This document shows positions 1 through 34,957 of a stretch of 34,957 bases of DNA, one piece after another; positions within the stretch are counted from its first letter, which is position 1, and each line of letters opens with the position of its first letter. The notes beneath the pieces are model-generated. The model worked only from the letters and a program-made list of their open reading frames with translations, had not been told where the DNA came from and did no database searches. Source of the DNA: an uncultured Eubacteriales bacterium (GTDB lineage Bacteria > Bacillota > Clostridia > Lachnospirales > Lachnospiraceae); contig OMVN01000022.1 in the NCBI GenBank assembly GCA_900314525.1, positions 1 to 34,957 on the forward strand, read 5' to 3'. The translations under genes were made by a program, and so were the position numbers.

Positions 1-42
1 GTACTCAGCTGACCAATACTAATAGGTCGAAAGCTTAACCAA
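1..42 (+). rRNA. 23S ribosomal RNA, 3' end (partial)
   Basis: The first bases match the conserved 3' tail of bacterial 23S rRNA (CTGACCAATACTAATAGGTCG followed by a short A/G-rich stretch and CTTAACC). Only the last roughly 40 nt lie in the window. The exact end is estimated from the family and may be a few bases off. No 5S rRNA is recognisable between here and the tRNA-Asn gene at 142; the 43-141 spacer shows only AT-rich sequence. Confidence 0.9.
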
Positions 43-141
43 TAACGGTTTGGGAAGATGTTTTGAAAGATGATTTGATGTGTAGTTTTGAAGGTACAAA
101 ATGATTGATATCTGTGATATCGATTATATAACCTTTAGTAA

Positions 142-213
142 TCCTCGATAGCTCAATGGTAGAGCACTCGGCTGTTAACCGAGTTGTTGTTGGTTCGAGC
201 CCAATTCGGGGAG
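142..213 (+). tRNA. tRNA-Asn (GTT)
   Basis: Cloverleaf of 72 nt. Acceptor TCCTCGA pairs with TCGGGGA, the anticodon loop is CTGTTAA, and the T loop is TTCGAGC. No 3' CCA is encoded. First tRNA after the rRNA, probably co-transcribed with it. Confidence 0.96.
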
Positions 214-217
214 CTAT

Positions 218-289
218 GGCTCCATGGTCAAGCGGTTAAGACATCGCCCTTTCACGGCGGTATCAGGGGTTCAAATCCCCTTGGAGTCA
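218..289 (+). tRNA. tRNA-Glu (TTC)
   Basis: Acceptor GGCTCCA pairs with TGGAGTC with one G-T pair, and the anticodon loop is CTTTCAC. It lies 4 nt after tRNA-Asn. No CCA is encoded. Confidence 0.96.
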
Positions 290-332
290 TTCTTTTTTTT
301 TATAAGATATAATCAAAATTATATAAAGTCAT

Positions 333-405
333 GCCGATGTGGCTCAATTGGCAGAGCAGCTGATTTGTAATCAGCAGGTTATCGGTTCGAGTCCGATCAT
401 CGGCT
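333..405 (+). tRNA. tRNA-Thr (TGT)
   Basis: Acceptor GCCGATG pairs perfectly with CATCGGC. The anticodon loop is TTTGTAA and the T loop TTCGAGT is canonical. No CCA is encoded. Confidence 0.96.
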
Positions 406-417
406 TTTTATAATTTT

Positions 418-491
418 GGACCTTTAGCTCAGTTGGTTAGAGCAACCGGCTCATAACCGGTCGGTCCTGGGTTCGAGTCCCCGAAGGTCCA
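418..491 (+). tRNA. tRNA with CAT anticodon (elongator Met or Ile2)
   Basis: Acceptor GGACCTT pairs with AAGGTCC and the anticodon loop is CTCATAA. The initiator features (unpaired first base, three G-C pairs below the anticodon) are absent. It is therefore either elongator tRNA-Met or the lysidine-modified tRNA-Ile2, which sequence alone does not settle here. Confidence 0.93.
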
Positions 492-503
492 TTTTGTTTT
501 TAA

Positions 504-577
504 GGCCCGGTGGCTCAGTTGGTTAGAGCGCCGCCCTGTCACGGCGGAGGTCAAGGGTTCGAACCCCTTTCGGGTCG
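504..577 (+). tRNA. tRNA-Asp (GTC)
   Basis: Acceptor GGCCCGG pairs with TCGGGTC using two wobble pairs. The anticodon loop is CTGTCAC and the T loop TTCGAAC. Discriminator base is G. No CCA is encoded. Confidence 0.96.
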
Positions 578-603
578 TTTGTATTGTTTAAATATTGAAA
601 TTT

Positions 604-676
604 GGGATCTTAGCTCAGCTGGGAGAGCATCTGCCTTACAAGCAGAGGGTCACAGGTTCGAGCCCTGTAGGTCCCA
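604..676 (+). tRNA. tRNA-Val (TAC)
   Basis: Acceptor GGGATCT pairs with AGGTCCC and the anticodon loop is CTTACAA. Total length is 73 nt. No CCA is encoded. Confidence 0.96.
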
Positions 677-694
677 TTAGCCAGTAATGGTTAT

Positions 695-780
695 GCCGGT
701 GTGGCGGAACTGGCAGACGCACAGGACTTAAAATCCTGCGGGACTAACCTCCCGTACCGGTTCGATTCCGGTCACCGGCA
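695..780 (+). tRNA. tRNA-Leu (TAA)
   Basis: Class II tRNA of 86 nt with a long variable arm. Acceptor GCCGGTG pairs with CACCGGC and the anticodon loop is CTTAAAA. Confidence 0.96.
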
Positions 781-814
781 TTACTTAATCATATTGGCAA
801 AAATTTAATAGAAT

Positions 815-888
815 GTGCGTTTAGCTCAGCTGGATAGAGCGTCTGGCTACGGACCAGAAGGCCGGGGGTTCGAATCCTCTAACGCACG
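815..888 (+). tRNA. tRNA-Arg (ACG)
   Basis: Acceptor GTGCGTT pairs perfectly with AACGCAC. The anticodon loop is CTACGGA; the A34 is normally deaminated to inosine by TadA, which is not in this window. No CCA is encoded. Confidence 0.96.
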
Positions 889-914
889 CTTTATTATATC
901 TATAGTTTTACTAT

Positions 915-985
915 AGGGGATTGGTCAAATGGTATGATAGGGGTCTCCAAAACCTTTGGCGGGAGTTCGATTCTCTCATCCCCTG
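915..985 (+). tRNA. tRNA-Trp (CCA)
   Basis: Acceptor AGGGGAT pairs perfectly with ATCCCCT and the anticodon loop is CTCCAAA. Last member of the first tRNA array. Confidence 0.95.
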
Positions 986-990
986 CTCTT

Positions 991-1022
991 AAGTTTCAAT
1001 CGTATGATTGGAACTTTTTTTT
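991..1022 (+). terminator. Intrinsic terminator of the rRNA-tRNA unit
   Basis: AGTTTCAATC and GATTGGAACT form a stem of about 10 bp with a GTAT loop, followed directly by eight T residues. It closes the rRNA/tRNA transcription unit. Confidence 0.88.
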
Positions 1023-1167
1023 GTGTTTATAAATCAAAATGGAGTCATTCTATTCGATTTATTGACAAAAATATAAAGAAGGAATAGACTTTAAGCAGGA
1101 AGAGGATTCAATTTTATTATTTTGAAATAATAAATATAGAGATTTAATGGATTATGAGGTGAAATAT

Positions 1168-2121
1168 ATGCCAGGATATATGACGCACTACATTTTTGGG
1201 AGAGAAGAATATAAAAAGATACCTAGTGAGGAGATAAGAGAAGCTATAAGGCGAAATAGAACGGTATATAATCTTGGATTACAAGGACCAGATATATTTT
1301 TTTATAATCCTATGTCTTTTATGATGAGTTTTAAAAATCCAGGTTCGATAATGCATACCAAGAATGTAAATATATATTTTACAGATATGCTTAATTATAT
1401 ACTAAGGACATCAGACAGGAAGGACCGAGATATTCTGATATCATATCTATGCGGATTTATTGGTCATTATTCACTTGATGTTAGGATTCATCCATATATA
1501 TATGGGAGAACAAATTATGATAATAAGAATATCCTGTATCATGGGAAACATATTGCACTAGAAACAGATTTAGACTATTTAATGGTTCAGAAATATTTGA
1601 AGAAAAACATATCGGAAATACAGTATGGAAATCTAATAAAATTGACGAAATATCAGTCACAGGTAATATCGAATATGTTGACATATGTATTAGATAATGC
1701 ATTTTATGAAATTAAAGCAAATAATTTTATAATAAGCAGGGCAGTGAAGGATAGCAGTAGGCTAGTCAACATTTTTACAGATAAACATAAAATAAAAAAA
1801 AGAACAATAAAAACACTTTCATATGCTATAATTTCTTTAAAAAATTTAGAAACACTTTTTATATATGATGATTATGAAACAATATTTAGTGATCCGGCAA
1901 ACGAAAATAACAGGGTCTGGGAAAATCACAGAATTAAAATTAAAGAGAACAGAATAAAATGCAGAGATAGTTTCTTTGACCTATTAACTGAAGCAGATAG
2001 AGATTTTTTAAGAAGAGTTGATTTACTGTCAAAGGCAATCGAGAGTGATAATGCAAACGTATTTAGAAAAGGAATAGGAAACAAATCATTTTTGAGCGGA
2101 ATTGAAATAAAAAAAAGCTGA
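1168..2121 (+). CDS. Zinc-dependent phospholipase C family protein
   Basis: The N-terminus (MPGYMTHYIFG), a QGPDIFFYNP segment and a later GFIGHYSLDVRIHPY segment are the pattern of the bacterial zinc-dependent phospholipase C-like family, whose His and Asp residues bind metal. The real substrate is unknown for most members. No signal peptide or membrane segment is visible, so it is probably cytosolic, unlike the classical secreted enzymes. The start at 1168 is preferred because GAGGTG lies 6 nt upstream; an in-frame ATG at 1147 has no ribosome site. The protein has 317 residues. It stands alone between the rRNA-tRNA terminator and a small gene. Family call fairly firm, activity not. Confidence 0.78.
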   Translation: MPGYMTHYIFGREEYKKIPSEEIREAIRRNRTVYNLGLQGPDIFFYNPMSFMMSFKNPGSIMHTKNVNIYFTDMLNYILRTSDRKDRDILISYLCGFIGHYSLDVRIHPYIYGRTNYDNKNILYHGKHIALETDLDYLMVQKYLKKNISEIQYGNLIKLTKYQSQVISNMLTYVLDNAFYEIKANNFIISRAVKDSSRLVNIFTDKHKIKKRTIKTLSYAIISLKNLETLFIYDDYETIFSDPANENNRVWENHRIKIKENRIKCRDSFFDLLTEADRDFLRRVDLLSKAIESDNANVFRKGIGNKSFLSGIEIKKS

Positions 2122-2189
2122 ATATATATTATGAATTTGGAAATAATACTACTGTAATCAAAATTTATATTTTGGAGGTAAGTATTATC

Positions 2190-2357
2190 ATGAAAAACAG
2201 TAATGCGAAGAATTCTGCAAAGAAAAATACTGTAAGTAATTCATACAGTGACTGTGGAAAAGATTCAATGAAAGACAGAGGAACAACTGACTGTACTGAT
2301 ATGAACACAAGTGATTGTGATTCACACGATGATTCAGATAAAACTTCTGATAAATAG
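2190..2357 (+). CDS. Small acidic Cys-Asp protein, function unknown
   Basis: A 55-residue protein starting MKNSNAKNSAKKN. The first third is Lys/Asn-rich; the rest is dominated by Asp, Ser and Thr. All three cysteines follow an aspartate (SDCGKD, TDCTD, SDCDS), giving an imperfect [S/T]DC repeat. The start at 2190 has a perfect TTTGGAGG ribosome site 10-16 nt upstream; an in-frame TTG at 2172 lies inside that site and is unlikely. A terminator follows at 2364. The composition suggests disorder and possibly metal binding, but this is inference and I do not recognise a named family. Confidence 0.72.
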   Translation: MKNSNAKNSAKKNTVSNSYSDCGKDSMKDRGTTDCTDMNTSDCDSHDDSDKTSDK

Positions 2358-2363
2358 TATTTT

Positions 2364-2390
2364 AGCTGTCACATATTGTGGCAGCTATTT
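2364..2390 (+). terminator. Probable terminator after the small acidic protein
   Basis: AGCTGTCACA and TGTGGCAGCT form a 10-bp stem with one T-G pair and a three-base loop. It is followed by an AT-rich tail with only short T runs, so termination efficiency is uncertain. Confidence 0.65.
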
Positions 2391-2465
2391 ATTTAAATAA
2401 AGCCGTTAAAATAAAATATCAAATAATACATATACTGAATATAGTATAAAAAAAAGGGAATATAA

Positions 2466-2774
2466 TTGATTAGTACGATAAGCCATAAACAGATGAAAAA
2501 AATCATAGAAAATGATATAAATAATTATATAATTGTAGATTTACGAAATAAAAAAGGATATAATAATTACCATGTAGAAAGCGCGAAAAATATTGAATAT
2601 GAGGCCTTTATGAAAATAGAAGATTATAGTTTTCTGACGGATAAGGGGAAAGATATTATTCTTTATTGTTCGGGCGGAGGAAGAAGCATTTATGCTACAG
2701 AAAGACTTAAAAGATATATTGACTACTACAATATAAATATAAAAGCATATAGTCTGGACGGGGGGATTTCCTAA
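2466..2774 (+). CDS. Rhodanese-like domain protein
   Basis: A 102-residue single rhodanese domain. It shows the IVDLRNKKGYNNYHV strand-turn (DxR ... H), and the active-site loop YCSGGGRS with the catalytic Cys that would carry a persulfide. It ends at SLDGGIS, where typical domains continue into a GGxxxW tail, so the C-terminus is a little short. The start is TTG at 2466 behind AAGGGAA. It is probably cytoplasmic and could move sulfur between carriers. A promoter-like sequence follows, so it is not obviously co-transcribed with the methyltransferase. Active loop has a full six residues, as expected for sulfurtransferases rather than Cdc25-like phosphatases. Confidence 0.82.
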   Translation: MISTISHKQMKKIIENDINNYIIVDLRNKKGYNNYHVESAKNIEYEAFMKIEDYSFLTDKGKDIILYCSGGGRSIYATERLKRYIDYYNINIKAYSLDGGIS

Positions 2775-2787
2775 AGTTATTAAATGA

Positions 2788-2816
2788 TTGACAACAAAAA
2801 ATTTAATATATAATAT
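2788..2816 (+). promoter_or_regulatory. Candidate sigma-A promoter for the methyltransferase operon
   Basis: TTGACA at 2788-2793, then TATAAT at 2809-2814 (15-nt spacer) or TAATAT at 2811-2816 (17-nt spacer). It lies 34 nt or more upstream of the methyltransferase start. Confidence 0.65.
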
Positions 2817-2849
2817 AGTAGTGATAAATTAAAATTAGAAAGGGAACTA

Positions 2850-4013
2850 ATGGATAAATATACATTAATAGCGCCATGTCATTTTGGACTTGAGACAGTT
2901 TTAAAACGTGAAATAACAGATATGGGGTACGATATAGTAAAAGTAGAAGATGGAAGAGTGATTTACGAAGGAGATGAAAATTCAATCTGCAGATCTAATA
3001 TTTTTCTCAGAACAGCAGAGAGAGTAATGCTTCAGGTTGGTTGTTTTAAAGCATATACATTTGATGAGTTATTCGAAAAAGTAAAGGCACTTGACTGGGA
3101 AAGATATATTCCTGAAAATGGAAAGTTCTGGGTTACAAAGGCAAGCTCAATAAAGAGTAAATTATTCAGTACATCAGATATCCAGAAAATTGTAAAAAAG
3201 GCAATAGTAGAAAAATTAAAATTAAAATATAGTATAGAATGGTTCAGTGAAGATGGCAATGAATATCCAATCAGGGTATTTTTAAATAAGGATGAAGTCA
3301 CTGTGGCAATTGACACTACAGGTGAATCCCTTCATAAAAGAGGTTATAGAAAGCTTACAGCAAAGGCACCAATTACTGAAACTCTTGCCGCTGCATTAAT
3401 AATGTTAACACCATGGAAAGGGGACAGAATACTTTTAGATCCTTTCTGTGGCTCTGGTACATTTCCAATAGAGGCTGCTATGATTGCTGCCAATATGGCA
3501 CCGGGGATGAACAGAAGTTTTATTTCAGAGAATTTCTCAAATTTTATTACAAAAAAAAGCTGGTATGAGGCAATAAATGAGGCAAATGATCTGATTAATC
3601 TGGATATTAAAACTGATATTCAGGGAAGCGATATTGATGGGCAGATAGTGAGGGCAGCTAGGGAAAATGCAGTAAATGCAGGTGTAGAAGAACTTATACA
3701 TTTTCAGCAAAAACCAGTTGATGCTGTAAGTCATGCAAAAAAATATGGTTTTATAATTACAAACCCTCCATATGGAGAGAGAATTGAGGAAAAGGAAAAT
3801 CTTCCAACAATATATGGAGCCCTTGGAGACCTGTATAAGAAGTTAGATTCATGGTCAATGTATGTTATAACATCATATGATCAGGCTGAAAGCACAATGG
3901 GTATTCAGGCAACAAAGAATAGAAAAATATACAATGGAATGATGAAAACATATTTTTATCAGTTTATTGGACCAAAGCCACCAAAAAGGAATAGAACACA
4001 GGCAGATAGATAA
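2850..4013 (+). CDS. THUMP-domain class I SAM-dependent RNA methyltransferase
   Basis: Methylates an RNA base, most likely guanine N2 in 23S rRNA, as in the RlmL/YpsC group. A THUMP RNA-binding domain covers roughly residues 50-155. The Rossmann methyltransferase follows, with SAM-binding DPFCGSGTF starting at D197 and catalytic NPPYGER starting at N305. The length of 387 residues is normal for the single-domain form, so it lacks the second methyltransferase of E. coli RlmL. The ATG at 2850 follows GAAAGGGAAC. Its stop codon overlaps the next gene's start (TAATG at 4011), so the cysteine protease is translationally coupled to it, an unexpected partner. Exact target nucleotide not deducible. 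Confidence 0.9.
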   Translation: MDKYTLIAPCHFGLETVLKREITDMGYDIVKVEDGRVIYEGDENSICRSNIFLRTAERVMLQVGCFKAYTFDELFEKVKALDWERYIPENGKFWVTKASSIKSKLFSTSDIQKIVKKAIVEKLKLKYSIEWFSEDGNEYPIRVFLNKDEVTVAIDTTGESLHKRGYRKLTAKAPITETLAAALIMLTPWKGDRILLDPFCGSGTFPIEAAMIAANMAPGMNRSFISENFSNFITKKSWYEAINEANDLINLDIKTDIQGSDIDGQIVRAARENAVNAGVEELIHFQQKPVDAVSHAKKYGFIITNPPYGERIEEKENLPTIYGALGDLYKKLDSWSMYVITSYDQAESTMGIQATKNRKIYNGMMKTYFYQFIGPKPPKRNRTQADR

Positions 4014-5719
4014 TGAAAAAAAATATAATTTTATATTTAATATTAATATTATTATTTGTGGGAATAGTGAATTTTGGCAGTAACGTTGTTCTTGGAAAGA
4101 CAATGATCAAAAATAAAAATTATGAAATAGATGCAACTGAATTTAATGCTGCCAAAGCATACTCCATAAATAAGACAAATATAGTGGTAAATATCGATTC
4201 CAAACAACTCAAGTCGTCTACAAGTGGAATATACATGAATGACAAAATGTCTCTAATGATACCAGCAGATCGGCTGAGAGAAGCCTTTGAATGTGCTGTT
4301 GGGATGTATGATTCTGGCGAATTGCTTATAGAAAATGGTGATGATTATATAAAAATTGATACGGGTGACTCTTCCTGCGTAATAGACAGTAAGCCTGTTT
4401 TAAATGTGGGATTTGAACTAAAAGATGGAAAGATATGCATCCCAGTCAGTATTATATGTGATACATTTGGATATAAGTATAAATTTAATATTGAAGAGAA
4501 TCAGGCAACTATAGTAAGTAATGATCCAGACAGGAGAACTGTACCATATTCATATAATTATGAGAATACAGGTAGGGCACCAAAGGTTAGTAATCAGGGA
4601 AATCTGGGAACATGCTGGGCATTTGCTTCTCTTACAGCAGTTTCATCAACACTGCTTCCGACAGAAAAATTGATATTTTCTGTGGACCATATGACACTTA
4701 ATAATTCATTTAATTACACACAGGATGAAGGTGGAGAAGCCTCCATGGCTATGGCATATCTCCTTGCATGGCAGGGCCCAGTGCTGGAAAGTCAGGATCC
4801 ATATGGCGATGGTAAGACTGATAGTACCCTCAAACCAGTTAAACATGTCCAGGAAGTACAGACAATAGAATCGAAGGATCTTGAAAATATAAAAAAGATG
4901 GTTTTCAAATATGGCGGAGTACAGAGCTCATTTTATGCATCAATTCTTAACAATAATAAAGAAACTAAATATTATAACAAAAAAACCAATGCATATTGTT
5001 ATGTGGGTGATGAAAAGCCTAATCATGATATAGTAATTATTGGATGGGATGACAATTATCCGAAAAGTAATTTTAATATAAACGTTGAGGGAGATGGAGC
5101 ATTTCTTTGCCGAAACAGCTGGGGAGATAATTTCGGAAATAACGGAGATTTCTATATTTCATATTATGATACTAATATTGGTGTTCATAATGTTGCATAT
5201 ACAAAGGTAGAAAATGTGGATAATTATGAAAACATCTACCAGTCGGATTTATGCGGGTGTATGGGAAAACTGGGATACGATGAGGAATATGCATATTTTG
5301 CCAACGTATACACTCCTGGAAATGATGAGAGTCTGAAGGCGGTGGGATTTTATGCCACAGGACCTGACACAGAGTATAGTATCTATATATGTCAGAATTT
5401 TACGGGAGTAAGCTCTTTGGCAAAAAGAAACGATCCAGTTAAGACTGGACAGCTAAAAAATAGCGGATTTTACACTATAAATCTTGATAATGAAGTGAAA
5501 TTAAAAAAAGATGAAAAATTTGCAATTATTGTCAGAATAAAAACTCCAAATAGCAAGAGACCAGTTGCAGTTGAATGTGGCTATGATGAATCGGATTCTT
5601 CAGTTATAATTGATGATGGTGAAGGATATGTAAGTTTGAAAGGTATAAACTGGGATAATACAGAAAAAGATCATAATTGCAACGTTTGCTTAAAAGCGTA
5701 CACAAATAATGCGAATTAA
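4013..5719 (+). CDS. Secreted C1 (papain-like) cysteine protease
   Basis: A 568-residue exported protein. Residues 1-29 form a signal peptide (MKKN, then an Ile/Leu core). About residues 45-170 resemble the copper amine oxidase N-terminal-like repeat of clostridial surface proteins (MIPADRLREAF, then IPVSIICDTFGYKYKF). The C1 peptidase domain follows, with catalytic C201 in GTCWAFA, H338 in PNHDIVIIGW and N368 in CRNSWGDN; the Gln of the oxyanion hole is in VSNQGNLG. The C-terminal 150 residues resemble the lectin-like domain found behind such proteases. No LPXTG or membrane anchor is seen, so it is released or held by its N-terminal domain. Overlaps the methyltransferase stop by one base. 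Confidence 0.88.
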   Translation: MKKNIILYLILILLFVGIVNFGSNVVLGKTMIKNKNYEIDATEFNAAKAYSINKTNIVVNIDSKQLKSSTSGIYMNDKMSLMIPADRLREAFECAVGMYDSGELLIENGDDYIKIDTGDSSCVIDSKPVLNVGFELKDGKICIPVSIICDTFGYKYKFNIEENQATIVSNDPDRRTVPYSYNYENTGRAPKVSNQGNLGTCWAFASLTAVSSTLLPTEKLIFSVDHMTLNNSFNYTQDEGGEASMAMAYLLAWQGPVLESQDPYGDGKTDSTLKPVKHVQEVQTIESKDLENIKKMVFKYGGVQSSFYASILNNNKETKYYNKKTNAYCYVGDEKPNHDIVIIGWDDNYPKSNFNINVEGDGAFLCRNSWGDNFGNNGDFYISYYDTNIGVHNVAYTKVENVDNYENIYQSDLCGCMGKLGYDEEYAYFANVYTPGNDESLKAVGFYATGPDTEYSIYICQNFTGVSSLAKRNDPVKTGQLKNSGFYTINLDNEVKLKKDEKFAIIVRIKTPNSKRPVAVECGYDESDSSVIIDDGEGYVSLKGINWDNTEKDHNCNVCLKAYTNNAN

Positions 5720-5742
5720 TATGTTAATGAAAGGATAAATAA

Positions 5743-6348
5743 ATGAGTAACAATTTTGAAAAAATAATATTTGCAACATCAAATCAGGGAAAAATGGACG
5801 AGATAAGGATGATTATGAAAGATTGTCCGCTGCCAATAGTATCTCTGAAAGAAGCAGGAATAGATGCAGATATAGAAGAAAATGGCAAGACATTTGAGGA
5901 AAATGCAATAATAAAAGCAGAGACAATAATGAAATTAACTGGTTGTCTTACACTTGCAGATGACTCAGGACTTGAAGTTGATTATATCAATAAGGAACCA
6001 GGTGTACTTTCAGCAAGATATTTAGGATATGATACACCATATGATATCAAGAATCAGTCTATAATAGACAGACTTAAAGATGCCAAGGGTGAGGAGAGAA
6101 GTGCAAGATTTGTTTGCGCCATAGCTGCAAGTTTTCCTGATGGAACAAATATTACTACCAGAGGTACAATAGAAGGACGCATTGGATACGAAGAGGTTGG
6201 TGATAACGGATTTGGATATGATCCAATAATGTATGTTCCAGAATATGACAAGACAACTGCACAGATGGATTCTGAGTTTAAAAATAAGATAAGTCACAGA
6301 GGAAAAGCTCTGAGACAGATGTGGGAAGAAATCAAAGACAGAATATAA
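5743..6348 (+). CDS. rdgB: XTP/dITP diphosphatase (RdgB/HAM1 family)
   Basis: Hydrolyses non-canonical purine triphosphates (dITP, XTP) to the monophosphates, keeping deaminated purines out of DNA and RNA. The N-terminal FATSNQGKMDEI holds the substrate-binding Ser-Asn/Lys pattern, LADDSGLEVD carries the metal-binding acids, and GDNGFGYDPI and SHRGKA are the nucleobase-recognition motifs. At 201 residues it is full length. The ATG follows AAAGGA at 5730. It lies 24 nt after the protease and 18 nt before the phosphodiesterase; rdgB next to a YfcE-like gene is a common arrangement in Firmicutes. Confidence 0.96.
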   Translation: MSNNFEKIIFATSNQGKMDEIRMIMKDCPLPIVSLKEAGIDADIEENGKTFEENAIIKAETIMKLTGCLTLADDSGLEVDYINKEPGVLSARYLGYDTPYDIKNQSIIDRLKDAKGEERSARFVCAIAASFPDGTNITTRGTIEGRIGYEEVGDNGFGYDPIMYVPEYDKTTAQMDSEFKNKISHRGKALRQMWEEIKDRI

Positions 6349-6366
6349 CTGAAAGAGGGATAAAGC

Positions 6367-6846
6367 TTGAGGATATTAATTGTAAGTGATACACACCGAA
6401 AAGAACATAATCTTGAAACGGTATTGGAAATAGAGCGAAATATTGATATGTTTATTCATTTAGGAGACATAGAGGGATCTGAGGATTATATCAGGTCAAT
6501 CGCCAATTGCCCATGTTATATGGTTGCGGGGAATAATGATTATTTTAGCAGACTTCACAGGGACTTAATCATAGATATAGGTCCATACAAAGCACTGCTG
6601 ACTCACGGACATAATTATTATGTATCATTGGGATATGAAACAATAAGATCCGAAGCAGTGGCCCAGGGAGTGGATATAGTTATGTTTGGACATACTCACA
6701 GACCACTCGTAGATATATCTGATGAGATAACTATGTTAAATCCTGGAAGCCTTACATATCCAAGACAGGAAAATGGAAGAGCAAGTTATATAATAATGAC
6801 TTTAGATGAAAAAGAAAATGCAGAATATGAATTGAAATATCTGTAG
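6367..6846 (+). CDS. YfcE/MJ0936-type metallophosphodiesterase
   Basis: A 159-residue calcineurin-like phosphoesterase. Metal-binding motifs are all present: SDTH near the N-terminus, HLGDIEG, AGNND, LTHGHNY and FGHTHRP, ending in NPGSLTYPR. Members hydrolyse phosphodiesters in vitro, and the cellular substrate is usually unknown. The start is TTG at 6367 with GAGGGA 6-11 nt upstream. It is the last gene of the run that begins with the methyltransferase and is closed by a strong hairpin. Confidence 0.92.
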   Translation: MRILIVSDTHRKEHNLETVLEIERNIDMFIHLGDIEGSEDYIRSIANCPCYMVAGNNDYFSRLHRDLIIDIGPYKALLTHGHNYYVSLGYETIRSEAVAQGVDIVMFGHTHRPLVDISDEITMLNPGSLTYPRQENGRASYIIMTLDEKENAEYELKYL

Positions 6847-6852
6847 AAAGTG

Positions 6853-6890
6853 GTCTGAAACCCTTGAATTTAAAGGGTTTCAGACTAATT
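6853..6890 (+). terminator. Strong hairpin after the phosphodiesterase gene
   Basis: GTCTGAAACCCTT at 6853-6865 and AAGGGTTTCAGAC at 6873-6885 form a perfect 13-bp stem. The following sequence is TAATTT then A-rich, so a canonical T tract is missing. It separates the operon from the tRNA promoter. Confidence 0.75.
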
Positions 6891-6922
6891 TAAAAAAAAT
6901 AAAAAAAAGTTTAAAAAAAGTG

Positions 6923-6951
6923 TTGACATTATTAAAGTCTTCTAGTATAAT
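6923..6951 (+). promoter_or_regulatory. Consensus sigma-A promoter for the second tRNA array
   Basis: TTGACA (6923-6928), a 17-nt spacer and TATAAT (6946-6951) match the consensus at every position. It lies about 40 nt upstream of tRNA-Pro. Confidence 0.9.
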
Positions 6952-6990
6952 TACTCTTGCGTTGTTAAGGAAATAAAAAAACACGAACAA

Positions 6991-7065
6991 CGGGGTGTGG
7001 CTCAGCTTGGCTAGAGCGCTTGATTTGGGATCAAGAGGTCGCAGGTTCGAATCCTGTCACCCCGA
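6991..7065 (+). tRNA. tRNA-Pro (TGG)
   Basis: Acceptor CGGGGTG pairs perfectly with CACCCCG. The anticodon loop is TTTGGGA and the T loop TTCGAAT. No CCA is encoded. Confidence 0.96.
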
Positions 7066-7071
7066 CTTTGT

Positions 7072-7142
7072 GCGGGTGTAGTTCAATGGTAGAACACTAG
7101 CCTTCCAAGCTAGATACGTGGGTTCGATTCCCATCACCCGCT
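7072..7142 (+). tRNA. tRNA-Gly (TCC)
   Basis: Acceptor GCGGGTG pairs perfectly with CACCCGC, and the anticodon loop is CTTCCAA. It lies 6 nt after tRNA-Pro. Confidence 0.96.
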
Positions 7143-7165
7143 TTTACATTGTAAAAATGTAATGT

Positions 7166-7239
<74 letters not shown>

Positions 7240-7246
7240 TTTTTTT

Positions 7247-7273
7247 CTAGGAGATGCTCCTGGAAATTTTTTT
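7247..7273 (+). terminator. Terminator-like hairpin inside the tRNA array (first)
   Basis: CTAGGAG and CTCCTGG form a 7-bp stem with an ATG loop. Three A residues and then seven T follow. It may end some transcripts after tRNA-Arg or serve as a processing boundary. Confidence 0.5.
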
Positions 7274-7279
7274 CTTATG

Positions 7280-7353
7280 GTGGGTATAGCGCAGTTGGTT
7301 AGCGCGCCAGATTGTGGCTCTGGAGGCCCAGGGTTCGAATCCCTGTATCCACC
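7280..7353 (+). tRNA. tRNA-His (GTG)
   Basis: Acceptor GTGGGTA pairs with TATCCAC. An extra G at 7279 can pair with discriminator C at 7353, the G-1:C73 identity pair of tRNA-His. The anticodon loop is TTGTGGC. Confidence 0.95.
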
Positions 7354-7358
7354 TTTTT

Positions 7359-7397
7359 GTTAGGGAGTATCACTTGGTGGTGTTTGCTAACTTTTTT
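7359..7397 (+). terminator. Terminator-like hairpin inside the tRNA array (second)
   Basis: A long stem runs from GTTAG at 7359 to CTAAC ending at 7391. Fourteen of fifteen positions can pair (several G-T) around a TTG loop, and six T residues follow directly. It has the form of an intrinsic terminator, yet two more tRNA genes lie downstream with no obvious new promoter. Confidence 0.65.
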
Positions 7398-7414
7398 CTT
7401 TCTAAAGTGACCAT

Positions 7415-7486
7415 TGGGCCATCGCCAAGCGGTAAGGCACAGGACTTTGACTCCTGCATTCGCTGGTTCGAATCCAGTTGGCCCAG
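7415..7486 (+). tRNA. tRNA-Gln (TTG)
   Basis: Acceptor TGGGCCA pairs perfectly with TGGCCCA, and the anticodon loop is CTTTGAC. It lies downstream of the 7359 hairpin. Confidence 0.96.
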
Positions 7487-7497
7487 CTTATAAATAT

Positions 7498-7570
7498 GGG
7501 ATATTAGCTCAGGTGGTAGAGCACTTGACTTTTAATCAAGTTGTCCGGGGTTCGAATCCCCGATGTCTCA
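7498..7570 (+). tRNA. tRNA-Lys (TTT)
   Basis: Acceptor GGGATAT pairs with ATGTCTC with two G-T pairs. The anticodon loop is CTTTTAA and the T loop TTCGAAT. Confidence 0.95.
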
Positions 7571-7578
7571 CTAAAACG

Positions 7579-7613
7579 ATCTCAGTTCTTAATTGAACTG
7601 AGATTTTTTTTAT
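7579..7613 (+). terminator. Intrinsic terminator of the second tRNA array
   Basis: ATCTCAGTTC and GAACTGAGAT form a perfect 10-bp stem with a six-base loop, followed by a run of eight T. Canonical and strong. Confidence 0.92.
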
Positions 7614-7681
7614 TACATTAGATGAGATATAGTTCGCATGATTATGTTTAGCAATAACCAATATAAAAAGACTCAAAAACC

Positions 7682-7709
7682 TTGACAAATAATAATAAAG
7701 CCGTATAAT
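7682..7709 (+). promoter_or_regulatory. Sigma-A promoter for the hemolysin III-like gene
   Basis: TTGACA (7682-7687), a 16-nt spacer and TATAAT (7704-7709). The leader to the start codon at 7817 is about 100 nt; I see no recognisable riboswitch in it. Confidence 0.82.
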
Positions 7710-7816
7710 GTAGTTATGAAAACTACATAAGGAAGAAAACAAAACGCATACATCGAAATGAATTGTTAAAATAGCGGGAAGGCTATTAATTATTAAAAGG
7801 AAGGTTGGGGAATATT

Positions 7817-8503
7817 ATGAGCAATAATGAATTAAACTCAGGAAAAAGTTATCTTGAGAGAAAAATTATGATTCCAAAATACACACTAGGGGAAGAACTT
7901 GTCAATTCTATTTCACATGGAGTGGGGGCTGTACTTGGAATTGCAGGATTATGTATGTGTGTGGTAAGATCCACAATGCAGCATAGTATATATGGGATAG
8001 TCAGCAGTTATATATTTGGAATGTCATTAGTTATTCTGTATACAATGTCATGTCTGTATCATAGTTTTAAACCAAATAATGCAAAAAGAGTTATGAGGAT
8101 TTTTGATCATTGTACAATATTTCTGCTTATAGCAGGAACATATACACCATTTACATTAATTTCATTACGAGGAAGTGTAGGATGGACGTTGTTTGGAGTG
8201 ATATGGGGAGCAGCAGTAATAGGTGTAGTGTTAAATGCTATTGATATGGAGAGATTTAAGAGACTTTCCATGGTATGTTATCTTGCAATGGGGTGGGCCA
8301 TAATTTTTGCTATAAAGCCCCTTTTCGTAGCTGTAGATGTAAAGGGAATAAATCTTCTAGTAGCGGGAGGTATTGCTTACACAGTAGGTGCAATTATTTT
8401 TGGAATAGGCAGCAAAGTAAAATATATGCATTCACTATGGCATTTCTTTGTTCTGGCTGGAAGCATTCTTCACTTTTTGTGCATTTACATGTATGTAATT
8501 TAA
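7817..8503 (+). CDS. trhA: Hemolysin III / TrhA-type PAQR membrane protein
   Basis: A 228-residue integral membrane protein of the PAQR superfamily. It has about seven hydrophobic segments and the family motifs in order: EELVNSISHGVG, SCLYHSF, FDHCTIFLLIAGTYTPF and a C-terminal HSLWHFFVL. The Ser, His and Asp residues of these motifs form a metal site in characterised PAQRs. TrhA proteins have been linked to membrane fluidity control; the haemolysin label is historical. ATG 7817 is preferred over the in-frame TTG at 7805, which sits directly against the purine-rich ribosome site. It has its own promoter and is followed 39 nt later by the PAP2 gene, probably co-transcribed. Confidence 0.92.
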   Translation: MSNNELNSGKSYLERKIMIPKYTLGEELVNSISHGVGAVLGIAGLCMCVVRSTMQHSIYGIVSSYIFGMSLVILYTMSCLYHSFKPNNAKRVMRIFDHCTIFLLIAGTYTPFTLISLRGSVGWTLFGVIWGAAVIGVVLNAIDMERFKRLSMVCYLAMGWAIIFAIKPLFVAVDVKGINLLVAGGIAYTVGAIIFGIGSKVKYMHSLWHFFVLAGSILHFLCIYMYVI

Positions 8504-8542
8504 TGATAGAATCATAGATATTATTTTTTGTGGAGAATGTCT

Positions 8543-9043
8543 ATGTATGAAGAGAGATATAAAAGCCTAAGCAGTTTTATTAGAAAACATAAATATGTGC
8601 ATGGAATATTTGATGTTTTGTATCATGTGTTGCCACACATGGTTGTTATAATGTATTTTATAACAATAGCTTATAAATTATATAACAGGGATTATGTGAG
8701 TCTCATTAGAATTATTGCAGTACCAATGATGACATTTATTTTATGTACAGTGTTTAGAAAAGTAATAAATGAGAAGAGACCGTATGAAATATATAATATT
8801 AATCCTCTTATAAAAAAGGATAAGGCAGGGTGCTCATTTCCAAGCAGACATACAATGTCAGCGGCGGTGATTGCAATGGCAGAGTTATATGTTAATATCA
8901 GGGTTGGAATTGTTGCAATTGTTATCGCCATATTGATTGCAATATTGCGACCAGTTGCAGGTGTTCATTTTGTTAAGGATGTTATAGCAGGCATGGCAGC
9001 AGGCATATTATTTGGAATTATAGGATTTTATATTATTCCTTGA
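8543..9043 (+). CDS. PAP2-family membrane phosphatase
   Basis: A 166-residue membrane protein with four to five hydrophobic segments. The three PAP2 motifs are visible: RKVINEKRP (motif 1), FPSRHTMSA (motif 2, PSGH type with R for G) and RPVAGVHFVKD (motif 3, with the nucleophile His). Members dephosphorylate lipid phosphates such as phosphatidate or undecaprenyl diphosphate; the substrate here is not deducible. The start at 8543 is chosen because TGGAGA lies 6 nt upstream; TTG 8528 and ATG 8537 are upstream of or against that site. It is short for the family. The -35 box of the next tRNA promoter overlaps its stop codon. Confidence 0.88.
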   Translation: MYEERYKSLSSFIRKHKYVHGIFDVLYHVLPHMVVIMYFITIAYKLYNRDYVSLIRIIAVPMMTFILCTVFRKVINEKRPYEIYNINPLIKKDKAGCSFPSRHTMSAAVIAMAELYVNIRVGIVAIVIAILIAILRPVAGVHFVKDVIAGMAAGILFGIIGFYIIP

Positions 9044-9068
9044 CTTTTAGGACGTTTATTAGTATAAT
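9040..9068 (+). promoter_or_regulatory. Sigma-A promoter for tRNA-Leu, overlapping the PAP2 stop
   Basis: TTGACT (9040-9045), a 17-nt spacer and TATAAT (9063-9068), 26 nt before tRNA-Leu. The TGA in the -35 box is the stop codon of the PAP2 gene. Confidence 0.85.
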
Positions 9069-9093
9069 ACACATTGTTGTGAGTTTCACATAT

Positions 9094-9174
9094 GCGGATG
9101 TGGCGGAACTGGCAGACGCGCTAGACTTAGGATCTAGTGGGACAACCGTGCAGGTTCAATTCCTGTCATCCGCA
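9094..9174 (+). tRNA. tRNA-Leu (TAG)
   Basis: Class II tRNA of 81 nt. Acceptor GCGGATG pairs perfectly with CATCCGC and the anticodon loop is CTTAGGA. It is a single-gene unit with its own promoter and terminator. Confidence 0.96.
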
Positions 9175-9179
9175 TTTTT

Positions 9180-9210
9180 ACATCATAGTTATCTATGATG
9201 TATTTTTTTT
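9180..9210 (+). terminator. Intrinsic terminator after tRNA-Leu
   Basis: ACATCATAG and CTATGATGT form a 9-bp stem with a four-base loop, followed by one A and eight T. Confidence 0.9.
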
Positions 9211-9255
9211 GCCCATTTTTCATATAATGATTTGAAGAAAAATTTCGGAGATTAT

Positions 9256-11103
9256 ATGTGTGGAATAGCTGGATTTACAGATTATTATAGTGACTATAAT
9301 AAAGAGAGAGAAAAATATGAAGATGTGCTAGAGGAGATGTGTAAATGTCTTTATCACAGAGGACCCGATGAGTTTGGCTATATATTAGATATTAATTATG
9401 GACTTGCGCATACCAGACTGTCTATCAGAGATATTGAGAGGGGAAAACAGCCTATGTCTCTCAAAACAGAGGACAATTTATATCGGATAATATATAATGG
9501 GGAAATTTATAATGCTGGGGAAATAAGAAATGATCTTGTAAAGAAGGGGTATGTTTTTAATACAAGTTCAGACACAGAAGTAATCTTAAATGGATTTGCT
9601 GAGTACGGGATTGGAATAGCAGAAAAGCTGAATGGTATTTTTGCATTTTGTGTAGTGGATAAAAGAAAAGGGGAAACATATCTCGTAAGGGATCAGATGG
9701 GAGTCAAACCACTGTATTATCAGATAAAAGATAATACAGTGATATTTTCATCGGAAATTAAGGGTATTTTTAAATATCCAGGTATCAGGCCAAAGATAGA
9801 TAAAAACGGATTAAATGAGATATTTTCCATAGGTCCCGCAAAAACATATGGCAGCGGGGTGTTTAAAAATATAAATGAGGTGAAACCCGGTTTTTATTTA
9901 AAAATCAGTAGTAATGAAATTATAGAGAAAAGCTATTGGTTTTTAAAAGCCAAATGGTACGATAAATCATATAAGGAGACTGTTGAAATAGTAAATTTTC
10001 TCGTTACAGATTCTATTAAGAGGCAGATGGTTTCAGATGTTGACATAGCAGCTTTTTTGTCTGGGGGAATAGACAGCAGTATAGTGTCTGCTGTGTGTGC
10101 TATAGAGCTAGATAAGCAGGGGAAAAAGCTTGGAACATTTTCTTTTGATTTTACGGATAATGACAAATACTTTAAATCAAATTCCTTTCAGCCTTCGATT
10201 GACAGACCATATGTGGATATTATGGTGAAACACATTAATTCAAAACACAGATATCTTGAATGTAACAATATGGAATTAATAGATAATCTGTTTGCATCCG
10301 TGGATGTGAGGGATTTACCTACAATGGCGGATGTGGACTCATCCATGCTTTATTTTTGCAACAGGGTAAAACCATACTACAAGGTGGTACTGACAGGGGA
10401 ATGTGCAGACGAAATATTTGGAGGCTATCCGTGGTTTCACAATGAAAAATTTCTTAATGCAAAAACATTTCCGTGGTCAATTGATGTAAGTGCCAGACAG
10501 ACAGTATTAAAAGACGAGATAATTGAAGAACTTGAAATGGAGAATTATATAAATGAGAAGTATGAAAAAACTCTGGCTGAAACACCGAGATTAATAGGCG
10601 AGAGTGCATTTGAGGAGAGACAGAGAGAAATTACATATCTTAATTATAGGTGGTTTATGCAAACTCTGCTTGACAGAATGGACAGGTGCAGTATGTATTC
10701 TGGATTAGAGGCAAGAGTACCATTTGCAGACATAAGGATTGCGGAATTTATGTATAATGTACCATGGAAGATGAAGTCAAAAAATGGTGTTGAGAAGATG
10801 CTTCTAAGAGACAGTATGGCTGGACTTTTGCCTGACGAAGTTCTTTACAGAAAAAAGTGTCCATATCCTAAAACTTATGATCCGCTTTATGAACAGATGC
10901 TTGGTCAAGGAGTATTAGATATTATAGAAGATGACAGACAACCTTTAAATCAACTAGTTGATAAGGAGAAGGTAAAGAGATTTGTAAAAGAGAAAAAAGA
11001 TTATGCAAAACCATGGTATGGTCAGTTAATGGCGGGTCCACAGATGTTGGCGTATCTCTTACAGATAAATTATTGGATGAATAAATTTAATTTGACAATT
11101 TAG
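9256..11103 (+). CDS. asnB: Asparagine synthase (glutamine-hydrolysing)
   Basis: Makes asparagine from aspartate, ATP and glutamine. The start at 9256 puts Cys at position 2 (MCGIAGF), the N-terminal nucleophile of the glutaminase after Met removal; an in-frame TTG at 9232 would bury it. CGGAG lies 5 nt upstream. The glutaminase domain (1 to about 210) has YHRGPDEFG, HTRLSIRD and YNGEIYN. The synthetase domain has the pyrophosphate loop SGGIDSS at 269-275 and TGECADEIFGGY later. At 615 residues it is of normal length for the AsnB type. A lone TATAAT at 9223 could be its -10 box, but no -35 is clear. It faces dpaB, with a two-way terminator between. Confidence 0.95.
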   Translation: MCGIAGFTDYYSDYNKEREKYEDVLEEMCKCLYHRGPDEFGYILDINYGLAHTRLSIRDIERGKQPMSLKTEDNLYRIIYNGEIYNAGEIRNDLVKKGYVFNTSSDTEVILNGFAEYGIGIAEKLNGIFAFCVVDKRKGETYLVRDQMGVKPLYYQIKDNTVIFSSEIKGIFKYPGIRPKIDKNGLNEIFSIGPAKTYGSGVFKNINEVKPGFYLKISSNEIIEKSYWFLKAKWYDKSYKETVEIVNFLVTDSIKRQMVSDVDIAAFLSGGIDSSIVSAVCAIELDKQGKKLGTFSFDFTDNDKYFKSNSFQPSIDRPYVDIMVKHINSKHRYLECNNMELIDNLFASVDVRDLPTMADVDSSMLYFCNRVKPYYKVVLTGECADEIFGGYPWFHNEKFLNAKTFPWSIDVSARQTVLKDEIIEELEMENYINEKYEKTLAETPRLIGESAFEERQREITYLNYRWFMQTLLDRMDRCSMYSGLEARVPFADIRIAEFMYNVPWKMKSKNGVEKMLLRDSMAGLLPDEVLYRKKCPYPKTYDPLYEQMLGQGVLDIIEDDRQPLNQLVDKEKVKRFVKEKKDYAKPWYGQLMAGPQMLAYLLQINYWMNKFNLTI

Positions 11104-11116
11104 CATATGGGTATGT

Positions 11117-11160
11117 AAAAAAAGTCACCAATATCAGGTTCATATTGACGGTACTTTTTT
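11117..11160. terminator. Two-way terminator between asnB and dpaB
   Basis: A7-GT, ACC and AATAT on the left can pair with ATATT, GGT and AC-T6 on the right, with small internal loops. A and T tracts on the two sides allow termination in both directions, which suits the converging genes. Confidence 0.7.
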
Positions 11161-11182
11161 CTGAGACAAATCTAAACTAATG

Positions 11183-11221
11183 CCTCCAAATAAGCTGTTT
11201 TGCTATTTGGAGGTAAAAACA
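11183..11221 (+). other. Hairpin enclosing a ribosome site before a five-codon ORF
   Basis: CCTCCAAATA (11183-11192) and TATTTGGAGG (11204-11213) are a perfect 10-bp inverted repeat with an 11-nt loop. The right arm contains GGAGG and is followed 7 nt later by ATG at 11221, which opens only MSSWQ-stop. It has no T tract on either strand, so it is not a standard terminator. It may be a remnant of a regulated gene. Confidence 0.45.
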
Positions 11222-11277
11222 TGTCTAGTTGGCAGTAGCTAATAGAAGTCTGGTTATTTGCTTTTATACATCTGCGT

Positions 11278-11859
11278 TTATGGTCTTATAACCGGCTGAA
11301 TTTGTTTTTTTTCAATCGCCATAGAAAGAGTTTCAATGATTAGTTCAGTATGTGCTATCATTGAGTTTGGTTTTTTTATACAATTATCCTGGCAGAATGG
11401 TACAAAAAATATATTTTTGACATTTAACAGAGAACCAATATTTTTGAAATTCATACCAAGAGCATCATTTGAAGATATTGAAATGACAAGAGGTCTGCCA
11501 GTCCTTATGTGCCCTTTTGCAGCCATAAGAACTGGAGTATCAGTTATGCCATTGTTTAGTTTTGCCAGGGTATTGCCGGTACATGGAGCGATGATAAGAA
11601 TATCTAATATATTATTAGGACCGAATTTCTCTGCCTCTCTTATTGTATTAATTGCTTTATTTCCAGTTGTATCTTCAACAAATTTTACAAAGTCTGATGC
11701 CTTCCCAAATCTTGTATCTGTGCTATAAGCATTAAATGAAAAAATAGGAATGACATTAATCCCTTCCTCTTTTAATTTTACCAGTTCTTTTTTTATAGCT
11801 GAAAAAGTACAGAATGAGCCGGTAATAGCAAAACCAACGGTCTTACCTTTTAAATCCAT
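11278..11859 (-). CDS. dpaB: Dipicolinate synthase subunit B (SpoVFB)
   Basis: Flavoprotein-fold subunit of dipicolinate synthase, which oxidises dihydrodipicolinate (from the lysine pathway) to dipicolinic acid in the mother cell during late sporulation. The N-terminus MDLKGKTVGFAITGSFCTF is the family's signature, and IIAPCTGNTLAKLNNGITD is the conserved flavoprotein-type phosphate/FMN-binding loop. The start at 11859 has AAAGGAG 7 nt upstream; the frame is open to 11913, but that would overlap dpaA and has no ribosome site. At 193 residues it is the usual length. It lies 20 nt downstream of dpaA and is co-transcribed with it. Confidence 0.95.
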   Translation of the reverse strand: MDLKGKTVGFAITGSFCTFSAIKKELVKLKEEGINVIPIFSFNAYSTDTRFGKASDFVKFVEDTTGNKAINTIREAEKFGPNNILDILIIAPCTGNTLAKLNNGITDTPVLMAAKGHIRTGRPLVISISSNDALGMNFKNIGSLLNVKNIFFVPFCQDNCIKKPNSMIAHTELIIETLSMAIEKKQIQPVIRP

Positions 11860-11879
11860 TAAAAAATCTCCTTTCAAAT

Positions 11880-12719
11880 TTAGGTTATACACAAAACCAT
11901 AGCTAATGCACACGCCTTTGGAGAAAATCTGCCTGGAAGCGAAGAATAGAGATTAGCGGTTATGTCCCTGACTTTACAATATTCAAAGTCAGTTCCTCCT
12001 GGAGCAGATGCTATATCGGTAATTACAGCATCTGAACATGCATTTTCTATGATTGAGTGTGTAAGTACCAAAGAAGGAACTGTATTAAATATAAATTTAT
12101 ATTCAGTAATACAGTCTTTTAATTCGGAAAAATAAATATGTTTATATCCAAGGGAGATTATTTCACTTGATTTAGATTTATTTCTTTCGCATATGGTTAT
12201 TTGTTTGGTAAAACCTTTTAGAAGTTTGGCTATTTCACTGCCACATTTACCAAATCCAGTTACAAGGCAGCTAGATTCGCTAAGATTTAATGGACTGTTT
12301 AGTATAGCTTGTGATATTGAAGATTCAGCAGTCCCAATGCAGTTTGTACGAGAATAAATATTATCTTTTAATAAGTCATAATATTGAATATTTTTTTTCT
12401 TACAGTTTGCAATAAATTTATCATCAAATCCTCCTCCGATTATATTTACACCGTCTTCAACAATATAAAAAAACTCGTCTAATGTAATTTTGCATTTATC
12501 TCCATAGATAATATGCTTATCTTTGGAATATGGGATAGGAAGAATGTAGGTGTGAATAAAGCTGCTAAGGCCGATAAAATCAGAATCTGGGAGGCCAGGT
12601 ATCATAGTTGAAAAAACATTATATTTTCTGATATCAAGTTCTCTGAATAAATAATATTGTCTCTTGTCACCACCGATTATCATTATCTGATCATTTCTAT
12701 TTATTTTCATTGAATTCAA
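11880..12719 (-). CDS. dpaA: Dipicolinate synthase subunit A (SpoVFA)
   Basis: Dehydrogenase-like partner of DpaB. The N-terminal IMIIGGDKRQYYLFREL and the Rossmann core LVTGFGKCGSEIAKLLKG (NAD(P)H binding) match the DpaA family, as do NTVPSLVL, DIASAPGGTDFEY and SLPGRFSPKA. The protein ends soon after the last motif, slightly shorter (279 residues) than typical members. The start is uncertain: TTG 12719 or ATG 12710, both with only an A-rich region upstream rather than a clear ribosome site. A CATATAAT element at 12747-12740 (minus) resembles sporulation sigma-E/K -10 boxes, in line with mother-cell expression. It is transcribed away from the small gene at 12812. Confidence 0.93.
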   Translation of the reverse strand: MNSMKINRNDQIMIIGGDKRQYYLFRELDIRKYNVFSTMIPGLPDSDFIGLSSFIHTYILPIPYSKDKHIIYGDKCKITLDEFFYIVEDGVNIIGGGFDDKFIANCKKKNIQYYDLLKDNIYSRTNCIGTAESSISQAILNSPLNLSESSCLVTGFGKCGSEIAKLLKGFTKQITICERNKSKSSEIISLGYKHIYFSELKDCITEYKFIFNTVPSLVLTHSIIENACSDAVITDIASAPGGTDFEYCKVRDITANLYSSLPGRFSPKACALAMVLCIT

Positions 12720-12739
12720 TACTTTTTTTAGGTTATTAA

Positions 12740-12766
12740 ATTATATGCAGCAGACAATAAAGTGTG
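12740..12766 (-). promoter_or_regulatory. Candidate mother-cell sporulation promoter for dpaAB
   Basis: On the minus strand, CATATAAT (12747-12740) fits sigma-E (CATACAnT) or sigma-K (CATAnnnTA-like) -10 boxes. An ACAC sequence (12766-12762) lies about 14-16 nt upstream, in the place of the -35 AC element. Known dpa operons are sigma-K dependent. These are short motifs and could occur by chance. Confidence 0.4.
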
Positions 12767-12811
12767 ATACAATAAAAATAGTATGGGAAAAATATAAGTG
12801 AGGAATTAGAG

Positions 12812-13144
12812 ATGATATATGAGATTATTTATGATGCGGTTATAAGAAAAGCGAATACAAATCCGCCTAACAGATTTATAGCTAATACAGAGATGGCAGC
12901 AGGTGCTGGAATTGTGCTTTCTCATATGAATGGAGAGCTAGATACAGAGAAGATTACTGCTCCGTCTGATATAAAAGAATTGTTTCTTGAATATGTTGAG
13001 AATAATAAAAACGTTAATCTTAGCAAAACAGATGAAATAATAATAGAGCAGATAAGGAAATATCCAGTAAGGGAAATGGTAAATGAAACCATGGATGATT
13101 TAAAATATCTGATAAAAAATAATATGCGCCAGAATCAGGGATAA
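12812..13144 (+). CDS. Small protein of unknown function (110 residues)
   Basis: Not a family I recognise. The protein begins MIYEIIYDAVIRKANTNPP and is predicted to be soluble, with no signal peptide or membrane segment. The middle (AAGAGIVLSHMNG) is Ala/Gly-rich, and the C-terminal half is mostly charged helix (KTDEIIIEQIRKYPVREM). AGGAA lies 6 nt before the ATG, so translation is well supported. It stands alone between divergent dpaA and convergent citrate synthase, and its last codons form part of the terminator hairpin. The neighbouring dpa operon makes a sporulation link possible but unproven. Confidence 0.7.
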   Translation: MIYEIIYDAVIRKANTNPPNRFIANTEMAAGAGIVLSHMNGELDTEKITAPSDIKELFLEYVENNKNVNLSKTDEIIIEQIRKYPVREMVNETMDDLKYLIKNNMRQNQG

Positions 13145-13167
13145 ATCCAGATTTGGCGCATATTTTT
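13118..13167. terminator. Two-way terminator overlapping the end of the 110-residue gene
   Basis: ATGCGCCA (13124-13131) and TGGCGCAT (13154-13161) form the core of a stem extended by a few more pairs. T5 follows on the plus strand and an A6 run precedes it, giving a T tract on the minus strand. It serves both the unknown gene and citrate synthase. Confidence 0.75.
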
Positions 13168-13175
13168 AATTTGTA

Positions 13176-14540
13176 TTATCTGTCACTAAGATTTACGTAT
13201 TTTGTAGGTTTTGCCACATTCTTGTATGCAGGTCTGATTATCTTTCCTGCATTTATAAGTTCCTCGATTCTGTGTGCACTCCATCCGGAAATTCTTGCTA
13301 TTGCAAAAAGAGGAGTATAGAGTTGTGGAGGAAGGTCTAACATTCTGTAAACAAATCCGCTATAGAAATCAATGTTGGCACTCACACCTTTGTATATCTT
13401 ACGTTCCTCAGCTATTACCATAGGTGCCAGCTTTTCGACTGTTGTATATAGAGAAAATTCCTTATCCATTCCCTTCTCTTTGGAGAGTTTTCCAACGAAT
13501 TTTTTGAGAACTCTTGCTCTAGGATCAGAGATAGAGTAAACTGCGTGACCCATACCATATATAAGTCCTGCTTTGTCGAAAGCTTTCTTGTGAAGAAGAT
13601 CTGACAAGTAATTCTTTATTTCATCTTCATCTTCCCAATCTTTGACATTAGATTTCAAATCATCAAACATCTGTACAACTTTAATATTGGCACCGCCATG
13701 TTTTGGACCCTTTAATGATCCGAGAGAAGCTGCAATAGTTGAATAAGTATCAGTTCCTGATGACGATACAACATGAGTTGTAAAAGTAGAATTATTTCCA
13801 CCGCCGTGATCCGCATGCAGTACAAGTGCAAGATCTAGAACTCTGGCCTCTAAAGGCGAGTATTTGCTGTCTGGTCGAAGTAGTCGAAGTATATTCTCTG
13901 CAGTAGACAGAGATGGATCAGTAGAATGGATGAAGAGACTCTGACCATTGTAGTAATGTTCGTATGCCTGATATCCATAAACTGATAATTCTGGAAACAG
14001 AGCAATAAGCTGCATACATTGTCTTAATACATTAGGAATAGAAGTGTTGTCAGCTGCATCATCATATGCATAAAGAGTGAGTACACTTCTAGCAAGAGTA
14101 TTCATCATATCCTTACTTGGCGCTTTGAGAATAATATCTCTTACAAATCCAGTTGGGAGTGAACGATATCCCCCAAGCAGATGATTAAAATTATCTAATT
14201 CTGTTTTGGTAGGTAATTTTCCAAAAAGTAAAAGATATGTAGTCTCTTCAAAACCAAATCTTCCTTCAGTATAAAATCCTTCAACGATATCCTCTATATC
14301 AATTCCTCTGTAAAAAAGTTTTCCTTCGCAGGGAATCATCTCCTGGTCAACGGTTATGTAAGAACGGACTTCTGCAATTTCTGTAAGTCCAGTTAATACA
14401 CCTTTTCCATTAATATCTCTAAGACCTCGCTTAACCTCGTACTTTCCGTACAAATCAGGATTAATAGTCGAATTACTTACACACAGTGAAGCCAACTCAT
14501 TAATCTCCGGAGATATGCTTGAGTAAATATTATCAGCCAA
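13176..14540 (-). CDS. gltA: Citrate synthase (citrate/2-methylcitrate synthase family)
   Basis: Condenses acetyl-CoA with oxaloacetate to citrate, feeding 2-oxoglutarate and glutamate synthesis in anaerobes. Conserved blocks include KLFYRGIDIEDI near the N-terminus, LALVLHADHGGGNNSTFT, LGSLKGPKHGGAN, and the active-site GMGHAVYSISDPRA. The C-terminal RISGWSAHRIEEL follows. The start is TTG at 14540 because AAAGGAGG lies 7 nt upstream; the frame extends to an ATG at 14573, but that would place the ribosome site inside the gene. The 454-residue length, longer than typical 370-430 enzymes, matches a clostridial form with an N-terminal extension. Methylcitrate activity cannot be excluded. It is a monocistronic unit with a shared terminator. 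Confidence 0.93.
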   Translation of the reverse strand: MADNIYSSISPEINELASLCVSNSTINPDLYGKYEVKRGLRDINGKGVLTGLTEIAEVRSYITVDQEMIPCEGKLFYRGIDIEDIVEGFYTEGRFGFEETTYLLLFGKLPTKTELDNFNHLLGGYRSLPTGFVRDIILKAPSKDMMNTLARSVLTLYAYDDAADNTSIPNVLRQCMQLIALFPELSVYGYQAYEHYYNGQSLFIHSTDPSLSTAENILRLLRPDSKYSPLEARVLDLALVLHADHGGGNNSTFTTHVVSSSGTDTYSTIAASLGSLKGPKHGGANIKVVQMFDDLKSNVKDWEDEDEIKNYLSDLLHKKAFDKAGLIYGMGHAVYSISDPRARVLKKFVGKLSKEKGMDKEFSLYTTVEKLAPMVIAEERKIYKGVSANIDFYSGFVYRMLDLPPQLYTPLFAIARISGWSAHRIEELINAGKIIRPAYKNVAKPTKYVNLSDR

Positions 14541-14693
14541 AATAAAACCTCCTTTTATAAAAATCCCCTCCATAATTATAAATATATACGTATAAGGGTA
14601 TGAATTACCATATATTTTACCATAAAATCAAGTATTCAACAAGGCAGATAATTAAATTTAATGATTCAGTGTGTTAAACCAAGACTTAAAAAC

Positions 14694-14722
14694 TTGTTTT
14701 AATGGCGAAAAAGTGGTAAAAT
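14694..14722 (+). promoter_or_regulatory. Candidate promoter for rarA
   Basis: TTGTTT (14694-14699), a 17-nt spacer and TAAAAT (14717-14722), 35 nt before the chosen start codon. Moderate match to sigma-A. Confidence 0.45.
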
Positions 14723-14757
14723 TCTATCTATATATAAAGCGCGAGGTTTCAGAAAAT

Positions 14758-16026
14758 ATGGACATATTTGACTATATGAGAGAGAGTAGTAAGGGTAGTA
14801 AAGAGCCACTTGCATCCAGGATGAGACCAAAAAAAATAGAAGACGTCGTTGGTCAGGAACATATTCTCTCAAAAGATAAATTATTATACAGGGCAATAAA
14901 GGCAGACAAACTCAGTTCTGTTATATTCTATGGCCCTCCGGGAACAGGAAAAACAACTCTTGCAAGAGTAATTGCAGAGTGTACAAATGGTGCATTTGTG
15001 CAGATTAATGCCACCATAGCTGGCAAGAAGGATATGGAAGAGGCCATTAAGAAAGCAAAAGATGATTTTGGAATGTATGACAGAAAGACCATAATGTTTA
15101 TTGATGAGATACACAGGTTTAATAAAAGTCAGCAGGATTATCTGCTCCCATTTGTTGAGGACGGAACAGTTATTCTTATTGGAGCGACAACAGAAAATCC
15201 ATATTTTGAAGTAAACAATGCGTTAATATCAAGATCTACTGTCTTTGAGTTGAAAGAATTATCCTCAGATGATATTTGCAAACTGATACGACGAGCTTTG
15301 GAAGATAAAGAAAATGGCGTTGGTGCCATGGACGTATCAATGAGTGATGATGCAATAGCATTTTTAGCAGACGCATCTAACGGTGATGCCAGAACTGCCC
15401 TTAATGCGTTAGAACTTGCTGTACTTACTACAGACAGAAATTCAGAAGGAATTATAGAAATAGATGCTGATGTTATCTCTGAGTGTATTCAGAAACGAAA
15501 TCTGAAATATGATAAAAACGGAGATAAGCATTATGACACAATATCAGCATTTATAAAAAGCATGAGGGGATCAGATAAAAATGCTGTTGTTTATTATCTG
15601 GCAAGAATGCTGGCAGCAGGTGAGAGTGTTGATTTTGTTGCAAGAAGAATTATGATTTGCGCTGCGGAAGATGTGGGACTTGCTGACCCACAGGCAATAA
15701 ATGTTGCAACATCAGCGGCAAGAATTGCCAGACAGGTTGGAATGCCAGAGGCAAGGATACCACTTGCAATGGCTGCTATTTATGTGGCAGAGGCCCCTAA
15801 AAGTAACTCTGCATATATGGCAATTAACAGGGCAATGGACTTTGTAAAGAATCATAATCTATATGACATTCCAGCATATTTAAGGGTTGGTTCCTATAAG
15901 GGCGCAGCAGATTTAGGACATGGAATTGGTTATCTTTATCCTCATGACTATGAGGGGCATTATGTTGAACAGCAGTACCTTCCAGATGAAATAAAAAACA
16001 TCAGTTTTTTTGACGAAGAAAAGTAA
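14758..16026 (+). CDS. rarA: Replication-associated recombination protein RarA (AAA+ ATPase)
   Basis: RarA/MgsA acts at stalled replication forks and interacts with SSB. Walker A GPPGTGKTT starts at residue 59, and Walker B is MFIDEIHRFN. Sensor 1 is GATTENPYF, followed by the arginine-finger segment SRSTVFELK. The RarA-specific C-terminal tetramerisation part includes AEDVGLADPQA, ALAMAAIYVAEAPKSN-like sequence and a GYLYPHDYEGH tail. The start at 14758 gives 422 residues, as is usual, and begins MDIFDYMRES. The frame is open to 14671, but those extra codons overlap the promoter. GCGAGG lies 11 nt upstream, a slightly long spacing. It is followed after 70 nt by the three-gene operon at 16097. 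Confidence 0.95.
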   Translation: MDIFDYMRESSKGSKEPLASRMRPKKIEDVVGQEHILSKDKLLYRAIKADKLSSVIFYGPPGTGKTTLARVIAECTNGAFVQINATIAGKKDMEEAIKKAKDDFGMYDRKTIMFIDEIHRFNKSQQDYLLPFVEDGTVILIGATTENPYFEVNNALISRSTVFELKELSSDDICKLIRRALEDKENGVGAMDVSMSDDAIAFLADASNGDARTALNALELAVLTTDRNSEGIIEIDADVISECIQKRNLKYDKNGDKHYDTISAFIKSMRGSDKNAVVYYLARMLAAGESVDFVARRIMICAAEDVGLADPQAINVATSAARIARQVGMPEARIPLAMAAIYVAEAPKSNSAYMAINRAMDFVKNHNLYDIPAYLRVGSYKGAADLGHGIGYLYPHDYEGHYVEQQYLPDEIKNISFFDEEK

Positions 16027-16096
16027 TTATGATATATTAATAGTAGCACATTATGACAATAAGATTAGAGCATATTTACATTATTAGGAGGACACT

Positions 16097-19000
16097 TTGA
16101 AAGAGTTAGTCGGGAAATTATCAAGAGGCCAAGTTGAATATAGTTTACCCCAAGTAGATGTTTCTGTGATTTCAATAGAAAAAAATATTGAAGCAGGGCT
16201 TATTTACTGTGATTCTTTTGAGGTGTTTAATAAATTGCCAGGTGAAATCAAGGGTATAGTATATTCTACAAATGAGTATCTTACAATTACTGAAAATCAG
16301 TTTCTTGGTAAAATTAATAAAATTGAGTATCGAATAGATACACGAGTTCTTGAACCAGGAGATGAAATTAAGGGAAGAATAAATATTGTAACCAATGGCG
16401 GAGAAGTATATGTGCCATTTGATTTCAGAATAAAAGAGGAGAGTATAGAATGTAAGACGGGAAAGGTTTCTAACATGTTTCATTTTATTAACCTTGTTAA
16501 AGAGGACTATGATGAAGCACAGAAGATGTTCTTGTCCGATAAATTTGAGAAAATTGTTCTTAAAGATAATATTGAGGATATCTGCATGTACAGAGGTCTG
16601 ATTAAGAATGCAGATAAGAGACTTGCTCTTGAAGAATTTATTATTGCAATAAATAAAAAACAGCAGGTGGAATTCGATATTTCCGAACCAGAGAGAACAT
16701 ATAAAAATATCTCGGATTCATATGGAGATATGGTAGTTCTTACAAAATCTACTTGGGGAATATTAGATATTAAAATATCAACAGACTGCGATTTTATTAC
16801 TGAATATAAGAAAAATATTACGGATGAAGATTTCGCAGGAAATAATTATGAATACAGCTATCTCATTGACAGGTCTAAGTTACATGCGGGAATAAATTAT
16901 GGACGAATTATTTTCAAGACTGTGAGTCAGACAAAAGAATTCCGTATTACTGTGGACAACAGGAAAGAACATGACATGTCACGACATGAGATAAAAAAAG
17001 CATTTATTGAGATGAACAAGGTATATCTAGATTTCAGAATGCGTAAATGTTCACTGGATAAATGGATAGAGATCTCTCAAAACCTTGTTGAGCATGCAAG
17101 AGGATATAGAGATGATGATCCTTTCCTCAGACTTTTTGAGGCACAGGTATATATTTCCAAGAAAGATGATGAAAAAGCAAAGTGGCTTATTGACAGCGTA
17201 ACAGAGCAGATTCTTGCAGTAAAAGAAGATAATATTCCTCTTTACTGCTATTATCTGTACATAAATGCTCTTCAGATTAGAGAGTTGGAATATACATTTA
17301 TGGTTACAGACACCATAAAGAAATATTATGAAAATGGATATGATAAATGGGAGCTTCTATGGATATTGCTCTACATTGATCCTTCATTTGAAAATAATAA
17401 GAGTTTAAAACTTGCAAGAATAAAAGAACAGTATAACTTAGGATGCAGAAGCACGTTAATGTATTACGAGGCGTTATATGCACTTAACAGACAGCCAATG
17501 CTACTTAGAATGGTTAACGATTTTGAATTACAGGTATTAAATTTTGCAAGTAAATATGATGCAATCGATTTGAGACTTGCAGTTCAGCTGGCAGAGATTT
17601 CAGTACATGAGAAGAAATTCAGACCAATTCTATTTAACATACTTACAAGACTATATAAAAAGTTTGAAAATAAAGTTATATTAAATGCGATACTCAGTAC
17701 ACTGATACGTGGAAATATGACAAATCAGAAATATTTCCAATGGTTTGAATTAGGGGTTAAGCAGGATATACAGATTACAGGATTGTATGAATACTATGTT
17801 TCTGCTATCCCTGATGATTTTCAGGGAGATATACCAGAAACTGTACTTATGTATTTTGTATATAACAGCAGCCTATTAGGAATCAGAGAGGCATTTTATT
17901 ATTCCTTAATTATCAGGGACAAGGAAAATCATCCTAATGTTTACAAAAACTATGCCCCTAATATTGAAAAATTTGCGCTCGACAGATTAAAATCTGGAAA
18001 AATTGATGAATATCTTGCAGTAGTTTACCAGGACATTTTATCTAAGGAACTTATTATGGAAGAGAATGAGAAGATGCTTTCAAAGGTTCTAAACACATGG
18101 ATGTTAAGAACAGATAATAAAAACATTAGGGAAGTTCTCGTAATACACAAAGAAACAGATAGAGAGATGGTATATCCTCTAATAAGAGGCAGAGCATATG
18201 TAGAAATATATACAGACGATGCCATTATCTTATTCAAAGATTTTAAGGGAAATACATACCTAAATACAGTAGATTACAAAATTGAGAAATTATTAAACAG
18301 AAAAGATTTAAACGAAGTTTCTCTAAGCAGAAATTCGGAAAATATATTTGTCATGGCAAGGGAATGCGAACAGTCAATCAAGTATCACAAGAGACTGTTT
18401 AATGGAAATGAACTGTTCACTGTTATTATGGCGGATGATAAATTCAGAAGTGAATTTAAGGATAATATTCTCGATGATATTATAGAGTATTATCTTGATA
18501 ATTATGACGGTGAAAAGCTGGATGAATACTTAAAGGGACTAAATGTAAATAAACTGAACAGAAAATCAAGAATTACAGTATCTGAACTTATGATCATGAG
18601 AGGTCTTTACAATGAAGTTCTTGAGATTCTTGACAAATATGGTTCAAAGGGCATAGAGGACAGAAAACTATTAAAACTTTGTACATCTGTAATAAGGGAA
18701 AATATTCCATGCAATGAGGAGAGTCTGATTGGATATTGCGACAAGGCATTTAAAAAGGGAAAATATAATGAGGAATCGTTAAAGTTGCTTTTAAGTAAAT
18801 TTAATGGAACTACAAAAGAGATGTTGGAACTCTTCAGAGTTTCAAAGGAATTTGATATAGAAGACAGAGATCTTGAAGAGAGAATTATAGCCCAGATGCT
18901 ATTTTCTAGATCAAGTATTGAGAGCATCTGTGTGGTTTACGAGTCATATTATAGATTAGGCGCACTTGATATGATAAAGAAAGCCTATTTCTTCTATGTT

Positions 19001-19648
19001 GCATATTCATATTTTGTGAAAAAAGAGCAGATAGACAATTTGTATTTTGTCCATCTTGAGGATGAAATAAATTCTGGAAATCAGATACATGATATATGCA
19101 AATGTGCATATTTGCTGGTTAACTCTGAGAAAAAGAATATCAGAGAGGTAACGAAAAATAACTGTAAGGAGTTTATTGACCAGTTGGCAAAGAAGAAAAT
19201 AATATTTGATTTCTACAAAAAATATAGCAAATGGTTTGAGATAAAAGGAGATGTTCTCAATCATACAACAGTTGAATACAGATGCAGCAGTGTTGATAAA
19301 GTACTTGTTAATTATTATATAGATAATGGTAATAACGCTGCAAATGAATATGTTTCAGAGGATATGATTCAGGTATTTGGCGGCTTGTATATAAAATCAT
19401 TTGTACTGTTTTATGGAGAGAAGATTAACTATTACATTATGGAAGTTAAGGGTGAGGATACTACGATTACTTCCAGCGAAGAGCACATTTTAGATGACAG
19501 AGGAATTAATACAAGTCTTACAAGATATGGTAGGTTAAACGATCTTCTTGTGTGCAGCGATATGAAAGAAGAAGATACAATTAGTAATTTAATAACAGAT
19601 TATTATGTTAATAATGAGATGGTAAAGGAATTGTTTTTGAAATCATAA
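16097..19648 (+). CDS. Giant solenoid protein, DUF5717-like
   Basis: A 1183-residue protein that I associate with DUF5717, a Lachnospiraceae family without known function. No signal peptide or membrane segment is seen, so it should be cytosolic. Two beta-rich segments (about 20-115 and 195-285) flank a helical stretch, in the manner of tandem beta-sandwiches. About 290-660 and 780-1000 are helical repeats resembling a TPR-like solenoid, separated by another beta-rich piece near 680-745. The last 130 residues are beta-rich again. The start is TTG at 16097 with AGGAGG 5 nt upstream. Its stop lies 15 nt before the Hsp70-like gene, so the two are co-transcribed. Role inferred: scaffold or client-binding partner. 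Confidence 0.75.
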   Translation: MKELVGKLSRGQVEYSLPQVDVSVISIEKNIEAGLIYCDSFEVFNKLPGEIKGIVYSTNEYLTITENQFLGKINKIEYRIDTRVLEPGDEIKGRINIVTNGGEVYVPFDFRIKEESIECKTGKVSNMFHFINLVKEDYDEAQKMFLSDKFEKIVLKDNIEDICMYRGLIKNADKRLALEEFIIAINKKQQVEFDISEPERTYKNISDSYGDMVVLTKSTWGILDIKISTDCDFITEYKKNITDEDFAGNNYEYSYLIDRSKLHAGINYGRIIFKTVSQTKEFRITVDNRKEHDMSRHEIKKAFIEMNKVYLDFRMRKCSLDKWIEISQNLVEHARGYRDDDPFLRLFEAQVYISKKDDEKAKWLIDSVTEQILAVKEDNIPLYCYYLYINALQIRELEYTFMVTDTIKKYYENGYDKWELLWILLYIDPSFENNKSLKLARIKEQYNLGCRSTLMYYEALYALNRQPMLLRMVNDFELQVLNFASKYDAIDLRLAVQLAEISVHEKKFRPILFNILTRLYKKFENKVILNAILSTLIRGNMTNQKYFQWFELGVKQDIQITGLYEYYVSAIPDDFQGDIPETVLMYFVYNSSLLGIREAFYYSLIIRDKENHPNVYKNYAPNIEKFALDRLKSGKIDEYLAVVYQDILSKELIMEENEKMLSKVLNTWMLRTDNKNIREVLVIHKETDREMVYPLIRGRAYVEIYTDDAIILFKDFKGNTYLNTVDYKIEKLLNRKDLNEVSLSRNSENIFVMARECEQSIKYHKRLFNGNELFTVIMADDKFRSEFKDNILDDIIEYYLDNYDGEKLDEYLKGLNVNKLNRKSRITVSELMIMRGLYNEVLEILDKYGSKGIEDRKLLKLCTSVIRENIPCNEESLIGYCDKAFKKGKYNEESLKLLLSKFNGTTKEMLELFRVSKEFDIEDRDLEERIIAQMLFSRSSIESICVVYESYYRLGALDMIKKAYFFYVAYSYFVKKEQIDNLYFVHLEDEINSGNQIHDICKCAYLLVNSEKKNIREVTKNNCKEFIDQLAKKKIIFDFYKKYSKWFEIKGDVLNHTTVEYRCSSVDKVLVNYYIDNGNNAANEYVSEDMIQVFGGLYIKSFVLFYGEKINYYIMEVKGEDTTITSSEEHILDDRGINTSLTRYGRLNDLLVCSDMKEEDTISNLITDYYVNNEMVKELFLKS

Positions 19649-19663
19649 GAAATGGAGCAGACA

Positions 19664-20941
19664 ATGAAGGATACTAAGACATATGTTTCAATAGATTTAT
19701 GCAATGATTATACCCAGATGGCATATTACGTTACTAATGATATGGAGGAGCCGTTGTCTCTGACTACCACAAAAAATGATCAGAGATATCTGGTTCCAAC
19801 AGCTGTTTCGAAAAAAAATGATAGTGACGAATGGCTGGCTGGAAATGATGCCAGCAATAATAAGTTAGCAGGATATACTTATATTAACAACATAGTTGAC
19901 AAAGTATTAAGGGGCGAGAATGTATCTGCTGGAAATAATAATTACAGTGGGGATTTTCTGCTGAAAAAATTTTTGATTACCCTTATAGATAAGGCTACAA
20001 AGGCATATCAGATAAAAAGTATAGATTACATCGTTGTTACAGTAGAAAATACAGATAGAATTTTATCAGATTTACTTAGGGGAATCCTCGAGGAGTATGG
20101 AATTGATAAAAATCATATAAAAGTAATTGGACACTCAGAGAGTTTGATATACTATATGGTATTTCAGAAAAGAGAACTTTGGGTAAATGATGTGATAATT
20201 TTTGATTTTACAAAAGATCAGTTTCTTATGAGAAGGCTTCAGACAATGAGAGTCAGAAGACCATGGCCAGTAATAGTGGAAGAAAAGGATTTGTCGGACA
20301 AATTTAATTATGAGATGTTAGAGACTGATGAAGGGAAACAAAGAGCAGATGAGGAATTTCTGAAATTTGTTAGTGATTTCTGCTCAAAAAATATTGTATC
20401 AAGTGTTTTCTTTACAGGAATTGGCTTTAATGGTAAATGGATGGAGAAAACAGTAAAATACCTTTGCACGAAAAGAAGAGTTTTTAAGGGTCTTAACTTG
20501 TTTGTAAAGGGAGCGGCATTTGCTGCAATGTCTATTAACGGAATGGGAAATGCTGATGAATATCAGTTTGTATGTTCAGGAAGAACACTGGTAGATATAA
20601 ATCTGCAGGTAAATAAAGATGGAAAAGATGTATCCGTTGTACTTTCTAAGGCTGGAACCAACTGGTATGATGCAGGAGCAAGAGCTGAGGGAATTCTCGA
20701 TAATGTGAATTCTGTAAATATAGAGATAGATTCTTCAATCAGCAAGAAAAAAGAAATAGTTACACTTGATCTTAAGGATTTTCCAGAAAGACCAAATAAG
20801 ACAACAAGGATAGAAGTTTTGCTGTCATATAGATCAGACAGAAGACTTGTAATAATAGCTCAGGATATGGGATTTGGTGATTTTTATAAATCCACCGGGG
20901 CACAGGTGAAAAAAGAAATTAATGTAGAAGATTATCTGTAA
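19664..20941 (+). CDS. Hsp70/actin-fold protein with altered nucleotide loops, DUF5716-like
   Basis: A 425-residue protein that looks like an Hsp70 relative. Residues 8-55 follow the Hsp70 N-terminal plan (VSIDLCNDYTQMAYYV, then a PTAV strand and an AGNDA turn). Phosphate-1 reads DLCND at 11-15 instead of DLGTT. Phosphate-2 reads DFTKDQ from D181 instead of DLGGGT. The adenosine region is better kept (TGIGFNGKWM from 251, then VKGAAFAA). About 310-420 is beta-rich, in the place of the Hsp70 substrate-binding beta domain; no helical lid is evident. ATG 19664 is preferred because GGAG lies 6 nt upstream; ATG 19652 is in frame but overlaps it. ATP hydrolysis is doubtful. Confidence 0.75.
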   Translation: MKDTKTYVSIDLCNDYTQMAYYVTNDMEEPLSLTTTKNDQRYLVPTAVSKKNDSDEWLAGNDASNNKLAGYTYINNIVDKVLRGENVSAGNNNYSGDFLLKKFLITLIDKATKAYQIKSIDYIVVTVENTDRILSDLLRGILEEYGIDKNHIKVIGHSESLIYYMVFQKRELWVNDVIIFDFTKDQFLMRRLQTMRVRRPWPVIVEEKDLSDKFNYEMLETDEGKQRADEEFLKFVSDFCSKNIVSSVFFTGIGFNGKWMEKTVKYLCTKRRVFKGLNLFVKGAAFAAMSINGMGNADEYQFVCSGRTLVDINLQVNKDGKDVSVVLSKAGTNWYDAGARAEGILDNVNSVNIEIDSSISKKKEIVTLDLKDFPERPNKTTRIEVLLSYRSDRRLVIIAQDMGFGDFYKSTGAQVKKEINVEDYL

Positions 20942-20959
20942 TCGGAAATGAGGCAGAAT

Positions 20960-21796
20960 ATGAGCGGATTGTTATTGTGTGGAAAAAAGTCTGACGTACC
21001 ATATAGGATAAATGATTCAGACATTTCAATATATTCTATAGAAGAACTAGCATATTATCTTTTTAATAACGTCTATTTTATTGACGATGAATTTTTTACG
21101 GATAATCTTGCGGAATATATTGAAAAAAATCTAAATATGAAAAAGATAGCAGGTAGACTTAAGCTGGCAGAGAGACAGAGAATGTCATATGTTGATAAGA
21201 TGATGATAATTATTACAGGTTCATCATATTATACAGAAGATGAAGCAAAAAACTTTGAAAGAGAATTAAAGGAAATAAGCACAAAGAGCGTACAGGAAAG
21301 AATGTGTGCCAAGGCTAATATGCTGTTCAATAATGGAAAATATATTGCTGCAAAGAAAATATATGATTCCATACTTGCAATGGATAGAAATACTTCTCTC
21401 AAAGATGAATTTTATAATAATATTCATGTTAATATTGCAAAAATATACTGTAATATGTTTTATTTTGACTCTGCGGTAGAGCATCTCCATATTGTATATG
21501 ATAATAACAAATCCCAGGAAATTCTAAAATTAGTAATTATGGCAAAGCTTATGAAGTCCAAAGTGCATGATACGGACGTGGACTTAAGCGAGGAGACTGC
21601 CATTGATGATAAACTTGTTTTTGTATGCAAGGAAGAGTTTTTTGATACAGAAGATAATGTATGCAATACAGAAAAATATCACAAGTTTAGAGATGAATTA
21701 CAATATGAAACAGGTCAGAACCCTGGTGAATATTATGAAAAGGTAAGTAAGGTTCTGGATAACTGGAAAAAAGAGTACAGAGAGTATGTTTCATAA
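20960..21796 (+). CDS. TPR-like protein, third gene of the solenoid/Hsp70-like operon
   Basis: A 278-residue soluble protein of unknown family. The N-terminal 80 residues are mixed (ISIYSIEELAYYLFNNVYF, an acidic helical segment). About 115-200 are helical pairs with TPR spacing (AKANMLFNNGKYIAAKKIYD, then a second pair around YFDSAVEHLHIVYD). The end is charged helix. The start at 20960 has GAGG 6 nt upstream; ATG 20948 is in frame but lacks a site. The gene begins 18 nt after its neighbour and is followed by the valS promoter. Its position suggests it acts with the DUF5717/DUF5716-like pair, as an adaptor or co-chaperone-like component. Confidence 0.7.
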   Translation: MSGLLLCGKKSDVPYRINDSDISIYSIEELAYYLFNNVYFIDDEFFTDNLAEYIEKNLNMKKIAGRLKLAERQRMSYVDKMMIIITGSSYYTEDEAKNFERELKEISTKSVQERMCAKANMLFNNGKYIAAKKIYDSILAMDRNTSLKDEFYNNIHVNIAKIYCNMFYFDSAVEHLHIVYDNNKSQEILKLVIMAKLMKSKVHDTDVDLSEETAIDDKLVFVCKEEFFDTEDNVCNTEKYHKFRDELQYETGQNPGEYYEKVSKVLDNWKKEYREYVS

Positions 21797-21797
21797 C

Positions 21798-21826
21798 TTG
21801 ACAAAAAATAATAAACCATTTATTAT
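21798..21826 (+). promoter_or_regulatory. Promoter of the valS leader
   Basis: TTGACA (21798-21803), a 17-nt spacer and TATTAT (21821-21826). A TATAAT at 21832 is 28 nt from the -35 and less likely. It begins 1 nt after the stop codon of the TPR-like gene. Confidence 0.75.
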
Positions 21827-21839
21827 TTCATTATAATAT

Positions 21840-22066
21840 TAAAATGCAGTGAGAAAGAGGAGTAGATTCTGGTTCCCTGACAGAGAAAATGATTCACAGG
21901 CTGGAAAATCATTAGAACGAACTAGTTTTGAAGGTAGCTTTTTAGCAGTACTGCTGAAATTAGTAAGCAGTAACGGAGTCGTCTACGTTATAAGATATGA
22001 TGAGTAAAAAAAAGGTGGAACCGCATTTATTGCCCTTTATTCTATTTTGAATAAAGAGCTTTTTTT
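21840..22066 (+). promoter_or_regulatory. T-box leader of valS
   Basis: A tRNA-sensing leader. AGGTGGAACCGC at 22013-22024 is the T-box consensus. AGTAGATT near 21863 is the expected bulge of stem I, and GAAG-GTA-G at 21931-21937 offers GTA (Val) as specifier codon on the 3' side of stem I. AGCAG-TA-CTGCT near 21944 is stem III. Uncharged tRNA-Val, such as the TAC tRNA at 604-676, should stabilise the antiterminator and let transcription enter valS. The specifier assignment is by position only. Confidence 0.92.
22032..22066 (+). terminator. T-box-controlled terminator before valS
   Basis: GCCCTTTATTC (22032-22042) and GAATAAAGAGC (22049-22059) form an 11-bp stem with one mismatch and a six-base loop, followed by seven T. 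Its 5' arm follows directly on the T-box sequence, so it excludes the antiterminator. Confidence 0.9.
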
Positions 22067-22100
22067 ATTTCAATTATTATTGATAGAAAGGAAAATTATT

Positions 22101-24740
22101 ATGTCAAAAGAATTAGAGAAAAATTATAATCCTGCCGACATAGAGCAGAGACTCTATGACAAATGGATTCAGAACAAGTATTTCCATGCTGAGGTAGATA
22201 GAAGTAAAAAACCATTTACAATTGTAATGCCACCTCCAAATATTACTGGACAGCTTCATATGGGACATGCATTAGATAATACAATTCAGGATATTTTAAT
22301 TAGAACAAAGAGAATGCAGGGATATGAGGCACTCTGGGTACCTGGAACTGATCATGCATCTATTGCAACAGAGGCAAAAATTGTTGAAAAAATGCGTGAA
22401 GAAGGCGTTACAAAAGAAGAGATAGGCAGAGAAAAATTCTTAGAGAGAGCCTGGGAGTGGAAAAAACAGTATGGCGGAAGAATTGTTGCTCAGCTCAAGA
22501 AAATGGGATCTTCATGTGACTGGGACAGAGAAAGATTCACAATGGATGAAGGCTGCAACAAGGCAGTTAAAGAGGTATTTGTAAACTTATACAATAAAGG
22601 ACAGATTTACCGTGGTGAGAGAATCATCAACTGGTGTCCAAAATGTTTAACATCTATTTCAGATGCTGAGGTTGAATATGAGGATCAGGCCGGACATTTC
22701 TGGCATTTAAGATATCAGCTTTCTGATGGAAGCGGATATATTAATCTTGCCACAACAAGACCAGAAACATTACTTGGAGATACAGCAGTTGCAGTAAATC
22801 CTAATGATGACAGATATAAGGATATGGTTGGCAAAACAGTTATTCTTCCAATTGTACACAGAGAAATTCCAATTGTTACAGATGATTATGTAGAAATGGA
22901 CTTTGGTACAGGTGTTGTTAAAATTACTCCAGCACATGATCCTAACGATTTCGAAGTTGGATTAAGACATAATCTTCCAGTTATCAACGTAATGACAGAT
23001 GATGCAAAAATCGTTGAAGATTATCCTAAATATGCAGGAATGGACAGATATGAGGCAAGAAAAGCAATTGTAGCTGACTTAGAGGCAGAAGGTGCTTTGA
23101 TTAAGATTGAAGATTACAGCCATAATGTTGGTACATGTTACAGATGTCATACAACAATTGAGCCAAGGGTTTCTAAACAGTGGTTTGTAAAGATGGAAGA
23201 ACTTGCAAAACCAGCAATTGAGGCAGTTAAGAATGAGGATACAAAATTCATTCCACCTCATTTTGATAAGACATACTATCACTGGTTAGAGAATATTAGA
23301 GACTGGTGTATTTCAAGACAGTTATGGTGGGGACACAGAATACCAGCATTTTATTGTGATGACTGTGGTGAAATGGTAGTTACAAAAGAAAATACATGCA
23401 AATGTCCAAAATGTGGCAAAGAGATGCGTCAGGATCCAGATACACTTGATACATGGTTTTCATCAGCACTTTGGCCATTTTCAACACTCGGATGGCCAGA
23501 CAAGACAGAAGAACTTGATTATTTCTATCCTACCTCAGTTCTTGTAACTGGATATGATATTATTTTCTTCTGGGTAATCAGAATGATGTTCTCAGGCCTT
23601 GAACATGCAGGCGAAGTTCCATTTAAGAACGTATTGATTCATGGTCTTGTAAGGGATTCTCAGGGAAGAAAGATGAGTAAATCACTTGGAAATGGTATCG
23701 ATCCACTTGAGGTTATTGAGCAGTATGGTGCAGATGCCCTCAGATTCACATTAATTACAGGAAATGCTCCTGGAAATGATATGAGATTTTACTATGAGAG
23801 AGTAGAGGCAAGTAGAAACTTTGCAAATAAAGTATGGAATGCATCAAGATTTATCATGATGAATATGCCAGAAGATGGAATAAAGGAAGTATCAAAAGAC
23901 AGTCTTACACAGGCAGATAAATGGATTCTCTCAAAGGCAAATAAATTAGTTAAAGATGTGACAGATAATATCGAAAAATTTGAGTTAGGTGTTGCTGCAG
24001 ATAAATTGTACAACTTCATCTGGGAAGAGTTCTGTGACTGGTATATTGAGATGGTAAAACCAAGATTATACAGTGAGGACAATGATACAAAGAGTGCAGC
24101 TCTCTATACATTAAAGACAGTACTTGAGACATCGTTAAAACTCTTACATCCATATATGCCATTTGTGACAGAGGAAATTTACTGTACATTAAACGAGAAT
24201 GAAGATACACTTATGACAAAACAGTGGCCAGAATATACAGAGGAATTTAACTTCGCAGAAGATGAAGAAGCTGTAGAAATTATCAAAGAAGCTGTTAGAA
24301 ATATCAGAAATGTCAGAGCAGGAATGAATGTACCACCTTCAAAGAAAGCACTCTGCTATGTAGTAACAGAGAATGACAAAGTTGCAAATATATTCAGACA
24401 GTCAGAGGTATTCTTTGGCACACTTGCATATGCAAGTGAAGTAAAGATTCAGGCAGATAAGGCAGGAATCGAAGAAGATGCAGTATCTGTAGCAATCGCA
24501 AACGCAAATATTTATATGCCATTTGCAGAACTTGTAGATATTGAGAAGGAAATTGAGAGACTGAAAAAGGAAGAAGATAAGCTTAAAAAAGAAATTGAGC
24601 GTGTAGAAAAAATGCTTTCTAATGAAAAATTTATCAGCAAGGCTCCACAGTCAAAGGTAGATGAAGAAAAAGAGAAACAGGTAAAATATACACAGCTTAT
24701 GAAACAGGTAAAAGATCAGTTAGCTCATCTTACAAAATAA
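22101..24740 (+). CDS. valS: Valine-tRNA ligase
   Basis: Charges tRNA-Val. The class I motifs are clear: PPPNITGQLHMGHA (HIGH-type) and KMSKSLGNGIDP. GTDHASIATEAK marks the family, followed by the editing CP1 domain and a Zn-finger-like CDDCGEMV / CKCPKCGKEM pair. The last 70 residues are the coiled coil typical of ValRS (EIERLKKEEDKLKKEIERVE). At 879 residues it is full length. The start at 22101 has AGAAAGGA upstream; the frame is open to 22047, but that lies inside the T-box terminator. It is controlled by the T-box leader. folC has its own promoter, 54 nt after the valS stop. Confidence 0.97.
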   Translation: MSKELEKNYNPADIEQRLYDKWIQNKYFHAEVDRSKKPFTIVMPPPNITGQLHMGHALDNTIQDILIRTKRMQGYEALWVPGTDHASIATEAKIVEKMREEGVTKEEIGREKFLERAWEWKKQYGGRIVAQLKKMGSSCDWDRERFTMDEGCNKAVKEVFVNLYNKGQIYRGERIINWCPKCLTSISDAEVEYEDQAGHFWHLRYQLSDGSGYINLATTRPETLLGDTAVAVNPNDDRYKDMVGKTVILPIVHREIPIVTDDYVEMDFGTGVVKITPAHDPNDFEVGLRHNLPVINVMTDDAKIVEDYPKYAGMDRYEARKAIVADLEAEGALIKIEDYSHNVGTCYRCHTTIEPRVSKQWFVKMEELAKPAIEAVKNEDTKFIPPHFDKTYYHWLENIRDWCISRQLWWGHRIPAFYCDDCGEMVVTKENTCKCPKCGKEMRQDPDTLDTWFSSALWPFSTLGWPDKTEELDYFYPTSVLVTGYDIIFFWVIRMMFSGLEHAGEVPFKNVLIHGLVRDSQGRKMSKSLGNGIDPLEVIEQYGADALRFTLITGNAPGNDMRFYYERVEASRNFANKVWNASRFIMMNMPEDGIKEVSKDSLTQADKWILSKANKLVKDVTDNIEKFELGVAADKLYNFIWEEFCDWYIEMVKPRLYSEDNDTKSAALYTLKTVLETSLKLLHPYMPFVTEEIYCTLNENEDTLMTKQWPEYTEEFNFAEDEEAVEIIKEAVRNIRNVRAGMNVPPSKKALCYVVTENDKVANIFRQSEVFFGTLAYASEVKIQADKAGIEEDAVSVAIANANIYMPFAELVDIEKEIERLKKEEDKLKKEIERVEKMLSNEKFISKAPQSKVDEEKEKQVKYTQLMKQVKDQLAHLTK

Positions 24741-24793
24741 TCCTGTATTCGATATAAATCATTAGACAAAGTCAGATATTTTATAAATTTGTC

Positions 24794-24822
24794 TTGAAAT
24801 AATTAATAATGCTTTCTATAAT
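24794..24822 (+). promoter_or_regulatory. Promoter for folC
   Basis: TTGAAA (24794-24799), a 17-nt spacer and TATAAT (24817-24822), 42 nt before the folC start. A weak inverted repeat (AGACAAA/TTTGTCT, 24764-24794) lies just upstream and overlaps the -35. Confidence 0.75.
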
Positions 24823-24863
24823 TAAATCGTACATAAGAAAGATAAGGAGCTTTACGATTTGTT

Positions 24864-26165
24864 ATGGGAAGCATTTTTTATACATATGAAGAAGCAATTG
24901 AATATATAGAGAACTTACCTAAATTTACAGAAAAACACACACTTAGTCATACTAGAAATTATTTGATAGAACTTGGCATACAGGAAGATAAATTTAAAAT
25001 TATACACATTGCAGGAACTAATGGAAAGGGATCTGTAAGCGCTATGCTGTCAAATATATTAGTTTTGCAGAATATAAGGACAGGACTCTTTGTATCGCCA
25101 CATCTGATAAAGCATAATGAGAGAATAAAAATGGACAACAAAGATATAGATGACAATGAGTTTCTGGATGCATTTATTAAAGTAAAAAATAAAATTGATG
25201 AAAAAGAAAGAGAGGGAATATCACATCCATCTTATTTTGAATTTTTATTCTTAATGGCAATGTATTATTTTAATGAAAAGAACGCAGAATATATAATTCT
25301 TGAAACAGGACTTGGTGGGAGACTAGATGCTACTAACTGTCTGACTAAAAAGGAACTTGCTATAATTACCCAGGTTGGTTTGGACCACATGGAATATTTA
25401 GGAAATACAGTTAAGGAAATTGCAGGAGAGAAAGCTGGCATAATAAGGGAGAACACACCGGTAATATTTCAGGCAACAGATGCCAAAGTTACAGATGTTA
25501 TAGAAAAGATGGCAGCTAAAGTAAATGCCATGGCATATCCAGTTGCTAGGGACTATTACAAAATAAACATAAAAAGAGATAAAAGTATTGATTTTTCAAT
25601 AAATAGTGGGTATTATTTTAAGTGTGAATTTACAGTGCCTTTTATTAGTGAATATCAGGTTATGAATGCAGCAGTTGTACTTGAAGCTGTATCAAAACTT
25701 AAAATTAATCACGACTATGAATTGATAAGACAAGCTATAATGACAGTTAAATGGGAAGGCAGAATGGAATTTGCAGCGCCAGGTGTGATCCTTGACGGGG
25801 CACATAATGGACCTGGAATTGATGAATTTATTAAGACATTTAATGACTACAGATGTGTTGGCAGAAAGAATATTCTGTTTTCTGTAGTAAAAGATAAAGA
25901 TTACGATTATATGATATCTGTAATTTCAAGAACAGATGCACGAAAAGTATATATAACACAATTAGATTCGAGCAGAGCTTTGAGCACGGACAAAATACTA
26001 AGGGATTTCAGAGATAACAATTGTCACGCAGAAATTGCGATTGTAGATAATGTGTCAGATGCCTATGATCTGGCAGTGAACGAAAAAAACAAGGACGATA
26101 TTTTATTCTGCGTGGGGTCTCTCTATCTTGTAGGTGAGATAAAGAAACATATTTTGTCGCTTTAA
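24864..26165 (+). CDS. folC: Folylpolyglutamate / dihydrofolate synthase
   Basis: Adds glutamates to folates and may also make dihydrofolate from dihydropteroate. It is a Mur-ligase-fold ATPase: P-loop HIAGTNGKGSVSA near residue 48, then LETGLGGRLDATN, ITQVGLDHMEYLG and DGAHNGPGI. At 433 residues it is the normal length. AAGGAG is 14 nt from ATG 24864, longer than ideal, and no alternative in-frame start lies between. It follows valS, a frequent order in clostridia. A 47-codon gene with a strong ribosome site begins 24 nt after its stop and is probably in the same operon. Confidence 0.95.
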   Translation: MGSIFYTYEEAIEYIENLPKFTEKHTLSHTRNYLIELGIQEDKFKIIHIAGTNGKGSVSAMLSNILVLQNIRTGLFVSPHLIKHNERIKMDNKDIDDNEFLDAFIKVKNKIDEKEREGISHPSYFEFLFLMAMYYFNEKNAEYIILETGLGGRLDATNCLTKKELAIITQVGLDHMEYLGNTVKEIAGEKAGIIRENTPVIFQATDAKVTDVIEKMAAKVNAMAYPVARDYYKINIKRDKSIDFSINSGYYFKCEFTVPFISEYQVMNAAVVLEAVSKLKINHDYELIRQAIMTVKWEGRMEFAAPGVILDGAHNGPGIDEFIKTFNDYRCVGRKNILFSVVKDKDYDYMISVISRTDARKVYITQLDSSRALSTDKILRDFRDNNCHAEIAIVDNVSDAYDLAVNEKNKDDILFCVGSLYLVGEIKKHILSL

Positions 26166-26189
26166 ACTCTCTCTTTTGGAGGGAAAATC

Positions 26190-26333
26190 ATGATAAATTA
26201 CGATGAAGAAATTAAAAAATTCAGCCCAAGTCTCGATATAGATCAGGCTGAAGATGCGATATATAATGCCAATATAAAAGATATAACAGATGTTGTACTT
26301 GACATGTTAAAAGAATTTAAGGAAAACGAATAA
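26190..26333 (+). CDS. Small acidic protein downstream of folC (47 residues)
   Basis: The reading frame runs from ATG 26190 to TAA 26333 and opens MINYDEEIKKFSPSLDID. A strong TTTGGAGGG ribosome site ends 6-7 nt upstream, and the frame fits tightly between folC and the zinc-ribbon gene. The sequence is acidic, lacks Cys, has no membrane segment and looks mostly helical (EDAIYNANIKDITDVVLDML). I do not recognise a family. Its translation signal and spacing support a real gene more than the length alone would. Confidence 0.72.
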   Translation: MINYDEEIKKFSPSLDIDQAEDAIYNANIKDITDVVLDMLKEFKENE

Positions 26334-26359
26334 TTATTATAGAATGATTGGAGAATAAT

Positions 26360-27862
26360 ATGAGATGCTATAAGTGTGGCAGCGTTCTCTCCGGCAATGA
26401 TTTCTGTAATAGTTGTGGAGCGGATGTAAAAGTATACAAAAAAGTTGTTAGACTTTCAAATTCATACTACAATATGGGACTTGCCAAGGCACAGATAAGA
26501 GACCTTACAGGTGCAAGTGAGTTGCTGAGAAGAAGTGTGAAATTAGATAAAAATAATATTAATGCAAGGAACCTTTTAGGACTTGTATATTTTGAAATGG
26601 GGGAGGCCGTACAGGCTTTTTCTGAATGGGTTATTTCTGCGAATATTGCTCCAGATAATAATTATGCAAACGATTATATAAAGAGATTTCAGTCAAATCC
26701 AATTAGATTTGATAATATCAAACAGACAATAAAAAAATATAATATTGCTCTTAATTATGCAAAAGAAGGAAATGATGATATAGCGGTAATTCAGCTGAAA
26801 AAAGTACTTAATTCTAATCCGAATCTCATAAAAGGACATCTGTTGCTGGCATTACTCTATATGAAGAAGGGTGATTATAACAGGGCTAAGAAACCTATAA
26901 TGAAAACCCTTAAGATTGATACAAACAATCCTCTTGCAAAAAAATATATGCTGGAAATAAAGAGACAGACAGACCCAAAGACTGCACAGGCGGTAAAAAC
27001 AGATAATAATATTAATGCACCGAGGGATTACGAGAAAGAGCAGATAGACAGGGAAAAGAAGGCCGGATATGACATAGCAGTATCAAATAATAATAATTAT
27101 GTATATAAAGATTCAAATGCAGGATTTATGACAGTTATTAATGTTTTGATAGGTCTTGTAGTTGGTGTTGCAATTACATTTTTCCTGCTTATGCCTGCAA
27201 GGGAAAAAACATTAAATGACAGAAAGAATAAGGAACTTCTTAACCTTAATTCTAAGATTGAGTCAATTAATAACGAAAAGAAAGAATTGCAGAGTCAGAT
27301 AGACTCCCTGAATGCAGACAGAGATAGTTTGTCCGGACAGTTAAATTCAGCAGGCAGTGAGAGCAGTCAGATTTTAAGCGACTATGATAATCTTCTAAAC
27401 GCTACAACTCAGTTTAATAATAAGGATTATATGACGTGCGCAGCTACACTAAAGAACATAGCAAATCCTGCCAGATCAGAGGCATTCTCTGCATTATACG
27501 GGCTTATACAGCCGGAATCATATAAACAGGCAGCAGAAACCTATTATAAAAATGGAAAACATGACCTGTCAGCAGCTTCATCATTGGAGAGTTATGATAA
27601 GGCAATTGATGGTTTTAATAACTGCTTTACATATGATTATCTTCAGATCGATTATAAGGATGCAGCGGACAAGCTAGGGGAAGCCTATGAAAAACAGTAT
27701 AAACAGGCACTTGCAACAAGTATTGAACAGGCTGCGGTATATAAGGACAGGGCCCTTAAAGAACTGACAAATATGATAAATACATTACAGGCAGTTCCAG
27801 GAATAGATGGCAAAGCAGTGCAGAATCTGCAGGTACATATAAACAACATTACAGCCAGTTAA
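26360..27862 (+). CDS. Zinc-ribbon, TPR, membrane and coiled-coil protein
   Basis: A 500-residue protein of mixed architecture. C3, C6, C16 and C19 form an N-terminal zinc ribbon (CYKCGS, then CNSCG). Residues 30-200 are TPR-like repeats (a MGLAKAQIRDLTGASELL pair, and YMKKGDYNRAKKPIMK). About 257-280 is a single membrane helix (GLVVGVAITFFLLMPA), followed to about 345 by a coiled coil (SINNEKKELQSQIDSLNADR). The C-terminus has TPR-like helices. The zinc ribbon and first TPR block are probably cytoplasmic and the coiled coil outside. ATG 26360 is used because TTGGAG sits 6 nt upstream; TTG 26348 is part of that site. A terminator follows. Confidence 0.8.
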   Translation: MRCYKCGSVLSGNDFCNSCGADVKVYKKVVRLSNSYYNMGLAKAQIRDLTGASELLRRSVKLDKNNINARNLLGLVYFEMGEAVQAFSEWVISANIAPDNNYANDYIKRFQSNPIRFDNIKQTIKKYNIALNYAKEGNDDIAVIQLKKVLNSNPNLIKGHLLLALLYMKKGDYNRAKKPIMKTLKIDTNNPLAKKYMLEIKRQTDPKTAQAVKTDNNINAPRDYEKEQIDREKKAGYDIAVSNNNNYVYKDSNAGFMTVINVLIGLVVGVAITFFLLMPAREKTLNDRKNKELLNLNSKIESINNEKKELQSQIDSLNADRDSLSGQLNSAGSESSQILSDYDNLLNATTQFNNKDYMTCAATLKNIANPARSEAFSALYGLIQPESYKQAAETYYKNGKHDLSAASSLESYDKAIDGFNNCFTYDYLQIDYKDAADKLGEAYEKQYKQALATSIEQAAVYKDRALKELTNMINTLQAVPGIDGKAVQNLQVHINNITAS

Positions 27863-27883
27863 ATTATGAAAATACACGAAAGA

Positions 27884-27913
27884 AGAGATGATTAAATGAT
27901 CGTCTCTTTTTTT
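27884..27913 (+). terminator. Intrinsic terminator after the zinc-ribbon/TPR gene
   Basis: AGAGATGAT and ATCGTCTCT form a 9-bp stem with one T-G pair and a six-base loop, followed by six T. It insulates the sigma-F operon. Confidence 0.88.
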
Positions 27914-28020
27914 GTATAATGGGTCAAGTGAGAATTTATTCGAGCTGATGTATAAGGGATATGAAACTAGTAGGAGCCAATCTACTTGATTTGTACTAAT
28001 TTTATAGAGAGGAGAAAAAA

Positions 28021-28389
28021 ATGATTAAAACAAAAACAGAACAGTCAGTTGAATTTGAAATTAGCGAAAGGGTACTCCTGATAAAAATAAATGGGGAGTT
28101 AGACCATCATGCATCAATTTATGTCAGGGAGGCAGATGAGATAATATGCAGGGAGAGAATAATAAATATTATCTTTAATTTTGAGAATACCAGTTTTATG
28201 GACAGCTCAGGAATTGGTGTGATAATGGGAAGGTACAAGAAAATAAGGGATTTTGGGGGAAAAATAGGAGTAATCAACGTGTCAGATAATGTTGAAAAAA
28301 TATTGATGTTTTCCGGACTAAATAAAATTGTAAATCACTACAGCAATATAGAAGAGGGGATTAATGATATGAGAGGAGGAATAATCTAG
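28021..28389 (+). CDS. spoIIAA: Anti-sigma-F factor antagonist SpoIIAA
   Basis: STAS-domain protein that in its unphosphorylated form binds SpoIIAB and frees sigma-F in the forespore. SFMDSSGIGVIMGRYK is the family signature, with the phosphorylated serine at S62 (equivalent to S58 of B. subtilis). The 122-residue length is slightly longer than the usual 116. The ATG has GAGAGGAGA 6 nt upstream. The stop and the GTG start of spoIIAB overlap (TAGTG), indicating translational coupling. The 107-nt region between the preceding terminator and this start should hold a sigma-H promoter with Spo0A sites, but I could not assign convincing boxes. Confidence 0.96.
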   Translation: MIKTKTEQSVEFEISERVLLIKINGELDHHASIYVREADEIICRERIINIIFNFENTSFMDSSGIGVIMGRYKKIRDFGGKIGVINVSDNVEKILMFSGLNKIVNHYSNIEEGINDMRGGII

Positions 28390-28820
28390 TGAAAGACAGA
28401 ATGTATGTTGAAATAGACAGCAATTCAAGCAATGAATCCTTGGCGAGAATTATTGTTGCAGCTTTTCTTACAAAACTAAATCCCACTGCATCAGAAATTG
28501 AGGAAGTTAAAATGGCAGTGTCAGAAGCGGTAACAAATGCGGTAATACATGGATATGGTGAGGGGGAAGGAATTATATACATAGAATGTTTTGCAGAAAA
28601 TGATGAATTTAAAGTGAGCATAAAAGATTTTGGAATTGGAATTGTAAATATTGCACAGGCCAGAAAACCCCTGTTTACCACTAAAGAGGACGAGGAACGT
28701 TCGGGAATGGGGTTTTCGTTTATGGAGATATTTATGGATAATGTGGACGTGATTTCAGAACCTGGCAAGGGGACAACTGTAATTATGAAAAAAATAATAG
28801 GCAGAGATGGGGGAGACTAA
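28389..28820 (+). CDS. spoIIAB: Anti-sigma-F factor and serine kinase SpoIIAB
   Basis: Binds and inhibits sigma-F, and phosphorylates SpoIIAA. It has the GHKL ATPase fold. The N box is SEAVTNAVIHGY, G1 is IKDFGIGI and G2 is ERSGMGFSFM. The 143-residue length is typical. The start is GTG at 28389, overlapping the spoIIAA stop by one base. It lies 10 nt upstream of sigF, whose ribosome site is the GGGGGAG near its own end. Confidence 0.96.
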   Translation: MKDRMYVEIDSNSSNESLARIIVAAFLTKLNPTASEIEEVKMAVSEAVTNAVIHGYGEGEGIIYIECFAENDEFKVSIKDFGIGIVNIAQARKPLFTTKEDEERSGMGFSFMEIFMDNVDVISEPGKGTTVIMKKIIGRDGGD

Positions 28821-28830
28821 TACATTATAA

Positions 28831-29547
28831 ATGGATAACAGGGAGTTGCTTATTAGGGCTAAAAATGGGGATAAAAATGCAAGGGAAACACTTGTAGATA
28901 ATAATATTCGGCTTGTTCACAGTATTGTTAACAGATTTACAATAAAAGGTTTTGAAAGGGAAGATCTTTTTCAGATAGGCTGCGTGGGGCTTATAAAAGC
29001 AATAGATAAATTTGATGAATCTTTTGAAGTCCAGTTTTCAACATATGCGGTTCCAATGATAATGGGGGAAATAAAGAGATTTTTAAGAGATGACGGAATG
29101 GTGAAAGTGTCAAGATCGGTTAAGGAAAATTCTTGGAAAGTCAACAAATGTATAAGTAATATGGTAAAGATTAATGGAAGAGAACCGGGAATTGATGAAA
29201 TTGCCAGAGAAACGGGACTTGAAATATCTGAGATTTTAATGGCTCTTGAGACATCTAGAGATGTTCAGAGTATATACAAAACGGTGTACAGTGGTGATGG
29301 GAAAGAAATATGTCTCATTGATCAGATTGGTGATGAGAGTATAAGTACAGATAAAACGATTAATAACATCGTACTGTGTCAAATTATAGATGAACTTGAT
29401 CAGTTCGAGAGAAAAATTATAATTATGAGATATTTTGATGACAGAACACAGTGTGATATAGCAAAAGAACTTGGAATAAGTCAGGTGCAGGTTTCAAGGA
29501 TTGAGAAAAAAATTTTATTTAAAATGAGAGAAAAGTTTAATATGTAA
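28831..29547 (+). CDS. sigF: RNA polymerase sporulation sigma factor SigF
   Basis: First forespore-specific sigma factor. Region 2 shows DLFQIGCVGLIKAIDKFD and FSTYAVPMIMGEIKRFLRDD; region 3 is EPGIDEIARETGLE; region 4 is ERKIIIMRYFDDRTQCDIAKE followed by ISQVQVSRIEKK. At 238 residues it is normal for SigF (also called SpoIIAC). The ATG lies 14 nt after GGGGGAG, a rather long spacing. It is the last gene of the spoIIAA-spoIIAB-sigF operon. SigG is closely similar, but the operon context identifies SigF. Confidence 0.96.
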   Translation: MDNRELLIRAKNGDKNARETLVDNNIRLVHSIVNRFTIKGFEREDLFQIGCVGLIKAIDKFDESFEVQFSTYAVPMIMGEIKRFLRDDGMVKVSRSVKENSWKVNKCISNMVKINGREPGIDEIARETGLEISEILMALETSRDVQSIYKTVYSGDGKEICLIDQIGDESISTDKTINNIVLCQIIDELDQFERKIIIMRYFDDRTQCDIAKELGISQVQVSRIEKKILFKMREKFNM

Positions 29548-29644
29548 AAAATACACAAATACATCATTCTGTTTATAGAAAAAAGGTGGCAAAACATACA
29601 AACATATCGTATAATTAAAGGTACTAAGGAAAGCAGGTGTTTTT

Positions 29645-31678
29645 ATGGAATCCAGTAAAATAGAAAAAAACAGAACGGTTAAAATAAAGAGAATTATTAT
29701 AACATCATTTTTATTGCCAGTATGTTTATTTGTACTAGTAAGTATTATAATTTATTCCACATCCATAAGTGGACTTAAAGAAAATACAGAGTCTCTGACC
29801 AAGACAAGTGTGGAAACACTTAAGGAATATTTTGAGTTAGGTTTTGAAAATATAAAATTGTCCGCAGTCAGGATGACGGTAAACAGAAATGTATGTACAC
29901 ATTTTGGTGGGCTTTATGGGAGAGAATTTGAATTAGAGGCTAAGAATGCTATAGTAACAGAGGCTGTAGCAGATAAGTATATCAGTGAAATTGTGGCATT
30001 TAGCAGTAAACAGCCGAATGCTTTGTCTAATAATGGAACTCTGAAGAATATTGACGTATACAAAGTGTTTACAGAATCAGAAAGTGGCAAATATGCCATG
30101 GAACATATGGAAAATGGTATCTGCTATATAGGAAAGCACCCTGAGATCGATAAACTGACAGGAGAGGAATCAAGTGATTACTGTATGTCATTTGTAAAAG
30201 AGATAGTAAACACTACAAATAAACCTGTTGGATACCTTCTGATAGATATTAAAACTTCATTTATTCAGGATATCTTAAATAATGCCAAGGTGGGGACTGG
30301 TAGTATAGTAGGTTATGTTTCTGAAAATGGAGTAGAAGTAGTCAGCGGAAGCAAGGGATTTGAATTCAAGGATAAAGGTTTTTACAAAAAAATCAAAAAC
30401 TCAGGATCTAAGTATGTAAAAATTAATGGAAAATCATATCTTTTTGTATACAATAAAATAAAAGAAAGCAACGCATATATCTGTGCTCTTATGCCAAGGA
30501 ATTCTATTGTTAAAGAAGCCAAGCAGATTAGGCTCTATACTGTAATAGCAATTCTTATAAGTGCCGTTATTGCAATTATAGTTGGTTCTAAGATTGCAAC
30601 AGGAATTGGCGGATCTATAAATAAAATTAATAAAGTAATGCAGCAGACTGCAGGGGGAGATTTGACTGGAAAGGTAACATTTGACAAGACGGAGGAATTT
30701 AAGGAACTGTCGGAGAATATTCAGGATATGATAAAGAGTATCAAGAAGCTTATTGAGAAGACAAATTCCGTAAGCCTCCAGGTTCAAAACTCAGCAACAA
30801 AAGTAAATGAAAATACAGGTGTCCTTTATGAATCTACAAAGGATATAACACAGTCAATAGAAGATATTGAGCACGGACTAGAAATACAGTCACAGGATAC
30901 AGATAACTGTCTTGCACAGATGTCAGATCTTGCAGAGAGAATTGGTGTGGTGTATGACAGAACAAATCAGATTGAGAAGATTGCAGGAAAAACAAGGAAG
31001 ACAGTCGATAATGGTATGATTATAGTAAATGATTTGGAGAGCAAAGTAAAAGATACAACATCAATTACCAACAGCATTATCCGTGAGGTATCAGAGCTCC
31101 AGAGAGAATCAAGGGAGATTAATACAATTATTGGCACAATTAATGATATTTCTGAGGAGACAAATCTTCTTTCACTGAATGCGTCAATAGAGGCAGCAAG
31201 AGCTGGTGAGGCAGGAAGAGGTTTTGCTGTAGTCTCAGATGAAATCAGAAAACTTGCGGAGCAGTCTAACGAAGCAGGAATCGAGATTACAAGGATAATT
31301 GGACGAATTCAGATGAGAATTGGGAAAACAATTGAGACTGCAAAAAGGGCAGATGAGATTGTAACATCACAGTCAGAGGCACTGGGAACAACAGTTGATG
31401 TATTCGATAATATTAAACAGGGAGTAGAAACCTTGACAAAAAACCTAGACACAATTTCTGACAATATTAAAAAAATTGAAAATGCTAAGAATGATACTCT
31501 TGAATCTATCACAAACATTTCAGCTACATCAAATGAGACAGAGGCATCATCAATGGAACTTTCAAAAAATGCAGGAAGACAGATGGGAGCTTTTGAATCA
31601 CTTAATGAGGAAGTAAAGGCACTTAAGGAAAAGGCAAAAGAGCTGGATGAATCAATCAGTATATTCAAGGTGAATTAA
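29645..31678 (+). CDS. Methyl-accepting chemotaxis protein
   Basis: A 677-residue chemoreceptor. TM1 spans about 17-40 and TM2 about 294-318, with a 250-residue outside sensing domain between them of probable dCache type (two-part, with [15 protein letters not shown] as the second PAS-like segment). A HAMP segment follows at about 315-370, then a signalling domain with the conserved hairpin tip [20 protein letters not shown] near 503. The ligand is not deducible. GCAGGTG sits 5 nt before the ATG. It stands alone after sigF; the nearest -10-like element is TATAAT at 29610 without a good -35. No other chemotaxis genes are in the window. Confidence 0.93.
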
Positions 31679-31745
31679 ATATGTTTAAGTAGAATCTGGA
31701 AAAAAAACGTTGTATAATGTCACGGTAGAAAGGATTTAGCTTATT

Positions 31746-32360
31746 ATGTCGAAATAAGTTATCGGAATATGTGATGATAAGGCAGAGGTTATTGCTATAT
31801 TAAAAGATATAGTTAATAACGTTATGAATGAAATATATGAAAAAGAATGGGAAGTATTGGGGTTTGACTCGCCAGAAAAACTTCTGGGAGAGGCTGATAA
31901 GATAAATATACTTTTACTAGATATTGAGATGCCACAAATGGATGGCATTGAGACAGGTAAAAGAATGATGAAGCTGAACAGTAAATGCAAGATTATTATG
32001 GCAACTTCAAGAATTGACAGATTTAAAGAAGCATTTAAAATAAAAGCATTTCGATTTATTACAAAGCCTTTTGCAATTAGCGAGGTTAGGGAAGCAATTG
32101 CGTCGTCATTAGTTAGTGAACTTGGAGATAAAGAAATTGAAGTGTTTAAAAACAGAATAAGCTTAAATATTAAAGAGACAGATATCCTTTTTGTTAGAGC
32201 ATTTAATGGTTATGTTGAAATTATAGCTGGAAATGAGCTTTACAGAAAGGATATTACTATGAGTACATTGGAAGATCAGCTTGATGACAGACTGTTGTAT
32301 TTAAAATTGCCACAAGAAGAAAAAAGGATTTTATTAGCAAGTACACGGAATTTGATTTAA
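31746..32360 (+). pseudogene. LytTR-type response regulator, broken
   Basis: The in-frame reading from ATG 31746 gives MSK, then a TAA stop at 31755-31757, then VIGICDDKAEV and on through a receiver domain. The phospho-acceptor Asp sits in LLLDIEMPQMDG and the conserved Lys in RFITKPF. A LytTR-like DNA-binding part follows (IKETDILFVRAFNGYVEI) but ends after about 75 residues, 20 or more short of usual. An internal ATG at 31824 would drop the first strand and the acidic pair (DD) that binds magnesium. AAAGGA precedes ATG 31746 at long spacing. The gene therefore looks inactivated, in step with the broken kinase 24 nt downstream. Confidence 0.85.
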
Positions 32361-32384
32361 ACTACAGATAGGATTGGTGAGATT

Positions 32385-33489
32385 ATGCTGAAGGCTTTGC
32401 TATGGGAGATAATCTTTGTAATAGAATTACATAAGTATATTATGGGTTATAAAATAAGTATAAATAAAACTCTTAAAAGAAATCTTGTGATATTTATTGG
32501 GGCTATTTTTTCATCAGGGATTGTAACAGCATTTTTTATAAATAGAGTCCCACTTTAAAATGTATACATACTATATTTATTTATGGCAATTGTGACACTA
32601 TTTATCTCAATAAGAGATAATGGTAAAGATAGAATTTGGAAATGTATAATTTTGTTTTTTAACATAACAGCAATTGACAGTATAATGGAGAACATTACTG
32701 GCAGAATAATGGCTGGAAGGAAAATATCAGAAGAAAAAGAAGCATTAATGTGGGAACTTATGTCTCTTGGATGCATTTTACTTTTATATATTATAGATAA
32801 TATAGTAGAAAAGATAACATCTGGCAAAAGGATTAGATCAAAAAAGATTATGCAGGGTTCAGTAATTCTTGCAGATGTAAGTTTGTGTATTTGTGCTTCG
32901 TTTATGTTTAATAATACATCAGGTAACAAGCTCTATTTCTACATTGGACTAGAATGCTTTGTCGGAGTCGTTTTGCTGGGAAATCAGATACTAAATATAT
33001 TTGATTTTAATTCGGAATTAAAAGAAACAATTGAACAGAGACAAATAATGACAGAGATGCAGAAGCAATATTATGAGGGAAAATTAAGGGATGAAGAGAT
33101 AATCAGAAAATACAGACATGATATGATTAATCATTTTATGGTAATAAAGTATTATTTAAACAGAGATAAGATTATGTGCAATATATTCAAACTTGCTGAA
33201 AAATGCAGTTGAAGAATTGGAAAAGTTAAAAGAGGCTGGAGAGAAAAATCTTAAACTTAATATTAAGTTTGCAAAGGGAAATGATTTTTTACAGATAAAA
33301 ATAGAAAATACAATAGAAAAGAATCATTTATTTAAGGGAATAAACACACCTACAACAAAAAAAGATAAAAGTAATCACGGAATAGGATTACAAAGTATTA
33401 ACCATGCGTTGGAGAAGGAAAAGGGTAAATTAACAATTATAAACATGGATAATACAGTATGTGCAGATGTTATTATTCCAATTAAATAA
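32385..33489 (+). pseudogene. AgrC-like GHKL histidine kinase, broken
   Basis: Reading from ATG 32385 (GGTGAG 4 nt upstream), a hydrophobic N-terminus runs to a TAA at 32556-32558. The same frame continues across it, through further membrane helices, to KYRHDMINHFMVIKYYLN, the phospho-acceptor His region. At about 33168-33173 the reading jumps by one frame into LCAIYSNLLKNAVEEL (N box), then GIGLQSINHAL (G box). In the family about 80 residues separate these parts, so an internal deletion that also shifts the frame is the simplest explanation. Two independent lesions make function very unlikely. It is the partner of the broken response regulator and resembles peptide-sensing quorum kinases. 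Confidence 0.88.
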
Positions 33490-33834
33490 AACTGAATATA
33501 AGTAAAAAATTTGTTATTATGAAATATGGTCAGTTAACCATTTCCAAAATGAAGAAACTGCTAAACAAGTATTCATCATGGAGTTCCTCCTATGTGTAGT
33601 AAATTAGAACGAAATATATTTTATAATAAAAATAACAAAAATAAAAGATTAACTTGTTAAACGTTTAATAAGTTTTATTGGCATTTGAGGAGTTATTATT
33701 GCGGAGTTAATATGCACATATTAAAATAGTATTTATAAATCGGGAGTTAGTCCTGACTCCTTAATAGTTACTTCATGTGTCCGCTTTTTAGTATAGAACT
33801 AATTTACGAATATAAAAGCAAAGGAGAAAAGAAA
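33490..33834. other. Non-coding stretch with a possible minus-strand peptide gene
   Basis: No conventional gene. It holds the 20-codon minus-strand ORF described separately, a small hairpin (GGAGT/ACTCC near 33743-33760) and three copies of GGAGTTA at 33689, 33703 and 33743. The sequence is very AT-rich. The ribosome site and start of the Cys-rich protein are at its right end. Confidence 0.6.
33517..33579 (-). CDS. Possible 20-residue peptide gene
   Basis: On the minus strand AGGAGG (33591-33586) precedes ATG 33579 with a 6-nt spacer, the ideal arrangement in Firmicutes. The frame encodes MMNTCLAVSSFWKWLTDHIS and ends at TAA 33517. The peptide is mildly hydrophobic with one Cys and two Trp. 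It could be a leader peptide, a signalling peptide or a small toxin, and could also be chance. No terminator follows and the downstream sequence runs antisense to the broken kinase. Confidence 0.35.
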   Translation of the reverse strand: MMNTCLAVSSFWKWLTDHIS

Positions 33835-34116
33835 ATGAATGAATTAAGTTGTTGTGGTGCAAAATGTAAAGAATGTGCTTGTTATGGAAACATATGTAAA
33901 GGATGTAATGAATTAAAAGGTAAGGTATTTCATGTACCGGATGGAAAGGTGTGTCCGATATATGATTGTGCTATTAATAAAAATAAGTTCAAAAATTGCG
34001 GCAAGTGTAAAAATATTCCATGTTCTATTTGGAAAGAGACTAGAGACCCAAGTTTTACAGATGAACAATTCGAGGCAAGTATTAATAATAGAATGAATTC
34101 ATTAAAAGAGAATTAG
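33835..34116 (+). CDS. Cys-rich DUF3795-like protein
   Basis: A 93-residue protein with 14 cysteines in pairs: NELSCCGAKCKECACYG, KGCNELKG, CPIYDCAI, NCGKCKNIPCSIW. The pattern resembles DUF3795, small Cys-rich proteins presumed to bind zinc or iron-sulfur. The function is unknown. The ATG at 33835 is preferred because AAAGGAGA lies just upstream; the frame is open to 33775. No signal peptide is visible. It lies between the broken two-component genes and the insertion sequence. Its translation signal is strong and its reading frame intact. Confidence 0.75.
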   Translation: MNELSCCGAKCKECACYGNICKGCNELKGKVFHVPDGKVCPIYDCAINKNKFKNCGKCKNIPCSIWKETRDPSFTDEQFEASINNRMNSLKEN

Positions 34117-34332
34117 TTTTAAAAAGATATATTAATTATGATTTACCTCTGTTGAGCCTTTTTGCAACTCTACGCGTTCACTAAGTTATATGCTCGTTTA
34201 ATGAGTTAACGTTGTAAGGTGAAAATTAGTATGCTAAAACATTTACAAGTAATCACTGTAGTGTACGCAGAAACAAATAGTGTATCTGACGGGGGATGAG
34301 TTGTTTATATAAATTACATGATTATTTAATTA

Positions 34333-34364
34333 AAATCTGCGGTTGAAAAACGGCAGATTTTTTG
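34333..34364 (+). terminator. Terminator-like hairpin, no clear upstream gene
   Basis: AAATCTGC (34333-34340) and GCAGATTT (34353-34360) form an 8-bp stem with a 12-nt loop, followed by three further T. It may serve the Cys-rich gene 216 nt upstream or a small RNA. Confidence 0.6.
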
Positions 34365-34417
34365 TTACAAATAAATATAGAAATATATTGTAAACTTGGT
34401 AGTGTCAAGTGACTTAT

Positions 34418-34446
34418 GAAAAAACAGAGCCAAAGAAAAAGGCTCA
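34418..34446 (-). terminator. Terminator for the transposase transcript
   Basis: On the minus strand GAGCC (34445-34441) and GGCTC (34431-34427) form a short stem, followed by TG and six T. It lies downstream of the transposase stop. Confidence 0.55.
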
Positions 34447-34557
34447 ATTGAACCTTGAAAATTGCAGATATTTAATCTTTTGATGAGTGACGCCCATCAA
34501 GGGCATAGCCAGAATCAAAGATTCTGGTGGCTGTTTATTATGCCTCTGGTTCAGAAT

Positions 34558-34956
34558 CTAAGAACAGTTAGTGCCTTCGGCTTTTTGGAGATTTAGTATT
34601 GTCTGCTGCCCAAGATAGATAAGTAACTGCCATTTACCGGGCATATTGTCGGCATTGGAAAGTTCATCAACTTTATTGAGAACCTTGTATTTATTGTGTT
34701 TGTGAGGTCTTAAAAAGTTATAGTAGGCAACCCAGAGAGCAAGGTCGTAGTTGGCACCGTCGATGTTATCAAATCCGTTAGTAGTTCTGTAAGATGCTTT
34801 GTATGTACGATTAAGCCGTTCAATCATCTGCTTAAAGGGACGAAATTCTGTTGATACCTCATCGTCGTTGGTAAGTCCAATTACCTGGGTAATATCAAAG
34901 TTAATTTTACCTTTTGATTCACGGAAAAACTGTTGTGCAGCAAGAGGATATGCACT
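34558..34956 (-). CDS. DDE-type transposase, C-terminal part (partial)
   Basis: The minus-strand frame stays open to the right window edge, starting there with SAYPLAAQQFFRES, so the ATG at 34827 is not the start. About 132 residues are visible. FKQMIERLNRTYKASYR carries the Glu of the DDE catalytic triad, and AYYNFLRPHKH is the conserved RPH block of integrase-core transposases. It ends PGKWQLLIYLGQQT and a short tail. The IS family cannot be fixed from this part. The two catalytic Asp residues lie outside the window. Confidence 0.85.
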   Translation of the reverse strand, partial: SAYPLAAQQFFRESKGKINFDITQVIGLTNDDEVSTEFRPFKQMIERLNRTYKASYRTTNGFDNIDGANYDLALWVAYYNFLRPHKHNKYKVLNKVDELSNADNMPGKWQLLIYLGQQTILNLQKAEGTNCS

Positions 34957-34957
34957 G

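Follow-up and report, generated by a model that had tools for sequence, protein, structure and literature searches.

A pseudo-Hsp70 operon of the Lachnospiraceae and its relation to a multi-Hsp70 operon in sister families

What is the role of a compact operon in which an Hsp70-like protein stands between two helical-repeat proteins, and from what kind of system does it descend? The question is raised by contig OMVN01000022.1 of an uncultured Lachnospiraceae bacterium, a stretch of 34,957 nucleotides referred to here as the window, whose three genes encode proteins 1, 2 and 3 (P1–P3). Proteins 1 and 2 belong to the Pfam families DUF5717 (PF18984, PF18983) and DUF5716 (PF18980), families that Pfam leaves without a function. 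What we add is their connection with Hsp70, the operon together with its larger counterpart in other families, and a further component, protein X. An earlier note on the same DNA had proposed a dedicated complex, and the present analysis adds to it the multi-Hsp70/GrpE operon of sister families, the membrane component X, the loss of subdomain IIB from protein 2 and the Ig-like domains of protein 1. Pfam and NCBIfam assign no function to any of the three proteins, the NCBIfam search having given no result, and none of them has turned out to belong to a well-studied family with another role. In the literature searched, nothing names DUF5717, and the one paper that names DUF5716 is unrelated, as judged by its title and the beginning of its abstract; the records listed on Hsp70 clusters, pseudo-Hsp70s, atypical Hsp70s and Lachnospiraceae mutants likewise showed nothing relevant.

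The operon and its three proteins

Gene 1 starts with a TTG codon that has AGGAGG 5 nt before it. The longest open reading frames of genes 2 and 3 begin at 19652 (429 aa) and 20948 (282 aa) and would leave gaps of 3 and 6 nt, whereas the starts at 19664 and 20960, which have GGAG/GAGG before them, give the gaps of 15 and 18 nt that had been read earlier for three genes in one direction. The borders of the unit are likewise as first described, with rarA ending at 16026, 70 nt upstream of gene 1, and the TTGACA box of the putative valS promoter beginning at 21798, 1 nt past the last stop codon of gene 3 (Table 1). The valS T-box leader lies outside the operon and marks its end. None of the three proteins has a strong hydrophobic segment (best 19-residue mean 0.76–1.32), which is consistent with the cytosolic location proposed for all of them.

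Table 1. Features of the operon and its borders (window positions; domain limits of proteins 1 and 2 are from predicted models)
Feature	Position	Strand	Details
Promoter-like TTGACG-17-TATATT	16010..16038	+	TG before second hexamer; overlaps rarA end; consensus match only
Shine-Dalgarno AGGAGG of gene 1	16086..16091	+	read directly from the sequence
Gene 1	16097..19648	+	DUF5717 protein, 1183 aa; PF18984 E 1.3e-297, PF18983 E 3.4e-84
Protein 1, first Ig-like domain	16151..16471	+	residues about 19-125; predicted
Protein 1, second Ig-like domain	16664..16966	+	residues about 190-290; predicted
Protein 1, helical solenoid, first part	16973..18091	+	residues 293-665; predicted
Protein 1, beta insert	18095..18289	+	residues 667-731; predicted
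Protein 1, helical solenoid, second part	18302..19258	+	residues 736-1054; predicted
Protein 1, C-terminal beta domain	19262..19489	+	residues 1056-1131; predicted
Gene 2	19664..20941	+	DUF5716 pseudo-Hsp70, 425 aa from Shine-Dalgarno-preceded ATG; PF18980 E 1.8e-96
Degenerate phosphate-1 motif	19688..19714	+	SIDLCNDYT where GIDLGTTNS expected
Degenerate phosphate-2 motif	20204..20227	+	DFTKDQFL where DLGGGTFD expected
Protein 2, substrate-binding-like beta domain	20561..20923	+	predicted model and Foldseek; no helical lid in model
Gene 3	20960..21796	+	TPR-like protein, 278 aa from Shine-Dalgarno-preceded ATG
Promoter-like TTGACA-17-TATTAT of next unit	21798..21826	+	bounds operon; consensus match
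valS T-box leader	21840..22040	+	89.5 bits vs gathering 93, E 2e-20

Protein 1 is a clear DUF5717 member (989.8 and 283.1 bits against a Pfam cut-off of 25). The earlier description of it as a giant solenoid captures part of the predicted model: besides a helical solenoid there is a pair of Ig-like domains at the N terminus, a beta insert and a beta domain at the C terminus, in an arrangement that is uncertain at a pTM of 0.54. Foldseek relates the solenoid to the TPR scaffolds Ctr9, SKI3 and IFT-A, and also returns ASH/HYDIN/PapD-like beta domains over about 300 columns (E 2e-6, low whole-chain TM), which would fall on the first Ig-like domain of the model.

Protein 2 is as clear a member of DUF5716 (323.1 bits; Pfam cut-off 34.7). 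Its AlphaFold2 model (pLDDT 91.7, pTM 0.88) joins an actin-like, nucleotide-binding-like domain to a beta substrate domain, and the best Foldseek match of this predicted structure is DnaK (7kru, E 3.9e-19, TMq 0.64), with Hsp70 and Hsp110 chains predominating among the 50 matches listed; the Hsp70 plan recognized in the earlier note is borne out by the model. The Hsp70 profile PF00012 matches neither protein 2 nor the position of gene 2 in a scan of the whole genome, and a PDB sequence search with protein 2 gave no result. Among 142 P2 proteins (unfused ORFs of 0.8–1.3 times the length of the window's protein 2, fused and short ones being excluded), the alignment shows neither of the phosphate motifs, GTT and GGGT, in any member, and the segment aligned with subdomain IIB is without residues in all 142. 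In Hsp70, subdomain IIB provides the adenine clamp and the GrpE site. The helical lid (SBD-alpha) is also missing from the model, which stops after the beta domain. As modeled, protein 2 retains the fold of an Hsp70, but the two phosphate motifs are gone, as is the subdomain of the nucleotide clamp and the GrpE site. The fold matches listed for it include Ssz1 and Hsp110/Sse1, atypical Hsp70s that serve as partners. Unlike protein 2, these have a nucleotide-binding domain that retains subdomain IIB, and Ssz1 pairs with a J-domain protein; the scans of the three window proteins and of ten sister-family proteins list no DnaJ domain.

Protein 3 resembles TPR proteins in a diverged form. Its best TPR profile score is 15.2 bits against a Pfam cut-off of 27, and several TPR profiles exceed their cut-off in its homologue at the sister-family locus L192. 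At five loci, representing two origins on the P1 tree, a natural fusion joins P2 and P3 in a single chain, with the P3 part at the C-terminal side of P2; such fusions in two lineages speak for contact between the two proteins.

Conservation and membrane component in the family

DUF5716 was found in 145 of 150 Lachnospiraceae genomes, one per genus, as a single match in 143 of the 145, and relatives occur in other Lachnospirales families, so that the restriction to a few Clostridia supposed in the earlier note does not hold. The three genes are contiguous, amid changing neighbors, at 144 of 148 loci, far more often than chance would give; the set was selected by the presence of DUF5716_C, so that P1 or P3 without P2 could not surface in it, and it includes one locus (L203) classified in a different Lachnospirales family. 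Contiguity is seen again at 78 of the 80 loci of a named set (L205–L284) that overlaps the first (L205, for example, is the contig of L036, by length and 100% identity). Linkage is thus the rule, homologues are not routinely unlinked, and the idea stands that the genes form a dedicated unit in which helical-repeat proteins flank an Hsp70-like pseudo-ATPase. At some loci that have flanking sequence, partners are missing nearby: P2 stands alone at L067, and P1 is absent from L145 and from L246, where the contig runs 3.3 kb upstream. In a class-wide sample, DUF5717 matches 11 of 291 genomes, ten of them Lachnospiraceae and the last a weak match under the cut-off.

Downstream of the operon valS is present at 33 of 125 testable loci, and upstream of it rarA at 17 of 128. 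HtpG is also seen near the operon, which may reflect one sub-lineage and is not counted as evidence. The median identity of P1–P3 to the window proteins is 26–29%, compared with 70% for ValS (35 loci). P1–P3 are thus fast evolving, and it is their presence and gene order, rather than their sequence, from which a conserved role is assumed.

Protein X, encoded downstream of protein 3, combines a coiled coil with a membrane hairpin. Of the 64 genomes with an X gene, 63 have it linked to P2, and hydrophobic 19-mers occur in all 66 X proteins, two in 62 of them and three in the other 4; X is without a match in 86 of the 150 Lachnospiraceae genomes, the window's among them. At some sister-family loci, too, the operon is followed by a protein of this coiled-coil and membrane-hairpin type.

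A multi-Hsp70 operon in sister families

In other Lachnospirales families the locus homologous to the three-gene unit is occupied by an Hsp70 operon, with the gene order DUF5717, A, GrpE, B, C, D and TPR and with Pfam domains in the proteins scanned. A, C and D are Hsp70s with intact phosphate motifs, one of them with a VWA domain, and B is a pseudo-Hsp70. DUF5717 is usually split over two genes there, and the TPR gene is usual but not constant: at L199 neither D nor a TPR gene lies within about 8 kb downstream. GTT and GGGT are both intact in all 34 A, C and D proteins that cover the two motifs and in none of 13 B proteins, and the B protein of L192 matches PF00012 (E 1.8e-14). In an Hsp70 tree, for which D proteins were trimmed to 500 residues, the 198-residue fragment L190_198 was left out and L190_539 was counted as C by its placement although the text rule gave B, P2 groups with B of L190 (support 100/96), and P2 and all B proteins are set apart from A, C and D (100/100). 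Protein 2 belongs with the pseudo-Hsp70 B.

The operon's intact Hsp70 and GrpE genes were not found at the Lachnospiraceae loci. Specifically, across the 148 loci, queries with A and GrpE gave no matches, the C query matched only P2 itself (90 loci), and a single weak ORF (E 4.5e-6) was all that D matched. The genome-wide searches covered the family for C and the window's own genome for A and D. C-type Hsp70 is present in 10 of 10 chosen sister genomes (59–83% identity) and, at E 1e-60, in 0 of 120 Lachnospiraceae genomes and 0 of 299 genomes of the phylum, a sample that carries little weight for the order, having, as listed, only one member of it from outside the Lachnospiraceae. Relocation of A or D within the window's genome was considered and rejected: the best matches are to a DnaK-like gene on contig C49 (38–39% identity), and the VWA part has no match. 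The second Hsp70 of that genome, on contig C53, was also rejected as a paralogue from the operon, since it scores below C49 in both searches. The composition and descent of the three-gene unit are well supported.

The sister operon is itself unusual in combining four Hsp70-like proteins and an exchange factor with one scaffold. A second, specialized DnaK stands beside its own GrpE in Myxococcus (PMC11019930), one Hsp70 with an exchange factor as against the four Hsp70-like proteins and scaffold described here; the main text of that paper makes no mention of Lachnospir*, Clostridi*, VWA or TPR.

A proposed chaperone-derived scaffold and competing readings

Complex formation by P1–P3 is likely. 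With moderate confidence we favor a nucleotide-independent, chaperone-derived scaffold, a cytosolic P1–P3 complex descended in reduced form from a dedicated multi-Hsp70 machine. The Lachnospiraceae would have lost the Hsp70 motors and the GrpE gene, loss being preferred here to gain, and would have retained three parts: the DUF5717 scaffold, which is now a single protein; the pseudo-Hsp70, from which subdomain IIB has gone as well; and the TPR protein. Protein X is present in some genomes and absent from others. Protein 2, no longer cycling with ATP, would serve as an immobile adaptor and may hold a client or partner with its beta substrate domain and its body. Protein 3 would dock on its C-terminal side, as in the natural fusions, protein 1 would be the long arm that organizes the assembly, and protein X, where present, would tether protein 1 to the membrane. 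Clients may then be handed to the cell's general DnaK, a route that is a guess, since neither operon showed a J-domain protein.

It is also possible, though we would bet against it, that the unit is a client-specific assembly factor that builds or positions one machine at the membrane or envelope, with X as the original membrane dock. HscA, which serves Fe-S assembly, is a model for such a factor. The near-universal, single-match occurrence of DUF5716 is as expected for a housekeeping role, and the hydrophobic segments of every X protein and the linkage of X to P2 fit a membrane site. However, the many genomes without X, the window's included, mean that the tether is dispensable, and no constant neighbor, neither valS nor rarA, names the client.

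A remnant of an NTP-dependent conflict system, immunity-like in kind, is improbable. GAP1-N2 GTPase systems, in the passages of Kaur et al. 2020 (PMC7159879) that treat them, combine HSP70, GrpE, a second HSP70 and beta-sandwich/TPR (FNIII-TPR) proteins, a theme with which the parts of the sister operon overlap, and the fast evolution of P1–P3 would agree with such an origin. Unlike those systems as described there, the sister operon has four Hsp70-like paralogues and a DUF5717 scaffold, and the scans of the window proteins and of ten sister proteins list no GTPase family. PADLOC matches none of the window's three proteins; of six sister proteins, Hsp70 C, Hsp70 D and the TPR protein match PDC-M61B or PrimPol profiles weakly. 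Defense systems are patchy, whereas this unit is near-universal in one lineage and constant in its gene order.

That the three proteins are co-transcribed only and form no complex seems similarly doubtful: co-transcription by itself would hold genes together for a time, but the contiguity persists although neighbors change, homologues of the same set are linked in sister families, and P2 and P3 have fused in two lineages. Least probable is a translation-linked role akin to that of the eukaryotic ribosome-associated complex with its atypical Hsp70 Ssz1, which is suggested by a structural match of protein 2 to Ssz1 in that complex (6sr6, E 2.9e-16) and by the recurrence of valS downstream, whereas DnaK, BiP and Hsc70 match equally well or better, no Zuo1-like J-domain partner was seen among the window and sister proteins scanned, and valS adjoins the operon in a minority of cases only.

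DUF5716 occurs in almost all sampled genera of the Lachnospiraceae, a major family of gut bacteria, with DUF5717 adjoining it at nearly all loci, and the tie to a multi-Hsp70/GrpE operon gives the chaperone-derived scaffold testable predictions: no use of ATP, a P1–P2–P3 complex, a P2–P3 interface and, in less than half the family, tethering to the membrane. Tentatively, we suggest that the Lachnospiraceae may depend on a nucleotide-free, Hsp70-derived machine, the scaffold of a hetero-Hsp70 complex that is still intact in sister families. If this is true, the two states would form a natural before-and-after pair of a chaperone motor turning into a structural adaptor.

A three-gene unit of the Lachnospiraceae

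The window operon encodes a DUF5717 protein (P1), a DUF5716 pseudo-Hsp70 (P2) and a diverged TPR-like protein (P3). The gaps of 15 and 18 nt claimed in the earlier note match exactly the Shine-Dalgarno-preceded starts of genes 2 and 3; rarA does precede the operon, ending 70 nt upstream of gene 1, and the promoter placed 1 nt after the operon is borne out by a TTGACA box that begins 1 nt past the gene 3 stop codon. Downstream of this box lies a valS T-box leader that scores 89.5 bits against an Rfam gathering score of 93 and was therefore missed by a scan at that score. Because the box and leader come right after it, gene 3 is probably the last gene of the operon. The window also carries 16 tRNA genes.

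Coordinates of features in the window and at compared loci (L-numbers)
Feature	Locus	Coordinates	Strand	Basis
Gene 1	window	16097-19648	+	ORF reading
Gene 2	window	19664-20941	+	Shine-Dalgarno-preceded start
Gene 3	window	20960-21796	+	Shine-Dalgarno-preceded start
valS T-box leader	window	21840-22040
tRNA genes (dense clusters of 9 and 6, one single)	window	142-985, 6991-7570, 9094-9174
Protein X gene	L153	6846-8135
Protein X gene	L036	10479-11699
Aminotransferase	L202	17805-18947		Pfam Aminotran_1_2
Aminotransferase homologue	L037	4151-5266
htpG	L061	13567-15705
Operon ending after Hsp70 C	L199	3678-10444 and downstream

Pfam profiles identify protein 1 as DUF5717 (E 1.3e-297 and 3.4e-84) and protein 2 as DUF5716 (E 1.8e-96); protein 3 of the window gave TPR matches below threshold only, and none of the three reached an NCBIfam cut-off. 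Of the papers in the library searched, none mentions DUF5717 and a single one mentions DUF5716, on an unrelated subject to judge by its title and the opening of its abstract. The P2 model (pLDDT 91.7, pTM 0.88) comprises an actin-like domain and a beta domain without a lid, and its Foldseek matches include DnaK (7kru, E 3.9e-19, TMq 0.64), with Ssz1 and Sse1 also among the matches listed. The P1 model (pLDDT 84.4, pTM 0.54) combines a pair of Ig-like domains with a long solenoid of helices, which contains a beta insert, and a C-terminal beta domain. Its Foldseek matches (E 1e-6 to 1e-3) are to beta domains of the ciliary central pair, HYDIN and SPD-2, and to the TPR scaffolds Ctr9, SKI3 and IFT-A; because the whole-chain TM is low, they are fold likenesses of parts.

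With one genome sampled per genus, DUF5716_C is present in 145 of 150 Lachnospiraceae genomes and matches twice in two of these (G427 and G435, the pair in G435 being adjacent pieces). DUF5717_N was found in 4 of 299 genomes of a phylum sample and in 11 of 291 of a class sample, ten of the latter belonging to the family and one being a weak match. In an order sample, DUF5716_C matched in 89 of 196 genomes, 67 of them outside the family; in those other families nearly all matches are weaker, and most genomes have two.

At 144 of 148 loci selected by DUF5716_C presence the three genes are contiguous, with median gaps of 15 and 1 nt. The exceptions are a contig end (L101), a locus with no P3 found in 3 kb (L134), one without P1 (L145) and one with P2 only (L067); tblastn gave no convincing match to the missing partners at these loci. 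In the named set, all three genes stand in order at 78 of 80 loci, the exceptions being a 3.8 kb contig (L279) and a locus with no recognisable P1 in the 3.3 kb upstream of P2 (L246). P2 and P3 share a single ORF at L054-L058. The fused proteins of L054-L057 match both profiles over nearly their full length, that of L058 has a partial P2, and the P1 tree requires two origins for the fusion. P2 is spread over two ORFs at L061, and at L088 and L172 P1 is broken near the Ig/solenoid boundary, resembling the two-gene DUF5717 of other families of the order. The flanking genes vary: the downstream neighbour is valS at 33 of 125 testable loci and the upstream neighbour rarA at 17 of 128. All three are fast-diverging proteins: over 35 loci, median identity to the window is 27.6, 29.0 and 25.5%, versus 69.7% for ValS.

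The fuller operon of sister families

Thirteen loci, chosen rather than drawn at random, one from each of 13 other families of the order, carry a longer operon, read only as far as each stretch extends: the Ig half of DUF5717, the rest of DUF5717, Hsp70 A, a GrpE-domain protein, Hsp70 B, Hsp70 C, Hsp70 D with a VWA domain, and a TPR protein. GrpE, B and C occur at all 13, A, D and DUF5717 at 11 each and TPR at 10, the absences being mostly stretch or contig ends (L195, L196, L200); at L199 the operon ends after C, with no D or TPR gene in the ~8 kb beyond. At L190, D and the TPR protein each lie in two ORFs. At L192, Pfam assigns HSP70 to A (E 6e-78), C (E 2e-63) and D (E 8e-92, plus VWA), GrpE to the GrpE-domain protein (E 7e-11), both DUF5716_C (E 2e-33) and HSP70 (E 2e-14) to B, and many TPRs to the last protein.

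The sister operons of L190, L194 and L202 finish with protein X and valS. Protein X, about 390 aa long, has a coiled coil and a hydrophobic membrane hairpin; of 66 X proteins, 62 carry two hydrophobic 19-mers and 4 carry three. X follows P3 immediately at 63 of 148 loci, and at 3 sister loci the two are no more than 0.7 kb apart. It occurs in 64 of 150 genomes of the family sample, no more than 2 kb downstream of P2 in 63 of them; in the sole exception the P2 contig terminates within P3. Among named loci X is present at 79 of 80, immediately 3' of P3 at 77, a share not valid for the whole family because that set was found by the motif of a narrow sub-group. X had no match in the window's genome, and five X proteins scanned gave no Pfam family above cut-off. 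Upstream of the L202 operon stands a divergent class I/II aminotransferase gene. Its homologue takes the upstream position at 48 of 134 loci, and 47 of these copies are divergent as well. Because neighbours on both sides are common to both, the Lachnospiraceae and sister operons are suggested to be the same ancestral locus. At 8 loci of the first set and 17 of the 80 named loci, two sets that overlap (L061, L063, L080, L185 and 21 others), a codirectional htpG (Hsp90) precedes the DUF5717 gene by 73-3751 nt, perhaps marking one sub-lineage.

Descent of the pseudo-Hsp70 and probable loss of the motors

In a tree of 67 Hsp70-like proteins, which has several long branches and whose bootstrap had not settled, all 20 chosen P2 cluster (100/99) with the B protein of L190 as sister (100/96), and a 100/100 branch separates A, C and D from P2 and the B proteins; when drawn with a midpoint root, the tree has the remaining B proteins across the root from P2. 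The B protein of L190 is an intermediate, with degenerate motifs and a retained IIB segment, at a locus where DUF5717 is two genes.

Each of the 34 A, C and D proteins that span both phosphate motifs (11 A, 13 C, 10 D) keeps GTT as well as GGGT intact, and none of the 13 B or 142 P2 proteins has the two intact. The segment aligned to IIB of D has no residues in any of the 142 P2, and 35-45 in the A-D proteins printed. In Hsp70s, subdomain IIB carries the adenine clamp and the GrpE contact; if this applies here, its loss from P2 parallels the missing GrpE gene. Queries with A and GrpE returned zero matches at the 148 loci, C matched at 90, P2 itself every time, and D matched one weak ORF (L083, E 4.5e-6). 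C shares 59-83% identity with that of L192 in all 10 chosen sister genomes, and no C-type Hsp70 was found at E 1e-60 in 120 Lachnospiraceae genomes. The window's genome holds a DnaK-like gene, one further Hsp70 and two short MreB-sized matches, names that are inferred; the DnaK-like gene is the best match to both A and D, and the VWA part of D has none there. We infer that the motors were lost in the Lachnospiraceae, not gained elsewhere, mainly because P2 has Hsp70 ancestry.

A probable scaffold kept from a larger machine

A possible origin of the operon is in conflict systems: PMC7159879 describes GAP1-N2 GTPase systems with HSP70, GrpE, a second HSP70 and FNIII-TPR proteins, a parts list that overlaps with that of the sister operon, but such an origin is hard to reconcile with inheritance by nearly all members of a single family. 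The three-gene unit is best read as a scaffold kept from a hetero-Hsp70 machine. The pseudo-Hsp70 is degenerate in the sister families too, which suggests that it was a structural subunit already before the motors were lost.
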